Source: Lampropedia cohaerens
GTDB taxonomy: Bacteria > Pseudomonadota > Gammaproteobacteria > Burkholderiales > Burkholderiaceae_C
NCBI RefSeq assembly: GCF_001005215.1
Contig: NZ_LBNQ01000009.1
Span: 62,001-126,000 of the forward strand
Direction: 5' to 3'
DNA length: 64,000 nt
In this document: positions 1 to 64,000 of the stretch, one piece after another
Numbering within the stretch: the first letter of the stretch is position 1
Layout of the letters: each line of letters begins with the position of its first letter
Notes under the pieces: model-generated
Told to the model about the DNA's origin: nothing
The model's input: the letters and a program-made list of their open reading frames with translations, nothing else
Databases searched by the model: none
Program-made: the position numbers and the translations under genes

Positions 1-215
1 AGCTGCTGCCGCTGTCGCAGCTGCGGCAAGGCGGCGGGGACGACGTGTTGCCCCCCGAGGGCCAGCGGCCCTTGCTGCTGTATTGCCAGAGTGGGCGGCG
101 GGCGCTGCAGGCGGCCGAGCTACTGCAGCAGCGCGGCTTTAGCCGTATCGCCCTGCTGGACGGGGGTATCGAGCGCTGGCAGGCAAGCGGTTTGCCCATA
201 GAAAAAAAGCGGTAG
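1..215 (+). CDS. Rhodanese-domain protein, C-terminal part (5' end outside the window)
   Basis: The open frame enters from the left edge (first whole codon at position 3) and stops at TAG 213-215, giving about 70 residues. It contains the rhodanese active-site loop YCQSGRR, whose Cys would carry the persulfide, followed by the usual closing segment with LLDGGIERW. It could be a single-domain sulfurtransferase or the C-terminal rhodanese module of a MoeB/ThiF-type adenylyltransferase, since the rest of the gene is not visible. The fold is clear; the full gene identity is not. Confidence 0.8.
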   Translation, partial: LLPLSQLRQGGGDDVLPPEGQRPLLLYCQSGRRALQAAELLQQRGFSRIALLDGGIERWQASGLPIEKKR

Positions 216-282
216 GCAACATGTGTCCTACCGCTGTAGCGGACGCTGGCATGGCCACGCCTTGCGGTGTGGCCATGGGCCA

Positions 283-711
283 TCATTCGATGGTCAGGCG
301 CTGTGCGTTGGTGGCAGCCTTCTTGGGCAGCGTCAGCGTCAGAATGCCGTTTTCGTACTTGGCTTTTGCCGTTTCCGAGTCGATCTCGGCAGGCAGCTGG
401 ATGGTGCGCGAGACGGCGCCGTAGTAGCGCTCGGTGCGCAGCACGCGTTCATCCTTGGTCTGCACGTCCTGCTGCTTGATTTCTGCACGCAGCGTCACCA
501 CTGCACCGTCGATGGAGACGTTGATGTCCTCCTTCTTCACGCCAGGAATCTCAGCCTGGATGGTGTAGCTGGTTTCGTTTTCCTGCACGTCAATCTTGAT
601 CTGCGCAGGCAGCGGATCGCCATGCAGGGGCCGCACGAAGAAGCCCGGGGAAATGTCTCTGAACAATTCGTCGAACAGATTGCTGGTGCGGTAACTGGTC
701 AATGCACTCAT
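283..711 (-). CDS. Small heat-shock protein, Hsp20/alpha-crystallin family
   Basis: A 142-residue ATP-independent holdase chaperone that would bind unfolding proteins in the cytoplasm. The alpha-crystallin domain covers roughly residues 36-142 and ends with the conserved beta strand around NGILTLTLPKK. I chose the ATG at 709-711 rather than the longer frame to 840 because AAGGAGG lies about 8 nt upstream and the protein then begins with the familiar SALTSYR-type N-terminus. On the same strand a perfect sigma-32-like -35 element CTTGAAA lies at 817-823, but I see no convincing -10. A 10-bp inverted repeat sits in the putative 5' leader at 759-783. Confidence 0.9.
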   Translation of the reverse strand: MSALTSYRTSNLFDELFRDISPGFFVRPLHGDPLPAQIKIDVQENETSYTIQAEIPGVKKEDINVSIDGAVVTLRAEIKQQDVQTKDERVLRTERYYGAVSRTIQLPAEIDSETAKAKYENGILTLTLPKKAATNAQRLTIE

Positions 712-758
712 CTTCCATCCTCCTTCTTGAACAAGCGTGTTATGGCTTATCAACCAGT

Positions 759-783
759 GGCGCAATTCCTTGTGAATTGCACC
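759..783. repeat. Inverted repeat in the hsp20 leader
   Basis: GGCGCAATTC (759-768) and GAATTGCACC (774-783) pair with one wobble around a 5-nt loop. The repeat lies about 50 nt upstream of the hsp20 start codon. It could be an operator or a leader-RNA stem such as a temperature-sensing structure. It does not itself cover the ribosome binding site. Confidence 0.45.
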
Positions 784-855
784 CCGTTGCCAATCACGTA
801 GCTGCGCTGCGGTAAATTTCAAGAGGAGAGGCGGGAACAAAAGCGATCGGCGCGG

Positions 856-1746
856 TCATTCGGGCTGGCCAGGCAGGGGCAGGGTACTGATCTCCTGCAG
901 CAAGGCCAGCAATTGCCGGGCCGCGTTGTCGACCAGCGCCTGGCCCTTCTCGGGCGTTGCTGCTGCGGCGTTGCCGGCGGCGCCGCAGGCGTTGTAGTCC
1001 TCCATCATCCAGCCCAGCTTGGCGCTGCGCCCGTTGCCGGCCACAGGGTACGCGCGCGCGCGCGTTTCACTGTTGGAGCGAAAGTGCGCCGCCTGTTGCA
1101 TGTCGACCAGTTCCGGATGCAAGTGCAGCAGGATGGCGGTTTCCTCCTCGCCGGCGTGCACGCCAAAGCGTTGCTCCCACGCGCTGGTCTGCAGCGCTGG
1201 CGCATCGCCGCGCGGCAGGTTGAACCAGTGGCAGCTGTAGACCAGCAGGCCGTGTGCACGGCGCAGCTCGCGGGCAACCATGTCCATTGGCGCGACATGG
1301 CCGCCGTGGCTGTTGAACAGCAGCAGGCGCCGCACGCCAGCAGCGGCCACGCTTGCGCCGATGTCGCGCCACAGCGCCAGCACGGTGTTGGCAGACAGCG
1401 TCAGCGTGCCTGGGAAGCTGGCATGTTCGGGGCTGTAACCCACGGGTTGCAGGGGCAAGAACAGTGCCGGCGGGCGCTCCGCCTGTGGCATCGCCTGCAG
1501 CCGTTGCAGCGCACACGCGACGATGCCATCGGTGATCGCGCTGTCTACCATCAGCGGCAGGTGGGGGCCGTGCTGCTCGGTCGCCCCCAGCGGCAGCACG
1601 GCCACCGTGCGCCTGAGCAACTGCGTGCCCTGGCGCAGCTGGAAGTCACGCGTGCCCAGATCGGCCCAGCGGTGGTGGGGCCAGAAGGCAGGCTCTGCGT
1701 CTTGCGAAGGGGGCAGGGGCGGCGAAGCAGGCTCGAAATGTGACAT
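856..1746 (-). CDS. Creatininase-family metal-dependent amidohydrolase
   Basis: A 296-residue member of the creatininase/MftE-like amidohydrolase family, which hydrolyses cyclic or linear amides with two metal ions. The metal-ligand motifs are present in order: LGATEQHGPHLP with Glu and His, MVDSA with Asp, FNSHGGH with His, and HAGEEETA with Glu. The first 25 residues are Pro-rich and probably a disordered extension. The gene is divergent from dsbD with about 130 bp between the start codons. The substrate is unknown; true creatinine hydrolysis should not be assumed because the family is functionally broad. Confidence 0.85.
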   Translation of the reverse strand: MSHFEPASPPLPPSQDAEPAFWPHHRWADLGTRDFQLRQGTQLLRRTVAVLPLGATEQHGPHLPLMVDSAITDGIVACALQRLQAMPQAERPPALFLPLQPVGYSPEHASFPGTLTLSANTVLALWRDIGASVAAAGVRRLLLFNSHGGHVAPMDMVARELRRAHGLLVYSCHWFNLPRGDAPALQTSAWEQRFGVHAGEEETAILLHLHPELVDMQQAAHFRSNSETRARAYPVAGNGRSAKLGWMMEDYNACGAAGNAAAATPEKGQALVDNAARQLLALLQEISTLPLPGQPE

Positions 1747-1877
1747 GGCCGCATTATGCGGAACCTGCGGCCATTTGGCGTCTCAGAAACTCCTTTGTAT
1801 GTGCAGCGTTGCAACTGACGCGGCTTGCGCGCTGCTTGCTGTGTGATCGGCCGGCCCGCGGGGCGCAGGAATCGATC

Positions 1878-4298
1878 ATGCGCAGGTTCTCGGATAATGA
1901 CCGGTTGGCAACTTTGGAAGTGAGCGCGGTGAAACATCTGGCAGGGATAGATCAGGCAGGCCGCTGCAGGCGGTGGGCCGCCACATGGGCGGTATGGCTG
2001 CTGCTGTGGAGCGCCCTTCTTTGGGGCGCAGCGCCTGCCGGTGCCACTGCGCTGCTGGCATCAGCAGGATCGGGCCCTGCCGCGGGGGAGGCGTTGGATG
2101 GGGCGGTTGTCGTCACCCCACGGGTGCGCGCGGAGCTGGTGGCCCATGCTCCTCAGGGCGTTGTGGCGGGGCAGTCCTTTCAGCTGGGCCTGCTGTTTGA
2201 GCATGCGCCAGGCTGGCACACCTATTGGCGCAACCCCGGTGATTCCGGCATGGCCACCGAGTTGCATTGGCAGCTTCCGCCCGGGCTGCAGGCCGAGGAC
2301 ATCGCCTGGCCCGTGCCGATGAAGCTGCGCATTGGCGAACTGGCCAACTACGGTTATGAGCAGCGCGTGCTGTTGCCCGTGACGGTCCACGTGCCGCCAG
2401 ACTGGCAGCCAGCGGCGGCAGCGCCTGCGCGCCTGTTCTCTACCGAGCCGCAGCAGCTGCAGGTGCGTCTTGAGGCGACTTGGCTGGTATGCAAGCTCGA
2501 ATGCATCCCGGAGCAGGGCAGTTTCGTGCTGGATGTGCCCTTGCAGGGCTCAACCTCCCTGTTTGCGCAGGACTTCGCGCGCGCCAGCGCCGCACAACCG
2601 GTGGTGTTGGACGCTGCAGGCAGCTTTGCGGCCGCTGAAGGTGGGCGCCTGAGACTGCGGCTGCGGGGCTTGCCGCCGGTATTGCAGGGCGAGCAGCTGG
2701 AGGTGTTCTTCGAGCAGCCCTTCGTCATTGAGCATGGCGCGCGCGCGCAGGCTGGCTGGCAGCAGCAATGGGATGGCGCAGACTGGGTGGCGGACTTGCC
2801 GCTGTCTGCTCAGCGTGCGGCAAGTCCGGAAAAGCTGGCACTGGTGATCACCCGCCTTGCGCGCAGCGAGAGTGGGAACTGGGATCCGCTGACGCACGAT
2901 GATGCCCGGCCGCGCGGCTGGCGCGTGGTCGTTCCTGTCACTGCAGGCTGGGAGCAGGTGGCTCAGGATGTGGCGCCATCGCCCGAGCTGCTGCGCGCAT
3001 TGGCGCAGAACCAGGTCAACGTCGCTTCAGTGCAGGGCGCGCAGGCCGGCTGGTCCTGGCGGCACTGGCTGGGCTTGCTGGCCTTGGCACTGGCGGGTGG
3101 AGCGTTGCTGAATTTGATGCCGTGCGTATTTCCCGTGCTGGCGATCAAGGCGCTCGGGGTGGCGCGCCACGGCGGATCGCGTGCGGCGCAGCATTGCGCG
3201 GCGCTGGCCTACGGCGGTGGAGTGGTGCTGTCGTTCGGCGTGCTGGGCGCGGCGGTGCTGGGATTGCGTGCCGCAGGCATGCAGCTGGGCTGGGGCTTTC
3301 AGCTGCAGTCGCCCTGGTTTGTGGCGGCACTGGCGCTGCTGTTCATGCTGATCGGTCTGGCGTTGCTGGGTGTCTTTGCCATCGGCTGGTGGCTGCCGGC
3401 GCAACTGCAGGGCGGGGCGCCCGCGCGGCAGTCGCCACTGTGGCAATCGTTTGCGACCGGCGTGTTGGCGGTGCTGGTGGCGTCACCGTGCACCGGACCG
3501 TTCATGGGTGCGGCGCTGGGCGCCACGCTGACTTTGCCTGCTGCCGCGGCCATGGCGGTATTCGTGGCGCTGGGGCTTGGTCTGGCGCTGCCGTTCATGC
3601 TGCTGGTGTGGTTCCCGCCGCTGCTGAATCGGCTGCCCCGGCCGGGCGCGTGGATGGAGACATTCCGCAACGCCATGGCCTTTCCGATGTTTGCCACTGT
3701 AGCCTGGCTGCTGTGGGTGCTGGGGCAGCAGATAGGCATCAACGGCATGGTGGCATGGATGTTCGCCCTGTGGGCCGTGGCATTCGCACTGTGGCTGTGG
3801 AGCCGGCGCCCTACCGGCAGTGCTGCGGGTCGGCTTGTCTGGCTGCTGGCAGTGCTGGTGCCGCTGCTGATCGGCGCGTGGGCGGCGCAGCAGTTCGCGC
3901 AAGCCGCGCAGGCGCCAGCGCCTGCTGCTCAGGCGGTGCAAGCGCAGCAGGGCAGCTGGCAGCCATGGTCGGCACAGCAACAGGCCGAAGCTTTGCGCAG
4001 CGGTCAGCCGGTATTCGTTGATTTCACGGCAAGCTGGTGCATCACCTGCCAGTACAACAAGATGACCACGCTGTCCGATCCGCAGGTGCTTGCGGCATTT
4101 GGAGCCGCCAATGTGCGGCTGCTGCGCGCTGACTGGACGCGCCAAAATCCCGCCATCACCGCCGAGTTGCAGGCGCTGGGCCGTACCGGGGTGCCAACCT
4201 ATGCGCTGCATGTGCCGGGCCAGTCCGTACAGGTGCTGGCAGAGATACTGGACAGGGATGCTTTGCTGACGCAGTTGCGGGCATTGCGCAAGCAGTAG
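1878..4298 (+). CDS. dsbD: Protein-disulfide reductase of the DsbD/ScsB type
   Basis: An inner-membrane protein that carries electrons from cytoplasmic thioredoxin to periplasmic thiol proteins. About 806 residues. A signal or membrane segment lies at residues 33-55. A periplasmic alpha-like region contains the pair in WLVCKLECIPEQG. The multi-pass beta domain has its redox cysteines in LMPCVFP and ASPCTGPF. The C-terminal thioredoxin-like domain has WCITC near residue 720. The N-terminal region with GWHTYWRNPGDSG resembles ScsB-type members more than E. coli DsbD. The start is uncertain: ATG 1878 follows a weak AGGA, and an in-frame GTG at 1929 follows GGAAG. It is divergent from the creatininase gene. 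Confidence 0.9.
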   Translation: MRRFSDNDRLATLEVSAVKHLAGIDQAGRCRRWAATWAVWLLLWSALLWGAAPAGATALLASAGSGPAAGEALDGAVVVTPRVRAELVAHAPQGVVAGQSFQLGLLFEHAPGWHTYWRNPGDSGMATELHWQLPPGLQAEDIAWPVPMKLRIGELANYGYEQRVLLPVTVHVPPDWQPAAAAPARLFSTEPQQLQVRLEATWLVCKLECIPEQGSFVLDVPLQGSTSLFAQDFARASAAQPVVLDAAGSFAAAEGGRLRLRLRGLPPVLQGEQLEVFFEQPFVIEHGARAQAGWQQQWDGADWVADLPLSAQRAASPEKLALVITRLARSESGNWDPLTHDDARPRGWRVVVPVTAGWEQVAQDVAPSPELLRALAQNQVNVASVQGAQAGWSWRHWLGLLALALAGGALLNLMPCVFPVLAIKALGVARHGGSRAAQHCAALAYGGGVVLSFGVLGAAVLGLRAAGMQLGWGFQLQSPWFVAALALLFMLIGLALLGVFAIGWWLPAQLQGGAPARQSPLWQSFATGVLAVLVASPCTGPFMGAALGATLTLPAAAAMAVFVALGLGLALPFMLLVWFPPLLNRLPRPGAWMETFRNAMAFPMFATVAWLLWVLGQQIGINGMVAWMFALWAVAFALWLWSRRPTGSAAGRLVWLLAVLVPLLIGAWAAQQFAQAAQAPAPAAQAVQAQQGSWQPWSAQQQAEALRSGQPVFVDFTASWCITCQYNKMTTLSDPQVLAAFGAANVRLLRADWTRQNPAITAELQALGRTGVPTYALHVPGQSVQVLAEILDRDALLTQLRALRKQ

Positions 4299-4400
4299 TT
4301 GCGGCACATTCCTGGCACATCGGAAGCCCAAAACGTGCGTAAAATCGCTTGCCTCTGCCAATCAAGTCACTGTGTAAGTTTTTGATTTGCAGGGAAATTC

Positions 4401-4476
4401 TGGTGCGGCTGGTAGGAATCGAACCTACGACCCTTGGCTTCGGAGGCCAATACTCTATCCACTGAGCTACAGCCGC
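4401..4476 (-). tRNA. tRNA-Arg (anticodon CCG)
   Basis: The 76-nt reverse complement folds as a cloverleaf. The acceptor stem GCGGCTG pairs with CAGCCGC. The D arm reads TAGCTCAGTGG. The anticodon stem TTGGC/GCCAA encloses the loop CTCCGAA with anticodon CCG. The T arm contains GGTTCGATTCC. A CCA end is encoded. It decodes the Arg codon CGG. Confidence 0.98.
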
Positions 4477-4631
4477 AATGCCAAGCACCGGCAGGCTGCT
4501 GCGCGCAAGGTGCTTGACGAACATGCGATTATTACATGTTCTGCCTCTTTAACTTCTGACAATGCGTATCGGCTCGTTTGCGGGCCGGTGCCTTGCGCGC
4601 CGCGCCGTGGTGCGGCCGCTCTGAGACCATC

Positions 4632-5615
4632 ATGAAACTGGCTTTGATTGTGTTGGCGACCTTGGTTGCCGGTGTCGGCAGCGTGTGGGTGGCCGCAACG
4701 TTGATTCGCGTCGGCTTCGGCCGCGCTGATTCGCGTATACAAACCCATCATTTGCTCAGCTTTGCCGCGGGCGCGTTGCTGGCGACCGCCTTTGTCCATC
4801 TGCTGCCTGAAGCCATGGAAGGCACGGTCGATAGCCACGTGCTGTTTCCGGTATTGCTGGGCGGTCTGGTGGTGTTCTTCCTGCTGGACAAGGCGGAGCT
4901 GTGGCACCACGGCCACGAGCACGGCCTGCCTGAGTCGGTCGGTCGGCACGGCCATGCTGGAGATGGTCACGCGCACCACGATATTGCCCATGGGCACCAC
5001 CATCATCATCACGGCTCGCAGCGCAGTGGTGCGTGGGCCGTGCTGACGGGTGATAGTGTGCATTGCTTTGGCGACGGGATATTGATCGCCTCGGCCTTCC
5101 TGGTGGACTGGCGCATTGGTATTCTGGCCGCGCTGTCGGTGTTGGCGCATGAGGTGCCGCACCACATCGGTGATCTGATCGTGCTGATGGTGGCCAGCAA
5201 GGGCTCGGCCGCAGATCGGCGCAGGATTGCCCTGGTCAAGGTCTCGATTGCTGGCGCCGTGACCATGCTTGGGGGATTGTCCGGCTACTTGCTGCTGGGG
5301 TTTCTTGACCGTGCCTGGCTGCCGTACTTTCTTGTCGTGGCAGCCAGCAGCTTCATCTATGTCGCCCTGGCGGATCTGATCCCGCAGCTACAGCTGCAGC
5401 TGTCTGCGCGGCAGACCGCGATGCAGGTGGTATGGTTGCTTGCTGGCATGGCGCTGGTCACTGGCGTCAGTACGCTGCTGCACCAGGGCCATGCGCACGG
5501 CCATGCGCACGGCCATGTGCATGGCGAGGATGCCACTGCGCTGGAGAGTTTCCGCCAGCATCCGTTGCACATTGAGAGGCTGCGCCCGGCACCGGCGCCG
5601 GTTGACGCACAGTAG
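4632..5615 (+). CDS. ZIP-family divalent metal transporter
   Basis: A 327-residue inner-membrane importer-type protein of the ZIP (Zrt/Irt-like) family, probably for zinc or another divalent metal. It has about eight hydrophobic segments. The binuclear metal-site helices are visible: TM4 with SVHCFGDG and TM5 with HEVPHHIGD. A cytoplasmic loop around residues 90-125 is very His-rich, including a run of six His, and a second His-rich stretch lies near the C-terminus. The start is ATG 4632; the longer frame from 4578 has no support. It lies just upstream of corA, so two metal transporters adjoin, although an independent leader separates them. Confidence 0.92.
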   Translation: MKLALIVLATLVAGVGSVWVAATLIRVGFGRADSRIQTHHLLSFAAGALLATAFVHLLPEAMEGTVDSHVLFPVLLGGLVVFFLLDKAELWHHGHEHGLPESVGRHGHAGDGHAHHDIAHGHHHHHHGSQRSGAWAVLTGDSVHCFGDGILIASAFLVDWRIGILAALSVLAHEVPHHIGDLIVLMVASKGSAADRRRIALVKVSIAGAVTMLGGLSGYLLLGFLDRAWLPYFLVVAASSFIYVALADLIPQLQLQLSARQTAMQVVWLLAGMALVTGVSTLLHQGHAHGHAHGHVHGEDATALESFRQHPLHIERLRPAPAPVDAQ

Positions 5616-5694
5616 CCAACGGTGCGACGCGGATGGCTGGCGATAACGCCTTGTCGGGCGATAATCCGGTCTGCAGATCGGGCACAATCCGACG

Positions 5695-5735
5695 CGCATG
5701 CACTTGGATGGTGCATGCGGCGCGACACAATCCGA
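5695..5735 (+). promoter_or_regulatory. Candidate corA promoter region with inverted and direct repeats
   Basis: A perfect 9-bp inverted repeat pairs 5695-5703 with 5711-5719 around a 7-nt spacer. The 10-mer CACAATCCGA occurs at 5683-5692 and again at 5726-5735. A weak sigma-70 match is TTGGAT (5704-5709), 16 bp, CACAAT (5726-5731). The inverted repeat overlaps the -35 position and could be an operator. The promoter call is tentative. Confidence 0.35.
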
Positions 5736-5757
5736 ACTTTCTGGAGTGACGAACACC

Positions 5758-5781
5758 ATGGAAACCTACCCGAGTCGGTAG
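5758..5781 (+). CDS. Candidate corA leader peptide (METYPSR)
   Basis: A seven-codon ORF, ATG at 5758 and TAG at 5779-5781, has a GGAG ribosome-binding sequence at 5743-5746, 11 nt before the ATG. Its last codons and stop lie inside a hairpin whose 3' strand (5777-5781) is also the 5' strand of a much longer stem. This placement is what a leader ORF that senses or blocks RNA folding would look like. The Salmonella corA leader is known to carry a short ORF (corL) tied to Rho-dependent termination; the peptide here is different and the parallel is inference. Confidence 0.45.
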   Translation: METYPSR

Positions 5782-5840
5782 CTTTCAGCCCCTTGACACG
5801 TTGACGTCGCATGAAACGTGGCCATGGCGCTGAAAGCACC
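5766..5840 (+). promoter_or_regulatory. Structured corA leader with mutually exclusive stems
   Basis: Stem A pairs CTACC (5766-5770) with GGTAG (5777-5781). Stem B pairs 5777-5791 with 5826-5840 and includes the perfect nine pairs GCTTTCAGC (5781-5789) and GCTGAAAGC (5829-5837), plus GGT/ACC and CC/GG at its ends. A and B share 5777-5781 and cannot form together. Inside B, CACGTT (5797-5802) pairs with AACGTG (5815-5820). Downstream, about 5848-5875 is C/U-rich with little structure before the corA ribosome binding site, as a Rho-loading segment might be. Confidence 0.55.
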
Positions 5841-5887
5841 TTGAAAACCAGTTTCTCCCCAAACCGTCATCTTGCAAGGAGCACGCC

Positions 5888-6871
5888 ATGCTCAACGTAT
5901 TCACTCTGGTCAACGGCCGTCTGGTGCAAAAGGACATCGAGACGCTGCACGATCTGGCCCAGGTTCAGCCGGTCTGGGTGGACATGGAGTCGCCCACCGA
6001 GGAAGAGAAGTTCTGGGTCAAGCAGCACTTCTCGCTGCTGATTCCGGACGATGCGGTGGACGATGACCTGGAGGAGTCCGCGCGCTTCTATGAGGAAGAC
6101 AACGGCGAGATGCATATCCGCAACGACTTTCTCATTGATGATGATGACCCGCGTTACGTGCGCGTGGCCTTCATCATGAATCTCAGCAATGCCAGCCTGC
6201 GCAGCCACAACGTGCTGTTTTCCATCCGCGAGGACGACGTGCCGGTGTTTCGCCTGTTTCGCCTGCGCGCGCGGCGCGTGCCGGGGCTGATTGCCGACTG
6301 CAAGGAAGTGCTGCTCAACCTGCTCGATACCGATGCCGAGTACTGTGCCGATACGCTCGAAGGCATTTACGACGAGCTGAATGCGGCCAGCCAGCGCATT
6401 CTCTCGGGCGAGGTCAACGACTCCGACGCGGCGGCGGTGCTGGGCAGCATTGCGCGTCACGAGGATCTCAACGGCAAGGTGCGCCGCAACGTGATGGAAA
6501 CGCGCCGCGCGGTGAGCTTTCTCATGCGCAGCAAGGTGCTCAGTGCCGAGCAGTTCGAGGATGCGCGCCAGATCCTGCGCGACATCGAGTCGCTGGACAA
6601 CCACACGGCGTTTCTGTTTGACAAGATCAACTTCCTGATGGATGCGACGGTCGGCTTCATCAACCTCAACCAGAGCAAGATCATCAAGCTGTTCTCGGTG
6701 GCCAGCGTGGCGCTGCTGCCGCCGACGCTGGTGGCCAGCGTCTATGGCATGAATTTCCAGTTCATGCCCGAGCTGAACTGGCGCTTGGGCTATCCGTTTG
6801 CGCTGGCGCTGATGGTGGCCAGCGCGGTTGGCCCCATGCTGTATTTCCGCAGCAAGGGCTGGCTGAAGTAG
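5888..6871 (+). CDS. corA: CorA-family magnesium/cobalt channel
   Basis: A 327-residue homopentameric divalent cation channel. It has the long N-terminal cytoplasmic alpha/beta and stalk-helix region, then two C-terminal transmembrane helices. The first ends with the family signature YGMNF, and the loop motif MPELNW follows. The C-terminus is basic (FRSKGWLK). The start ATG 5888 has AAGGAG 8 nt upstream. The 130-nt leader before it is highly structured and holds a short ORF, suggesting control of expression by leader-peptide translation. Mg2+ is the usual substrate; Co2+ or Ni2+ uptake is also known in the family. Confidence 0.95.
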   Translation: MLNVFTLVNGRLVQKDIETLHDLAQVQPVWVDMESPTEEEKFWVKQHFSLLIPDDAVDDDLEESARFYEEDNGEMHIRNDFLIDDDDPRYVRVAFIMNLSNASLRSHNVLFSIREDDVPVFRLFRLRARRVPGLIADCKEVLLNLLDTDAEYCADTLEGIYDELNAASQRILSGEVNDSDAAAVLGSIARHEDLNGKVRRNVMETRRAVSFLMRSKVLSAEQFEDARQILRDIESLDNHTAFLFDKINFLMDATVGFINLNQSKIIKLFSVASVALLPPTLVASVYGMNFQFMPELNWRLGYPFALALMVASAVGPMLYFRSKGWLK

Positions 6872-6980
6872 ACGTTTCACCGGCAGAGGCGTTGTCGCAC
6901 AGCGCAAGCGCGGCTTGCAATTGCGCCATCGGCCCCCCATCTGCCAATGCCTTGGCTGTCGCGGTTGGATGGCCTGCCGC

Positions 6981-6986
6981 TAGAAT
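6981..6986 (+). promoter_or_regulatory. Candidate secA -10 element
   Basis: TAGAAT at 6981-6986 is a typical -10 hexamer. The -35 region is poor (TGTCGC at an 18-bp spacing). It would give a leader of about 150 nt ahead of secA. Confidence 0.35.
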
Positions 6987-7100
6987 GCATGTTGCCTTCG
7001 GGGCCGTCAGGCTCCCGCAAAGGCGGCCGGCGCTGGCTGATGACACCAAGTTGTAACAATTGCCGGCCAACCTGTTTGGGATTTCTTTACTTGCAACACA

Positions 7101-7141
7101 CCGCTGCCGCCTAGACATGGCGGTGGGCGGCCGACTTTTTT
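7101..7141 (+). terminator. Terminator-like hairpin directly before the secA start
   Basis: CCGCTGCCGCC (7101-7111) pairs with GGCGGTGGGCGG (7119-7130) around a 7-nt loop, with two wobble pairs and one bulge. Six T follow at 7136-7141, and the secA ATG begins at 7143. The hairpin absorbs the only purine-rich sequence near the start codon, so it may limit translation or cause attenuation. Confidence 0.45.
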
Positions 7142-7142
7142 C

Positions 7143-9875
7143 ATGGCCAATTTCCTTACCAAGCTTTTCGGCAGCCGCAACGACCGCCTGCTCAAACAGT
7201 ACCGCAAGACGGTGCAGCGCATCAATGCGATGGAGCCGGAGCTGGAAAAGCTCACCGACGAACAGTTGACTGCCAAGACTGCCGAGTTCAAGCAGCGCGT
7301 TGCCAATGGCGAATCGCTCGACCGCCTGCTGCCCGAGGCGTTCGCGGTCGTGCGCGAAGCCTCCAAGCGCGTGATGAAGATGCGCCACTTCGACGTGCAG
7401 CTCATTGGCGGCATGGCCCTGCACGAGGGCAAGATCGCCGAGATGCGCACGGGCGAGGGCAAGACGCTGACGTCCACGCTGCCGGTTTACCTCAACGCGC
7501 TGACGGGCGAAGGTGTGCACGTGGTCACCGTCAACGACTACCTGGCTCGGCGCGACGCCGAGTGGATGGGGCGGCTCTACAACTTCCTGGGTCTGACTGT
7601 CGGCGTGAATTTCTCCGGCCTGCCCAAGGAAGTCAAGCAGGCCGCCTACCGTGCCGACATCACCTACGGCACCAACAACGAGTATGGTTTCGACTACCTG
7701 CGCGACAACATGGTCTACGAGCGCAGCGACCGGGTGCAGCGCGGGCTGAACTTCGCCATCGTTGACGAGGTGGACTCCATCCTCATCGACGAGGCCCGGA
7801 CGCCACTGATCATCAGCGGCCCTGCCGAGGACAACACGCACATCTACCAGGTGATGAACACCATCGCGCCCAATCTGGTGCGGCAGGAGGGTGAGGCAGA
7901 TCCGCGCACGGGCGAGGGGGTGATCTCGCCGGGCGACTATACCGTCGACGAAAAGAGCCGGCAGGTTTACCTGACGGACCAGGGGTATGAAACGGCCGAG
8001 CGCATCCTGGCCGAGAAAGGCCTGCTGGCCGAGGGCACGTCGCTCTACGATCCCGGCAACATCATGCTGGTGCACCACCTCTACGCGGCGCTGCGGGCCC
8101 ACACGCTGTACAACCGTGACGAGCACTACGTGGTGCAAAACGGTGAGGTCATCATCGTCGACGAGTTCACCGGCCGCCTGATGGCGGGGCGCCGCTGGAG
8201 CGAGGGGCTACACCAGGCGGTCGAGGCCAAGGAAGGCGTGACCATCCAGGCCGAGAACACCACGATGGCCTCGATCACCTTCCAGAACTATTTCCGCATG
8301 TACAAGAAGCTGGCCGGCATGACCGGCACAGCCGACACGGAAGCTTACGAGTTCCAAGAAATCTACGGGCTGGAAACCGTCATCATTCCGCCCAACCGCA
8401 AGAGCCAGCGCGTCGATCAGCTCGACCGCGTCTACAAGACGACCAAGGAAAAGTACGCCGCAGCCATTGCCGACATCAAGGAGTGTCACGAACGTGGTCA
8501 GCCGGTGCTGGTGGGCACGAGCTCGATCGAGAATTCGGAAATCATCTCGCGCCTGCTCGACGAGGCCAAGCTGCCGCATCAGGTGCTCAACGCCAAGCAG
8601 CACGAGCGCGAGGCGGACATCATTGCGCAGGCGGGCCGCGAAGGCATGATCACCATTGCCACCAACATGGCAGGGCGCGGCACTGACATCGTGCTGGGCG
8701 GCAACATCGAGAAGGAAGTCGCCGCCATCGAGGCCGACGAGAGCCTGTCCGAAGCCGAGCGCCAGGCCCGCATTGAAGCCTTGCGCGAGCAATGGAAGAT
8801 TGACAACGCCCGCATCAAGGAGCTGGGCGGTCTGCGTATCATCGCCACCGAGCGCCATGAGTCGCGCCGCATCGACAACCAGTTGCGTGGCCGCGCAGGT
8901 CGCCAGGGCGATCCCGGTTCGTCGCGCTTTTACCTTAGCCTGGACGATCCGCTGATGCGCATTTTCGCGGGCGACCGCGTGCGTGCCATCATGGAGCGGC
9001 TCAAGATGCCCGAGGGCGAGGCCATTGAGGCTGGCATGGTCACGCGCAGCATCGAGTCGGCGCAGCGCAAGGTCGAGGCGCGCAACTTCGACATTCGCAA
9101 GCAGCTGCTCGACTATGACGACGTGGCCAACGAGCAGCGCAAGGTTATCTACGCGCAACGCAATGAAATCCTCGATGCCGAGGATGTGAGCGACACCATT
9201 GCAGCGATGCGTGAGTCGACCTTCACGGATCTCGTGCACCGTTATGTTCCGCCTGAATCCATGGAAGAGCAGTGGGATATCGCTGCACTTGATGCGGAGC
9301 TGGAAAAAGAGTGGGATCTGCCGCTGCAACTGGGCAAGATCGTCGAGGATTCCGACGCCATCACCGCCGAGGATATTCTCGAGCGGGTGCTCGCTGCTGC
9401 CAATGCCGCCTATGACACCAAGGTGCGCCTGGCTGGCCGGGCACAGTTCGGTCATTTCGAGCGCGTCGTGCTGCTGCAGACCTTCGACTCTGCATGGCGG
9501 GATCACCTCAGTGCGCTCGATTACCTGCGCCAGGGCATCCACCTGCGCGGATTTGCGCAGAAGCAGCCCAAGCAGGAATACAAGCGCGAGGCGTTCGAGC
9601 TGTTTCGCCTGATGATCAACAACGCCAGCGCCGACGTTACCCGTATCATCATGCGCGTGAAGATCCAGGATCCGGCGCAGGTTCAGCAGGCCGCCGAGCA
9701 GATCGAGAGTTCGGCCGAGGCGGTGGCGCAACGCGCCATCGATCAGAGTGTTGCCGCAAGCGCACAGGAGGCGCAGGCAAGCGCTGCTGCGCAGGTGCCG
9801 CGCGTGGGCCGCAACGACCCTTGCCCGTGCGGCAGTGGCAAGAAATACAAGCATTGCCACGGTCAGCTGCAGTAG
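7143..9875 (+). CDS. secA: Preprotein translocase ATPase SecA
   Basis: The 910-residue motor that pushes unfolded preproteins through SecYEG. The full-length architecture is present. The nucleotide-binding domain has MRTGEGKT near residue 105 and DEVDS near residue 210. The helicase motif [12 protein letters not shown] lies near residue 510. The helical scaffold/wing and a C-terminal SEC-C zinc motif [13 protein letters not shown], used for SecB and lipid contact, complete it. There is no recognisable Shine-Dalgarno sequence; a GC-rich hairpin and six T sit right before the ATG. It converges on cysK with a shared terminator. Confidence 0.99.
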
Positions 9876-9925
9876 TGGCAGGAAGCTGACGGGCCAGCGG
9901 CGTGATGTACCGGCCCGGAAAAGAG

Positions 9926-9952
9926 AAAAGGCGCTTCGGAGAAGCGCCTTTT
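9926..9952. terminator. Bidirectional intrinsic terminator between secA and cysK
   Basis: GGCGCTTC (9930-9937), loop GGA, GAAGCGCC (9941-9948), flanked by AAAA on the left and TTTT on the right. The perfect 8-bp stem with T tracts on both strands suits the two convergent genes. Confidence 0.9.
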
Positions 9953-9972
9953 GCGTTGGGCCGTGCGGGCCG

Positions 9973-10893
9973 TCACGGCGTGGGCAGGAAGCCTTCGACC
10001 GAGAGGTAGCGCTCGCCCGTGTCGTAGTTGAAGCCCAGCACGCGCGCCCCTGCGGGCAGTTTGGGCAGCTGCTGGGCGATCGCTGCCAGCGTCGCGCCGG
10101 AGGAAATGCCCACCAGCAGGCCTTCCTCGCGGGCGCTGCGGCGCGCGTACTCCTTGGCATCCTCGCCATCGACCTGGATCACGCCATCGAGCAGGCTTGT
10201 ATCCAGGTTCTTGGGCACAAAGCCTGCACCGATGCCCTGGATGGGGTGTGGTGCGGGCTGTCCGCCGGAGATGACTGGCGACGCCGTCGGCTCCACGGCA
10301 AAAACCTTCAGCTGCGGCCACTTGGCCTTCAGCACCCGGGCCACGCCCGTCAGGTGGCCGCCAGTGCCCACGCCGGTGATGACGGCATCCAGCCCATCCG
10401 GAAAGTCCTGCAGGATTTCCTGCGCGGTGGTGCGCTCGTGCACGGCGATGTTGGCTGGATTTTCGAACTGCTGGGCAATCCAGGCACCAGGGGTTTGCGC
10501 CCGCAGTTCCTCGGCACGGGCAATGGCGCCTTTCATGCCCTTTTCCTTGGGCGTGAGATCGAAGCTGGCGCCATAGGCCAGGAACAGGCGGCGGCGCTCG
10601 ATCGACATGCTCTCGGGCATGACCAGAATCAGCTTGTAGCCCTTGACGGCAGCCACCATGGCCAAGCCCACCCCGGTATTGCCCGAGGTCGGCTCGATGA
10701 TGGTGCCGCCAGGCTGCAGCTGGCCGCTTCTCTCGGCCTCCTCGACCATCGCCAGCGCGATGCGGTCCTTGATCGATCCACCCGGGTTGGTGCGCTCGGA
10801 CTTGACCCAGACGTTGGCATCGGCGCCGAACAGCCGGTTGATGCGGATGTGCGGTGTGCGGCCGATGGTCTCAAGTACGTTCTGATAGGGCAT
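9973..10893 (-). CDS. cysK: Cysteine synthase (O-acetylserine sulfhydrylase)
   Basis: A 306-residue PLP enzyme that forms cysteine from O-acetylserine and sulfide. The Lys that binds PLP is in GGSIKDR near residue 42. The substrate-binding loop is PTSGNTG near residue 70, and the phosphate loop is [10 protein letters not shown] near residue 175. Length and motifs fit the CysK/CysM group; I favour CysK but cannot exclude CysM. It lies 30 bp downstream of dps on the same strand and may be co-transcribed with it. Confidence 0.92.
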
Positions 10894-10923
10894 GCGATGA
10901 ACTCCTTGTGTGGATAGGGCAGA

Positions 10924-11460
10924 TTACTGTTCGACCAGCAGCGAGCGCAGCATCCAGGCCGTTTGCTCGTGTACCGTCAAGCGTTGCGTGAGCAGGTCGG
11001 CCGTGGGCTCGTCGCCGGCCTTGTCGGCCACCGGAAAGAGCTCGCGCGCTGTGCGGGCCACGGCCTCATGGCCCTCGACGAGGATGCGCACCATCTCCAG
11101 CGCGGCGGGCGGTTGCTGGGGCACGTCCGCCAGCGAGGTCAGCTGGCTGTACGCGGCATACGAGCCGGGCGCGTAGTGGCCCAGCGAGCGGATGCGTTCG
11201 GCAATTGGGTCAACGGCATTCCACAGCTCGGTGTACTGGTCCATGAACATGCTGTGCAGCGTGTTGAACATCGGCCCTGTGACGTTCCAGTGGAAGTTGT
11301 GGGTAGTCAGGTACAGCGTGTAGGTATCGGCCAGCAGCCGCGCAAGACCCTGGGCAATGGCGGCACGGTCCTTCTCGTTGATACCGATATTGATGGCTGG
11401 TGCACTGACAAGCGTGTGCTTGGCGCTGGCGGATTTGGTGGTTCGAGTGGTTTTGGCCAT
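10924..11460 (-). CDS. dps: Dps-family DNA-binding ferritin
   Basis: A 178-residue subunit of the dodecameric mini-ferritin that oxidises Fe2+ with H2O2 and coats DNA. The ferroxidase-centre region is visible in [13 protein letters not shown] and [12 protein letters not shown]. The N-terminal tail is Lys/Thr/Ser-rich, as in DNA-binding members. The start ATG 11460 follows AAGGAG; the longer frame lacks support. oxyR lies immediately upstream on the same strand, and a 28-bp palindrome lies in the dps promoter region, so peroxide induction by OxyR is likely. Confidence 0.95.
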
Positions 11461-11538
11461 GATGGACTCCTTGGTGAAATGACTGCAGGTGTACACGCGC
11501 ACAGGACTATCTGCCTGCCACGCCGCGCGTTTTCAACC

Positions 11539-11610
11539 TTTATACCAACAGTTAGAGTCAATGCGGCTGTGAGGTTTCCTTCTGGCGGTTGATTGCATCA
11601 ATCTCCGCCA
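11539..11610 (-). promoter_or_regulatory. dps promoter and candidate OxyR site
   Basis: A near-perfect palindrome at 11583-11610 has outer arms TGGCGG/CCGCCA and an inner ATTG-N-CAAT core. Read on the minus strand, a -10-like TATAAA (11539-11544) follows, with no good -35 at the right spacing, as expected for an activator-dependent promoter. The palindrome centre is about 60 bp upstream of the likely transcription start. Assignment to OxyR is inference from the neighbouring genes. Confidence 0.5.
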
Positions 11611-11652
11611 TAGCCTGTGGCTTTGGCGCGCGCAGGCGCGGTGTCGCTGACG

Positions 11653-12624
11653 CTACAGTCGAATCACGCCGGGCAGTTCGCAGGCAAATACGGCATTGCG
11701 CAGGGCGGCAATGGCTTCATAGCGTGTGAAGCTGCGGCGCCACACCAGTACGACCCGGCGCGACGGAGGGGCATGGCGGCCGTCGTCCTCAATGGGTAGA
11801 TAGCGGATGTTGGCAGCCTCGGGCGGCTGGCTGGCGGCGACCTGCGGGGATGCGCCCGGAGCCAGTGCATCGGGCACGGCCAGCCGGGGCACCAGCGTCA
11901 CACCCATGCCTGCGGCCACCATGTGCTTGATGGTCTCCAGCGAGGAGCCCTCAAACGACTTCTGAATGCCGTCGCCGTCCGAAAAGCGTGCGAACTCCGG
12001 GCAGACCTGCAGCACGTGGTCACGAAAGCAGTGGCCCGCGCCCAGCAGCAGCATGTTCTGCTGCTTGAGCTCGCTGGTGGTAATGCTGTCCTTGCGTGCC
12101 AGCGGGCTGCGCGCAGGCACGGCTGCCAGAAACGGCTCGTCGTACAGCGGCGCAACAGCCAGGTTTGTCTCGGGAAACGGCTCGGCGAGGATGGCGCAGT
12201 CGATTTCGCCCACGCGCAGCATTTCCAGCAGCCGGGTCGTGAAGTTCTCCTGCAGCATCAGGGGCATCTGCGGCGTGCGCGCGATGACCTGCTGCACCAG
12301 CTGCGGTAGCAGGTACGGGCCGATGGTGTAGATCACCCCCAGGCGCAGCGGGCCGTTGAGCGGGTCGGCACTGCTCTGCGCAATCTCCTTGAGCAGATGC
12401 GCTTGGTCCAGCACATTCTGGGCCTGCTCGACAAGCTTTTCTCCCAGCGGCGTGACGGTGACCTCGCCGGAGCTGCGCTCGAAGATCTTGACGCCCAGCT
12501 CGTCCTCAAGCTTTTTGACCGCGACCGACAGTGTGGGTTGCGAGACGAAGCAGGCCTCGGCTGCGCGGCCGAAGTGGCGCTCGCGCGCAACGGCGATGAT
12601 GTATTTGAGTTCGGTCAGCGTCAT
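11653..12624 (-). CDS. oxyR: OxyR, peroxide-sensing LysR-type regulator
   Basis: A 323-residue LysR-family regulator with the N-terminal winged HTH (about residues 1-60, FGRAAEACFVSQPTLS) and a periplasmic-binding-type sensor domain. The redox cysteines are exactly at C199 and C208 in LLGAGHCFRDHVLQVC, the positions that form the peroxide-induced disulfide in E. coli OxyR. It begins 15 bp after the amidotransferase stop and is followed by dps. Confidence 0.96.
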   Translation of the reverse strand: MTLTELKYIIAVARERHFGRAAEACFVSQPTLSVAVKKLEDELGVKIFERSSGEVTVTPLGEKLVEQAQNVLDQAHLLKEIAQSSADPLNGPLRLGVIYTIGPYLLPQLVQQVIARTPQMPLMLQENFTTRLLEMLRVGEIDCAILAEPFPETNLAVAPLYDEPFLAAVPARSPLARKDSITTSELKQQNMLLLGAGHCFRDHVLQVCPEFARFSDGDGIQKSFEGSSLETIKHMVAAGMGVTLVPRLAVPDALAPGASPQVAASQPPEAANIRYLPIEDDGRHAPPSRRVVLVWRRSFTRYEAIAALRNAVFACELPGVIRL

Positions 12625-12639
12625 TGCGCGTGGCTGGGT

Positions 12640-13407
12640 TCAGAAGTCCTGGTGCACACCGTCGACGAACACCTTGAGCTCGCCCGGCGCAAATGGCGTC
12701 CACTGCTCGTTCTGCGTCAGCGGTGTCGTCACCACGAGGGCCATGCGGTCGTCCCGGCTGTTGCGCTGGGAAAAGTCGATGCTCAGGTCCTGGTCGCTCA
12801 GCGTGACTTTGGAGAACGGCCAGGCCCGCTCGGTATAGCACAGGTGGGTGGTCGCATGGGCCCACAGCGCGTCGCCGTTGGAGAGCAGGAAGTTGAACGT
12901 GCCGTGGCGCGCAATGCGTGCGGCCAGCTCGCGCAGCGTCAGCGTCATTTCGCGGATGCTTGGCACGCCGGCATGCGATTTGGACAGCTCCTGCATGATC
13001 CAGCAGAAGGCCAGCTCGCTGTCGGTCGTGCCCACCGGACGGAAATGGCTGTGCAGCCGGGGGGCAAAGTCCTTCAGGTCACCATTGTGGGCAAAGACCC
13101 AGTAGTTGCCCCACAGCTCGCGCACGAACGGATGGCAGTTGGGCAGGTTGACTACACCTTGCGTCGCTTTGCGGATGTGGGCAATGACGTTGGTGCTCTT
13201 GATGGGGTAGTTGCGGATCAGCTCAGCCACCGGCGAGGCGATGGCACTTTGATGGTCGACGAAGTGGCGCACACCATGGTCTTCGAAAAACGCAATGCCC
13301 CAGCCGTCGACATGGTCGCCCGTTCTGCCCGCGCGCTGCGCAAATCCGGTAAAGCTGAAGGTCAGATCAGTCGGATTCTTGGCATTCATTCCAAGCAGTT
13401 GGCACAT
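12640..13407 (-). CDS. Class II glutamine amidotransferase, YafJ-like
   Basis: A 255-residue Ntn-type glutaminase domain. With the start at ATG 13407 the protein begins MCQLLGMN, placing the nucleophile Cys at position 2 after Met removal; the 13-residue longer frame would bury it. Other family features are DHVDGWGIAFF, IAHIRKAT and FAHNGDL, the last forming the oxyanion-hole region. It is a stand-alone domain with no synthase partner, as in E. coli YafJ. The acceptor is unknown. oxyR follows after 15 bp, so they may share a transcript. Confidence 0.88.
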   Translation of the reverse strand: MCQLLGMNAKNPTDLTFSFTGFAQRAGRTGDHVDGWGIAFFEDHGVRHFVDHQSAIASPVAELIRNYPIKSTNVIAHIRKATQGVVNLPNCHPFVRELWGNYWVFAHNGDLKDFAPRLHSHFRPVGTTDSELAFCWIMQELSKSHAGVPSIREMTLTLRELAARIARHGTFNFLLSNGDALWAHATTHLCYTERAWPFSKVTLSDQDLSIDFSQRNSRDDRMALVVTTPLTQNEQWTPFAPGELKVFVDGVHQDF

Positions 13408-13508
13408 GGCAGGCAGGCGTTCCTCAAATGGCGTAATTGGCAGCAATGATACCCGTCCGTAGGAATTTGATGACGTCTGTTACAACGCATCGCCTTCCCA
13501 AGGGGCGA

Positions 13509-14030
13509 TCAACGCATCTTTCGTCCCAGTAGCACCAGCAGGGCGCCGCCAAGAAGGGGCAGCCATACCGTGAATACCTCGTTCCTGAGCACGGCCAGCC
13601 CCCGCGCGGAGAAGAAGCTGTCAGCGCGCACGGGCGAAATCAGGATGAATTGCCAAGGGCTGAGATAGCGCGTGCCGTCAAATGGCCACAGCAGAGGCAC
13701 GCCATAACGCCCGGTGGTGCAGGCATCCAGCAGCGGATGGGAAAAGCAACAGACGAACATCCACAGCCATGCCTTCCACCATGCGATGCCCCAGCGCCTG
13801 GCAAAGCCGACGCCGATGCAGCCGATGGCCAGCGCGAAGCCGATGGAATGAGTCAGGCCACGATGGTCCCAGAGGCCTTCGAGGCGAATGCCGAACTGGC
13901 GCGGGATGCCATCGAAGTCCGGCAGTACCGAGGCGAGCATGCCCAGCAGCAGCATGGAGGCGGGAATGCGGGCCCCGGCAGCGACCTTGGCGGCCACCGG
14001 AACGGCAATGTGCGAGAAGATGGTCGGCAT
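13509..14030 (-). CDS. YdjM/YbcI-like inner-membrane metal-dependent hydrolase family protein
   Basis: A 173-residue membrane protein with four or five hydrophobic segments and the conserved histidine motifs of this family: the N-terminal MPTIFSHIAVP, DFDGIPRQFG, HRGLTHS, and HPLLDACTTGRYG followed by SPVRADSFF. The hydrolase label is a family prediction; no substrate is known. In E. coli ydjM is an SOS gene, but I see no SOS box here. It starts 14 bp after the stop of the preceding UDG-like gene and is probably the last gene of the HAD-rimI-UDG-like set. Confidence 0.8.
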   Translation of the reverse strand: MPTIFSHIAVPVAAKVAAGARIPASMLLLGMLASVLPDFDGIPRQFGIRLEGLWDHRGLTHSIGFALAIGCIGVGFARRWGIAWWKAWLWMFVCCFSHPLLDACTTGRYGVPLLWPFDGTRYLSPWQFILISPVRADSFFSARGLAVLRNEVFTVWLPLLGGALLVLLGRKMR

Positions 14031-14044
14031 GGCAAGTAAGCTGG

Positions 14045-14839
14045 CTAATTGCCCTCGGCAAGTCCGTGCATGGCGCGCAGCGCACGCTTGAGGTCCTGCC
14101 AGACCTGCTGCTTGGAGTGCTGCGCGCGCAGCAGCCGGGTCGGGCTGTCGGTGACCTGTACGACGGCTGAGCCCAGCTGCCGCGTCTGCTGGCGCAGGGT
14201 TGCCAGGCCGGCGCGTTCGCCCAGCAACGCCTGGCAGGCATGGCGGCCCATGACGAGCACGATGTGCGCGCCAAGCCGTGCCGCCTCGGCCTCGGCCGTT
14301 GGTGCCTCGGCAGCGGGTTCGGCGGCGTCGGCGGGACGCACCAGACTGAGCCAGACCTGCGCCCGCCCGGGCAGGCCCATGGCGCGCAGCATGTTCATCA
14401 GCAGCTGGCGCGCCGCGTCGGCGGCATCGGGAACGAGCTGCCAGTCATCGGCAACAATCCACCAGCGCGGCAGCACCGCGTTGGAAGCTGCGGTCTGCAT
14501 TGAGGCGGGCGCGGGCAAATCCAACGGTGCCGGGTCCGACCAGTGCCACTGTTCCATGGCCGGCAGTTGCGTGGCTGCTGGCCGCGGCGATTCGGCCGCA
14601 GCGCGAGCTGGGGCAACGGTATGGGAGGGCGCGCCAGAAGCAGGCGCAGCCTGCGGGGCTGGCGTGCGGACGACGGCCTGCTCCGCAGCGGCGGCATCGG
14701 GCCTGAGGAGGGCCTGTGGCGATGGCGAAGCCGCTGCTCCCTGTGCTGCCGCCGGTGGTTGCCACCATGGCTCCAGCCCCATGGCCTTGAGCATGGCCAT
14801 GCGACGGCTGTCGAGTTGGAGGGAGGTGGAGGCGTTCAT
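14045..14839 (-). CDS. Degenerate uracil-DNA glycosylase-like protein (family 4 fold, active-site motifs lost)
   Basis: 264 residues. The first 25 match the opening of betaproteobacterial family 4 UDG proteins (RRMAMLKAMGLEPWW). A Pro/Ala-rich linker of about 80 residues follows, then a recognisable UDG core: LLMNMLRAMGL, AHIVLVMGRHACQALLG and a C-terminal KQQVWQDLKRAL. The catalytic GEAPG-type motif is replaced by VADDW, the four Fe-S cysteines are absent, and the HP-type second motif reads DSPTRLL. The usual rimI-UDG gene order is kept. I infer a non-catalytic paralogue. The start is uncertain (14839 or 14875). Confidence 0.65.
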   Translation of the reverse strand: MNASTSLQLDSRRMAMLKAMGLEPWWQPPAAAQGAAASPSPQALLRPDAAAAEQAVVRTPAPQAAPASGAPSHTVAPARAAAESPRPAATQLPAMEQWHWSDPAPLDLPAPASMQTAASNAVLPRWWIVADDWQLVPDAADAARQLLMNMLRAMGLPGRAQVWLSLVRPADAAEPAAEAPTAEAEAARLGAHIVLVMGRHACQALLGERAGLATLRQQTRQLGSAVVQVTDSPTRLLRAQHSKQQVWQDLKRALRAMHGLAEGN

Positions 14840-14913
14840 GGGCGGCAGTGACGGGCAGCATGCCATTGTAGGCAAAGCCGCGCAGCTGGCGGCCAGTGGG
14901 GGCTGTGGGGCTG

Positions 14914-15408
14914 TCAGCCAGGAGGCGCGGCGTCCAGCGGCTTGCGCATGACCAGCGCATGTTCGCGCTGCTGCGCGCCCGGCGGCGGCGCATAGTAATG
15001 CTTGCGCACGGCAACATCCAGATAGCCCGCGCGGCGGTAGAGGTGCTGGGCGGCGAGGTTGCTCTGGCGCACTTCCAGCCAGATCTGCCGGGCCCCCTGG
15101 CCCAGTGCCCAGGTGTCAAGGGCGTGCAGCAGCAGCCGGCCAAGGCCCTGGCCGCGCCGCTGGGGATGGACGGTGACGTTGAGCAGGTGCGCTTCCTCGA
15201 CCCCTGCCAGGGCCACAAGGTAGGCGACGATGCGATTGCCGTGCAGCAGCAGGGGCATGTAGCAGCCGGTCTGGATGGAGTCGATGAAATTGCCGCTGGT
15301 CCACGGGTCGCTGTGGCTGGCCTGCTCGATGGCCACGACCTGTGGCACATCCTCCAAGCGCATGGCGCGCGATTGCAGTGGTGCTTCGGGCGCGTCTGCG
15401 TGATTCAT
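14914..15408 (-). CDS. rimI: Ribosomal protein S18-alanine N-acetyltransferase
   Basis: A 164-residue GNAT enzyme that acetylates the N-terminal Ala of ribosomal protein S18. The acetyl-CoA loop RRGQGLGR lies near residue 87, preceded by the beta-strand LLNVTVHP, and the C-terminal AGYLDVAVRKHYY is typical of RimI. Its ATG overlaps the stop of the HAD gene by 4 bp, indicating translational coupling. Normally tsaB precedes rimI; here a HAD phosphatase does. Confidence 0.92.
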   Translation of the reverse strand: MNHADAPEAPLQSRAMRLEDVPQVVAIEQASHSDPWTSGNFIDSIQTGCYMPLLLHGNRIVAYLVALAGVEEAHLLNVTVHPQRRGQGLGRLLLHALDTWALGQGARQIWLEVRQSNLAAQHLYRRAGYLDVAVRKHYYAPPPGAQQREHALVMRKPLDAAPPG

Positions 15409-16229
15409 GCGTTGCAGGCAGTCTTGCGTGCTGCAAGCAGGGCATGCGCCATCTCGGCAAAGCCCGCTCCGCGCGCCTGCCGCGTGACGTAGCGCGGCAA
15501 ATACCGCATGTGCGGCGCAAACCGCGCGATGTTGGCCACGCCAACGCTGTTGGGGAAGTGCTCGAACATCCGTTCGTCATTGGTGGAATCGCCGATGTAC
15601 ACCCACTGCGCCAGTTCCTGCGCAAGGGCGCGCCCGAGCAGCTGGCGCACGATCCAGTTGGCGCCCAGCCATTTGTCGTGCGTGCCGAACCAGCCATTGA
15701 TGTGGATCGAGCTGACCGTTGCCTGCATGCCTGCCTGGCGCATGCGCTGCACGACCTGCGCAATGGCCGCTGCATCCAGATGGTGATGCTCGCTGTGGTC
15801 AAAGGCGATGTCGCATTCGCGTCCGTTGCTGTCGCTGGCGAGCCGGGCTTGCGGTATAGCGCGCTGGATGTCGGCGACAACCGCCTGCATGCGCTGGTGG
15901 TTGCGCGCGCGCGTGGCCGCATCCTGCTGGTAGTACTTCCTGATGGGTGGATCTGCCGCATCGACTGCTTCGCTGCTGGGCACGAAAGCGACTGCACCGT
16001 TTTCCGCCACCAGCGCGTGGAGCGGCCATTCGGCGGCAAATGCGGCGCTCCAGCCCGCAGGCCGGCCGGTGATGGCAATGAGCGTCAGCCCGGCGGCACG
16101 CAACGCCCGCAGGGCCGACAGCGCTGCAGGCGCAATGGCACCATCGGCCGTCAGGGTGTCATCGATGTCGGTCATCACCCCGGTGATGCCACGGCGTGCG
16201 GCCAGCGGCCAGCGCGAGAGTGAAAGCAT
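15405..16229 (-). CDS. HAD-superfamily (Cof/IIB-type) phosphatase
   Basis: A 274-residue hydrolase with motif I DIDDTLT near residue 20, motif II ITGRPAGW, and motif IV GDSTNDERMF near residue 215. A C2-type cap lies between. Related enzymes dephosphorylate sugar phosphates, but the substrate cannot be read from sequence. The start ATG 16229 is chosen because the protein then begins shortly before motif I; the 38-residue longer frame has no support. It overlaps rimI by 4 bp. Confidence 0.85.
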   Translation of the reverse strand: MLSLSRWPLAARRGITGVMTDIDDTLTADGAIAPAALSALRALRAAGLTLIAITGRPAGWSAAFAAEWPLHALVAENGAVAFVPSSEAVDAADPPIRKYYQQDAATRARNHQRMQAVVADIQRAIPQARLASDSNGRECDIAFDHSEHHHLDAAAIAQVVQRMRQAGMQATVSSIHINGWFGTHDKWLGANWIVRQLLGRALAQELAQWVYIGDSTNDERMFEHFPNSVGVANIARFAPHMRYLPRYVTRQARGAGFAEMAHALLAARKTACNA

Positions 16230-16300
16230 GGCCTGAAAACGGCGAAAGGGAGAAATTATGTCAAATTTGTGACAGCTGGTGTCAGAGGAAATATCCCAAC

Positions 16301-16328
16301 TTGATTGGCTGCGCGGCAATTCTAGGAT
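16301..16328 (+). promoter_or_regulatory. Promoter of the ComEA-like gene
   Basis: TTGATT (16301-16306), a 16-bp spacer, TAGGAT (16323-16328). It would start transcription about 25 nt before the AAGGAG of the downstream gene. Confidence 0.5.
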
Positions 16329-16361
16329 GAGCGCCCTGTCCAATCATTGAAGGAGCATGAA

Positions 16362-16646
16362 ATGCTGAAAAAACTTTCGGCCCTCTTGCTGCTGTGGGCC
16401 TCAATGACGGCGGCGCTTGCGGTGGACGCCAATCAGGCCAGCGCGCAAGAGCTTACGCAGATCAAGGGCATCGGCGAGGCGACGGCCGAGCGCATCATCG
16501 AGGAGCGCGAAAAGGCCGCGTTTGCGGATTGGGAGGACTTCATTGAGCGCGTCAAGGGCGTTGGCGAGAAGAAGGCGAAAAGTCTTTCGGACGCTGGCCT
16601 GACGGTCGGTGGCCAGTCCCTGGAGGGCCCGGCAACAGGCAATTGA
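16362..16646 (+). CDS. ComEA-like helix-hairpin-helix DNA-binding protein
   Basis: A 94-residue secreted protein. Residues 1-21 form a signal peptide (LLLLWASMTAALA). The rest is a double helix-hairpin-helix module: LTQIKGIGEATAERIIEERE and FIERVKGVGEKKAKSLSDAG. ComEA proteins bind incoming DNA in the periplasm during transformation. It is a single-domain member standing alone. The start ATG 16362 has AAGGAG 7 nt upstream. Confidence 0.88.
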   Translation: MLKKLSALLLLWASMTAALAVDANQASAQELTQIKGIGEATAERIIEEREKAAFADWEDFIERVKGVGEKKAKSLSDAGLTVGGQSLEGPATGN

Positions 16647-16726
16647 CGGCACTTGCGCTTGCGGCCCCTTGGGCCAGTGACTGCGGCCCGCCGGTTGGCG
16701 GGCCTTCTCATGCCACGCAGCTGGCG

Positions 16727-17707
16727 TCAATGCCCGGACTTGTCCTTGCTCAGCAAGCTGGCGACGGTGGCAATCACCATCGAGGTGACGATTACCACCA
16801 GCGATGCCCAGGTCGAGATGTGCGGCGCCCAGGTGATGGGCTCGCCACCGTTGATGAATGGCAGCTCGTTCTGGTACATCGCGTGGAAGACCAGCTTCAC
16901 GCCGATGAATGCGAGGATGAAGGCAATGCCGTAGTGCAGGTACTTCAGGCGATCAAGCAGACCACCCAGCAGGAAGTACAGCTGGCGCAGCCCCATCAGC
17001 GCGAAGATGTTGGCGGTAAAGACGATGAAGGGGCTCTGGGTGATGCCGAAGATGGCCGGAATCGAGTCGATGGCAAAGAGCAGGTCGGTAAAGCCGATGG
17101 CAATGAAGACCATCAGCATGGGCGTCCACATCTTGCGACCATTGAACACCGTGCGGATCTTGGCGCCGTCGTAGTCCGGCGAGATCTCCATGTGCTTGCG
17201 CGCAAGGCGCACGATGGCGGGCTCCTGTACACCCTCGAATTCGTCACCGCCCGGAAAGGCCTGCTTGTAGGCGGTGTAGACCAGAAAGGCGCCGAAGAGG
17301 TAGAAGATCCAGCTGAAGTGCTGAATCAGCGCTGCGCCAAGCAGGATGAAGATGCCGCGCAGCACCAGCGCCAGAATGATGCCGATCATCAGCACCTCCT
17401 GCTGGTACTGGCGGGGCACACGGAACTGGCTGAGCAGCAGCACAAAAACGAACAAGTTGTCGATCGACAGCGAATATTCGGTCAGCCAGCCTGCGACGAA
17501 CTGGCCCGCATACTCCTTGCCGGCAAAGTACCACATCAGGCCGGCGAAGATCAGCGCCAGCGAGACGTAGAACACGACCCACAGCGTCGCTTCGCGCATG
17601 GAAGGGATGTGGGGGCGCTTGATGATCAGCAGCAGGTCTGCGATCAGGATGAGGGTCAGCACAATCATTGAGCCGACCTCGAATTGCCAGGGCAGGGCGA
17701 GTTCCAT
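16727..17707 (-). CDS. TerC/Alx-family membrane protein (probable manganese exporter)
   Basis: A 326-residue integral membrane protein with about nine hydrophobic helices and the two acidic TerC signatures, EYSLSIDNLFVF near residue 78 and FTDLLFAIDSIPAIFG near residue 205. Alx-type members are linked to Mn2+ export and pH stress. The strongest support for manganese is the yybP-ykoY riboswitch directly upstream. The start ATG 17707 has GAAGGT 6 nt upstream, and that sequence is part of the riboswitch's alternative pairing. Confidence 0.9.
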   Translation of the reverse strand: MELALPWQFEVGSMIVLTLILIADLLLIIKRPHIPSMREATLWVVFYVSLALIFAGLMWYFAGKEYAGQFVAGWLTEYSLSIDNLFVFVLLLSQFRVPRQYQQEVLMIGIILALVLRGIFILLGAALIQHFSWIFYLFGAFLVYTAYKQAFPGGDEFEGVQEPAIVRLARKHMEISPDYDGAKIRTVFNGRKMWTPMLMVFIAIGFTDLLFAIDSIPAIFGITQSPFIVFTANIFALMGLRQLYFLLGGLLDRLKYLHYGIAFILAFIGVKLVFHAMYQNELPFINGGEPITWAPHISTWASLVVIVTSMVIATVASLLSKDKSGH

Positions 17708-17713
17708 GGAACA

Positions 17714-17885
17714 CCTTCGAGAGTTTCTGGTTAAAACGACTCGAAAGTCTCTCCCCCATTGGCTGGCTGCCGATGGCGCAGCATCCGGAGCGATGGCACG
17801 CCCGTGATGACGAATGCTGCAACAGGTGCGCAGCTGGCCGTCAGGCGGCCAGATCCGAACACCGTCAGGGATACTCCCCTTCGAT
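17714..17885 (-). promoter_or_regulatory. yybP-ykoY manganese riboswitch with an SD-sequestering switch
   Basis: On the minus strand the hallmark GAAGGGGAGTA (about 17872-17882) opens the aptamer, and GAGAGACTTTCGAG near 17738-17752 closes it. P1 forms between TCGAAGG (17878-17884) and CTTTCGA (17741-17747). The same 3' strand, CTTTCGAG (17740-17747), can instead pair with CTCGAAGG (17714-17721), which contains the terC ribosome binding site. The two pairings exclude each other, so ligand-stabilised P1 would free the site and turn translation on. The riboswitch class is known to bind Mn2+. Confidence 0.85.
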
Positions 17886-17890
17886 TTCTC

Positions 17891-18053
17891 GGGAAGGTCT
17901 GCAAAACCGATGTCGCGGCACGGCTGCGTTCAGGCGGTGCATCGCTTGGCTGGCTTTTGACGGCAACAGGGGTGCTATTGCCGTCAAAAGGCGCCGTGCG
18001 CTGCATCCGCCCCAACGCTTCGCGCTTTCGGACGGGGCGTTGCAGACCTTCCC
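17891..18053. repeat. Large imperfect inverted repeat upstream of the terC riboswitch
   Basis: The outer arms GGGAAGGTCTGCAA (17891-17904) and TTGCAGACCTTCCC (18040-18053) match perfectly over 14 bp. The inner arms TTTTGACGGCAA (17955-17966) and TTGCCGTCAAAA (17978-17989) match over 12 bp around an 11-bp centre. The sequence between is complementary at roughly 70%. This 163-bp unit looks like a non-coding palindromic element or a long leader hairpin of the terC transcript. No gene is visible in 17708-18177. Confidence 0.7.
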
Positions 18054-18177
18054 TCGCGAACCGGATTAGAACACACTGGCTGCCCACCGGCACTTTGCCG
18101 GTTGACATGGCGAGGCCTGTGCGCGGTGCTTTCAGACCGGCCTGCGGTGGCCCCGCTCAGCCGCGCTGGATGCGCAT

Positions 18178-20245
<2,068 letters not shown>

Positions 20246-20401
20246 GGATGCGCGTGTAAATCAGGTTCTGGAAGTGGACCAGGGATTATGGGCAGGTTCT
20301 CATGCGCAATGCGAGTAGGGTGGCAAGTCGGGCGGCAGCACGTCGAGATGGAAATCGGTAAAGTCGGGTGTGTTGGCCTGAACCGTTTTTTAAGGATTGC
20401 T

Positions 20402-21844
20402 ATGACTCAGAACTACCCGGATACCCGTCTGTTGATTGCCAATGAATGGCGTGATGCGGCCGACGGTCGCAGCGATGACGTGTTCAACCCGGCAACCGGC
20501 GCGGTCATCGGCAAGGTGGCCCACGCCAGCAAGCAGGACCTTGATCTGGCATTGCAGGCCGCCCAGCAGGGCTTTGAGGTGTGGCGCGCCACATCGGTGG
20601 TCGAGCGCCAGAAGATCATGCGCAAGGCCGCCGCCTTGCTGCGCGAGCGCGCCGAGGACATTGCCCGCCTGATGACGCTGGAGCAGGGCAAGCCGCTGGC
20701 TGAGTCGCGCGTGGAGGCGCAGGCCTGCGCCAACATGCTGGAGTGGTTTGCCGACGAGGGCCGCCGCGTCTATGGCCGCATCGTGCCTGGAGCGAATCCG
20801 GCCAGCCACCAGATGGTGCTCAAGCAGCCGATCGGCCCCGTGGCCGCTTTCACGCCGTGGAACTTCCCGCTCAACCAGGTCACCCGCAAGATCGGCCCGG
20901 CGCTGGCCACCGGCTGTTCGTTCCTGTGCAAGGCGCCGGAGGAAACGCCCGCCTCGCCGGCAGCCTTCCTGCAGTGCTTTGTCGATGCAGGCGTGCCGGC
21001 CGGCGTGGTCGGGCTTGTCTATGGCGATCCGGCGGAGATTTCCGATTACCTGATTGCCTCGCCCATCACGCGGCTGGTGACCTTCACCGGCTCCACCGCC
21101 GTTGGCAAGCAGCTGGCCGCCAAGGCGGGTGCGCACATGAAGAAGGTCGTCATGGAACTGGGCGGCCATGCGCCGGTGCTGGTGCTGGAGGACGCCGATG
21201 TCGAGGTGGCGGTCAAGTCCGTGGCGGCGGCCAAGTACCGCAATGCCGGCCAGGTCTGCATCGCGCCCACGCGCTACCTGGTGCATGCCTCGGTGGCCGA
21301 TGCGTTCCGTGAGGCGTATGTGGCCCATTCCCGGCAGATCAAGGTAGGCGATGGCCTGGCCGATGGCACGCAGATGGGGCCGCTGGCCAATCCGCGCCGC
21401 GTTGCCGCCATGCAGCAGATCGTCGAGGATGCCAAGACCCATGGCGGCGAGATCGCCGTCGGCGGCGAGCGCCTGAGCGACAAGGGCAACTTCTTTGCGC
21501 CCACGCTGGTGGTCAACCCCGCGCTGGATTCGAAGCTGTTCAATGAGGAGCCGTTCGGCCCCATCGCCGGCCTGCGCACCTTCACCGACCTGGATGAGGC
21601 CATTGCCGAGGCCAACCGCCTCAGCTACGGCCTGGCCGCCTATGCCTTTACCCGCTCGTTCAAGAACGTGCAGACGCTGGCCGAGCAGGTGCAGGCGGGC
21701 ATGCTGTGGATCAACCAGCCGGCCACCCCTTCGGGCGAGCTGCCGTTTGGCGGCGTCAAGGACTCTGGCCTTGGCACCGAAGGCGGACATGAGGCGCTGG
21801 AGGAACACCTCATCAGCAAGGCCGTGGCCGTGACCGGCATTTGA
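20402..21844 (+). CDS. NAD(P)-dependent semialdehyde dehydrogenase (succinate-semialdehyde type)
   Basis: A 480-residue aldehyde dehydrogenase. The catalytic Cys is in GQVCIAPTR near residue 284 and the general-base Glu in MELGGHAP near residue 250. The Rossmann loop is FTGSTAVGK, and the substrate-anchoring N-terminal motif is [11 protein letters not shown]. It is closest by eye to the succinate-semialdehyde dehydrogenase group; 2-ketoglutarate-semialdehyde dehydrogenase is an alternative. The start ATG 20402 follows TAAGGA. No transaminase gene adjoins it, so the pathway cannot be fixed. Confidence 0.85.
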
Positions 21845-21896
21845 GTGGGCGCGCCGATGCGCGGGTAGCCGCGTGCATCGGCGACAATAGGACTTT

Positions 21897-21914
21897 GGCC
21901 AGCGCAAGCTGGCC
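21897..21914 (+). terminator. GC hairpin between the dehydrogenase gene and serS
   Basis: GGCCAGC (21897-21903), loop GCAA, GCTGGCC (21908-21914), followed only by GTTTCC. It is a stable tetraloop hairpin with a weak T tract; it may be a terminator or part of the serS leader. Confidence 0.35.
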
Positions 21915-21933
21915 GTTTCCATTGGCCGACTAG

Positions 21934-23259
<1,326 letters not shown>

Positions 23260-23281
23260 GGGGTGCCGCGCGTCTGCACGG

Positions 23282-23308
23282 TGCATGAAAAGATCATGAA
23301 CAGACGCT
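23282..23308. repeat. Degenerate terminal repeat of the 28671-28939 element family
   Basis: TGCATGAAAAGATCATGAAC followed by AGACGCT resembles the right terminal repeat at 28913-28939, with differences only near the outer end and at two internal sites. It lies between the convergent serS and dnaE2 stops. GCGTCTG upstream (23270 region) and CAGACGC (23301-23307) could also form a hairpin with a 24-nt loop. Confidence 0.5.
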
Positions 23309-26300
23309 AATGAAAGTCCCGCGAGTGGGTGCGCAGGCTGCCGAGCATGGCGGTCCAGTCGTGCAGCCGGCGGGCAATGAGATGCGCCACGCCATCGACC
23401 CGCTCCCAGCGCCCGTCAATGGCAAGCAGCCGCGCGTTGTGCAGCTGGCGGCGCTGCCGCTCGGCCAGGGCACGCCAGACGACGACATTGATGCAGCCAT
23501 GCTCGTCCTCCAGCGTCAGAAAGGTCACGCCGCTGGCGGTGCCGGGGCGCTGGCGCACGGTGACCAGTCCGGCGGCACGCACCAGGCTGCCGTGGCGGCA
23601 CTGCAGCAGCTGCGCTGATGCCAGGCAACGCCTGGCCTGCAGCTGCGCGCGCAGCAGGGCTATCGGGTGGGCGCCCAGGGTCAGGCCCAGCGTGCGGTAG
23701 TCGGCCATGGCTTCGGCGGCCGCATCGGGCGCAGGCAGGCCTGCCGCTGCTTCATCCGGGCCATCTGGCAGCAGGGGGCGCACCGGCTCGACGCCAGCTA
23801 CTTCCCAGCGCGCGCGGTTGCGGTGGCCAGCCAGCGTGGCCAGCGCACCAGCTTCGGCCAGGCAGGTGGCCTCGCGCGCATCGAGTGCTGCGCGATGACA
23901 CAGTTGTGCGACGCTGGCAAACGGCCCATCGCGCAGACGGCTCTGCACGATGCGCGCGGCCGCCGTCTCGGACAAGCCCTTGATCTGACGCAAGCCCAGA
24001 CGGATGGCTGGCTGGTCGCGTGCCTGGCGCAGCGAGGCGGGGTGCGCCGGGCCCTGCGGGGCCAGGCCGTGCAGAGCGGAGAGGGGCAGCTGCGCAGGCC
24101 CATCGACCGGCAGGGCGTGCGGCTCCAGCGTGCAATCCCAGTGGCTGTGCTGTACGTCCACGCCGCGCACGGCCACGCCATGGCGCTGCGCGTCCTGGAT
24201 CAGGGCGCTGGGGGAGTAAAAGCCCATGGGCTGGGCATTGAGCAGGGCGCAGGTGAAGGCGGCAGGCTCGTGGCATTTGAGCCAGCTGCTGACGTAGCTG
24301 AGCAGCGCAAACGAATAGGCGTGGCTTTCCGGAAAGCCATAGCTGGCAAAGCCCTTGAGCTGTTCGAAGATTTGCTCGGCAAAGGCGGCGTCATAGCCTC
24401 TGGCCTGCATGCCACCGATGATGCGCTGGCGGTGTACCTCCATGTCGCCATGGCGGCGCCAGGCCGCCATCGAGCGGCGCAGCTGGTCGGCCTCGCCGGG
24501 GCTGTAGCCGGCGGCAACGATGGCCAGCTGCATCACCTGCTCCTGAAACAGTGGCACGCCCAGCGTACGGGCGAAAACCGGTTGCAGGTCAGGCGGGTGG
24601 TAGGGCGTCGGTTCCAGGCCCTGGCGGCGGCGCAGGTAGGGGTGCACCATCTTGCCCTGGATGGGCCCGGGCCGCACGATGGCTACCTGCACGACCAGGT
24701 CGTAGAAGGTGGCCGGCTTCAGGCGCGGCAGCATGGACATCTGCGCGCGCGACTCGATCTGGAAGGTGCCGATGGTGTCGGCCTGCTGGATCATGGCGTA
24801 GGTGGCGGGATCCTCCTGCGGGATGTCGGCCATGCTCCAGCGCGTGCCGCGCAAGGCCTGCAGCAGGTCAAACGCTTTGCGGATGGCGCTGAGCATGCCC
24901 AGCGCCAGGCAGTCCACCTTGAGCATGCCCAGCGCGTCCAGATCGTCCTTGTTCCATTGGATGATGGTGCGCTCGGGCATGGCGGCGTTCTCGATGGGCA
25001 CCAGCTGCGACAGCGGTGCGTCGGAGATGACGAAGCCGCCCACATGCTGCGACAGGTGGCGCGGGTGGTCGATCAGCTCGGCGGTGAGGTAGGAAAAGCG
25101 CCGCATCACAGGCGAATCGGGATCGAAACCGGCTTCGCGCAGGCGCTCAGGGGAGGGCGCGGCCGAGCCCCAGCGCTCGGCACAGGCGCTCAGCGCGTTG
25201 ACCTGGTCCATGGCAAAGCCCAGCACGCGCGCCACATCGCGTGCGGCGCTGCGGCCGCGCCAGCAGATGACATTGGCGGTCAGGGCTGCACGCTGGCGGC
25301 CGTATTTGGCGTAGATGTACTGGAACACCTGCTCGCGCCGCTCGTGCTCGAAATCCACATCGATGTCGGGCGGCTCGCCACGCTCCCTGCTGATGAAACG
25401 CTCCATCAGCAGGCGGGTCTTGTGCGGATCGACCTCGGTGATGCCCAGCGCAAAACAGACGGCGGAGTTGGCCGCTGAGCCGCGCCCTTGGCACAGAATG
25501 CCCTGGCCGCGTGCAAACCGCACGATGTCGTGGACGGTAAGAAAGTAGGCCTCGTAGCGCAGTTCGGCAATCAGCCGCAGCTCCCGGGCAATCTGCCGAC
25601 GCACGGCGGTGCTGGCGCCCTGTGGCCAGCGCCAGCGCATGCCGCGCAGGGTCAGCGTGCGCAGCCAGCTGGTGGCGCTGTGGCCGGGCGGTGTCAGCTC
25701 GTGGGGGTAGCGGTAGCGCAGGCTATCGAGCCTGAAAGTGCACAGGCTGGCAATGCGCACTGTCTCGGCCAGCAGGGCGGCAGGATAGAGTGCTGCCAGG
25801 GCCTCGCGTCGGCGCAGGTGGCGCTCGCCGTTGCGAAACAGGTGCGCGCCGGCTTCGGCCACTGGCAGGTTGTGGCGCAGGGCAGTCAAGGTATCCTGCA
25901 GGGCGCGGCGGCGACGCAGGTCCATGTGTACGTCGCCGGCGGCCACCGGAGGCAGCCCCGTTTGCGCGGCCAGCTGCAGCAGGCGGGCAAGCCTGGCGGC
26001 GTCATCGCCGTCGCGGTGCAGCTCGATGGCCAGCCAAGCCTGGGAAAAAGTCTGGCGGACCCAGTGGCCGGGCTCGGCATCCGGGATGCCAGCCTGTTGT
26101 TCCGGGGGAATCCACAATGCCAGCAGACCTGGAAGAGGGCGCGCAAAGTCGTCGCGGCGGATCCGGTACCGCCCCTTCTCACCGCGCAGGCGTGCCTGCG
26201 TGATCAGCGCACACAGGGTGGTGTAGCCGTCGAGGTCCTGCACCAGCAGCACCAGCTTTGGGCCGTCTTCCAGCGTGAACTCGCTGCCGATGATCAGTGG

Positions 26301-26543
26301 CACGCCCGTTTTCTGTGCGGCTTCGAACGCACGCACGATGCCGGCCAGCGAGCATTCATCGGTGATGGCCAGGGCGGCATAACCACAGGCTTTGGCGCGC
26401 GCAAACAGCTGTGCGGCACTGGAGGCTCCGCGCAGAAAGCTGAAGTCCGACAGACAGTGCAATTCGGCATAGGGGCAGGCCCCGGCGTCGTTGGCGGCGG
26501 GCAGGTCCGTTGGCCTCAGAACAGGTTCTCCGGGGTGTGTCAT
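23307..26543 (-). CDS. dnaE2: Error-prone DNA polymerase DnaE2 (ImuC)
   Basis: A 1078-residue C-family polymerase for SOS mutagenesis. The PHP domain opens at [16 protein letters not shown] near residue 25. The catalytic palm has [13 protein letters not shown] near residue 400, and the helix-hairpin-helix and OB-fold regions follow. The short form without the tau-binding tail of DnaE1 and the terminus SRDFH are typical of DnaE2. Its ATG overlaps the imuB stop by 4 bp, so the start is taken at 26543, not at the longer frame. It is the last gene of the lexA-imuA-imuB-dnaE2 cassette. Confidence 0.96.
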
Positions 26544-28003
26544 GCAAACCAGCCATGCAGCATCCATGGCCCCTGTTGCCCTGCGGGCACAAAGGCCCAG
26601 GCGCGCTGGCCGCGTGCGGTCTCCAGCACATAGTAGTCGCGCCGGGCGTCACCGCCATCCCACCAGCCGGTTTCCAGCCGTTCTGGCCCTTGCAGGATGC
26701 GCCGCGGTGGCTGCTCCAGGGCAATGGGCTCGGGCAGCAGCCAGGTGGGCCGCGCACCCGCTGGCAGCGTGCTTGCCATGCTGTCCGGGGTTTCGACCTG
26801 GCTTCGTTGCCAGGCGTATTCAGGGCGCGGATCGGTGGTCTCCTGCAGTGTGTAGAGACTGTCCTCCCCCAGTCTGGCGCGCAGGCGTTCACGCAATTGC
26901 TCCCAGGAGCTGGCGCTGCCAGGGCGCTGCGCGAACAGATCCAGACTGGCGGGCGCCAGCGGCGGTAGATCGCGGGCCTGCAGGTGCAGCGCCGTCACTG
27001 CGGCGGGCAGGGTCGTGCGCTCAAGCCGTGCACGTGCGATCTCGAACAGCGCATCAGCATGGCGCTCGGGGCTGAGCAGCCCAATCGTAATGCGGGTGGC
27101 GGGGCGGTCGGCATGTTCGAGCTGCACCACAAAACGCTGCACGCCTTCACAGCGACTGTGCAGAAAGGCGGCCAGATCGGCCACCATGCGGCGCAGTACG
27201 AACAGCAATGGCTGGTGGCTGTCCACATGAAACGTCAGCTCTATGCGCTGCGCAAACGCGGCGGGCGGTTCATGGCATATCAGCGGCTGCGGAACCAGCC
27301 CGCGCAGCCGGTCGAGGTGGTCCAGCAGGGGTTGACCAAAGCGCCGGCGCAAGCCGGCACGCGGCATGGCAAAGACCTGCCCCAGTGTGTGCAGGCCCAT
27401 GGCATGCAGACTTTGCCCGGCGTCATCCGGCAAGGCGGCGCGGCGCACCGGGATCTGGGCCAGTGCCGCCAGCATGGTCGGCTGCTGCCAGAAAGCCAGG
27501 CCGTCGCGCAGTTGCGCAAATACCCAGGCGGCACAGGGATTGGGGGCCAGCGCAATGCGGTGGGTGAATTGCAGCGCCTGCAACTGACTGCGCCAATGCG
27601 CCTGCAGGGCCTGCCAGCCCTTCATCAGCTTCAGGCTGCTGGCCACTTCCAGCACCAGCGCATTCGGCCACTGGATACTGACCTGGCTACTGTAGCGGCA
27701 GGCCCAGGCGGCCAGCAGGCGCTGCCAGCGCAGGCTTTCCTCCGGCACGTGTGCAACCAGGGTGCAATCGGGTGCAATCGCCAGCGCCTGCACCAGTCGC
27801 TGGCCGGCGCGTAGGCCTGCGGCAAGGGCCGCCTGGTTGACGGCCAGCAGGACCCGCTGGCGGGCCGACCCGCCGACCAGTGCCAGTGGTGCGTGGCGCT
27901 GTGGGTGGTGGCGCAGCACGCCATCCAGTGCGAGCTGGGGCAGGGCGATGCAGGCCCACGCGGCTGACTTGGCACTCGCGGCATCGCGGCAAGGAGTTGA
28001 CAT
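26540..28003 (-). CDS. imuB: ImuB, non-catalytic Y-family polymerase homologue
   Basis: A 487-residue Y-family-like protein. The N-terminal strand reads [17 protein letters not shown], where active enzymes have the catalytic acidic DMDAFF-type motif, so it is expected to be inactive, as known for ImuB elsewhere. ASLDLF in the C-terminal third is a candidate beta-clamp-binding motif. It acts as an adaptor for DnaE2. The start is ATG 28003 or GTG 28015, 13 or 1 nt after the imuA stop; the N-terminal homology begins a few residues after either. Confidence 0.92.
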
Positions 28004-28016
28004 GGGTATGGCCACC

Positions 28017-28637
28017 TCACTGCAGCGCAAAACGCACGTCAGGAGCGACGCTACCGCGGCATTTGCGGATCTCGATCTGGCGTGTGGCCGTGATGGCCAG
28101 CCGCAGCGCAGCAGGAGACGGTTGCAGCGCGCCAGCGTTGGCATGGCGCAGCACAAAGCCCAGACACTGGCCGGCATCGGCGGCAACCTGCAGGCGCCGC
28201 AGCGCCGCATAGCTGGCTGTGTGGGGCCAGGCCAGCACGGCCGCGCAACAGCCGGCGCGCAGGCATTGCTCCATGGCCCAGAGCGCTTGCTCGGCATCGG
28301 CCTGCAGCACATGCAGGTACTGCAGCTGCACGCCTTGCGCGCGCCATGCCGACGCAAAAGGCACGGCTGGCGGCGCCACCAGCACCACGTGCTGATGGTC
28401 CTGGCTCAGTCGTGCCACAGTGGGCAGCAGCAGGGTCAGCTCCCCGCAGCCGATGGCCGGCAGCAGGATCTCCGTCAACGCGGCAGGCGGCCATCCCCCC
28501 TGCGGCAATGCGGCATCCAGCGCAGGCAGGCCGGTGGGGATACCGCGTTCGGGCGCCGTGGTGACGCCATGGCCCTGCCAGACCTGGCGCGTGTGCAGCA
28601 GGTCCTGCAGTGTGGTGGAGCGAAGCGAGGCGGCCAT
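28017..28637 (-). CDS. imuA: ImuA, translesion synthesis accessory protein
   Basis: A 206-residue RecA/SulA-like protein. The motif GIPTGLPALDAALPQGGWP near residue 32 followed by LTEILLPAIGCGELTLLLP corresponds to a RecA-fold nucleotide-binding region lacking a standard Walker A lysine. It is upstream of and nearly contiguous with imuB. In the usual cassette lexA lies directly upstream; here a 269-bp repeat element separates them, and I see no separate promoter or SOS box for imuA. Confidence 0.9.
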   Translation of the reverse strand: MAASLRSTTLQDLLHTRQVWQGHGVTTAPERGIPTGLPALDAALPQGGWPPAALTEILLPAIGCGELTLLLPTVARLSQDHQHVVLVAPPAVPFASAWRAQGVQLQYLHVLQADAEQALWAMEQCLRAGCCAAVLAWPHTASYAALRRLQVAADAGQCLGFVLRHANAGALQPSPAALRLAITATRQIEIRKCRGSVAPDVRFALQ

Positions 28638-28670
28638 GTCAGCAGCAGTGGTTCGGGTAATGGCTGTCTG

Positions 28671-28939
28671 AGAACCTGTTCACGATCTTTTTATGCACCG
28701 CGTTGGCTCACCAGAGGATGCGATGCAAGGCGCAAACCGCAGTCGGGCTGGTGGCCCGACGAGGATTTGCAACGCCGCAGCGTGCGTCTGGCGAGCCAAC
28801 CCAAAGGGCAGCCAGGCAAAAGCACACCGGGCGGCGTTGCCCGCCTTGCGCAGACACCCAGTCTGGGCTGCGGCAGGCGCCTTGCCCGCCGCACTTTTGC
28901 CTGACTGCGCGATGCATAAAAAGATCGTGAACAGGTTCT
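28671..28939. mobile_element. MITE-like element with 27-bp perfect terminal inverted repeats
   Basis: The left end AGAACCTGTTCACGATCTTT plus TTATGCA (28671-28697) is exactly complementary to the right end 28913-28939, and similarity continues into CCGCG/CGCGA. The 269-bp body has no credible gene. It contains GTCGGGC/GCCCGAC and GGCGG-type hairpins. It fills the lexA-imuA gap. No target-site duplication is visible. Related ends occur at 23282, 57258 and 58122. I call it mobile by structure only; no transposase is present in the window. Confidence 0.75.
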
Positions 28940-28948
28940 AAGGCAGAT

Positions 28949-29605
28949 TCAGTGTCCGTCGCCTGGACGCAGCAGGCCGCAGTACACGCCCTCAATGGCG
29001 AAGTCCTCGTGCGGATCGGGCGCGATCGTTGCGTAGGCCGGGTTGCGCGGCAGCAGGCGCACCGTTTGGCCCCGGTGGTACAGCCGCTTGATCGTGATGC
29101 CTTCGCCCACGCGGGCGATTACGGTCTGGCCGTGTTCGGCCTCCGGAGTGGTCTTGCCGGCAATCAGGTCGCCATCGAGGATGCCGTCATCGATCATCGA
29201 ATCGCCTTGCACGCGCAGCAGAAAGTCCGGCTGGGGCCGAAACAGCCAGCGGTCGACGGCAATCTGCCGCTCGATGCGGGCATCAGCCAGGATTGGCTCT
29301 CCTGCGGCAACACGCCCAACCAGCGGCAGCCAGACGGCATCGTCGTTGGTGGCGGCCACTTGCAGCCGTGGCGCAGTGGCTTCGCCGCCGCCGGAGGGCA
29401 GCACGCGCAGGCTGCGCGCCTTGTGCGCACGGGCGCTGATCAGGCCTTTGTCGGTCAGGGCCTGCAAGTGCTTGGTAACGGCATTGGGGCTGCGCCAGCC
29501 GAATGCGGCCATCAGCTCGTGCGTGCTGGGTGGCACGCCATGGCGCTCAATATGGGTGCGCAGGTAATCGAGGACCTGCTGTTGTCGGGATGTGAGGCTG
29601 CTCAT
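28949..29605 (-). CDS. lexA: LexA-family SOS repressor of the imuAB-dnaE2 cassette
   Basis: A 218-residue repressor-protease. The winged HTH is at residues 1-66, with recognition helix region WRSPNAVTKHLQAL that differs from the usual SPNAAEEHL. The cleavage site is A101-G102 in VAAGEPIL. The catalytic dyad is S136 in GDSM and K173 in ITIKRL, so autocleavage should be intact. The promoter carries a palindrome that does not match the CTGT-N8-ACAG SOS box. The gene begins without a Shine-Dalgarno sequence. It could be a second, cassette-specific LexA (LexA2-like) in the genome. Confidence 0.93.
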   Translation of the reverse strand: MSSLTSRQQQVLDYLRTHIERHGVPPSTHELMAAFGWRSPNAVTKHLQALTDKGLISARAHKARSLRVLPSGGGEATAPRLQVAATNDDAVWLPLVGRVAAGEPILADARIERQIAVDRWLFRPQPDFLLRVQGDSMIDDGILDGDLIAGKTTPEAEHGQTVIARVGEGITIKRLYHRGQTVRLLPRNPAYATIAPDPHEDFAIEGVYCGLLRPGDGH

Positions 29606-29643
29606 GGTGTAAATTATTACACCACCTGTGATGGGCAGGTCAA
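29605..29643 (-). promoter_or_regulatory. lexA promoter with an overlapping palindromic operator
   Basis: On the minus strand: -35 TTGACC (29638-29643), 16-bp spacer, -10 TGTAAT (29616-29621). The palindrome TGGTGTAA-TAAT-TTACACCA (29605-29624) covers the -10, the expected transcription start and the A of the lexA ATG (29605). Transcription would begin within a few nucleotides of the start codon, giving a leaderless or nearly leaderless message. The operator position implies autorepression. Confidence 0.7.
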
Positions 29644-29653
29644 GTTCTATGGA

Positions 29654-30535
29654 TCAGCGTTTCGATGAAGATGGTGTCAAGCAGCTGTGTTGTTGCAAGA
29701 GTTGCAGGAACAACTCCACCGCCGCAGATGGGGGACGGTTCTTTTCAATGATTGCACTGACGATGTTGACATAGCAGTCCTGCGTTTGAACTGGCACGAG
29801 ACGGCCGTAATCCCATACTTCAGCGGCATAAGTCTCGGGCAGGATGCCGACATAGCAGCCGGAGGCAATTAGGCAGGCGACAGCTTCCAGCCCGCTGGCG
29901 GAAGGCCCCTTGGGGTGATGGCCTGTGGCCAGTAGTTCGTAAACAAATGGGTGGGGACGGTAGATTAGCGGCAGTCCCTGAGGGTTTATCCCTTCCAGAA
30001 CGAAGAGTCTTTGCCTCTCCTCAAAAAGAGGAAAAAAGTGGAACAGATGGTCCTGTTCGTATCTGCCTCGAATGGCGATGTCAATTGTGCGCTCCCGCAA
30101 TGCATGGTTGATTTGCGCAAATGTCATGACGCGCACATCGGTCGTTACATCGGGGGCCAGCTGCGCATACTGACGCAGGATTCCTGGCAGGTCGTACTGT
30201 TTGTTGATGATGTGTTCAGTCATCCCAATGCGGATCACTCCTGACAGCAGTCCTTTGACCTCATCAACTTCGAGCTTGATGCGCGAAAGGGCGTCGAGTG
30301 CAATCTGTGCTTGCTTGAGTGCGGCGATGCCGGAAACAGTCAGTCGAAAGCCTCCCGGCCCGCGCTCGCACAGTTTGACGCCTAGGACTTCTTCGACATC
30401 GCGGATGTGCCGACTGATGGACGCTTTGGAGAGCGCCAAGGTTCTTTCCGCAGCGGAAAACCCGCCAGCTTCGGCAGCGGCGCAAAAAATTCGCAGCGAC
30501 TTGAGGTTGCGCTCGGTCAGAAAGTGCTTGGTCAT
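29654..30535 (-). CDS. LysR-type transcriptional regulator
   Basis: A 293-residue LysR-family protein with the N-terminal HTH at residues 8-65 (NLKSLRIFCAAAEAGGFSAAE) and a ligand-binding domain. It is divergent from the ABC-ureohydrolase operon, with a 131-bp shared intergenic region containing an 11-bp inverted repeat, so it most likely controls that operon in response to the transported compound. The start ATG 30535 places the HTH at the usual distance from the N-terminus. Base composition is more AT-rich than in flanking genes, consistent with acquisition together with the operon. Confidence 0.88.
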   Translation of the reverse strand: MTKHFLTERNLKSLRIFCAAAEAGGFSAAERTLALSKASISRHIRDVEEVLGVKLCERGPGGFRLTVSGIAALKQAQIALDALSRIKLEVDEVKGLLSGVIRIGMTEHIINKQYDLPGILRQYAQLAPDVTTDVRVMTFAQINHALRERTIDIAIRGRYEQDHLFHFFPLFEERQRLFVLEGINPQGLPLIYRPHPFVYELLATGHHPKGPSASGLEAVACLIASGCYVGILPETYAAEVWDYGRLVPVQTQDCYVNIVSAIIEKNRPPSAAVELFLQLLQQHSCLTPSSSKR

Positions 30536-30575
30536 GAAAGAAGAACCTTGAACAGGTGTCAACCTTAGGAAGGTA

Positions 30576-30616
30576 TTGAAAAACGAAACCATACTATCAA
30601 AAAAATCGTTTTTCAA
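30576..30616. promoter_or_regulatory. Candidate LysR operator in the divergent intergenic region
   Basis: TTGAAAAACGA (30576-30586) and TCGTTTTTCAA (30606-30616) are perfect 11-bp inverted arms separated by 19 bp. The repeat lies between the regulator and the first transporter gene, 51 bp before the latter's ATG. Confidence 0.6.
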
Positions 30617-30666
30617 GAGATGGGCAGAGATCTATATTTGTGTTCACCACAAACGGAGCAATTTGT

Positions 30667-31515
30667 ATGAACTTCCAGTTTTCCCATTTCATGGCCCCAT
30701 TGCTATGCGTTTGCGCAGCATTGACTTCCTTGACGGCCAGCGCTGAAGGAGGCAGTTTGGCTGACATTGTCAAGCGTGGACAACTGACGGTAGGTACCGA
30801 GGCGGCCTACGAACCCTATGAATTCGTTCAAGACGGCGAAGTGACGGGCTATGGCCGTGATGTTCTGCTACTGATCAGTGAGAAGCTGGGCGTCAAGCTC
30901 AATCAGTTGAATCTTCCGTTTCAAGGTCTTTTGCCTGGATTGATGACGCGCAAGTTTGACTTGGTTGCAACCAGTGTTGGTATTAATGAGGAGCGGGCTA
31001 AGCGCTTTCTGTTTACGCGCCCGATTGGAATCGTCAACTCGACTATCTTGGTGAGATCCGACAATGATGCGATTAAGTCGCCAGAAGACTTGAATCAAGC
31101 CGTTCTCGGGACTCAACTGGGATCTTCCACTATCCCTATAGTCGAAGCTTTTAACGCCAAACTCAAACAGAATGGTCAGGAAGGTTACCGTGATCTGCGA
31201 CTGTTTACGGCCTATCCCGATGTGGCCAGCGCGTTGGAGAATAAGTCAATTACAGCTGCAATTATTCCTTCCAACATCGCCGCCGTGCAAATGCGATCCA
31301 ATCCGGGAATGTTCAAGGATATTGGTAGCATTGGCGAGCCCAAGGTATTGGCTTGGGTGGTGCATCCACAGGACAAGGAGATCCTTGAGTTTGTTAACAC
31401 CACGCTTGACGAACTCGCGGCCAGTGGCCAGCTGAATGCGCTGCAGATCAAGTGGTTTGGTGCCCCCTTGAATCTTCCCACCGATGGCTATTTGCCGGAT
31501 GGTGCATTGCAGTGA
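30667..31515 (+). CDS. ABC transporter substrate-binding protein, polar amino-acid type
   Basis: A 282-residue periplasmic family 3 solute-binding protein. The signal peptide spans about residues 1-25 (LCVCAALTSLTASA). The mature start region ADIVKRGQLTVGTEAAYEPYEF and GRDVLLLISEKLGV are typical of the His/Gln/Arg-binding group. The start ATG 30667 follows GGAG. The stop overlaps the next ATG as TGATG. Noticeably AT-richer codon use than the rest of the window. The ligand is unknown; the downstream ureohydrolase suggests a guanidino compound or arginine derivative. Confidence 0.9.
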   Translation: MNFQFSHFMAPLLCVCAALTSLTASAEGGSLADIVKRGQLTVGTEAAYEPYEFVQDGEVTGYGRDVLLLISEKLGVKLNQLNLPFQGLLPGLMTRKFDLVATSVGINEERAKRFLFTRPIGIVNSTILVRSDNDAIKSPEDLNQAVLGTQLGSSTIPIVEAFNAKLKQNGQEGYRDLRLFTAYPDVASALENKSITAAIIPSNIAAVQMRSNPGMFKDIGSIGEPKVLAWVVHPQDKEILEFVNTTLDELAASGQLNALQIKWFGAPLNLPTDGYLPDGALQ

Positions 31516-32198
31516 TGCAAGCACTCTGGCAAGACATTGAACGGGTATTGCTACCGTTTCTTAACGGGTTGCCCCAGGCAGTGCTGACAACGGTCAGCAT
31601 CAGCTTAGCAGCTTGTTTGCTGGGTATGGCGCTGGCCGTGGTACTGCTGTTGGCCAGGACCAGTGGATTCTGGCCACTCAAAGCATTGGTAGTGGTATTC
31701 GTGAGCGCAATGCGCGGCATTCCCTTGCTGATCCAGCTGTTGGTGGTGTATTACGCACTGCCGGCCATACTTAACCTGTCCATCAGCGCGGTCAATGCAG
31801 GGGTACTGGCGCTTGCGATGAATACTTCGGCCTATATCAGCGAGATTCTGAGGGGCGTGCTATCCAGCCTCCCGGCCGGGCAGCGGGCTGCCGCATTCTC
31901 GCTAGGCATGGGTACGTGGAGTACCTGGCGCTACATTCTCTTGCCGCAGATATTTTTCAAGGCGTTGCCACCATTGACCAATGAATGGACGGTGATGGTC
32001 AAGGCATCTTCTCTGTTGTCAGTAATTTCCGTGGTCGAAATCTCGGCATTGGCACGCAACGTGAACTTGCAGACCAATGCGCCTTTGAGCGTCTTTGGCG
32101 CCAGTGCACTGATTTATTTCGTTTTGCTGTTTCTGCTCTCAAGCGCCTCGCGCAAGGTTGAACAACGCATTGCTGTAAGGGTGGGTCGCCATGCTTGA
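31515..32198 (+). CDS. ABC transporter permease, polar amino-acid type (first of two)
   Basis: A 227-residue inner-membrane permease with five hydrophobic helices. The N-terminal His/Glu/Gln-permease signature is LPQAVLTTVSISLAACLLG, and the EAA loop reads AAAFSLGMGTWSTWRYILLPQ near residue 140. The ATG overlaps the stop of the binding-protein gene. Its C-terminus overlaps the second permease by 8 bp. The two permeases probably form a heterodimer. Confidence 0.9.
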   Translation: MQALWQDIERVLLPFLNGLPQAVLTTVSISLAACLLGMALAVVLLLARTSGFWPLKALVVVFVSAMRGIPLLIQLLVVYYALPAILNLSISAVNAGVLALAMNTSAYISEILRGVLSSLPAGQRAAAFSLGMGTWSTWRYILLPQIFFKALPPLTNEWTVMVKASSLLSVISVVEISALARNVNLQTNAPLSVFGASALIYFVLLFLLSSASRKVEQRIAVRVGRHA

Positions 32199-32853
32199 TA
32201 TGCAGATCATTGCGCAAGCGCTGCCGGTGCTGATGAAGGGCTTCAAGGTCACCATCGCAGTGGCGGCGGTCGGCATCCCCATCGGTTTGGTGGTGGGCAC
32301 CTTGCTGGCATACATGACGCTGGTCGGGACGCGGCCCGCCAGAGCATTGGCGCGCACGTATATCGAATGCGTGCGCAATATTCCGTTTCTGATCATCGTC
32401 TACTTCGCCTACTTCGGCCTGCCTAAACTGGGGCTGGCGATGGAGGCCTACAAGGTGGCAGTGCTCACGACGGCGTTTTACACCGGCGGCTATTTCAGCG
32501 AGCTGATGCGTGCAGCCATCCTCAGCGTGCCGCGTGGTCAGATGCAGGCGGCCCAGGCCCTCGGCATGGGTTATTGGGTTGCGCAGCGCAAGATCATTGC
32601 GCCGCAGCTGCTGGGTTTTCTGATTCCTCCGACGGCCAGCCTGATCATCATGATGTTCAAGGATACGGCGATTTTCTCCGTCATCACGCTGCCGGAGCTG
32701 ACCTATCAGAGCAATGTGGAAGTGTCGCAGAGCTTTGCCTACGTGGAGATTCTGGGCCTGACCGCGCTGATCTACTGGGTCAGCAGTTGGTTCATCGACT
32801 TGGCAGGCAACGTCCTGCACCGCTACTGCCAGCGCTGGAAGCCGGTCCGCTAA
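32191..32853 (+). CDS. ABC transporter permease, polar amino-acid type (second of two)
   Basis: A 220-residue permease with five transmembrane helices and the family opening LPVLMKGFKVTIAVAAVG. The EAA loop is AAQALGMGYWVAQRKIIAPQ near residue 120. Translationally coupled to the first permease by the 8-bp overlap. A 151-bp gap without a visible gene or clear promoter separates it from the ureohydrolase gene. Confidence 0.9.
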   Translation: MLDMQIIAQALPVLMKGFKVTIAVAAVGIPIGLVVGTLLAYMTLVGTRPARALARTYIECVRNIPFLIIVYFAYFGLPKLGLAMEAYKVAVLTTAFYTGGYFSELMRAAILSVPRGQMQAAQALGMGYWVAQRKIIAPQLLGFLIPPTASLIIMMFKDTAIFSVITLPELTYQSNVEVSQSFAYVEILGLTALIYWVSSWFIDLAGNVLHRYCQRWKPVR

Positions 32854-33004
32854 ACCATGCTTCTGCACCGAATGGCAGGCACTGGCCAAGGCTCTGCAGT
32901 TGCTGACTCGAGAAACCTGCGCCAACAGGCATGCCGTGCATGGCCTGCCGAGATTTTTTACGTCCACACGGACTATGACTGTTTGAAATTGACTGAGACT
33001 GACC

Positions 33005-33967
33005 ATGAAGACCCTTACATTCCCCCCAAAGTCGCACCATCAGACATTGCTTTATTCCACCTTGCATACGGATGTCGATACGCTCGACGCCGACATTGCC
33101 GTAGTCGGCATGCCTTTTGGTTCCGCGTACAGTCCCAAGTCATTCGGCAATGACCAGAGCAAGGCACCGCAGGCTCTGAGGGAGCTGACGGATCGTTTTG
33201 TGCGCGAGCCCGACCACTATGATTTCGACATCGATGGCCCGCTGTTGCAGAACCGCGACGACATCAAATTCGTCGATTGCGGTGATGTGCTGCCCAATCT
33301 GGCCGTTCCAGGCGAACACTATGCCAAGGCGACCGAGCTTGTGCGCAAGATCATCTCCACCGGAGGGCTGCCGATCATCCTCGGTGGCGATCATGGCATC
33401 ACCACGCCCATGCTGCGTGCCTACGACGCGCTGCAAGAGCCGGTGACAGTGGTGCACATCGATGCGCACCTGGACTGGCGCGATGAGGTGGATGGCGTCA
33501 AAAATGGGCTTTCCAGCCCGATTCGCCGGGCTTCGGAGATGGCGCATGTCGGCGAGATCTTCCAGATCGGTCTGCGTGCTCAAGGCAGCGCCCGCACGGA
33601 GGAATATGAAGCTGCACGCGCCTACGGGGCACATCTGATTTCGGCATATGAGCTGCATGAAGTCGGCATGCAGGCCGTGCTTGACCGCATTCCGGCCGGT
33701 GGCAGGTACTACCTGACTATCGATGCCGATGGCATGGACCCTTCCATCATGCCGGCTGTAGATGGTCCTGCGCCGGGAGGCGTGACCTTTCTGCAGGCCC
33801 GCCAGCTGATTCACGGGCTGGTCAAGAAGGGCCGCGTGGTGGGGATGGACATCGTGGAAATTCAGCCTTCCAAGGACAGCGCCAGCATGATTACCTGCGT
33901 GACCGCCGGGCGTCTCATCGTCAACCTGATTGGTGCGTCAATCAAAGCCGGTTATTTCGACAAATGA
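33005..33967 (+). CDS. Ureohydrolase (agmatinase/guanidino-acid hydrolase family)
   Basis: A 320-residue Mn-dependent enzyme of the arginase/agmatinase superfamily, which releases urea from guanidino compounds. All metal-ligand motifs are present: GGDHG near residue 128, DAHLDWR near residue 154 and DADGMDP near residue 241. It lies between the permease and ATPase genes of the importer, and its stop overlaps the ATPase ATG by 4 bp, so transport and hydrolysis are coupled. Agmatine, 4-guanidinobutyrate, 3-guanidinopropionate and guanidine are all possible; specificity cannot be read here. No HypA/HypB-type nickel chaperones, known partners of guanidine hydrolase, are nearby. Confidence 0.85.
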   Translation: MKTLTFPPKSHHQTLLYSTLHTDVDTLDADIAVVGMPFGSAYSPKSFGNDQSKAPQALRELTDRFVREPDHYDFDIDGPLLQNRDDIKFVDCGDVLPNLAVPGEHYAKATELVRKIISTGGLPIILGGDHGITTPMLRAYDALQEPVTVVHIDAHLDWRDEVDGVKNGLSSPIRRASEMAHVGEIFQIGLRAQGSARTEEYEAARAYGAHLISAYELHEVGMQAVLDRIPAGGRYYLTIDADGMDPSIMPAVDGPAPGGVTFLQARQLIHGLVKKGRVVGMDIVEIQPSKDSASMITCVTAGRLIVNLIGASIKAGYFDK

Positions 33968-34713
33968 AAGCCAATGCGCCCTTGATGGTCGAACTGCAGG
34001 CCATCGGCAAGTGGTATGGACACCACCAAGTACTCAAGAACTGCAGCTGTCAGGTGCGCGAGGGCGAGATCGTGGTAGTGTGCGGGCCATCGGGTTCTGG
34101 TAAATCCACATTAATCAAGACCATCAATGGTCTCGAGCCGGTACAGGAGGGAGTGATCCGCATCAAGGGTCGTTCCATTCAGGATGGCGGGCCGGATTTT
34201 GCCAAGTTGCGGGCATCCGTGGGCATGGTTTTCCAGCACTTCGAGCTGTTTCCGCATCTGACCGTACTGCAGAACCTCACCATTGCCCAGAAGGTTGTGT
34301 TGGGCCGAGACGAGAAGGCGGCGGTCGAGAAGGCGTTGCTGTTGCTGGAGAAGGTCGGTATGGCCGGGCACAGACAGAAATATCCCTCCCAGCTCTCTGG
34401 TGGACAGCAACAGCGCATTGCCATCGCGCGGTCGCTGTGCATGGACCCATTCCTGATGCTGTTCGATGAACCCACGTCGGCACTAGATCCAGAGATGGTC
34501 AGTGAAGTGCTGGAGGTCATGCGGGATCTGGCCCAGGAGGGCATGACGATGATGGTGGTGACCCATGAGATGGGCTTTGCCCGCAACATTGCCGACCGCA
34601 TACTCTTCATGGAAGACGGTGCCATCGTGGACAACACCGATGCGCACAGCTTTTTTGCCGGAGCGCCATCCGAAAGAGCGCAACTGTTTCTCTCCCGGAT
34701 CTTGCAACACTGA
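33964..34713 (+). CDS. ABC transporter ATP-binding protein, polar amino-acid type
   Basis: A 249-residue GlnQ/HisP-like ATPase. Walker A is GPSGSGKST near residue 42, the Q-loop FQHFELFPH, the signature LSGGQQQR near residue 142, Walker B LMLFDEPTSALDP, and the H-loop VVTHEMGFA. It powers the two upstream permeases. The ATG overlaps the ureohydrolase stop, and RidA follows 14 bp downstream. Confidence 0.95.
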   Translation: MKANAPLMVELQAIGKWYGHHQVLKNCSCQVREGEIVVVCGPSGSGKSTLIKTINGLEPVQEGVIRIKGRSIQDGGPDFAKLRASVGMVFQHFELFPHLTVLQNLTIAQKVVLGRDEKAAVEKALLLLEKVGMAGHRQKYPSQLSGGQQQRIAIARSLCMDPFLMLFDEPTSALDPEMVSEVLEVMRDLAQEGMTMMVVTHEMGFARNIADRILFMEDGAIVDNTDAHSFFAGAPSERAQLFLSRILQH

Positions 34714-34727
34714 TTGATGAAGACACC

Positions 34728-35144
34728 ATGACCACTCATGAACGCATCCGTCCCTTCAACACGAAGGTGACCTATCCCGAACAGAATCTCGACAATGATC
34801 TTTGTCAGGCCGTAGTGGCACGTGGCCGCACGGTGTTCCTGCGAGGCCAGATTGGTCAAAATCTGGACACCAGCGAAAGCGTATGCATTGGCGATGCCCA
34901 AGGTCAGGCCGAGCAGGCGATGCACAATATCCAGACGTTGCTTGGCGAGGCCGGTGGCAAGCTGGAACACATTTGCAAGATCACCATCTACTTGGTCGAT
35001 CCGCGCTACCGCGAAGAGGTCTACCGCACCGTGGGGAAATGGCTCAGGGGGGTGTATCCGGTGTCGACCGGTATTGTCGTCTCTGCGCTGGCACGGCCCG
35101 AATGGCTTGTTGAGATCGACGCAATGGCGGTGATTCCGGATTGA
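34728..35144 (+). CDS. RidA/YjgF family protein
   Basis: A 138-residue trimeric family whose RidA branch hydrolyses reactive enamines/imines made by PLP or flavin enzymes. The C-terminal active-site region reads SALARPEWLVEIDAMA. In many catabolic operons a RidA-like protein is included as a pathway enzyme rather than for general detoxification. Position at the end of the ABC-ureohydrolase operon, followed by a terminator, suggests it acts on a product of the same pathway. Confidence 0.85.
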   Translation: MTTHERIRPFNTKVTYPEQNLDNDLCQAVVARGRTVFLRGQIGQNLDTSESVCIGDAQGQAEQAMHNIQTLLGEAGGKLEHICKITIYLVDPRYREEVYRTVGKWLRGVYPVSTGIVVSALARPEWLVEIDAMAVIPD

Positions 35145-35151
35145 TGTCAGG

Positions 35152-35184
35152 GTTCCCGCCACATGGCCGCGCGGCGGGAACTTT
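35152..35184 (+). terminator. Terminator after the ABC-ureohydrolase-RidA operon
   Basis: GTTCCCGCC (35152-35160) pairs with GGCGGGAAC (35173-35181) around a 12-nt loop, followed by TTT. Strong stem, short T tract. Confidence 0.6.
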
Positions 35185-35305
35185 ATGAGAACCACGTAAA
35201 GGTTCCACGAAAAACATGAGGCTTCTTGTTAACGTCGTCACACTTGGCGATTGCGACAGTCGCGACAAATGGTGGGATGTACGTGACAAGACCGTGGACG
35301 GGTAA

Positions 35306-36340
35306 TCAGCCCTTGGCCAATTCCTGTGTGGTAGCCACGAATTCATCAAGCTTGGCGCGTGCGGCGCCGCTGTCAATGGCGGCTTGGGCCTTGGCGATGC
35401 CTTCGTGCAGGTCCGCGGCAACGCCAGCGGCGTATAGGGCCGCTGCGGTGTTGAAGACCACGATATCGCGTGTCGGGCCGCTTTCGCCTGCCAGTACGCT
35501 GCGCAGCATTTGCTGCGAGCGTTCGGGCGTTTCGGCGCGCAGCGCGCGGGTGCTGGCCATGGCCAGGCCGTAGTCCTCGGGGTGGATCTCGTATTCGGTG
35601 ACCTGGCCGTCCTTGAGCTCGCCCACGAGGGTGGCGGCACCAAGGCTGATTTCATCGAGTCCGTCCTTGCCGTGCACCACCAGGGCGTGATCGGCGCCCA
35701 GGCGCTGCAGCGCGCGCACCTGAATACCGACCAGGTCGGGGTGGAATACGCCCATCAGGATATTGGGCGCGCCAGCCGGGTTGGTCAGGGGGCCGAGGAT
35801 GTTGAAGATGCTGCGCACGCCCATTTCCTTGCGGATGGGCGCGACATTCTTCATGGCTGGGTGGTGATTGGGGGCGAACATGAAGCCGATGCCGATGCGT
35901 TCGATGCACAGCGCGATCTGCGCGGGCGTCAGGTTCAGTTCGGCTCCCAGCGCCTCGACCACGTCGGCGCTGCCACTTTTGCTGGAGACGCTGCGCCCGC
36001 CATGCTTGCTGACCTTGGCGCCGGCCGCAGCTGCCACGAACATGGCGCAGGTGGAGATGTTGAAGGTGTGCGCGCCGTCGCCGCCGGTGCCGACGATGTC
36101 GACCAGATGGCGCGTATCGGGCACTTCGACTTTCCGAGCCAGCTCGCGCATGACGGTGGCTGCGGCCGTGATCTCGCCGATCGTTTCCTTCTTCACGCGC
36201 AGCCCGGTGATGATGGCGGCGGTCATCAGCGGCGATATTTCCCCTTGCATGATCAGCCGCATCAGATGCAGCATTTCGTCGTGGAAGATTTCGCGGTGTT
36301 CGATGGTGCGCTGCAGCGCGTCTTGGGGGGTAATGGGCAT
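35306..36340 (-). CDS. trpD: Anthranilate phosphoribosyltransferase
   Basis: A 344-residue enzyme of tryptophan synthesis that attaches phosphoribose to anthranilate. The PRPP-binding [14 protein letters not shown] lies near residue 79, and the [21 protein letters not shown] region follows near residue 107. The anthranilate-binding NPAGAP loop is near residue 163. The start ATG 36340 gives the family's normal length. No trpE, trpG or trpC adjoins it in the window, so trpD is separated from the rest of the cluster or lies at its edge. Confidence 0.96.
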
Positions 36341-36438
36341 GGGCAATGAGGTTTTCTGGCCGGAGCGGCAAGAAATATACACCTGCATGGGCCTGTGCAT
36401 GGCCAGTATGGGAAGGCCGCGGCCTAGCCTGTACCAGC

Positions 36439-36466
36439 AAAAAAGCCGCTTCTTGCGAAAGCGGCT
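36439..36466 (-). terminator. Intrinsic terminator after the YncE-like gene
   Basis: On the minus strand AGCCGCTTTC, loop GCAA, GAAGCGGCT, then six T (36439-36444 on the plus strand as A). It ends transcription of the YncE-like gene before trpD. Confidence 0.85.
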
Positions 36467-36509
36467 GGTGGCAATGGATGCAGTGCCCGTGCGCAGGCGC
36501 TGCGCGCGG

Positions 36510-37937
36510 TTACTTGCGCTGGATGCGGTGTACCTGGTTGCTGGCAGGATCTTCGGCGCGGCCCTTGTTGACCACGTAGACGACGCCATCGGAGCCAACC
36601 GTGGCATGGTTGGGCTGCGGGCCGCCGTCAAGGTTGGCGACGATTTCGCCATCGCTGTTGAGGGCAGTGATGGTGCCGGCGCCGCGATTGGTGACGTAGG
36701 CCAGCTTGCTGACCGGGTCGAACGCAACGTTCAGCGCGCCAGCGCCCACCAGCACGTTGTGCAGCGTTTCACCCGACTCGACGTCGACGATGGCAACATT
36801 GTCCGAACCCTGGGCGGCGACGAATGCGCGCTTGGTAGCCGGGTCGAAGGCAATGCCCGAAGGCGAGAACACGCCCTTGACGGGAATGACTTTCTCGACG
36901 GAATCCGTCTGTGTATTGACGATGCCGATCTCCCCGGTGGCACTGACGACATAGAGACGGCTGGCAGCCTGGTCCAGCGCCAGGCTCATGGAGCCAAATG
37001 GACGCGCATTCGGGCCGCGGACGGTCGTTTCCGGCGCGATGGTGGCAATCTTCTCCAGCTTCTTCGTGTCGAAGACTTCGATCTCTGGAGAGAACGAGGT
37101 GGAGACGTAGGCCTTGCCGTGCTGGGTGTCGATGACCACGTCGCGGCTGTGCGCGACTTCGCCGGATGGGAACTGCTTGACCAGTGCTAGGTCGTCCTGC
37201 TTGTACACGGCAACCGTGTTCTGGCGCGTCACAGTGGTCCAGACCGTACCGTTGGCATCATCGACGCCGATCCCGTAAACGCCGTACAGCCCGCCCGACA
37301 GTTCCTTGCCGTCGGCATTGCGGCGCGGCGGTGCAGCTTGCGGCGCGACCTGGGCGATGATCTCCAGCGTGTCCGGGTTGAGCTTGACCAGGGCCGATTC
37401 GCCAATGGGCGGGCGGCCTACCGACGCGGTCACGAACAAGGCTTTGCTTTTGGGGCTGTAGGCGGCTTGGTACAGGCCCGAGACGACCTTGCGGCTCGTG
37501 ACGTTGAACTGTTCGGCGCCGCTGAGCGGAATGTCGGGTGAAACCTTGAGCGGGTAGACCAGCGCCGCATTCGGGTTGGTGGCACTGACGACGATGGGGT
37601 GGCGCCCCGGGACGGCACCGGCAGGGATGCTGGTTTCGACCGTGAACTTGCCTTCATCGTCCACCTTCGTTGCGGGCGAAACGATCTCTACGTTCTCGTA
37701 GAAGAAGCGCACCTGTTGGCCGGGCGTGAAATTGCTGCCAGCGATCTTTACCGTGTTGCCAGGCAGCACGACAGGCGATTCGATTACGCGAACCTGTCCG
37801 GCGAAATCGGCATCGGGTGCGGAAAACTGGGCAGTTGCGCCCGTGGCATGGGAGGCGCACAGAGCCAGCGCGGCAGCCGTCAGCCATACGCGGCCAGCGG
37901 CGGGAGAAAATGCAGTCATTGGTTGCATGGGATCCAT
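36510..37937 (-). CDS. Exported YncE-like seven-bladed beta-propeller protein with an N-terminal Ig-like domain
   Basis: About 475 residues. A signal peptide near residues 12-34 ([20 protein letters not shown]) is followed by an Ig/IPT-type domain ([22 protein letters not shown]). A set of propeller blades comes next, with the recurring pattern seen in [33 protein letters not shown] and [16 protein letters not shown]. YncE-type proteins are periplasmic, and E. coli yncE is iron-regulated. A Fur-like box lies 175 bp upstream. Several in-frame ATGs exist (37937, 37928, 37919); 37937 is a choice, not a proof. Confidence 0.8.
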
Positions 37938-38111
37938 CGTCCAATCAGGGGTTGCAGGCGTTCGGAAAAACGCGAAAGAGCGTCCAGCGCAAGCTGCACG
38001 TGCGCCAGGCAGGTGCGGCCAAAGGGCCGCCATTGCGAAGGTGTCGGTGTGGCGGCAAGACCGGTTTATCCGTTCCGCAGCCTTCGGACCAACAGCGCGC
38101 AGATCGTATCA

Positions 38112-38133
38112 GAAACAATTCTCATTAATTGTC
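38112..38133. promoter_or_regulatory. Fur-box-like palindrome
   Basis: ACAATT (38115-38120) and AATTGT (38127-38132) are inverted around CTCATT. Read on the minus strand the core is AATGAGAATT, which matches the usual Fur half-site pattern. It lies between the YncE-like gene and sulP and could act on the former. Confidence 0.55.
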
Positions 38134-38209
38134 TTTTTTCATGATTGTGTCACGTGTGTCCGAGCGAAATGCCGGTAAAGTATTGCAAAGCACGCCTTCC
38201 TGACCGTTT

Positions 38210-39940
38210 GTGAACGCCCGTTTACGTCATTTCCTGCCGTTTCTGTCCTGGCCAAGGCCGACGGCGTCGCAATTGCGTGCCGACGGTTTTGCGGGGCTGA
38301 CCGTTGGTCTGATGCTGCTGCCGCAAGCGATTGCCTACGCGGCACTGGCCGGCATGCCGCTGCAGACGGGGCTGTATTCGGCCATCTTGCCGCTGGTAGT
38401 GGCCACGCTTTTTGCTTCCTCCACGCGGTTGGGCGTGGGGCCGACGGCGCTGTCGTCTCTGATGGTTTTTGCCGCACTGGCACCCATGGCCGAGCCGGGC
38501 AGCGCGCAATGGGTGATGTTGGCCATCTGGCTGGCGCTGCTGGCCGGGATGATGCAGATTGCGCTGGGACTGGCCCGCATGGACTGGCTGATGGGAGTGA
38601 TCACGATGCCGGTGCTCAGCGGCTTCACCCAGGCGTCTGCATTGCTGATCATGGCATCACAGGTTCCGGCACTGACCGGCATTCCTCGGGAGGCGTGGCA
38701 ACACATCAGCAGCGCAGGACAACTGTGGCATACCCTGCAAAGGGTGGACGCGGGCGCATTGCTGTTTGGTGCTGCGGGCATCGCCATGCTGCGCCTGACG
38801 CGACGCTATGGCGCAGCCATTCCATGGGCGGCGTTGCTGCTCGGGCTGGGCGCACTGGTCAGTTATGGCACCGACTACGCCGCGCGCGGCGGTGCGGTGG
38901 TAGGAGATTTGCAGGTCCAGCTGCATGGCCTGCAATGGCCGGGCTGGCCCGGAGTGGCGGCACTGGCGGAGCTGGCGCTGCCGGCGCTGGTCATTGCGTT
39001 GATGAGCTTTGTGGAAGTGGCCACTTCCGCCAAGACCGAACATGCCTTGGCGGCAACCCAGTGGCGGGCGGCGCAGGATCTGATTGCGCAGGGGCTGGCC
39101 AAGATCAGTTCCGGGCTGAGTGGTGGTTTTTCCACCAGCGCCTCGCTGTCGCGCTCGGCCATCAATCATTACGCAGGGGCGGTATCGGGCTGGTCGAACC
39201 TGATCTGCGCCGCTGTTGTGGCCATCGCGGCGTTATGGTTGACGCCGCTGCTGCGCCATGTGCCGCTGGCGCTGCTGGCGGCGGTGGTGGTGACTGGCGT
39301 CATGGGTCTGATCAGGCCGCGGGTGTTTCGTCAATACTGGTCGTTTTCGCGCATGGAGGCGATGATTGCCCTGTCCACCCTGGGTGTTACGCTGGCAACT
39401 GCGCCGCACCTGCATTGGGGCGTGCTGGCCGGTCTGCTGCTGAACCTGATTTACTTCATGTACCAGCGCTTGCACCCGCGCATCATCGAAGTGGGCGTGT
39501 ACCCGGAGGATGGCCGGTTGCGCGATCGCCACCTCTGGGGGCTGCCGCCACTTTCTGCACATGTGCTGGCGCTGCGGCTGGATGCCGGGCTGGACTTTGC
39601 CACTGCAGCGGCACTGGAGCAGCGTGTCACGACTGCCTGGGAAGCCAACCCCCAATTGCACAGCCTGTGTCTGGTGGCCTCAAGCATCAACAACATTGAT
39701 GCGACGGGCCTGGAGACCTTGTATCACCTGCGCACGCTGGTGGCCAAGCGCAAGGGCAAGCTGTATCTCAGCGGCATGAAGCTGCCGCTGGAGCAACGTC
39801 TGCAGGAGGCAGGTTTTCTTGCGGATACGAACCTTGTGCAGGTGCTTAAGACCGACGCACAGACTATTGAAGTGCTGACGCAGCTGGATCGCGCTGGCAA
39901 GCCTGTGCAAATGGTCAATGTCCAACATCCGCATCCGTAG
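38210..39940 (+). CDS. SulP-family anion transporter with STAS domain
   Basis: A 576-residue SLC26/SulP transporter, probably for sulfate or bicarbonate. The start is GTG 38210. The membrane part, about residues 20-400, contains GLTVGLMLLPQAIAYAALAG near the N-terminus and the conserved SGLSGGFSTSASLSRSAIN region near residue 305. The C-terminal cytoplasmic STAS domain, about 425-560, includes LVASSINNIDATGLETLYHL. The last 26 bp overlap the convergent DUF2721 gene. The substrate is not determinable. Confidence 0.92.
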   Translation: MNARLRHFLPFLSWPRPTASQLRADGFAGLTVGLMLLPQAIAYAALAGMPLQTGLYSAILPLVVATLFASSTRLGVGPTALSSLMVFAALAPMAEPGSAQWVMLAIWLALLAGMMQIALGLARMDWLMGVITMPVLSGFTQASALLIMASQVPALTGIPREAWQHISSAGQLWHTLQRVDAGALLFGAAGIAMLRLTRRYGAAIPWAALLLGLGALVSYGTDYAARGGAVVGDLQVQLHGLQWPGWPGVAALAELALPALVIALMSFVEVATSAKTEHALAATQWRAAQDLIAQGLAKISSGLSGGFSTSASLSRSAINHYAGAVSGWSNLICAAVVAIAALWLTPLLRHVPLALLAAVVVTGVMGLIRPRVFRQYWSFSRMEAMIALSTLGVTLATAPHLHWGVLAGLLLNLIYFMYQRLHPRIIEVGVYPEDGRLRDRHLWGLPPLSAHVLALRLDAGLDFATAAALEQRVTTAWEANPQLHSLCLVASSINNIDATGLETLYHLRTLVAKRKGKLYLSGMKLPLEQRLQEAGFLADTNLVQVLKTDAQTIEVLTQLDRAGKPVQMVNVQHPHP

Positions 39941-40352
39941 TGGTGTGTGCGTTGGCCTTTTGCTCGGCACCGTAGCGTTCGATGTCCTCCAGCACCACGG
40001 CCAGCGCGCTGGTGGAGATCAGCACCTCGATCAGCGACAGCAGCAGCGATACCGCCAAGGCCAGGATGCTGATGCCAAACAGCAGCTTGCCGGCTGCCTG
40101 AGCCTGCAGATACAGCGCAAACATGGACAGCGCGCACAGCAGAAAGCTCAACACGCCAAAGCCCTGCATGTACTGGATCAGCCCGATGCGCCGCCACAGG
40201 CCGGGAATCTGCCGCTGCACCAGCGGTGCGCTATGCTCGGGAGAGGCGTGCAATTGCCGCACGACCTGTGCCAGTACCAGAAAGCGGTTGGTATAAGCCA
40301 GCAGCAGCAGGGAAATGGCCGGAAACAGCAGGGCGGGCGTAGTCAGATCCAT
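39915..40352 (-). CDS. DUF2721 membrane protein
   Basis: A 145-residue protein with three hydrophobic helices: TPALLFPAISLLLLAYTNRF at the N-terminus, YMQGFGVLSFLLCALSMFAL in the middle and FGISILALAVSLLLSLIEV near the C-terminus, then a charged tail. This pattern fits DUF2721; the function is unknown. The start ATG 40352 removes an unsupported 54-residue extension. It converges on sulP with a 26-bp overlap, so read-through in either direction is antisense to the other. Confidence 0.75.
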   Translation of the reverse strand: MDLTTPALLFPAISLLLLAYTNRFLVLAQVVRQLHASPEHSAPLVQRQIPGLWRRIGLIQYMQGFGVLSFLLCALSMFALYLQAQAAGKLLFGISILALAVSLLLSLIEVLISTSALAVVLEDIERYGAEQKANAHTTTDADVGH

Positions 40353-40531
40353 GGTATTTGCATCAGTGATCCAAAGAAGGAAATCGACACGGCCAGCGGG
40401 CAAACCGAGGCCGCCATCAATCATGTGCGACGATAGGGTGATTTTCCACCTCCTGCATGTGGGTCGAAGCATTGACGTGATTCCATCCCCGCGGTTGTGA
40501 ACCAAAATCGCCAATTGCCCACCAAGCCATC

Positions 40532-42127
40532 ATGCGTCACAACAAGTCCACCCTCCCGTTTCCCGCACGCTTGCGGTCTGGTGCCGCCGCGCTGTCGCTC
40601 ACGCTGACCCTGACGGCGCTGGGGGCGCCGGTCTTGGCACCGGCCGTGCAGGCCCAGGCATTGCCGTCGCTTGGTGAGATCGACGGCTTCACCGTCGGCG
40701 ATGAGCGCAGGCTGGGCGACTACATCGCTGCACAGCTCTACCGCGACCCAGCCTATGTGGATGATCCGGTGCTGCAGGAGTACGTCGAGTCGATCTGGCA
40801 GTCCCTGATGACTGCTGCGCAAAAAAACGGCGCGCTGGGGGATACGCTGGGCGAGCAGTTTGCCTGGAAGGTGCTGCTGGGCAAGGATCGGTCGGTCAAC
40901 GCCTTTGCATTGCCAGGGGGATATTTTGGTCTGCACCTGGGCTTGATCAATGTCGTCGACAGCAAGGATGAGCTGGCGTCAGTGATGGCGCACGAGATGA
41001 CACACGTCACGCAGCGGCACATCTCGCGCATGATGGCGCAGAACGCGCGGCAGACGCCGCTGATCATCGCCGGCATGATTCTGGGCGCACTGGCGGCGAG
41101 CCAGAGCCCGGATGCGGCCCAGGCCGTCATTACTGGCGGGCATGCGCTGGCCATCCAGAATCAGCTGGATTTCAGCCGTGCCATGGAGCAGGAGGCCGAT
41201 CGCGTCGGATTTGGACTGATGGCGCCGGCCGGTTTTGACCCGGCCGGGTTTGTCGGCATGTTCGACAAGCTGACCCAGGCCAATCATCTCAACGACAGTG
41301 GCGCTTATCCCTATCTGCGCAGCCACCCCCTGACCACGCAGCGACGCGCCGACATGCAGGCGCGCATCCCGCAAGGGCGTCGCTACGTCACGCCGCCGTT
41401 GAAGGCCGAACACGCCATGATCGTGGCCCGCTCACGTGCCATCTCGCTGGGCAATGTGGATGCGCAGCGCACCGCCATGGACGCAGCCAGCCATGCGCTG
41501 GCGCAAGGGGTGGCGCCGGTTAGCGCGGCAGAGCTGGCCGGCCGGCTGTATGGCGGCATCTACGCGGCCGCGCAGTTGCGCGACTTTGCCCAGGCGCGAC
41601 AGTGGCTGCGCGCGCTGCAGGAGGCCACGCAGGCAGATGCCGCTGCGCAGCGCCTGGCGCAATTGCTGGAGCTGGAGGTGGCGCTGCAGGCCAAAGACGC
41701 CGACTGGGTGCGGCAGGCGTATGACGCCATCGACACGCATACGCGCCTGCGGCCCGAGCTGTTTCTGCGCACGCAGGCGGTGGTCGAAGGATTCGTCAGT
41801 GACGACGGCGTGATCGCCGACTGGCAGAGCTGGCTGGTCAGCCATCCGCAGGACGCCGGCGCCTGGCAGCAGCTGGCCCGTTTGTGGCATGGCGCGAATC
41901 AGCCATTGCGGGCCATCCGGGCCGAAGCGGAGGCGCAGGCAGCGCGGTTCGACTACAACGCCGCCATCGATCGTCTGAAAGCCGGTCTGAACATGGTGCG
42001 CAGCATGGGCGCGCAGGCCGACCATGTGGATGCGTCGATACTGCAAAGCCGTCTGGCGGCGATGGAACAGGCCCAGCGTGATTATCGACAGGGCCTGGAG
42101 CGCTTTGGAATGGGGCGGCTGCGGTAA
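40532..42127 (+). CDS. BepA-like M48 family periplasmic metalloprotease
   Basis: 531 residues. A signal peptide covers about 1-42 (LTLTLTALGAPVLAPAVQAQA). The M48 domain carries the zinc site HEMTH near residue 151, with the third ligand in EQEADRVGF near residue 215. Helical TPR-like repeats fill the C-terminal 250 residues. BepA-type proteases of E. coli degrade or assist misassembled outer-membrane LptD. GGYFGLHLGLINVVD precedes the zinc site as in the family. Confidence 0.9.
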   Translation: MRHNKSTLPFPARLRSGAAALSLTLTLTALGAPVLAPAVQAQALPSLGEIDGFTVGDERRLGDYIAAQLYRDPAYVDDPVLQEYVESIWQSLMTAAQKNGALGDTLGEQFAWKVLLGKDRSVNAFALPGGYFGLHLGLINVVDSKDELASVMAHEMTHVTQRHISRMMAQNARQTPLIIAGMILGALAASQSPDAAQAVITGGHALAIQNQLDFSRAMEQEADRVGFGLMAPAGFDPAGFVGMFDKLTQANHLNDSGAYPYLRSHPLTTQRRADMQARIPQGRRYVTPPLKAEHAMIVARSRAISLGNVDAQRTAMDAASHALAQGVAPVSAAELAGRLYGGIYAAAQLRDFAQARQWLRALQEATQADAAAQRLAQLLELEVALQAKDADWVRQAYDAIDTHTRLRPELFLRTQAVVEGFVSDDGVIADWQSWLVSHPQDAGAWQQLARLWHGANQPLRAIRAEAEAQAARFDYNAAIDRLKAGLNMVRSMGAQADHVDASILQSRLAAMEQAQRDYRQGLERFGMGRLR

Positions 42128-42155
42128 GCGCGAAGGAGTGCGCCGTCCCCCGGCA

Positions 42156-43589
42156 TCAGCGCAGCGGCTGCGGGTTGCGGAAAATTTTGCCCGGATTGAG
42201 GATGTTGTCCGGATCCAGCGCCTGCTTGATGCTGCGCATCACCGCGACGGCGCCGGCGCCGGTTTCCTGCACCAGATAGTCCATCTTGTGGATGCCGATG
42301 CCATGCTCGCCGGTGCAGGTGCCGTCCATCTCGATGGCCCGCGCCACCAGCTGGCGGCTGAGCTGTTCGCCGCGCATGCGCTGATCGGGGTCATCGGGAT
42401 CAATCAGATAGCCGAAGTGGAAGTTGCCGTCGCCCACATGGCCGACCAGGAAATACGGAATGCCCGACGCCTCGGCCTCCTGCACGGAGGCGAGCAGGCA
42501 GTCGGCCAACCGGCTGATGGGCACGCAGGTGTCGGTGGTGATGACGCGGCAGCCCGGCTTGGACTGCACGCCGGCGAAATAGGCATTGTGGCGCGCCGTC
42601 CACAGCCGGGTGCGTTCTTCAGGCGTATGGGCCCATTCGAAGGCCTGGCCGCCGTACTCGCCAGCGAGCTCCTGCACGGTTTCGGCCTGTTCCTTGACGG
42701 AGGCGGGCGAGCCGTGGAACTCCATCAGCAACATTGGCTCTTCGCGCAGACTGAGCTTGCTGTGGCGGTTAACCAGCCCGACAGTGGCGGCGTCGATCAG
42801 CTCCACACGGGCGATTGGCACGCCCAGCTGGATGGTGCTGATGACCGTGCGCACGGCCGCTTCGATGCTGGGAAAGGAACAGATCGCAGCTGAGACCGCC
42901 TCGGGCAGCGGGTACAGCCGCAGGGTGATCTCGGTGAAGATGCCCAGCGTGCCTTCACTGCCGACGAACAGGCGCGTGAGGTCATAGCCTGCCGCCGACT
43001 TTTTGGCACGCGTGCCGCAGCGGATGACTTCACCGCTGGCCAGCACGACTTCCAGCGCCAGCACGTTCTCGCGCAGCGTGCCATAGCGCACGGCATTGGT
43101 GCCTGAGGCGCGCGTGGCCGTCATGCCGCCGATGCTGGCATCCGCGCCGGGATCGATGGGAAAGAACAGGCCCTGGTGCCTGAGCGCCTCGTTGAGCTGC
43201 TTGCGCGTAATGCCGGGCTGGACGGTGACGGTCAGGTCGTCCGCATCAATCGAAAGAATGCGGTTCATGCGCGAGACATCAATGCTGATGCCGCCCTGGA
43301 CCGCCAGCAAATGCCCTTCCAGCGAGGAGCCCGCACCATAGGGAATGATCGGTGTTCGGTACTGCGCGGCCAGGCGCACGGCATCGGCCACATCCTCGCG
43401 GCTTTGCGCAAACACCACGGCATCGGGCGGTGGCGCAAAGATGGCGCCTTCGTCGCGGCCATGCTGCTCACGCACCGCATCGGCGCGGGAGAACTGCGCG
43501 CCAAAGCGCTGTTGCAAGGCATCGAGCAGGGCGGCCGGGGCATTGCGCATGTCCTGGGCGACAAACGAAGAAGGGGCAAGGTTGTTCAT
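42156..43589 (-). CDS. FAD-linked D-lactate/glycolate-type dehydrogenase
   Basis: A 477-residue protein of the vanillyl-alcohol-oxidase flavoprotein family. The FAD-binding domain has PIIPYGAGSSLEGH near residue 75 and GADASIGGMTATRASGTNAV near residue 145. The C-terminal cap has VGHVGDGNFHF near residue 385 and TGEHGIGIHKMDYL near residue 425, whose histidines bind metal or substrate in D-lactate dehydrogenases. It probably reduces the respiratory chain with a D-2-hydroxy acid. The start ATG 43589 lies in the standard position. Confidence 0.9.
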   Translation of the reverse strand: MNNLAPSSFVAQDMRNAPAALLDALQQRFGAQFSRADAVREQHGRDEGAIFAPPPDAVVFAQSREDVADAVRLAAQYRTPIIPYGAGSSLEGHLLAVQGGISIDVSRMNRILSIDADDLTVTVQPGITRKQLNEALRHQGLFFPIDPGADASIGGMTATRASGTNAVRYGTLRENVLALEVVLASGEVIRCGTRAKKSAAGYDLTRLFVGSEGTLGIFTEITLRLYPLPEAVSAAICSFPSIEAAVRTVISTIQLGVPIARVELIDAATVGLVNRHSKLSLREEPMLLMEFHGSPASVKEQAETVQELAGEYGGQAFEWAHTPEERTRLWTARHNAYFAGVQSKPGCRVITTDTCVPISRLADCLLASVQEAEASGIPYFLVGHVGDGNFHFGYLIDPDDPDQRMRGEQLSRQLVARAIEMDGTCTGEHGIGIHKMDYLVQETGAGAVAVMRSIKQALDPDNILNPGKIFRNPQPLR

Positions 43590-43882
43590 GGTGGTGGCGA
43601 GAGGGCATGCCGCGCCCTTTGGGCAAAAAGCCAGGCGCAGCAAGAAACTTCCTATGGTAAGCCCATCTGCAGTAATGATGGACAATAACTGGACGCAGCG
43701 TTCCTGGTGGACGGGATCTGCACGTCGCGCAGCGGCAGTGGAACTTTCACCGTGAACACGCTCTCAGAGTCGGCGCCTGCACGCTGCAAGGCAGCGGTGC
43801 TGTTGCGTCTGTCCGGCCGCTGCAGACCTTAGGGGCTGTGGCGGGTTGGGCAGCGCCTTTTTTATATTCAGGAGGAGTCCCC

Positions 43883-44551
43883 GTGTCCGTGAATCGCCGT
43901 GTTTTTTCCGTCTCCGCTGCCTTGCTGGGTGCCACCGGCGCCCTGACCAGCGCCTTGCCCGCCTGGGCACAGGCGGGGGGGCAGTTGCGTGAAGGCACCG
44001 ACTATGTGCGCCTGCCCAAGCCCGTGAGCACCAATGTCCCCGCTGGCAAGGTCGAGGTCATCGAATTCTTCTGGTATGCCTGCCCCCACTGCAACAGCTT
44101 TGAGCCCATGTTCGAGAACTGGAGGAAGGTGCAGCCCGATACCGTGGTAGTGCGTCGCGTGCCCGTGGCGTTCCAGCAAAACAACAACTTCGTGCCGCTG
44201 CAAAAGCTCTACTACACGCTGGAAACCATGCAGCGCCTGGAGGACTTGCACCTGGCAGCGTTTGCCGCGATCCACCGCGAGCGGCGCCGCCTCAACTCCG
44301 ATGAGGCCATCTTCGATTGGGCTCAGTCGCAGGATGTGGACATCGAAGAATTCAAGAAGGTCTACAACTCGTTTTCCGTCTCCAACGCCGCACGCCGCGC
44401 CTCGCAGCTGCAGGATGAATATGGCGTCGAGGGTGTGCCGTCCCTGGGCGTGGCCGGCAAATACTACACGGACGGGACAATGGCGCGCAATCTGGCCAAT
44501 GCCCTGCAGGTGGTCGAGCGCCTGGTCGCCCTGGAACTGGCGGGCGGCTGA
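43883..44551 (+). CDS. dsbA: Thiol:disulfide interchange protein DsbA
   Basis: A 222-residue periplasmic oxidase. The signal peptide covers residues 1-30 (VSAALLGATGALTSALPAWAQ). The active site is C67-P-H-C70 in FFWYACPHCNSF, and the cis-Pro loop is VEGVPSLGV. The start is GTG 43883 with AGGAGG 7 nt upstream; a second GTG two codons later is possible. In many betaproteobacteria a SPOR-domain gene precedes dsbA; none is seen here. Confidence 0.94.
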   Translation: MSVNRRVFSVSAALLGATGALTSALPAWAQAGGQLREGTDYVRLPKPVSTNVPAGKVEVIEFFWYACPHCNSFEPMFENWRKVQPDTVVVRRVPVAFQQNNNFVPLQKLYYTLETMQRLEDLHLAAFAAIHRERRRLNSDEAIFDWAQSQDVDIEEFKKVYNSFSVSNAARRASQLQDEYGVEGVPSLGVAGKYYTDGTMARNLANALQVVERLVALELAGG

Positions 44552-44653
44552 TTTTCCTTCCCGCCTGCCAGCCCTGTCACTGCTGGCATCCGCCCATGGC
44601 CTGGCGCATGAAAAGCGTGTAAGTCGGACCCGGGGCGGTACGGTTGCGGGACA

Positions 44654-45103
44654 CTAGGCCTGCACTACTTCGAACGAGGTGGTGATTTGCGCCGTCTTGC
44701 CCAGCATGATGCTGGCCGAGCAGTACTTTTCATGGCTCAAGGCAATGGCGCGGGCTACGGCGCTCTCCGGAATGGCGTGGCCGGTGACCGTAAAGTGCAT
44801 GTTGATCCGGGTGAAGACCTTGGGCTCGGTCTCGGCACGCTCGGAGGTGAGTTTGACGCTGCAGCCGCGCACGTCATGGCGGCCACGCTTGAGGATGAGC
44901 ACCACGTCGTAGGCGGTGCAGCCACCGGTGCCGGCCAGCAGCAGTTCCATGGGGCGCGCGGCCAGGTTCTGGCCGCCATTTTCCGGCTTGGCCGCATCGG
45001 GCGCGCCGTCCATCGTGACCACATGCCCCGAGCCGGTCTCTGCGATGAACCCCATGCGCGAGCGCGCGCCGGTGGCGCCTGTCCAGCTGACTGTGCATTC
45101 CAT
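44654..45103 (-). CDS. OsmC/Ohr-family hydroperoxide-handling protein
   Basis: A 149-residue protein of the OsmC superfamily, which reduces organic peroxides with a Cys pair. Both conserved cysteines are present: GTGGCTAYDVV near residue 62 and SHEKYCSASIMLG near residue 126. It is closer to the YhfA/OsmC branch than to Ohr because of the SHEKYCSAS motif. It converges on dsbA. Confidence 0.88.
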   Translation of the reverse strand: MECTVSWTGATGARSRMGFIAETGSGHVVTMDGAPDAAKPENGGQNLAARPMELLLAGTGGCTAYDVVLILKRGRHDVRGCSVKLTSERAETEPKVFTRINMHFTVTGHAIPESAVARAIALSHEKYCSASIMLGKTAQITTSFEVVQA

Positions 45104-45172
45104 TTACAGGTACTCCTTCACAAAAAAACAACAGGCCCTGTTGCAGCGCACCACAAGGCCGAAAAAGACGAT

Positions 45173-45314
45173 TACAATAGCGCCATTGTCGAACGGTATT
45201 TACCCTGTTGTCTTGCAAGACAATTTGTTTTACCGGTATCTGACAACCGCTTGTCTCCTCCACCTTCTCAAATGGTGGATTCGCCCCGTAATCTCACGAT
45301 TGCGGGGCTTTTTT
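45173..45314 (+). ncRNA. Candidate small RNA or ilvA leader ending in a strong terminator
   Basis: A -10-like TACAAT (45173-45178) is followed by about 135 nt containing a perfect 16-bp palindrome TTGTCTTGCAAGACAA (45208-45223) and a 6-bp hairpin TCCACC/GGTGGA (45259-45264 with 45274-45279) next to CTCCTCC-like sequence. The terminator pairs GCCCCGTAAT (45283-45292) with ATTGCGGGGC (45299-45308), then six T. No convincing ORF is present. It may be a free sRNA or an attenuated leader of ilvA 149 bp downstream. The -35 is poor. Confidence 0.5.
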
Positions 45315-45462
45315 CTGGGCGGTCCATTCCGGCGAGCTCCGGACGTGTTTGGCCAGTGCGCATCGCCGGATGCGACGATCAGGCCTATCATCGGCCACTT
45401 TGCTCCATCTGCGTGCGCATGCATCGCTTGCCATGCACATTGTCTGCGATGCCGACCCGACC

Positions 45463-47043
45463 ATGACCAGTGCTTCCCCCCTTTCTCCTGCTGACTACCT
45501 GAAGAAGATCCTGACTGCGCGCGTCTACGACGTGGCGGTGGAAACGCCGCTGGAGCCGGCGCGCCAGCTCTCGGCGCGCATTGGCAACCAGGTGCTGCTC
45601 AAGCGCGAGGACCAGCAGCCCGTATTCAGCTTCAAGCTGCGTGGCGCCTACAACAAGATGGCCCATCTCACGCCAGCAGAGCTGGAGCGTGGCGTGATCT
45701 GCGCCTCCGCAGGCAACCATGCGCAGGGCGTTGCGCTGGCGGCCAGCAGGCTTGGCACGCGTGCCGTGATTGTCATGCCGGTGTCCACGCCGCAGGTCAA
45801 GATCGACGCGGTGCGCAACCTGGGCGGCGACGTGGTGCTTGCGGGTGAAAGCTACAGCGATGCCTACCAGCATGCCGTGCAACTGCAGCAGCAACATGGT
45901 CTGACCTTCGTTCACCCGTTCGATGACCCGGACGTCATTGCCGGCCAGGGCACGATCGCGATGGAAATTCTGCGTCAGTTGCAAAGTCTGGGCAGCAATC
46001 GGCTGGATGCGGTGTTCGTGGCTATCGGCGGTGGCGGGCTGATTGCGGGCGTAGCCAATTACATCAAGGCGGTGCGTCCGGAAGTGAAGGTCATCGGTGT
46101 GCAGATGAACGATTCGGATGCGATGCTGCAGTCGGCCAGGGCGGGACAGCGGGTCGAGCTGGCCGACGTGGGGCTCTTTTCCGATGGCACGGCGGTCAAG
46201 CTGGTTGGCGAGGAGACCTTCCGCGTGGCCAGCGAGCTGGTGGATGAATATGTGACCGTCTCCACCGACGAAGTGTGCGCCGCAATCAAGGACATCTTCA
46301 TCGACACGCGCAGCATCGTCGAGCCAGCCGGCGCGCTGGCCGTGGCCGCCGCCAAGCAGTATGCTGCCCGGCACGGCAGAACCGGCGAGACCTACGCGGC
46401 CATTCTCTGCGGCGCCAACATGAACTTCGACCGGCTGCGCTTCGTGGCCGAGCGCGCGATGGTGGGCGAGCAGCGCGAGGCGTTGTTTGCCGTGACGATG
46501 AAGGAAGAACGCGGCAGCTTTCGCAAGTTTTGCGAAACCATTGCCGCGTTGCCCGGCGCGGCACGCAGTGTCACCGAGTTCAACTACCGCATGAACGGGC
46601 CGCAGGCGGCGCACGTCTTCGTGGGCCTGTCCACCAACGGTGCGGGGGAGTCACAACAGATTGCCGCGCATCTGGATGCGCACGGCTTCAAAACGCTCGA
46701 CCTGACCGATGACGAGCTGGCCAAGGAGCACCTGCGCCACCTCATCGGCGGCCCCGCGCCGCTGGCCAACCACGAGCGGCTGCTGCGCTTTATCTTCCCC
46801 GAGCGACCCGGCGCACTGTTCAAGTTCCTCAGCCTGATGCAGCCGAGCTGGAACATCAGCCTGTTTCACTACCGAAACCAGGGCGCGGACTACGGCAAGA
46901 TTCTGGTTGGCATCCAGGTGCCGCAGGCCGATGAACAGGCCTTCCAGGCGTTTCTCGAGGAGCTGGGCTACCCCTATGTGGACGAGAGCAGCAATCCGGC
47001 CTACCAGCTGTTTCTCAAGGCACCGCAGGTGAAAGAGCAGTAG
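45463..47043 (+). CDS. ilvA: Threonine ammonia-lyase (biosynthetic)
   Basis: A 526-residue PLP enzyme that makes 2-oxobutanoate from threonine for isoleucine synthesis. The PLP Lys is in FSFKLRGAYNKM near residue 60, with the phosphate loop SAGNHAQG near residue 85 and GGGGLIAG near residue 193. Two ACT-like regulatory repeats fill the C-terminal third (ALFAVTMKEERGSF and LLRFIFPERPGALFKFL), the form inhibited by isoleucine. The start ATG 45463 matches family length; upstream ATGs lack support. A terminator lies 149 bp before the gene. Confidence 0.96.
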   Translation: MTSASPLSPADYLKKILTARVYDVAVETPLEPARQLSARIGNQVLLKREDQQPVFSFKLRGAYNKMAHLTPAELERGVICASAGNHAQGVALAASRLGTRAVIVMPVSTPQVKIDAVRNLGGDVVLAGESYSDAYQHAVQLQQQHGLTFVHPFDDPDVIAGQGTIAMEILRQLQSLGSNRLDAVFVAIGGGGLIAGVANYIKAVRPEVKVIGVQMNDSDAMLQSARAGQRVELADVGLFSDGTAVKLVGEETFRVASELVDEYVTVSTDEVCAAIKDIFIDTRSIVEPAGALAVAAAKQYAARHGRTGETYAAILCGANMNFDRLRFVAERAMVGEQREALFAVTMKEERGSFRKFCETIAALPGAARSVTEFNYRMNGPQAAHVFVGLSTNGAGESQQIAAHLDAHGFKTLDLTDDELAKEHLRHLIGGPAPLANHERLLRFIFPERPGALFKFLSLMQPSWNISLFHYRNQGADYGKILVGIQVPQADEQAFQAFLEELGYPYVDESSNPAYQLFLKAPQVKEQ

Positions 47044-47090
47044 CCGGTCAGAATCGGGCCAAGAACTGTCACAAATAGTCACGTCGCAGT

Positions 47091-47119
47091 CTTGATAATC
47101 CATCCGGATAGCCTCAAAT
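47091..47119 (+). promoter_or_regulatory. Candidate sigma-32 promoter of clpB
   Basis: CTTGATA (47091-47097), 14 bp, CCTCAAAT (47112-47119), 27 bp before the clpB ATG. It resembles the heat-shock consensus CTTGAAA-N(11-16)-CCCCATnT, with the -10 only partly matching. Confidence 0.5.
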
Positions 47120-47146
47120 GCCAGCCATCAGGAGGATTTCTCATCC

Positions 47147-49738
47147 ATGCGACTCGACAAACTCACCACCAAATTCCAGGAAGCGCTCAGCGACGCACAA
47201 TCGCTGGCGCTGGCGCACGACAACGCCTACATCCAACCCGTGCACGTGCTGGCAGCCATGCTGCAGCAGGAAGACGGACCGCGTGCGCTGCTGCAACGCA
47301 CGGGCGCCAATGTGGCCAGCATCGCGCAGGCCGCCAAGGCCGCCGTGGAGCGGCTGCCCAAGGTTGAAGGCCAGGAGCAGGTCCAGCCCGGCCCCGACCT
47401 GGTCAAGGCCCTGCAGGCCACCGAAAAAGAAGCCATCAAGCGTGGCGACCAGTTCATCGCCAGCGAACTCTTTTTGCTGGCGCTGACCGACGGCAAGGAC
47501 GAGGCCAGCCGCATCCTCAAGGATGGCGGGGTGAGCCGCAATTCGCTGGAGGCGGCCATTGAGGCCGTGCGCGGTGGCCAGGGCGTCGACAGTGCCGAGG
47601 CCGAGGGCCAGCGCGAGGCGCTCAAGAAGTACACGCTCGATCTGACCGAGCGGGCCCGCCAGGGCAAGCTCGACCCGGTCATCGGTCGCGATGATGAAAT
47701 CCGCCGCGCCATCCAGGTGCTGCAGCGGCGCAGCAAGAACAACCCCGTGCTCATTGGCGAGCCGGGTGTGGGCAAGACCGCCATTGTCGAAGGGCTGGCG
47801 CAGCGCATCGTCAACGGTGAGGTGCCCGACACCCTCAAGGACAAGCGCATCCTCGCGCTGGACATGGCCGGCCTGCTGGCCGGTGCCAAGTACCGCGGTG
47901 AGTTCGAAGAGCGTCTGAAATCCGTGCTCAAGGAAGTGGCGCAGGAAGAAGGCCGCATCATCCTCTTTATCGACGAGATCCACACCATGGTCGGCGCCGG
48001 CAAGGCCGAAGGCGCGATCGACGCCGGCAACATGCTCAAGCCCGCGCTGGCACGTGGCGAGCTGCACTGCATCGGCGCCACCACGCTGGACGAGTACCGC
48101 AAGTACATCGAGAAGGACGCGGCGCTGGAGCGGCGCTTCCAGAAGGTGCTGGTGGAGGAGCCTTCGGTCGAATCGACCATCGCCATCCTGCGCGGACTGC
48201 AGGAGAAGTACGAAGTCCACCATGGCGTGGAGATCACCGACCCGGCCATCGTTGCCGCCGCCGAGCTGTCGGCGCGCTACATCACCGACCGCTATCTGCC
48301 CGACAAGGCCATTGACCTGATCGACGAGGCGGCGGCCAAGATCAAGATCGAGATCGACTCCAAGCCAGAGGTCATGGACAAGCTCGACCGGCGCATCATC
48401 CAGCTCAAGATCGAGCGCGAGGCCATGAAGAAGGAGACTGACGAGGCCTCGCAGAAACGGCTGGCGCTGCTGGAAGAGGAAATCGCCGAGCTTGAGCGCG
48501 AGTACAAGGATCTCGAAGAGGTGTGGATGGCCGAAAAGGCCGCCGCGCAAGGCTCCGCACAGATCAAGGAAGCCATCGATAAGCTCCGCACGCAGATCGA
48601 GGAAGCCACCCGCAAGGGGGACTTCAACAAGGTCGCCGAACTGCAGTACGGCCAGCTGCCGGCGCTGGAAAAGCAGCTCGCCGAAGCGCAGGCCAAGGAG
48701 AATGCCGCCGAAGGCGAGGCCAAGAGCCACAAGTTGTTGCGCACGCAGGTGGGCGCCGAGGAAATTGCCGAGGTTGTCAGCCGTGCCACGGGCATCCCGG
48801 TCAGCAAGATGATGACCGGCGAGCGCGAGAAGCTGCTGCGCATGGAAGAGGCGCTACACCAGCGCGTGGTGGGCCAGGACGAAGCCGTCAACGCCGTGGC
48901 CGACGCCATCCGCCGCTCGCGCTCGGGCCTGTCGGACCCGAACCGGCCGCTGGGCTCCTTCCTGTTCCTGGGGCCCACTGGCGTGGGCAAGACCGAACTG
49001 TCCAAGGCGCTTGCGGGCTTCCTGTTCGACAGCGAGGATCACCTCATCCGCATCGACATGAGCGAGTTCATGGAAAAGCACTCCGTGGCCCGTCTCATCG
49101 GTGCGCCGCCGGGCTATGTGGGCTACGACGAGGGCGGCTACCTGACCGAGGCCGTGCGCCGCAAGCCCTACAGCGTGATCCTGCTCGACGAGGTGGAGAA
49201 GGCTCATCCGGACGTCTTCAACGTTTTGCTGCAGGTGCTGGACGACGGTCGCCTCACCGATGGCCAGGGCCGGACGGTGGACTTCAAGAACACCGTCATC
49301 ATCATGACCAGCAACATCGGCTCGCAGCGCATCCAGGAAATGGTGGGCCGGCCCTATGACGAGATCAAGGACGCGGTGTGGGATGAGCTCAAGAACTACT
49401 TCCGCCCCGAGTTCCTCAACCGCATCGACGAGACCGTGGTGTTCCATGGCCTGGACGCCAAACATATCGAGGCGATTGCGAAGATCCAGCTCAAGACGTT
49501 GCAAGAGCGGCTCGAGAAGATGGATCTGCACCTCAAGGTTTCGGATGCCGCATTGGCCGAATTGGCCAAGGTCGGCTTCGATCCGGTGTTCGGCGCCCGG
49601 CCGCTGAAGCGCGCCATCCAGCAGCGCATCGAGAACCCGCTGTCCAAGGCGTTGCTCGAAGGCAAGTTCCCGCCCAAGAGCGAGATCCACGTCACGGTCG
49701 ATCCTGTCAAGGCGCCCGGGCAGTTCCAGTTCTCCTGA
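47147..49738 (+). CDS. clpB: Disaggregase ClpB
   Basis: An 863-residue Hsp104/ClpB AAA+ chaperone that pulls polypeptides from aggregates with DnaK. The N-terminal Clp-N domain covers residues 1-145. AAA-1 has Walker A GEPGVGKT near residue 205 and FIDEIH near 275. The coiled-coil middle domain spans about 400-525 ([18 protein letters not shown]). AAA-2 has GPTGVGKT near residue 607 and LLDEVEKAH near 680. Length is normal. GGAGG precedes the ATG, and a bidirectional terminator follows. Confidence 0.99.
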
Positions 49739-49760
49739 TCGCGTAGCGGGCAGGTAGGTC

Positions 49761-49797
49761 AAAAGGCGCAGGCACCCGGGAGGGGCCTGCGCTTTTT
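49761..49797. terminator. Bidirectional terminator between clpB and the DedA gene
   Basis: GCGCAGGC (49766-49773) pairs with GCCTGCGC (49785-49792), with AAAA before and TTTTT after. Suits both convergent genes. Confidence 0.85.
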
Positions 49798-49804
49798 GAT
49801 GGGT

Positions 49805-50479
49805 TCAGCGCTCCCGTACCGGCTGCGACGATGGCGCCACGGCCTCGCTGCGACTGGTGCGCCACGCGCCCACTAGGGCCAGCAAGCCCGGCACCAGAAT
49901 CAGGCCCCAGATGATCTTGCTCAAGTTGTCTCTCACCCAAGGCAGGTTGCCGAAGAAGTATCCGCCCATGCACACACTGCCAACCCATAGCATTGCACCC
50001 AGCAGGTTGTAGGTCACAAAACGGGGGCGATGCATGTGTGCCACGCCTGCGACAAAAGGCACAAAGGTGCGCATGAATGGCATAAAGCGCGCCAGCACGA
50101 TGGTGATCGCGCCGTAGCGCACGTAAAAATCGTGCGTGCGGTCAAATGCCTGGCGGTTGAAGAGGCGAGAACTTTCCCACTTGAACACCTTGGGGCCGAG
50201 ATATCGGCCGATTTGGAAGTTGCATTGGTCGCCCAGAAAGGCGGCGGCAAACAGCAGTCCCATTGCAAGTGGCAGGCGCATCAGCTGCGCGCCGCACAGC
50301 GCGCCGACGATGAACAGCAGCGAGTCACCCGGCAGGAACGGCATGACCACCAATCCGGTTTCCACAAACACAACCAGGAACAGGATCGGGTAGACCCAGG
50401 CACCGTAGTTGGCGACAAGGGCTTGCAGGTGTTGGTCGACGTGGAGAATGAACTCCACCAGAAATTGGATGGCTTCCAA
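49805..50479 (-). CDS. DedA-family membrane protein
   Basis: About 224 residues, an SNARE-associated/DedA-type inner-membrane protein linked to lipid-carrier recycling and membrane homeostasis. Signatures are FVETGLVVMPFLPGDSLLF near residue 45, GDQCNFQIGRYLG and RFMPFMRTFVPFVAGVAHM, the last containing the conserved Arg pair. No ATG lies where the family starts; TTG 50479 with GGAA about 7 nt upstream is the best choice. The only in-frame ATG (50680) would add 67 hydrophilic residues of no recognisable origin. Confidence 0.88.
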   Translation of the reverse strand: MEAIQFLVEFILHVDQHLQALVANYGAWVYPILFLVVFVETGLVVMPFLPGDSLLFIVGALCGAQLMRLPLAMGLLFAAAFLGDQCNFQIGRYLGPKVFKWESSRLFNRQAFDRTHDFYVRYGAITIVLARFMPFMRTFVPFVAGVAHMHRPRFVTYNLLGAMLWVGSVCMGGYFFGNLPWVRDNLSKIIWGLILVPGLLALVGAWRTSRSEAVAPSSQPVRER

Positions 50480-50951
50480 AACAGGTTCCAGAAAATGCGT
50501 CAGATTGGGGCGCAGGCAATGGCTGGCAGGTGATGTCGCAGGCGCCGGTACCGCGTGCAGGAGTTTATATTTTTCAGGGATGTGTCCTGTCGCTGTCGAG
50601 ATCCAGAATACCGCGTCATCGCAGGCCGCGCCTGGGCTTCGGCACCTATCCGGTCCGTCTGCGGTGTCTTGCTCGTCCATCCAGTGGCGATGGCTGTCAT
50701 GTACAGGCGCTCATCAGCGAGTGAGGGCCTGTAGAAAATCCATGGCGCGGCGTGGATGCACGCTGGAGGCATATGGCTTGATGCGCTGCTGAGGCCAGTC
50801 GCGCCACTATTGCCATCACAAGCTACCGCGCGCTTTCCGAGAGTTTTTGTGCAGACCTTCGCTGGAAGCAGCCCTTGTGCGGAACTCGCAGTCCGTTCTC
50901 GAGATTGCCTGCGACCTTCTCTAGAATTGCGGCATCTTTTCACGAAACAGG
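50480..50951. other. Gene-free interval before the HerA-like gene
   Basis: I see no convincing gene in these 472 bp. A -10-like TAGAAT lies at 50922-50927 without a good -35. At 50829-50860 the motifs CGCGCTTTC-CGA and TGCAGACCTTC recur with almost the same spacing as in the right arm of the inverted repeat at 17891-18053, so a fragment of that element may be present. Confidence 0.4.
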
Positions 50952-52463
50952 ATGCCAGCGATGCCCGAGCCGCTGTTGATTGCCAAGAACGCCTCTGTCG
51001 ACTGCCTGCTGTTGCCCGGCAAGGCCAACCGCCATGGCCTGATCACGGGCGCAACCGGCACCGGAAAGACGGTGACGCTGCATGCGATGGCCGAGCAGTT
51101 CTCCAGGATTGGCGTGCCGGTGTTTCTCACGGACATCAAGGGCGACCTGGCGGGTATCAGCCAGCCCGGCAGCATGGGCGCCAAGATGGCTGCCACTTTG
51201 CAGCAGCGCGGCATTGCGTTGCCGGACAGTTACGCTGCGCCGACGATTTTCTGGGACGTGTTCGGCAAGAGCGGCCATCCCGTGCGTGCGACGATTTCCG
51301 ACATGGGACCACTGCTGCTGGCGCGCATGCTGGATCTGAACGAGACGCAAAGCGGCATCCTCAACATGGCGTTTCGCGTCGCCGATGACGAGGGGCTATT
51401 GCTGCTGGACCTGAAGGACTTGCGCTCCATGCTGCAGTACCTGGCCGATAACGCGGCGCAGCTGCGCACGAGTTACGGCAACATCAGCGCCGCCAGTGTG
51501 GGGGCGATCCAGCGCGCCTTGCTGCAGATCGAGGAACAGGGGGCCGACCAGTTCTTTGGCGAGCCCATGCTCGACATTGCCGATTTCATGCAGACCGATG
51601 CGCAGGGGCGCGGCGTCGTCAGTATTCTCGCGGCGGATCAACTGATGCAGGCCCCGCGCCTGTATGCGGCATTTTTGTTGTGGATGCTCTCGGAGCTGTT
51701 CGAGCACTTGCCCGAAGTAGGGGACCCGGACAAGCCCAAGCTGGTTTTCTTCTTTGACGAGGCCCATCTGCTGTTTGCCGATGCGCCCAAGGTGCTGCTC
51801 GAGCGCATTGAGCTGGTGGTGCGGTTGATCCGCTCCAAGGGCGTGGGCGTATTCTTTGTTACGCAGAATCCCACGGACATTCCCGATAGCGTGTTGGCGC
51901 AACTGGGCAATCGTGTGCAGCACGCGTTGCGGGCGTTTACGCCGCGCGACCAGAAGGCCGTGCGGGCGACGGCGCAGACGATGCGGCCCAAGGAGGGATT
52001 GGACATCGAACAGGCCATCACCGAACTGGCCGTTGGCGAGGCGCTGGTGAGTTTTCTGGATGAGAAAGGTAGCCCAGGCATCACCGAGCGTGCGTTTGTG
52101 GTCCCGCCGGGCAGCTTCATCGGCCCGATCGAGGCCAGCGTGCGGCAGCAACTGGTGCGGCAATCGCTGGTGGCGGGGGTGTATGACGAGGCGGTTGATC
52201 GGGAGTCCGCCTACGAGGTGCTCAAGCAGCGCGCCGAGGCTGCGCAGGAGGCCGCCGAGCAGGCCAGCCAGCAGGGCGAGGGCATCACCGGGATGCTCAG
52301 TGAGTTCCTCTTCGGCAGTACCGGCCCGCGTGGCGGCAAGCGCGACGGGCTGGTGCAGTCGGTCGTCAAATCCACTGTGCGCACGCAGGCCAATCGCCTG
52401 GGACGCCAGCTGCTGCGCGGCGTGCTGGGCGGTCTGATGGGTGGGGGCAAATCACGCAAGTAG
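50952..52463 (+). CDS. HerA-like/DUF853 ATPase (YjgR family)
   Basis: A 503-residue P-loop ATPase of the HerA/VirB4-like group. Walker A is [12 protein letters not shown] near residue 35 and Walker [10 protein letters not shown] near residue 268. The [20 protein letters not shown] segment near residue 300 and the arginine-finger region follow. The C-terminal 90 residues are Ala/Glu/Gln-rich and then Gly/Arg-rich. A role in DNA handling is likely by family, but no function is established. The start is ATG 50952 or 50961. Confidence 0.88.
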
Positions 52464-52535
52464 CCACACGCAAGTCCCACGGCGGCGCTGCCGTTGTGCG
52501 GGACAATCCATTGCACAGTATTTCTAGGAATCGTC

Positions 52536-53510
52536 ATGCCGTTTCATCGCCGCCAGCTGCTGCAGGCAGCCATTGCAGCCGTTGTCGTGTCGCAACGCTC
52601 CGTCGTATCGGCCGCAGGCCGTCCGGTTCGCCTGCTGGTGGGCTTTCCCGCCGGTGGCGGCACCGATGCGCTGGCACGCCTTCTCGCTGCGCATTTACGC
52701 AGCGAGCTCGGGGTGGACATCGTGGTGGACAATCGCCCCGGCGCCGGTGGGCAGCTTGCTGCGCAGGCCCTCAAGGCGGCCGCGCCTGACGGCAAGACCC
52801 TGTTTCTCTCGCATGACCATACGATCAGCATCGTCCCCAAAGTCATCCGCGTGCCGGGCTTTGACCCGAATGTGGATTTCGTGCCGGTGGCGGGGGTGGC
52901 CACTTTCGTCAATGCGTTTGCGGTGACGGCCGCTCACCCGGCACGCACCTTTGCCGATTACGAGCATTGGCTGAAGCAGCAGGCGCCCGAGCAGCTGGCC
53001 GTGGGCATTCCCGCGCCTGCCTCAACGCCGGAGTTTCTGGTCAATCTGCTGGCGCAGCGCAATGGCGTGGCGCTGCAACCCATTCCCTACCGGGGCAGTG
53101 CGCCGATGATTGCTGATCTTCTCGGGGGGCAGGTCCCGGCAGGCATTGGCTCGGTGCAGGATTTCATGGAATTGCACCGTACGGGACGTCTGCGCGTGGT
53201 GGGGGTGCTTGGCGCGCAGCGACAGCCGGCACTGCCCGATGTGCCCACCTTCAGTGAGATGGGGGTGCCCGGATTCGAGGACCCGCCTTTTTACGGCTTG
53301 TATGCGCCCGCCGGTCTGCCAGCCGAGCTGGTCGCCCGCTGGGAGACGGCCGTGCAGAAGGTACTGCAAATTCCCCAGGTGCGTCAGCAGATGCAGGACT
53401 GGGGTATGGTCGTCGATTACATGAACCATAACCGGCTGCGCGATGTGGAAGCCGCTTACAGCCAAACCTGGGGCCGTATCATCGCGCAGCTGGGTTACGA
53501 GCCGCAATGA
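52536..53510 (+). CDS. Bug/TctC-family periplasmic solute-binding protein
   Basis: A 324-residue binding protein of the tripartite tricarboxylate transporter group, greatly expanded in Burkholderiales. The Arg-rich signal peptide [19 protein letters not shown] is at residues 3-25. Family motifs are [34 protein letters not shown] and the second-lobe [16 protein letters not shown]. No tctA or tctB genes adjoin it, which is common for these orphan receptors. The ligand is unknown, typically an organic acid. Confidence 0.92.
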
Positions 53511-53583
53511 GCAGCACCAACGTGCCGCGCGATGCGGCTGCCACCTGATTCAATGGACGGCGCTCTGGCGGCCGATTACCACC

Positions 53584-54408
53584 ATGCTGATGTATCCCGA
53601 TATCGACCCGATTGCATTGCAGATCGGTCCTCTGGCTGTTCACTGGTACGGGCTGACCTATCTGGTTGGCTTTGTGCTGTTCGTGCTGCTCGGGCGCCAG
53701 CGCCTGAAGCATCCGCCGTTCGAGCGGCTGGCTGCGCAGGGCATCTGGCAAAAGCGCGACGTGGAAGACATGCTGTTCATTGGCGTGGTCTGCATCATTC
53801 TTGGTGGCAGGCTGGGCTACGTGCTGTTCTACAAGCCTGGCTACTACCTGGCCAATCCGCTGGAAATCCCCATGATCAACAAGGGGGGCATGGCATTCCA
53901 TGGCGCGCTAATTGGAGCCATCGTGGCAATCGTTTGGTTCTCGCTCACACGCAAGCGGCCGTTCTGGCAGGTGGCCGATTTCGTGGCGCCCTGCGTGCCG
54001 CTGGGCTTTGCCGCAGGGCGCATCGGCAATTTCATCAATGGCGAGCTGTGGGGGCGATTCGCATCGCCTGATCTGCCGTGGGGCATGGTGTTTCCGCACA
54101 GTGGCTCGATGCTGCCACGCCATCCTTCGCAGCTCTATCAGTTCCTGCTGGAGGGTGTGCTGCTGTTTATTCTGCTGTGGCTGTACGCACGGCGCGAGCA
54201 CGCGCAGGGGCGGGTGGCGGCGGTGTTCCTGATGGGCTACGGCGTGCTGCGCTTCATCGCGGAATTCTTTCGCGAGCCCGACGACTTTCTGGGGCTGCTG
54301 TCGCTGGGCATGAGCATGGGCCAATGGCTGTGCGTGCCGATGATCCTGGGCGGCGTTGCCGTCTGGATCTGGGCGGGGCGCCGTGCCGCCAGGGTTGGCG
54401 GCCCATGA
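53584..54408 (+). CDS. lgt: Phosphatidylglycerol--prolipoprotein diacylglyceryl transferase
   Basis: A 274-residue inner-membrane enzyme that lipidates the lipobox cysteine of prolipoproteins. The family signature [14 protein letters not shown] near residue 140 is intact, as are HGALIGAI with the essential His and the C-terminal [12 protein letters not shown]. Seven membrane helices are visible. The start is ATG 53584 (or 53590); the longer upstream frame overlaps the preceding gene. Converges on the thioesterase gene with 11 bp between them. Confidence 0.97.
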
Positions 54409-54419
54409 GCAGACGGTAA

Positions 54420-54827
54420 TTACTGCTGCGCTGCGCCAGGCAGAGGTCGCGGCCTGCCTTGCGCGTCGATGGCCACGTAGGTCAGCGTGGCTTCAGTGAC
54501 CTTGACGATGTTGCCGGGCTGGGCGTGGCGTTCTGCAAAGACTTCCACCGTGACCTGAATGGAGGTGCGGCCAAAGCGCAGCACCTTGGAGTAGAAAGAC
54601 AGCAGGTCACCGACGTGCACCGGCTGCTTGAAGATGAACTCATTGACGGCGACAGTGACCACTCGCCCTGCCGCATGGCGAGCCGGCAGCACCGAGCCGG
54701 CCACGTCGACATGGGCCATGACCCAGCCGCCAAAGATGTCACCATTGACGTTGCAGTCCTTGGGCATGGGCACGACCTTGAGCACCAACTCCATATCGTC
54801 GGGAACGGGGCAGGCGGGGGGATTCAT
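54420..54827 (-). CDS. Hotdog-fold acyl-CoA thioesterase
   Basis: A 135-residue YciA-type thioesterase. The catalytic segment NVNGDIFGGWVMAHVDVAGS near residue 26 contains the conserved Asp and the hotdog helix, followed by VTVAVNEFIFKQPVHVGD. YciA-like enzymes hydrolyse a broad set of acyl-CoAs in the cytoplasm. The start ATG 54827 gives the usual family N-terminus. Confidence 0.9.
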   Translation of the reverse strand: MNPPACPVPDDMELVLKVVPMPKDCNVNGDIFGGWVMAHVDVAGSVLPARHAAGRVVTVAVNEFIFKQPVHVGDLLSFYSKVLRFGRTSIQVTVEVFAERHAQPGNIVKVTEATLTYVAIDAQGRPRPLPGAAQQ

Positions 54828-55027
54828 GGCAGTCTTTCTGTGAACGGATGGCAAGGCCGCGATTGTAGGCAATACGGCACCGCACGCGCTTGTTGCGATG
54901 TGCTTTGTGCGATGCGTGGCTGCACGCTATGTGCTGCGGTGCGCCTGGGTTTCCATACCTTGCCTAGAATCGTCAGTTCCAGCGTGGCCGCTGATGTGCT
55001 TGCGTGCCTATTTTCAGGAAGGGTTTC

Positions 55028-56086
55028 ATGGTCGATCGAATCTTCAATCTCGTGCGCAACCAGCTCATCGAAGTCATTGAATGGACGGATGACTCGCGCG
55101 ATACGCTGTCCTACCGCTGGCCGGACGAGGACAAGGAAATCAAGAATGGCGCGCAGCTGATCGTGCGCGAGTCGCAGCAGGTGCAGTTCGTCGCAGCCGG
55201 TCAGTTTGCGGACCTGTTCGGGCCCGGCAAGCACACGCTCTCAACCGAGAACATTCCGGTGCTGTCCACCATTCTTGGCTGGAAGTATGGCTTCCAGTCG
55301 CCGTTCAAGTGCGATGTGTACTATCTGAACACGCGCCTTTTCACCGGGAACAAATGGGGCACCGCCAACCCGGTGATGATGCGCGACCAGGACTTCGGCG
55401 TGGTGCGCCTGCGCGCCTTCGGCACCTACGACTTCCGCATCGTCGATGCGCCCCGGTTTCTCAAGGAAGTGGCAGGCACGGACCAGAATTTCCGTCTCGA
55501 CGAGTTCAACGACACGATGCGCTCGCGCATCGTCAGCGTCTTTACCGAGGCGCTGGCCAGGGCGCATGTGCCAGTGCTTGACATCGCCCAGCGCTACAGC
55601 GAGCTGGGTGACGCATTGCTGCCCATCATCAATCCTGCCATCCGGGACAAATACGGGCTGGAGATCGCCAGCTTCATCCTCGAGAACGTGTCCGTGCCGC
55701 CCGAAGTCGAGCAGGCCATCGACAAGCGTTCGAGCATGGGCGTGATTGGCAATCTCAACGACTATGTCAAATACCAGATGGGCATGGCCATGGGCGAGGG
55801 CGGCGAGGCCGGGGCCGCGGCCACCGTGCCGGCACAGATGGCCATGGGCTTTGGCATCGCGCAGGAGATGATGCGCAGCATGCAGCAGCCCGGTGCTGCG
55901 GCAGCACCGCAGGCGCCCGCCAGCGCCGGCCTTCAAGTGCTGAGCCCGGAGCAGGTGGCGCAGGTGCTCGGTGTGACGGTGCAGGACGTGATGGCCGCCA
56001 TCGAGGCTGGTGAGCTCAGGGCGCGCCGGATAGGCAGCGCATGGCGCATTGCGCAAAGCGCGCTGGAAGATTTTCTGCGCGGCTGA
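55028..56086 (+). CDS. SPFH/Band-7 protein with a C-terminal excisionase-type HTH
   Basis: 352 residues. An SPFH domain of the YdjI type occupies about 1-260 (LIVRESQQVQFVAAGQFAD, then YLNTRLFTGNKWGTANPVMM, and the helical IINPAIRDKYGLEIASFIL). A Met/Ala/Gly/Gln-rich linker of about 45 residues comes next. The last 50 residues are a MerR/Xis-like HTH: LSPEQVAQVLGVTVQDV, then GELRARRIGSAWRI. The start ATG 55028 follows AGGAAGG. The next gene, 42 bp downstream, encodes the zinc-ribbon protein that accompanies YdjI in Bacillus. No PspA gene is nearby. Confidence 0.85.
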   Translation: MVDRIFNLVRNQLIEVIEWTDDSRDTLSYRWPDEDKEIKNGAQLIVRESQQVQFVAAGQFADLFGPGKHTLSTENIPVLSTILGWKYGFQSPFKCDVYYLNTRLFTGNKWGTANPVMMRDQDFGVVRLRAFGTYDFRIVDAPRFLKEVAGTDQNFRLDEFNDTMRSRIVSVFTEALARAHVPVLDIAQRYSELGDALLPIINPAIRDKYGLEIASFILENVSVPPEVEQAIDKRSSMGVIGNLNDYVKYQMGMAMGEGGEAGAAATVPAQMAMGFGIAQEMMRSMQQPGAAAAPQAPASAGLQVLSPEQVAQVLGVTVQDVMAAIEAGELRARRIGSAWRIAQSALEDFLRG

Positions 56087-56128
56087 TGGGCGCCGTGCAG
56101 GTCAATGCGTTGCAAGTGCTGAGACGTC

Positions 56129-57256
56129 ATGGCAGTTGAGGCCGCCGCTCAGGCTGGTGAAGCGACACAGGCCATTGGCAGGCAACCGTGCCCGGCCTGC
56201 GGGGCCGACTTGGAGTGGAGTGCGTCCAGACAGGCGCTGGTGTGCCCATACTGCGGCACGACCGCCAGCTGGACGCCGCCAGCGCCCGGAGGCAGCGGTG
56301 GCATTGTCGAGCGCGACCTGCAAGCGGCATTGCAAGACCCGGACAGCCGGCGTGGCTGGGGGAGCGAGCGGTATGAAGTCCGGTGTCAGAGCTGTCACGC
56401 CATCACGGTGTTTGACAGCGCACGGGTGGCGCAGCGCTGTGACTTTTGCGGCTCACCTTCCATCGTTGCGCACACCGCGCTGGGGGAAGTCATCACCCCA
56501 CAGGGCATCCTGCCCTTCAGGGTCAGCGAGGCACAGGTGCGCGAGCGCGTGCGCAGGTGGTATGCCTCGCGCTGGTTTGCCCCAAGCAAACTCCGACGCG
56601 CCGCACTGACTGATACGCTCAGGGGCGTCTACTTGCCGTACTGGACGTTTGATGCCCACGCCAGCGCGCGCTGGCGTGCCGATGCCGGGCATTACTACTT
56701 TACGAGCGAGACCTACCGCAGCAGCACGGGCCAGTTGCAGACGCGCCAGGTGCGGCGCGTGCGCTGGATGCCGACATCGGGGCAGCTGACGCATTTCTTC
56801 GATGACGCGCTGGTGCCCGGCACAGTGGGGGTGCACGGGGTGTTGCTGCGCCGAATCGAGCCGTTTCCCACACGCGCCGAGCTGGTGCCGTACTCACCCG
56901 AGTATGTGCGAGGCTGGACGGTCGAGCGTTACCAGATTGACCTGCGCCAGGCTGCCATGCTCGGCGAGCGGCAGATGCGCGATCGCCTCTACAGCCTGTG
57001 TGCCCAGCGCGTGCCGGGCGATACGCACCGCAATCTCGTGCTGGATGTGCAATACCAGGGTCGCACATTCAAGCATGTGCTGGTGCCGGTCTGGCTGGTA
57101 AGCTACACCTATGGGCGCAAGCGCTATCAGCTTGTGACCAATGGCCACACCGGCCAGCTCGCGGGCGAGCACCCCTATAGCTGGGTCAAGATTGCAGTGG
57201 CGGTCATGCTGCTGGCGCTGGTCGTGGCGGTGCTGATCGGCGTGTTTGGGCAGTAG
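56129..57256 (+). CDS. Double zinc-ribbon membrane-anchored protein (YdjG-like)
   Basis: 375 residues. Two Cys4 zinc ribbons lie near the N-terminus: CPACG with CPYCG (about residues 21-42) and CQSC with CDFCG (about 86-107). A 230-residue beta-rich region follows, with LRGVYLPYWTFDAHASARW. One C-terminal membrane helix (VKIAVAVMLLALVVAVLIGV) anchors it facing the cytoplasm. B. subtilis YdjG, which works with the SPFH protein YdjI in membrane stress, has the same plan. The gene pair is probably one operon. A repeat of the 28671-28939 family begins right at its stop codon. Confidence 0.8.
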   Translation: MAVEAAAQAGEATQAIGRQPCPACGADLEWSASRQALVCPYCGTTASWTPPAPGGSGGIVERDLQAALQDPDSRRGWGSERYEVRCQSCHAITVFDSARVAQRCDFCGSPSIVAHTALGEVITPQGILPFRVSEAQVRERVRRWYASRWFAPSKLRRAALTDTLRGVYLPYWTFDAHASARWRADAGHYYFTSETYRSSTGQLQTRQVRRVRWMPTSGQLTHFFDDALVPGTVGVHGVLLRRIEPFPTRAELVPYSPEYVRGWTVERYQIDLRQAAMLGERQMRDRLYSLCAQRVPGDTHRNLVLDVQYQGRTFKHVLVPVWLVSYTYGRKRYQLVTNGHTGQLAGEHPYSWVKIAVAVMLLALVVAVLIGVFGQ

Positions 57257-57257
57257 G

Positions 57258-57290
57258 AATCTGTTTACGATCTTTGGATGCCCCGCGTCG
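57258..57290. repeat. Single end of the 28671-28939 element family
   Basis: GAATCTGTTTACGATCTTTG continuing to ATGCCCCGCGT matches the left end of the 269-bp element at about 27 of 32 positions. It begins immediately after the TAG stop of the zinc-ribbon gene. Confidence 0.55.
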
Positions 57291-57363
57291 CGACGACGGG
57301 GGGGCAATCGCCGGACTCTGGCACCCGCCTTCGTGGGGATACGGTGTCACGAAGGCCTGTCAC

Positions 57364-57369
57364 TATAAT
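57364..57369 (+). promoter_or_regulatory. Promoter of the response-regulator gene
   Basis: A perfect -10 TATAAT at 57364-57369 lies 45 bp before the ATG. The -35 position holds a weak ACGGTG, so an activator or extended contact may be needed. Confidence 0.5.
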
Positions 57370-57413
57370 CGGCGCAGTTTCGGAACTGTCAGCCCACTAC
57401 TGGATGCATAACA

Positions 57414-58124
57414 ATGAGAATTGCCGTATTGGACGATGATCCGCTGGTGCAGGAGTTGGAAAAGGGCGCCATCGAGCAGTTGGGCCACAGCTGTTATCTG
57501 TTTGGCGATGGCACGAGCCTGCTCAAGGACTTGCGCCGCCAGACCTTTGATCTGCTGATCGTGGACTGGCACTTGCCGGACATGGAAGGCCCGCGTGTGG
57601 TCGAGGCGGTGCGCCAGAGCATTGGCTCCAACATCCCCATCCTGTTCGTGACTCGCCGTGGCACGGAGGAGGATGTTGTCGAGGGCCTGGCCAGTGGTGC
57701 GGACGATTTCATGACCAAGCCGGTGCGGCTGGGTGAGTTGACTGCGCGGTTGAACGCGCTGTTGCGTCGGGCCTATCCAGCCAATCACGCTGGCGTGCTG
57801 GAATTTGGCATCTACCGCTTCGATACCGACAAGCGCACGCTCCAGGTGCGCGGCGAGCCGGTCGAGATGAAGACACGGGAGTTCGATCTGGCGTTGTTCA
57901 TGTTCCAGAATGCAGGGCGTCTGCTGTCGCGCGACCATGTACGGGAGATGGTGTGGGGCCAGCTGTACCAGGTGCCCTCGCGCTCGCTCGACACGCACGT
58001 TTCCCGCCTGCGCACCAAGCTGGAGCTAACGCCTGAGAATGGCTATGTGGTCAATGCCGTGTATGGCGTGGGCTACCGACTCGAACCCGTCAACGCGTCT
58101 GCTGCGGCGCAGCAAGCGTCCTGA
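57414..58124 (+). CDS. OmpR-family response regulator without an adjacent kinase
   Basis: 236 residues. The receiver domain, about 1-120, has the acidic pair DDD at 8-10, the phospho-acceptor Asp in LLIVDWHLPD near residue 52, Thr in FVTRRG and the conserved Lys in FMTKPV near residue 102. The OmpR/PhoB winged-helix domain, about 130-225, ends with VNAVYGVGYRLE. No histidine kinase gene lies beside it. The stop codon TGA 58122-58124 coincides with the end of a repeat element. Confidence 0.92.
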   Translation: MRIAVLDDDPLVQELEKGAIEQLGHSCYLFGDGTSLLKDLRRQTFDLLIVDWHLPDMEGPRVVEAVRQSIGSNIPILFVTRRGTEEDVVEGLASGADDFMTKPVRLGELTARLNALLRRAYPANHAGVLEFGIYRFDTDKRTLQVRGEPVEMKTREFDLALFMFQNAGRLLSRDHVREMVWGQLYQVPSRSLDTHVSRLRTKLELTPENGYVVNAVYGVGYRLEPVNASAAAQQAS

Positions 58125-58208
58125 GAATTTGTTCACGCTTTTTTCATTGCGCAGCGGACGGCCAAGCAAAAGCGCACCGAAAGGGGTGCGCTTGTCTCGT
58201 GCATAAGG
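58122..58208. repeat. Short derivative of the 28671-28939 element family
   Basis: TGAGAATTTGTTCACG with the following T tract corresponds to the element's left end; GCCAAGCAAAAGCGCACCG corresponds to the internal GCCAGGCAAAAGCACACCG at 28811-28829; GTGCATAAGGA recalls the right end. About 87 bp remain. The response-regulator stop codon TGA is the first triplet of the repeat. Confidence 0.5.
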
Positions 58209-58246
58209 AGCGCCGCCGAGACCATGGGTCGTTGCGGCGCGGCCCG

Positions 58247-58453
58247 TCAGGGCGCAGTGGCTTCATAGCCAGCGTCCTTGACTGCTGCGATCAAGGTCTC
58301 GCGCGGCTGCATCGTGTCGACACTGACCAGGCCAGTCTTGAGGTCCACATTGACCTTCGCGGTGTTGTCGAGCTTAAGGATGGCTTTCTGAACGGCATTG
58401 ACACAGTGCTCGCAGGTCATGCCCTGCACTTTGATGGTTTTGCTCACGGACAT
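58247..58453 (-). CDS. copZ: CopZ-like heavy-metal-associated protein
   Basis: A 68-residue soluble ferredoxin-fold metallochaperone. The Cu(I)-binding motif GMTCEHC lies at residues 11-17, and the C-terminal AVKDAGYEA contains the Tyr common in copper chaperones. It would deliver Cu(I) to a P-type ATPase; no copA or cueR gene is adjacent in the window. Length is normal for a stand-alone HMA domain. Confidence 0.92.
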   Translation of the reverse strand: MSVSKTIKVQGMTCEHCVNAVQKAILKLDNTAKVNVDLKTGLVSVDTMQPRETLIAAVKDAGYEATAP

Positions 58454-58608
58454 GGTCTCAGTACTCCTTCGTGAAGAAACGTCTATGCGGCGCAGGCCGC
58501 ACCGAATGCAACCATTATCGCTGCGCGTCCCAGCGTGCTTGCACGCTTTTCATCTCCTGCCCAGCCCTCAGATCGAACACGGCGTAAGAATCGATCCGGC
58601 ACAGGCGC

Positions 58609-59694
58609 TCAGGCGGCATCCCGGTATGCGGCAAATGGGCTGCGGGCATCGATCTTTCGCGCAGCTTGCGGCGCAACGGCCTTAGCAATGGCGGCAACGT
58701 GTTCGGGGGTGGTGCCACAGCAGCCGCCGACGATGTTGACCAGTCCCTCGGCCGCGAATTCATGGATCAGCCGGCTGGTGACGTCCGGCGTCTCGTCGAA
58801 GCCGGTCTCGCTCATCGGATTGGGCAGGCCAGCATTGGGGTAGCAGCTGATGAAGGTGTCCTGCGCGACGTTGGCCAGTTCCTGGATATAGGGACGCATC
58901 AACGCGGCGCCAAGGGCGCAGTTCAGGCCGACTGCCAGCGGCTGGACGTGGCGCACGCTGTACCAGAAGGCCGTGACCGTCTGGCCCGAGAGAATCCGCC
59001 CGGACGCATCCGTGACCGTCCCGCTGATGAGAATGGGCAGCCGCTCGCCGGTCTCGTCGAATGCCTGCTGTACGGCAAACAGCGCGGCCTTGGCGTTGAG
59101 GGTGTCGAAGATGGTTTCGACCAGAATCACATCCGCACCACCTTCGATCAGCGCCAGTGCCTGCTCCAGATAGGCCTGGCGCAGCGTCTCGAAGTCGATG
59201 TTGCGTGCACCGGGATCGTTCACGTCGGGGCTGATGCTGGCCGTCTTCGGGGTGGGCCCGAGCGCGCCGGCAACGTAGCGCGGCTTGTCTGCGGTTGAGA
59301 AACGGTCGCAGGCCTGGCGCGCCAGCTGCGCGGAACGCAGGTTCATCGCACGCGCCAGTGTCGCCATGCCGTAGTCGTCCTGTGCCACTGTCGTGGCACC
59401 GAACGTGTTGGTCTCGATCAGGTCAGCGCCTGCGGCCAGGTAGCCTTCATGGATGGCCGATATGACGTCGGGGCGCGTCAGCGACAGTAGCTCGTTGTTG
59501 CCCTTGACATCCCTGGACCAATCGGCAAATCGCTGGCCGGCACCGTCCGCGCCGGTATACCCCTCGCCACGATACTGGGCTTCGCCCAGCTTGAAGCGCT
59601 GAATCATGGTCCCCATGGCGCCATCTAGGATCACAATGCGGTGGCGCAGGATATCCGGCAGTGCCTGGGCGCGGGTATAGGTTGGTGGCTGCAT
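58609..59694 (-). CDS. metH: MetH, homocysteine S-methyltransferase module of a split methionine synthase
   Basis: A 361-residue protein equal to the first domain of cobalamin-dependent methionine synthase. It has [15 protein letters not shown] near residue 23, [17 protein letters not shown] near residue 95, and the zinc ligands GLNCALGA and [11 protein letters not shown] near residue 330. The folate-binding, cobalamin and activation domains are absent and must be on another polypeptide. In many betaproteobacteria that second gene is adjacent; here copZ follows on the same strand and the partner is not in the window. No cobalamin riboswitch was found upstream. Confidence 0.92.
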
Positions 59695-59847
59695 GCGCCG
59701 ATTGTAGGCCGATGGCTTGCACAGCAGCGGTGCGCGCAATAACGAAGGTTGGCACCTGCCTGAAGGGTTTGCGGCACGTCGGTTTTTTCGGACCGCGCGC
59801 GACACTAACAAGCCTGCGCTGGCGTTGTGGCGCATTGCCTCGACCGA

Positions 59848-59876
59848 CCCCGCGCAATCCGTTATTCGACGCGGGG
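59848..59876. repeat. Inverted repeat upstream of metH
   Basis: CCCCGCG (59848-59854) and CGCGGGG (59870-59876) are perfect inverted arms around 15 nt, without a T tract. Possible operator or leader stem of the minus-strand metH transcript. Confidence 0.35.
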
Positions 59877-59936
59877 TTGCTGGGCTGTTTGCACTTGCGG
59901 GAGGGATGCCTCAAATGTCGGTGGGGTGCAATTTCG

Positions 59937-59984
59937 TCACTACATATAGTGTATATTTGTTCTGCGACACGCTATATATAGCGT
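59937..59984 (+). promoter_or_regulatory. Pair of NrdR boxes upstream of nrdHIE
   Basis: Box 1 TCACTACATATAGTGT (59937-59952) and box 2 ACGCTATATATAGCGT (59969-59984, a perfect palindrome) each match the NrdR consensus ACACWATATATWGTGT at 14 of 16 positions. They are offset by 32 bp, about three helical turns, which is the usual spacing for cooperative NrdR repression of ribonucleotide reductase genes. Confidence 0.85.
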
Positions 59985-60037
59985 TTTTCTGACATTTTGT
60001 GATTTGTGCAAAGCTGCCTTGCCAGGCCCTTCTGTGC

Positions 60038-60312
60038 TAAAGTGAAGCCTGCTTTTCGCGCCGTATGCAGGCGATGTGTAGTGACCTCCGAGGGCGTGTT
60101 TCGCCGGAGGTCCCATCCCCATGAGGCGGTCTGCTTTAGGCTGTTGCGGCATTTGCCGCTCCCCCTGCGCAACCCGTCTCGCGAAAGCCTATTTTTTGGA
60201 TTTTTGCGTTGGACAAACCGCGTCAGGCGCGCAAGAGGTGGTCTTCCCGGCGTCTCTTGGCGGCGGGCCTTGGCGCGGTTGCGGCCACTTTCTTTCTCAG
60301 GAGTTTCATTCC
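60038..60312 (+). promoter_or_regulatory. Long structured nrdH leader
   Basis: A possible extended -10 TG-C-TAAAGT lies at 60035-60043. The following 270 nt hold a strong hairpin, GACCTCC (60083-60089) with GGAGGTC (60106-60112) enclosing GGCG/CGCC, a second hairpin GCGGCA/TGCCGC near 60147-60162, and a T-rich run ATTTTTT near 60190. No convincing ORF is present. It matches no riboswitch class I recognise. Confidence 0.4.
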
Positions 60313-60546
60313 ATGCAGGTCACGGTTTACAGCACCCCTTCTTGCGTTCAGTGCACTGCCACTTACCGCGCGTTGGACAGACAGGGCATTGCTTACGAAA
60401 TCGTGGATTTGACGCAGGATGCAGCGGCCATGGAGAAGGTCAAGGCGCTGGGCTATTCCCAGGCGCCAGTGGTGTTCGCCGGGGACGATCACTGGAGTGG
60501 TTTCCGCCCGGACAAGATTGGCAGTCTGGCCAAGGCGGCGGCTTGA
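60313..60546 (+). CDS. nrdH: NrdH glutaredoxin-like redoxin
   Basis: A 77-residue thioredoxin-fold protein that reduces class Ib ribonucleotide reductase. The redox pair is C11-V-Q-C14, as in NrdH, and the C-terminal half has the cis-Pro region QAPVVFAG and HWSGFRPDKI, the latter a NrdH signature. The ATG follows AGGAG. It is the first gene of an nrdH-nrdI-nrdE set beneath two NrdR boxes. Confidence 0.93.
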   Translation: MQVTVYSTPSCVQCTATYRALDRQGIAYEIVDLTQDAAAMEKVKALGYSQAPVVFAGDDHWSGFRPDKIGSLAKAAA

Positions 60547-60649
60547 CGCACGTGCGCTGCGCCGCTGGGTAGCTTAGCTCGCTGCTCAATGGTCGACAGT
60601 TGCTGTTTTTTGGCGGCGGATGGCGCCCATTTGACAGGAATTGCGAGTC

Positions 60650-61069
60650 ATGGGGATGATTGTCTATTTTTCCAGCCAGTCGGAAAACACGCATCGTTTT
60701 GTCGTCAAGCTGGGTTTGCCTGCGCAACGCATCCCGCGCGACATCGAACAGGCCGCCGCGTTTACGGTACAGCAGCCCTATGTGCTCATCCTGCCGTCCT
60801 ATGGAGGCGGCAACCTGCAGGGGGCGGTGCCCAAGCCAGTCATCCACTTTCTGAACCAACCGGTCAATCGCGCGCTGATCCGTGGCGTCATTGCTTCGGG
60901 CAACACCAACTTCGGCACCGCCTATGCACTGGCAGGCACGGTTATTGCGCAGAAGTGCCAGGTGCCGTTCCTGTACAAGTTCGAATTGCTCGGAACCCCC
61001 GACGATGTGGAGCGCGTGCGGTCCGGTCTGGCCGAATTCTGGAAAAGTGAGCAGGCCGAATCGGCCTGA
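60650..61069 (+). CDS. nrdI: NrdI flavodoxin-like activator
   Basis: A 139-residue flavoprotein that supplies the oxidant for assembling the Mn2-tyrosyl-radical cofactor of NrdF. The FMN phosphate loop is [13 protein letters not shown] near residue 6, followed by PSYGGGN near residue 49 and [14 protein letters not shown] near residue 84. The start is ATG 60650 or 60656. Its presence implies a class Ib small subunit somewhere in the genome. Confidence 0.93.
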
Positions 61070-61182
61070 AAACCTGATCGCAGCCCTTCGTCTGCGATGC
61101 TTGGTTACTGATTTTGAATGATTTCATCGACTGTTGATGACAGTTGATGCATGTTTTGAGAGATAAGGATAGGACATCAACC

Positions 61183-63384
61183 ATGCCTTCTGCCACCGTG
61201 CACGCCCTTCGCCCTACTGCTCCCAGCGCAGAGCCGCTGCCCGTGGTCCAGTCCGTTGCCCACAAGCAGGATACGGAGCTCGATTACCACGCGCTCAACG
61301 CGATGCTGAACCTGTTCGGCCCGAACGGAGAGATCCAGCTCGACAAGGATCGCATGGCTGCACGCCAGTACTTTCTGCAGCATGTGAACCAGAACACGGT
61401 GTTTTTCCACAATCTCAAGGAAAAGCTCGACTATCTGGTAGAAAAGGGCTACTACGAGGAGCAGGTGCTGCAGCAGTACAGCTTTGAATTCTTGCAAAAG
61501 CTCTGGGACGCGGCGTATGCACACAAATTCCGCTTCCCCACATTCTTGGGGGCGTTCAAGTACTACACCTCCTACACGCTCAAGACCTTTGACGGCAAGC
61601 GCTATCTGGAGCGCTATGAGGACCGTGTCTGCATGGTGGCGCTGACGCTGGCGCGTGGCGACGAAGCCATGGCCATGGAGCTGATGCACGAGATCATCAC
61701 CGGGCGCTTCCAGCCAGCCACGCCGACCTTCCTCAACTGTGGCAAGAAGCAGCGCGGCGAGCTGGTTTCGTGCTTTTTGCTGCGCATTGAGGACAACATG
61801 GAGTCCATTGGCCGCGCAATCAACTCGGCACTGCAACTGTCCAAGCGCGGCGGCGGCGTGGCCTTCCTGCTGACCAACATCCGCGAGGCGGGCGCGCCCA
61901 TCAAGCACATCGAGAACCAGTCTTCGGGTGTGATCCCGATCATGAAGCTGCTCGAGGATGCGTTCAGCTACGCCAACCAGCTGGGCGCGCGCCAGGGCGC
62001 GGGTGCGGTCTACATGAGCGCGCACCACCCGGACATCCTGCGTTTTCTCGATACCAAACGCGAGAATGCCGACGAGAAGATCCGCATCAAGACGCTGTCG
62101 CTGGGCGTGGTCATTCCCGACATCACGTTCGAGCTGGCCAAGAACAACGAGGACATGTACCTGTTCTCGCCTTACGACGTCGAGCGCATCTATGGTGTGC
62201 CGATGGCGGACATTTCGATTACCGAAAAGTACCGCGAGATGGTCGACAACCCGGGCATTCGCAAGAAGAAGATCAACGCGCGCGAGTTCTTCCAGACCCT
62301 CGCCGAGATCCAGTTCGAGTCGGGCTATCCGTACATCATGTTCGAGGACACGGTCAACCGCGCCAACCCCATCAAAGGGCGCATCAACATGAGCAACCTG
62401 TGCTCGGAGATCCTGCAGGTCAACACGCCGTCGACCTACAACGACGATCTCGGTTACGAGACCATCGGCAAGGACATTTCCTGCAATCTGGGCAGCCTCA
62501 ACATTGCCAAGACCATGGATTCCCCGGACTTTGCCAAGACGGTTGAAGTGGCCATTCGCGCACTCTCGTCGGTGTCGGATCAGAGCCATATCGATTCCGT
62601 ACCATCCATTGCGCAAGGCAATGACGAGTCCCATGCCATTGGCCTGGGGCAGATGAACCTGCATGGCTATCTGGCGCGCGAGCGCATCTTCTACGGCAGC
62701 GAAGAAGGTATCGACTTCACCGATATCTACTTCTACACCATCACCTACCACGCGATTCGCGCCTCCAACCGCATCGCCATCGAGACGGGCAAGAAGTTCA
62801 AGGGCTTCGAGGATTCCAAGTACGCCAGCGGCGAATACTTTGACAAGTACATCTTCCAGAAGTGGGAGCCCAAGACGCAGAAGGTGCGTGAGCTGTTCGA
62901 GAAGTCTGGCATCGCCATACCGACGCAGGAGGACTGGAAGGCGCTCAAGGCCTCGGTGCAGAAGTACGGTATCTACAACCAGAACCTGCAGGCGGTGCCG
63001 CCCACCGGCTCGATCTCGTACATCAACAATTCCACGTCCAGCATTCACCCGATCGTGGCCAAGATCGAGATCCGCAAGGAAGGCAAGGTCGGCCGGGTCT
63101 ATTACCCCGCACCCTATCTCTCGCAGGACAATCTGGAATATTTCCAGGATGCCTACGAGATCGGACCGGAAAAGATCATCGACACTTATGCGGCGGCCAC
63201 CAAGCACGTTGACCAGGGCCTGTCGCTGACGCTGTTCTTCCGCGACACCGCCACTACCCGGGACGTCAACCGGGCGCAGATCTATGCCTGGCGCAAGGGC
63301 ATCAAGACCATCTACTACATCCGACTGCGTCAGATGGCGCTGGAAGGCACGGAAGTGGAAGGCTGCGTGTCCTGCACGCTGTGA
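61183..63384 (+). CDS. nrdE: Class Ib ribonucleoside-diphosphate reductase large subunit
   Basis: The 733-residue catalytic subunit that reduces NDPs to dNDPs. Active-site elements are [20 protein letters not shown] near residue 190 with the first redox Cys, NMSNLCSEI near residue 405 with the thiyl-radical Cys and Glu, and [18 protein letters not shown] near residue 607. The C-terminus ends CVSCTL, the shuttle pair. It lacks an N-terminal ATP-cone, typical of class Ib. The first 30 residues are a variable extension. The expected nrdF is not next: a GNAT gene follows. Confidence 0.97.
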
Positions 63385-63399
63385 TGGAGCCGGACGGAC

Positions 63400-63684
63400 A
63401 TGCCGACGATTCGCAAAAATGCCTCTGCCAGCCGGTATGAGATCCATCTGGACGACGGCACGCTCGCCGGCTTTGCCGACTACCGCATCAGCGGGAGTCG
63501 GGTTGAGCTGCCCCATACGGTTGTCGAGCCGCAGTACAGTGGCCAAGGGCTAGCGGCGCAACTGGTGGAATATGCGTTGGCGGATATTCAGGCCGGCGGT
63601 CAATGTGTGATGCCGACCTGCTCCTATGTGGCCGCCTTCATCGCACGCAAGTCGCAGTGGAAGGCGCTGGTCTGTCAGGATTGA
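63400..63684 (+). CDS. YjdJ-like small GNAT-family N-acetyltransferase
   Basis: A 94-residue mini-GNAT domain with the acetyl-CoA loop VVEPQYSGQGLAAQLVE and the C-terminal PTCSYVAAFIARKSQW that defines this subgroup. The substrate is unknown. It begins 15 bp after the nrdE stop, at the place where nrdF normally lies, and may be co-transcribed with nrdHIE. Confidence 0.85.
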   Translation: MPTIRKNASASRYEIHLDDGTLAGFADYRISGSRVELPHTVVEPQYSGQGLAAQLVEYALADIQAGGQCVMPTCSYVAAFIARKSQWKALVCQD

Positions 63685-63705
63685 CGGCCACAGCGGTGGC
63701 GGCTT

Positions 63706-64000
63706 TCATAACTCGCCAGCCCGCAGTATTGCCAAGCGTGCGCGCACATCGCCGGCATCCTCGGCATCGCGCACATGGCTGAGATAGGCTTCGAAGTCGG
63801 CGATGGCTTCTTCCACGTGGCCCAGCGCATCGTGGGTCCAACCACGGTCGCGGCGCTCTGACCAGTCGCCGGGCAGCAGGCAGACCAGGCGATGCTGCAC
63901 GGCCAGCAACCGTTCGTTGTCGCACTGGACTCGATGGATCTCCTTGAGGTTGCGCAGCATGCGCGCGACGATTTCGCGCGGCGTCGCGCTTTGCAGGAAC
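63706..64000 (-). CDS. SirB1-family protein, C-terminal part (5' end outside the window)
   Basis: The frame runs leftward from the right edge to its stop at 63706. The visible 97 residues include TPREIVARMLRNLKEIHR and a TPR-like helical repeat (GHVEEAIADFEAYL), as in the C-terminal half of SirB1/transglutaminase-like proteins. The N-terminal transglutaminase-like domain is outside the window. Function is not established. Confidence 0.75.
   Translation of the reverse strand, partial: FLQSATPREIVARMLRNLKEIHRVQCDNERLLAVQHRLVCLLPGDWSERRDRGWTHDALGHVEEAIADFEAYLSHVRDAEDAGDVRARLAILRAGEL

Follow-up and report, generated by a model that had tools for sequence, protein, structure and literature searches.

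The window, that is, the whole 64,000-nt stretch of Lampropedia cohaerens DNA analysed here, contains a ZIP-family transporter gene, corA and secA, and the leader studied in this work lies upstream of corA (Table 1). CorA is a widespread Mg2+ channel, and the window CorA matched the profiles PF01544 (170.4 bits) and TIGR00383 (215.5 bits, cut-off 200.75); among the loci returned, its nearest named relative was that of Lampropedia hyalina DSM 16112 (80% identity), the leader of which (L002) appears identical to that of G002, a genome listed under the window's genus. The window leader had no Rfam match at the gathering score, and the stretch 5650-5900 none up to E 1. Elsewhere in the window, Rfam located a match to RF02278 (Betaproteobacteria toxic small RNA) at 45252-45315 (57.6 bits). 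According to the original prediction, a GGAG and an ATG open a seven-codon upstream ORF (uORF) encoding METYPSR, the stop codon of which (TAG, 5779-5781) lies inside a GGTAG, and all these letters were verified. The uORF would overlap three helices: P1, formed by codons 2-5 and the strand around the uORF stop; P2, formed by the same stop-codon strand, extended and paired about 40 nt further on; and P3, in which the inner part of the stop-codon strand would pair with the corA Shine-Dalgarno. P2 would exclude both P1 and P3, and the latter two would be compatible.

Table 1. Genes, candidate promoter elements and leader features at the corA locus of the window
Feature	Positions	Strand	Remarks
ZIP-family transporter gene	4578-5615		First in order, then corA, then secA
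GATAAT, candidate distal -10 box	5660-5665	+	By eye; 92 nt from uORF
CACAAT, candidate proximal degenerate -10 box	5726-5731	+	Aligned by eye with CATAAT/GATAAT of relatives
GGAG, uORF Shine-Dalgarno	5743-5746	+	
uORF METYPSR (ATG GAA ACC TAC CCG AGT CGG TAG)	5758-5781	+	Stop in P1 3'/P2 5' arm
P1 5' arm, GAAA (5761-5764) and CTACC (5766-5770)	5761-5770	+	Codons 2-5; predicted in the fold with the P2 3' arm masked
P1 3' arm, GGTAG-C-TTTC	5777-5786	+	Common to P2 5' arm
P2 5' arm, GGT, bulged A, GCTTTCAGC, inner pairs	5777-5791	+	
P2 3' arm, ...GCTGAAAGC ACC	5826-5840	+	
P3 5' arm, GCCCCTTG	5788-5795	+	Putative anti-Shine-Dalgarno, inner P2 5' arm
G-poor tail, 11 C, 10 T, 9 A, 4 G	5841-5874	+	C-rich in relatives
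P3 3' arm, CAAGGAGC	5875-5882	+	Holds corA Shine-Dalgarno GGAG (5878-5881)
corA (327 aa)	5888-6871	+	Profile matches
secA	7143-9875		3' of corA

The leader was compared with those of the 80 best CorA relatives kept from genome_contigs, with those at 30 loci drawn from a set of 60 related genomes that included the window's own, and with leaders found by covariance models. After removal of 12 leaders sharing their last 140 nt with another, there were 288, of which 109 were gathered by CorA similarity alone (98 carrying the element), 159 were model hits (158) and 20 were chosen as hitless (2). Two loci, L001 (a second copy of the window locus) and L334, were dropped before the counts, as were ten false anchors recognised by eye (L037, L038, L057, L079, L098, L320-L323 and L327), although by eye L079 and L098 resemble divergent true elements. 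The fairest prevalence among near relatives is 98/109; 258/288 is not a prevalence. The ORF was open in all 98 elements of the CorA-similarity set and in 256 of the 258 elements of the full set, which bears out its predicted conservation. L317, with the sole frameshift seen within a uORF, and L329, which has lost the start codon and kept the hairpin (both by eye), count as elements and not as open ORFs. In short, the leader observation was correct and goes beyond chance.

The open uORFs begin with TTG (143), ATG (75), GTG (37) or CTG (1), and the distance from the start to slot 8, the slot common to P1 and P2, is seven codons in 242 of them, eight in 11, six in two and nine in one. The element anchor did not require a start codon, but where candidates competed, those with GA at codon 2, with AGT/TCT at codon 6 or with a Shine-Dalgarno were preferred, and the following frequencies have to be read with this preference in mind. 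The peptides follow the pattern M-[E/D]-x-x-P-S-R/W-stop and related forms, with an acidic residue 2 in 252/256 (95/98 in the CorA-similarity set), a proline within codons 3-7 in 254 and both in 250. Most have a single acidic residue among the first seven (219/256; two in 34, none in three), and at residue 7 the seven-codon ORFs of type I (see below) carry R (117), W (40), C (12), G (3), Q (1) or L (1). In an early pattern-matched set, 99 of 110 leaders fitted the uORF pattern, counts that are conditional on the start codon and the CC at codon 5 that this pattern required. The 54 distinct 29-nt segments showed GAA (48), GAC (3), GAT, TTA and AAA (1 each) at codon 2, and AGT (41), TCT (11), CCT and CGA (1 each) at codon 6.

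The original prediction could not stand with a transcription start downstream of 5758, and the likely start is upstream of the ORF, since a NATAAT box precedes the uORF in 240 of 256 leaders (75 nt searched). In the leaders of relatives its end lies a median of 29 nt (range 24-64) from the uORF start. The box reads CATAAT in 136, GATAAT in 95 and AATAAT in 9 of the 256 leaders, and a TG stands one base 5' of it in 202/240, as in an extended -10 promoter. This promoter is better conserved in the relatives than in the window, which lacks a clean NATAAT at the spacing of its relatives and has both its candidate boxes 5' of the uORF. A scan of 5550-5950 found neither a consensus promoter nor a terminator-like site, and the window leader has no terminator hairpin with a U-run of the kind expected of a Rho-independent attenuator. 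By eye, an inverted repeat, CGCATGCAC/GTGCATGCG, was noticed at 5695-5719, in the interval that separates the distal from the proximal candidate box.

The distribution of the element was studied with two covariance models, R1 (from 56 sequences) and R2 (from 6 type II leaders). R1 matched 138 of 299 family genomes (E 0.01), and the leaders that it missed revealed a second type, e.g. TTG-GAC-AGC-GAC-CAC-CCT-CGG-TGA, encoding MDSDHPR*; R2 matched 83 of the 299. We set aside the weakest matches, namely 4 genomes with R1 scores under 24 bits and 9 with R2 scores under 28 bits; by our reading of the hit tables, 134 + 74 = 208 of the 299 family genomes then retained a hit, none of them with both models, and a close CorA (E 1e-60) was found in 271. 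On inspection, three leaders first classed as type II (L042, L054 and L313) proved to belong to type I and were counted there. We fetched 170 of the 208 hits (L149-L318), and a loose pattern located a corA start at most 500 nt downstream in 169; in the remaining one, L200, corA was present by eye. The median distance from the uORF start to corA was about 117 nt in type I and 155 nt in type II. In the window genome itself, searches at E up to 1 yielded no match apart from the copy at corA, which also gave an antisense shadow.

In a sample of the order (399 genomes), R1 gave 10 strong hits (at least 29.9 bits), all in the own family and all beside corA, and R2 at E 0.001 added one genome of the same family. 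Strong hits thus occurred in 11 of 12 own-family genomes and in none of 387 genomes of other families. The original prediction proposed a leader that arose separately or diverged far from enteric corL, and this restriction to the family fits a separate origin. Thirteen weaker R1 matches (24.9 bits at most; 12 in other families, one in the own) had no CorA relative (tblastn E 1e-3) within about 1.5 kb on either side and were treated as chance. Among the 20 hitless family genomes with corA that were inspected, all taken from those with a listed corA position, L331 had an intact element and L329 was the leader without start codon; of the others, some kept remnants, some had no trace that could be recognised and some carried a -10 box immediately 5' of corA. 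By eye, L322, L328, L330 and L334 have a GATAAT-like box close before the corA start and no leader; the whole switch seems to have been lost there, and the mRNA may be nearly leaderless. Also by eye, the leader of L083, from the same genus, is reduced to the P2 3' arm and, like L317 and L329, reads as a decaying copy. The corA leaders of L324, L325 and L326, again by eye, resemble one another and neither known type, with many GACCG/CGGTG repeats; these genomes gave no hit with either model, and their leader is possibly a third type.

The large stem of the original prediction (5777-5791 with 5826-5840) was found as P2, with pairs 5777-5779/5838-5840 and 5781-5789/5829-5837 plus inner pairs. The predicted exclusion between this stem and the small hairpin also holds, both using 5777-5781. 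The segment 5764-5842 folds at -30.3 kcal/mol (z -3.71), a value reached by 1 of 200 shuffles; taken as a whole (5743-5890), the leader stands out less (z -1.64; 11/200). P2 covariation in relatives, which was to be expected of a real helix, is clear, with compensatory change across the two sequence types. On the A1 alignment (56 rows), 88.6% of the P2 cells pair and 38 cells show two-sided changes, neither figure being reached by any of 500 shuffles, and the same holds for the covariation score of 0.239. Two-sided changes affected 8 pairs (equalled by 36/500 shuffles), and there were 23 further pair types (equalled by 9/500). In slid registers 37-53% of the cells pair and the scores are 0.05-0.12, although a slide of -1 gives as many pair types (24) as the true register.

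Comparison of the two types suggests that their P2 can be read as one helix rewritten. Pair 24 changes from GC (188/188 in type I) to AT (48/70 in type II), pair 26 from TA (184/188) to CG (70/70), pair 27 from TA (184/188) to GC (70/70) and pair 30 from AT (143/188) to CG (64/70), between-type counts that, like the P2 permutation z-scores, are biased toward pairing, the 3' arm having been positioned where it paired best. In a control of this placement, the mean score was 25.2 with the native 5' arm, 13.4 with shuffled arms and 12.8 with that of the other type, and the native arm beat its own three shuffles in 93% of the 258 elements. Several type II tails among L149-L165 repeat, by eye, GGACGG and CCGTCC 3' of P2; these repeats may form an extra hairpin and also match the P2 5' arm.

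The small hairpin, originally placed at 5766-5781, is present as CTACC/GGTAG; that description was too short, as P1 continues past a C.C mismatch and takes in GAAA/TTTC (5761-5764 with 5783-5786) when the downstream sequence is given. With CTACC/GGTAG (5766-5770/5777-5781), the segment 5765-5783 folds at -5.3 kcal/mol, matched by 6 of 200 shuffles, and 5743-5783, i.e. the hairpin plus its upstream part, is unremarkable (z -0.12; 84/200). Covariation of P1 was supported in type I and weak in type II. On A1, three pairs and 9 cells have two-sided changes, against three and 10 after a one-column slide, and the true register has a covariation score of 0.105, whereas slid ones do not exceed 0.067, which we regard as moderate evidence for the helix. 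When the 3' half types were swapped between relatives, folding was equal or better in 16 of 2000 permutations. Among representatives below 80% identity, the permutation z was -7.6 in type I and -1.7 in type II (48/1000 as good), and it ranged from -1.05 to -2.35 across the type II sets.

Pair 6-27 of P1 is AT in 156/174 type I and CG in 63/68 type II elements, and nucleotide 27, which belongs to both P1 and P2, changed along with both alternative partners, a joint change that may represent a single ancient event. Codon 2 thereby goes from GAA to GAC along with its shared-strand partner, and residue 2 stays acidic. Within type I, 19 of 186 codons 2 are GAC or GAT, with loss of the A-U pair, and only three are GAG, which would keep a wobble pair; GAG:GAA is 17:5 in the window corA and 61:24 in the window secA. 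Both RNA and peptide seem, from these patterns, to constrain codon 2.

A pairing absent from the original prediction and new here is P3, in which the inner P2 5' arm would take up the corA Shine-Dalgarno. Permutation tests of element nucleotides 30-43 against the last 20 nt before corA gave native energies of -11.4 versus -9.65 kcal/mol permuted in type I (n=175; z -10.5) and -15.0 versus -12.4 kcal/mol in type II (n=65; z -8.6), full-set values that overstate the effect, as close relatives remain among the 258 elements. In the same full set, control pairings gave z from -1.0 to +2.1, with one at +4.6, and windows overlapping the corA Shine-Dalgarno -4.8 and -3.4. With representatives below 80% identity, z was -7.1 in type I (n=68) and -5.3 in type II (n=35), with 0/1000 permutations as good and controls between -0.2 and +2.1; at a laxer cut of 88%, one control reached +3.9. 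Below 72% identity, P3 was not significant in type I (n=16; z -1.2; 113/1000 as good), but the signal persisted in type II (n=17; z -3.8; 0/1000). The helix reaches up to 12 uninterrupted pairs (L162, L154). Taking only leaders with both CTCC and GGAG, the 83 distinct ones of type I gained over shuffles at positions +2 and -1 around this core, and the 53 distinct ones of type II at +1, +2, +4 and +5. The P2 3' arm, paired with the Shine-Dalgarno window, gave z of +2.1 (type I) and -0.5 (type II).

The position of the uORF stop provides a different kind of evidence. In 187 uORFs the stop falls exactly in the slot common to P1 and P2 (TAG in 124, TGA in 63), and in the other 69 of the 256 slot 8 is a sense codon and the stop comes 3-12 codons further on. 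All 69 of these extended ORFs have an in-frame stop before the P2 3' arm, against 19/69 and 18/69 in the other two frames, and a second in-frame stop before that arm exists in only 24 of the 187 uORFs that end in the slot. With the earlier of two placements of the P2 3' arm, the stop still precedes it in 68/68 extended ORFs checked, the placement itself being suspect for five arms less than 25 nt from corA, including one that belongs to an extended ORF, and low-scoring in six elements. The rule observed in the 69 sense-slot uORFs is strong evidence, as far as comparison of leaders can tell, that uORF translation matters and must end 5' of the P2 3' arm.

These results bear on two simple accounts of the leader. 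It could be an RNA that binds a ligand or a protein and in which the ORF is a passenger, as the strong conservation of GCTTTC/GAAAGC within type I would suggest; nevertheless, type II swaps these bases on both strands, the uORF keeps its frame and stop, and Rfam returned nothing for the window leader, so that we consider this very improbable. Still less credit can be given to a chance ORF on an unregulated stability hairpin: some relatives have indeed lost the leader and keep corA, but the ORF is conserved, its stop obeys a rule and P3 covaries. Taken together, the comparison supports the ORF, including its frame and the rule for its stop, as well as the helices P2 and P3; the support for P1 is weaker.

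We believe that the leader is a ribosome-operated RNA switch in which P1 plus P3 would be the off state and P2 the on state for corA, a reading to which we assign a probability of roughly 0.58; reading of the uORF would thus probably set the amount of CorA transporter. P1 and P3 together would hide the ribosome site and keep corA low, and P2, by occupying the anti-Shine-Dalgarno strand, would make it high. A ribosome that starts the uORF and aborts early would keep P1 open, so that P2 forms, and one that reaches the stop codon would block P2. The most speculative steps are that the early acidic residue and the proline would cause the abort at low Mg2+, as for MgtL and MgtQ, and that Rho would possibly act on the C-rich stretch when P2 is open.

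Folding states were computed on leaders ending with the corA ATG, and the means are for 234 leaders with a recognised Shine-Dalgarno motif (167 type I, 67 type II). In the free fold of the window, the P2 core had a probability of 0.99, P3 of 0.004, and the Shine-Dalgarno was unpaired at 0.79. Once the P2 3' arm was masked, P1 and P3 formed unguided (P3, 0.75; Shine-Dalgarno unpaired, 0.25), and with an early ribosome P2 formed, yet the Shine-Dalgarno was paired elsewhere (unpaired, 0.25). The type I mean was near balance (P2 core 0.39, P3 0.43), and masking of the uORF start, representing an initiating ribosome, moved it to 0.60 and 0.30; in type II, the same masking changed P2 from 0.22 to 0.52 and P3 from 0.52 to 0.34. 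The unpaired probability of the Shine-Dalgarno, in the free, P2-masked, early-ribosome and ribosome-at-stop states, was 0.14, 0.12, 0.19 and 0.31 in type I (n=167), and 0.12, 0.14, 0.17 and 0.33 in type II (n=67), and in only 119/167 and 43/67 leaders did masking of P2 leave the site less accessible than an early ribosome did. Static folding gave no clean support to the off/on direction proposed above. The direction and the signal of the switch are what we infer, because the accessibility of the Shine-Dalgarno shifts little and peaks with the ribosome at the stop.

That peak would fit a different arrangement, in which Pro-Ser-Arg or Pro-Arg before the stop stalls the ribosome at the end of the ORF and the parked ribosome blocks P1, P2 and P3 and frees the corA site. 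The P-S-R/W/C motif recurs 5' of the stop, and static folding opens the Shine-Dalgarno most with a ribosome there; we nonetheless judge such stalling improbable, as the displaced stops of the extended ORFs and the variable residue 7 speak against it, and the CC of codon 5 and the G of codon 7 may be held by RNA pairing.

Attenuation by Rho was weighed in the same way. Here the completed uORF would keep P2 open and expose a C-rich Rho site that P2 otherwise masks, pairing of the Shine-Dalgarno being secondary. The C/U-rich stretch originally described after the large stem is G-poor and only mildly C/U-rich in the window (11/34 C), but clearly C-rich in relatives, where C exceeds G in the tail in 185/185 type I and 67/67 type II leaders (C 0.47; G 0.16 and 0.26). 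In type I, to which the comparison applies, since only one type II leader was comparable, the stretch upstream of the ORF has C 0.34 and G 0.30, with C above G in 68/100. This excess is compatible with Rho and no proof of it, for a C-rich tail may just keep the ribosome site unpaired; besides, little room is left from P2 to the Shine-Dalgarno, the type I tail having a median length of 35 nt, and Rho leaves the covariation of P3 unexplained. As excerpted in PMC11552253, corA of E. coli is Rho-regulated, inversely to the translation of corL. On balance, Rho attenuation as the main mechanism appears unlikely here, if somewhat better founded than stalling, and the pairing of P3 with the corA ribosome-binding site would make translational control at least as likely as it.

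Returning to the ribosome-operated switch, its most specific version would be a separately evolved, Mg2+-sensing and translation-aborting corA switch, convergent with MgtL and MgtQ and with codon 2 double-coded for acidity and for both folds. The swap of GAA and GAC accompanies compensating changes in both competing helices, as double coding would require; we regard this version as conceivable and somewhat short of probable. If the switch is true, corA would be under ribosome-based control well beyond the enterics, in a distant clade, and the leader would offer a minimal system (about 120 nt, seven codons and three helices) in which destabilisation by a nascent peptide becomes an RNA decision; more than 200 natural variants, together with the forms that have lost the stop or the whole leader, would serve as ready-made controls. 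In the open-licence PMC literature, no title or beginning of an abstract among the matches listed named such an element.

In trpL-type leaders, the position of the ribosome on a short ORF selects between mutually exclusive helices. The same would apply here, as it does for trpL and TnaC in the discussion excerpted from PMC8092293. Differing from these, the window leader was found to have neither an intrinsic terminator nor a run of codons for a single amino acid. A closer parallel is mgtQ, which precedes mgtB, the gene of a P-type ATPase. In the excerpt of PMC8092293, mgtQ of the Salmonella mgtC-mgtB region is an 8-residue ORF with an acidic residue 2 and overlapping alternative stems, one of which pairs the ribosome site of the Mg2+ transporter gene while the competing one frees it, a layout likely shared by our leader; its acidic codons 2 and 5 are described there as lowering mgtQ translation and raising that of mgtB through the alternative stems. 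By sequence comparison, the window leader likewise has a short ORF overlapping a stem that is exclusive with a second one, and the permutation tests indicate a pairing that would sequester the ribosome site, not significant in the strictest type I set. The topology differs: mgtQ has 1:2 and 3:4 versus 2:3, and here we would have 1:2 and inner-2:4 versus 2:3, so that the ribosome site is paired by region 3 in mgtQ and by inner region 2 in our leader; moreover, mgtQ is intergenic and controls mgtB (PMC8092293, in the part available), and the present element is a 5' leader of corA. Since the two leaders agree in the type of gene controlled, in where the acidic residue lies and in their putative use of an anti-Shine-Dalgarno, mgtQ may serve as the nearest working model.

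The corL/corA leader of E. coli and Salmonella precedes the same gene, has its uORF within alternative folds and carries pyrimidine-rich rut regions, but corL is described as part of a three-way junction, accompanied by several other stems, and as acting through Rho; expression of corA in E. coli had been held to be constitutive (excerpts of PMC11552253). MgtL, the leader peptide of mgtA, is short, acidic and proline-containing, and the available part of PMC11282234 reports that its EPDP motif makes ribosomes drop off at low Mg2+ and that it acts through Rho. A comparable MEPDPSW is encoded by three type I leaders here, although most of our peptides, with their single acidic residue, have fewer than the MgtL motif or mgtQ. 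The likeness to mgtQ and corL is one of published descriptions, and it is by description that the corA leader is set apart from mgtQ, mgtL and corL, as a putative Mg2+-transporter leader under uORF control that has a topology of its own and occurs throughout the family.
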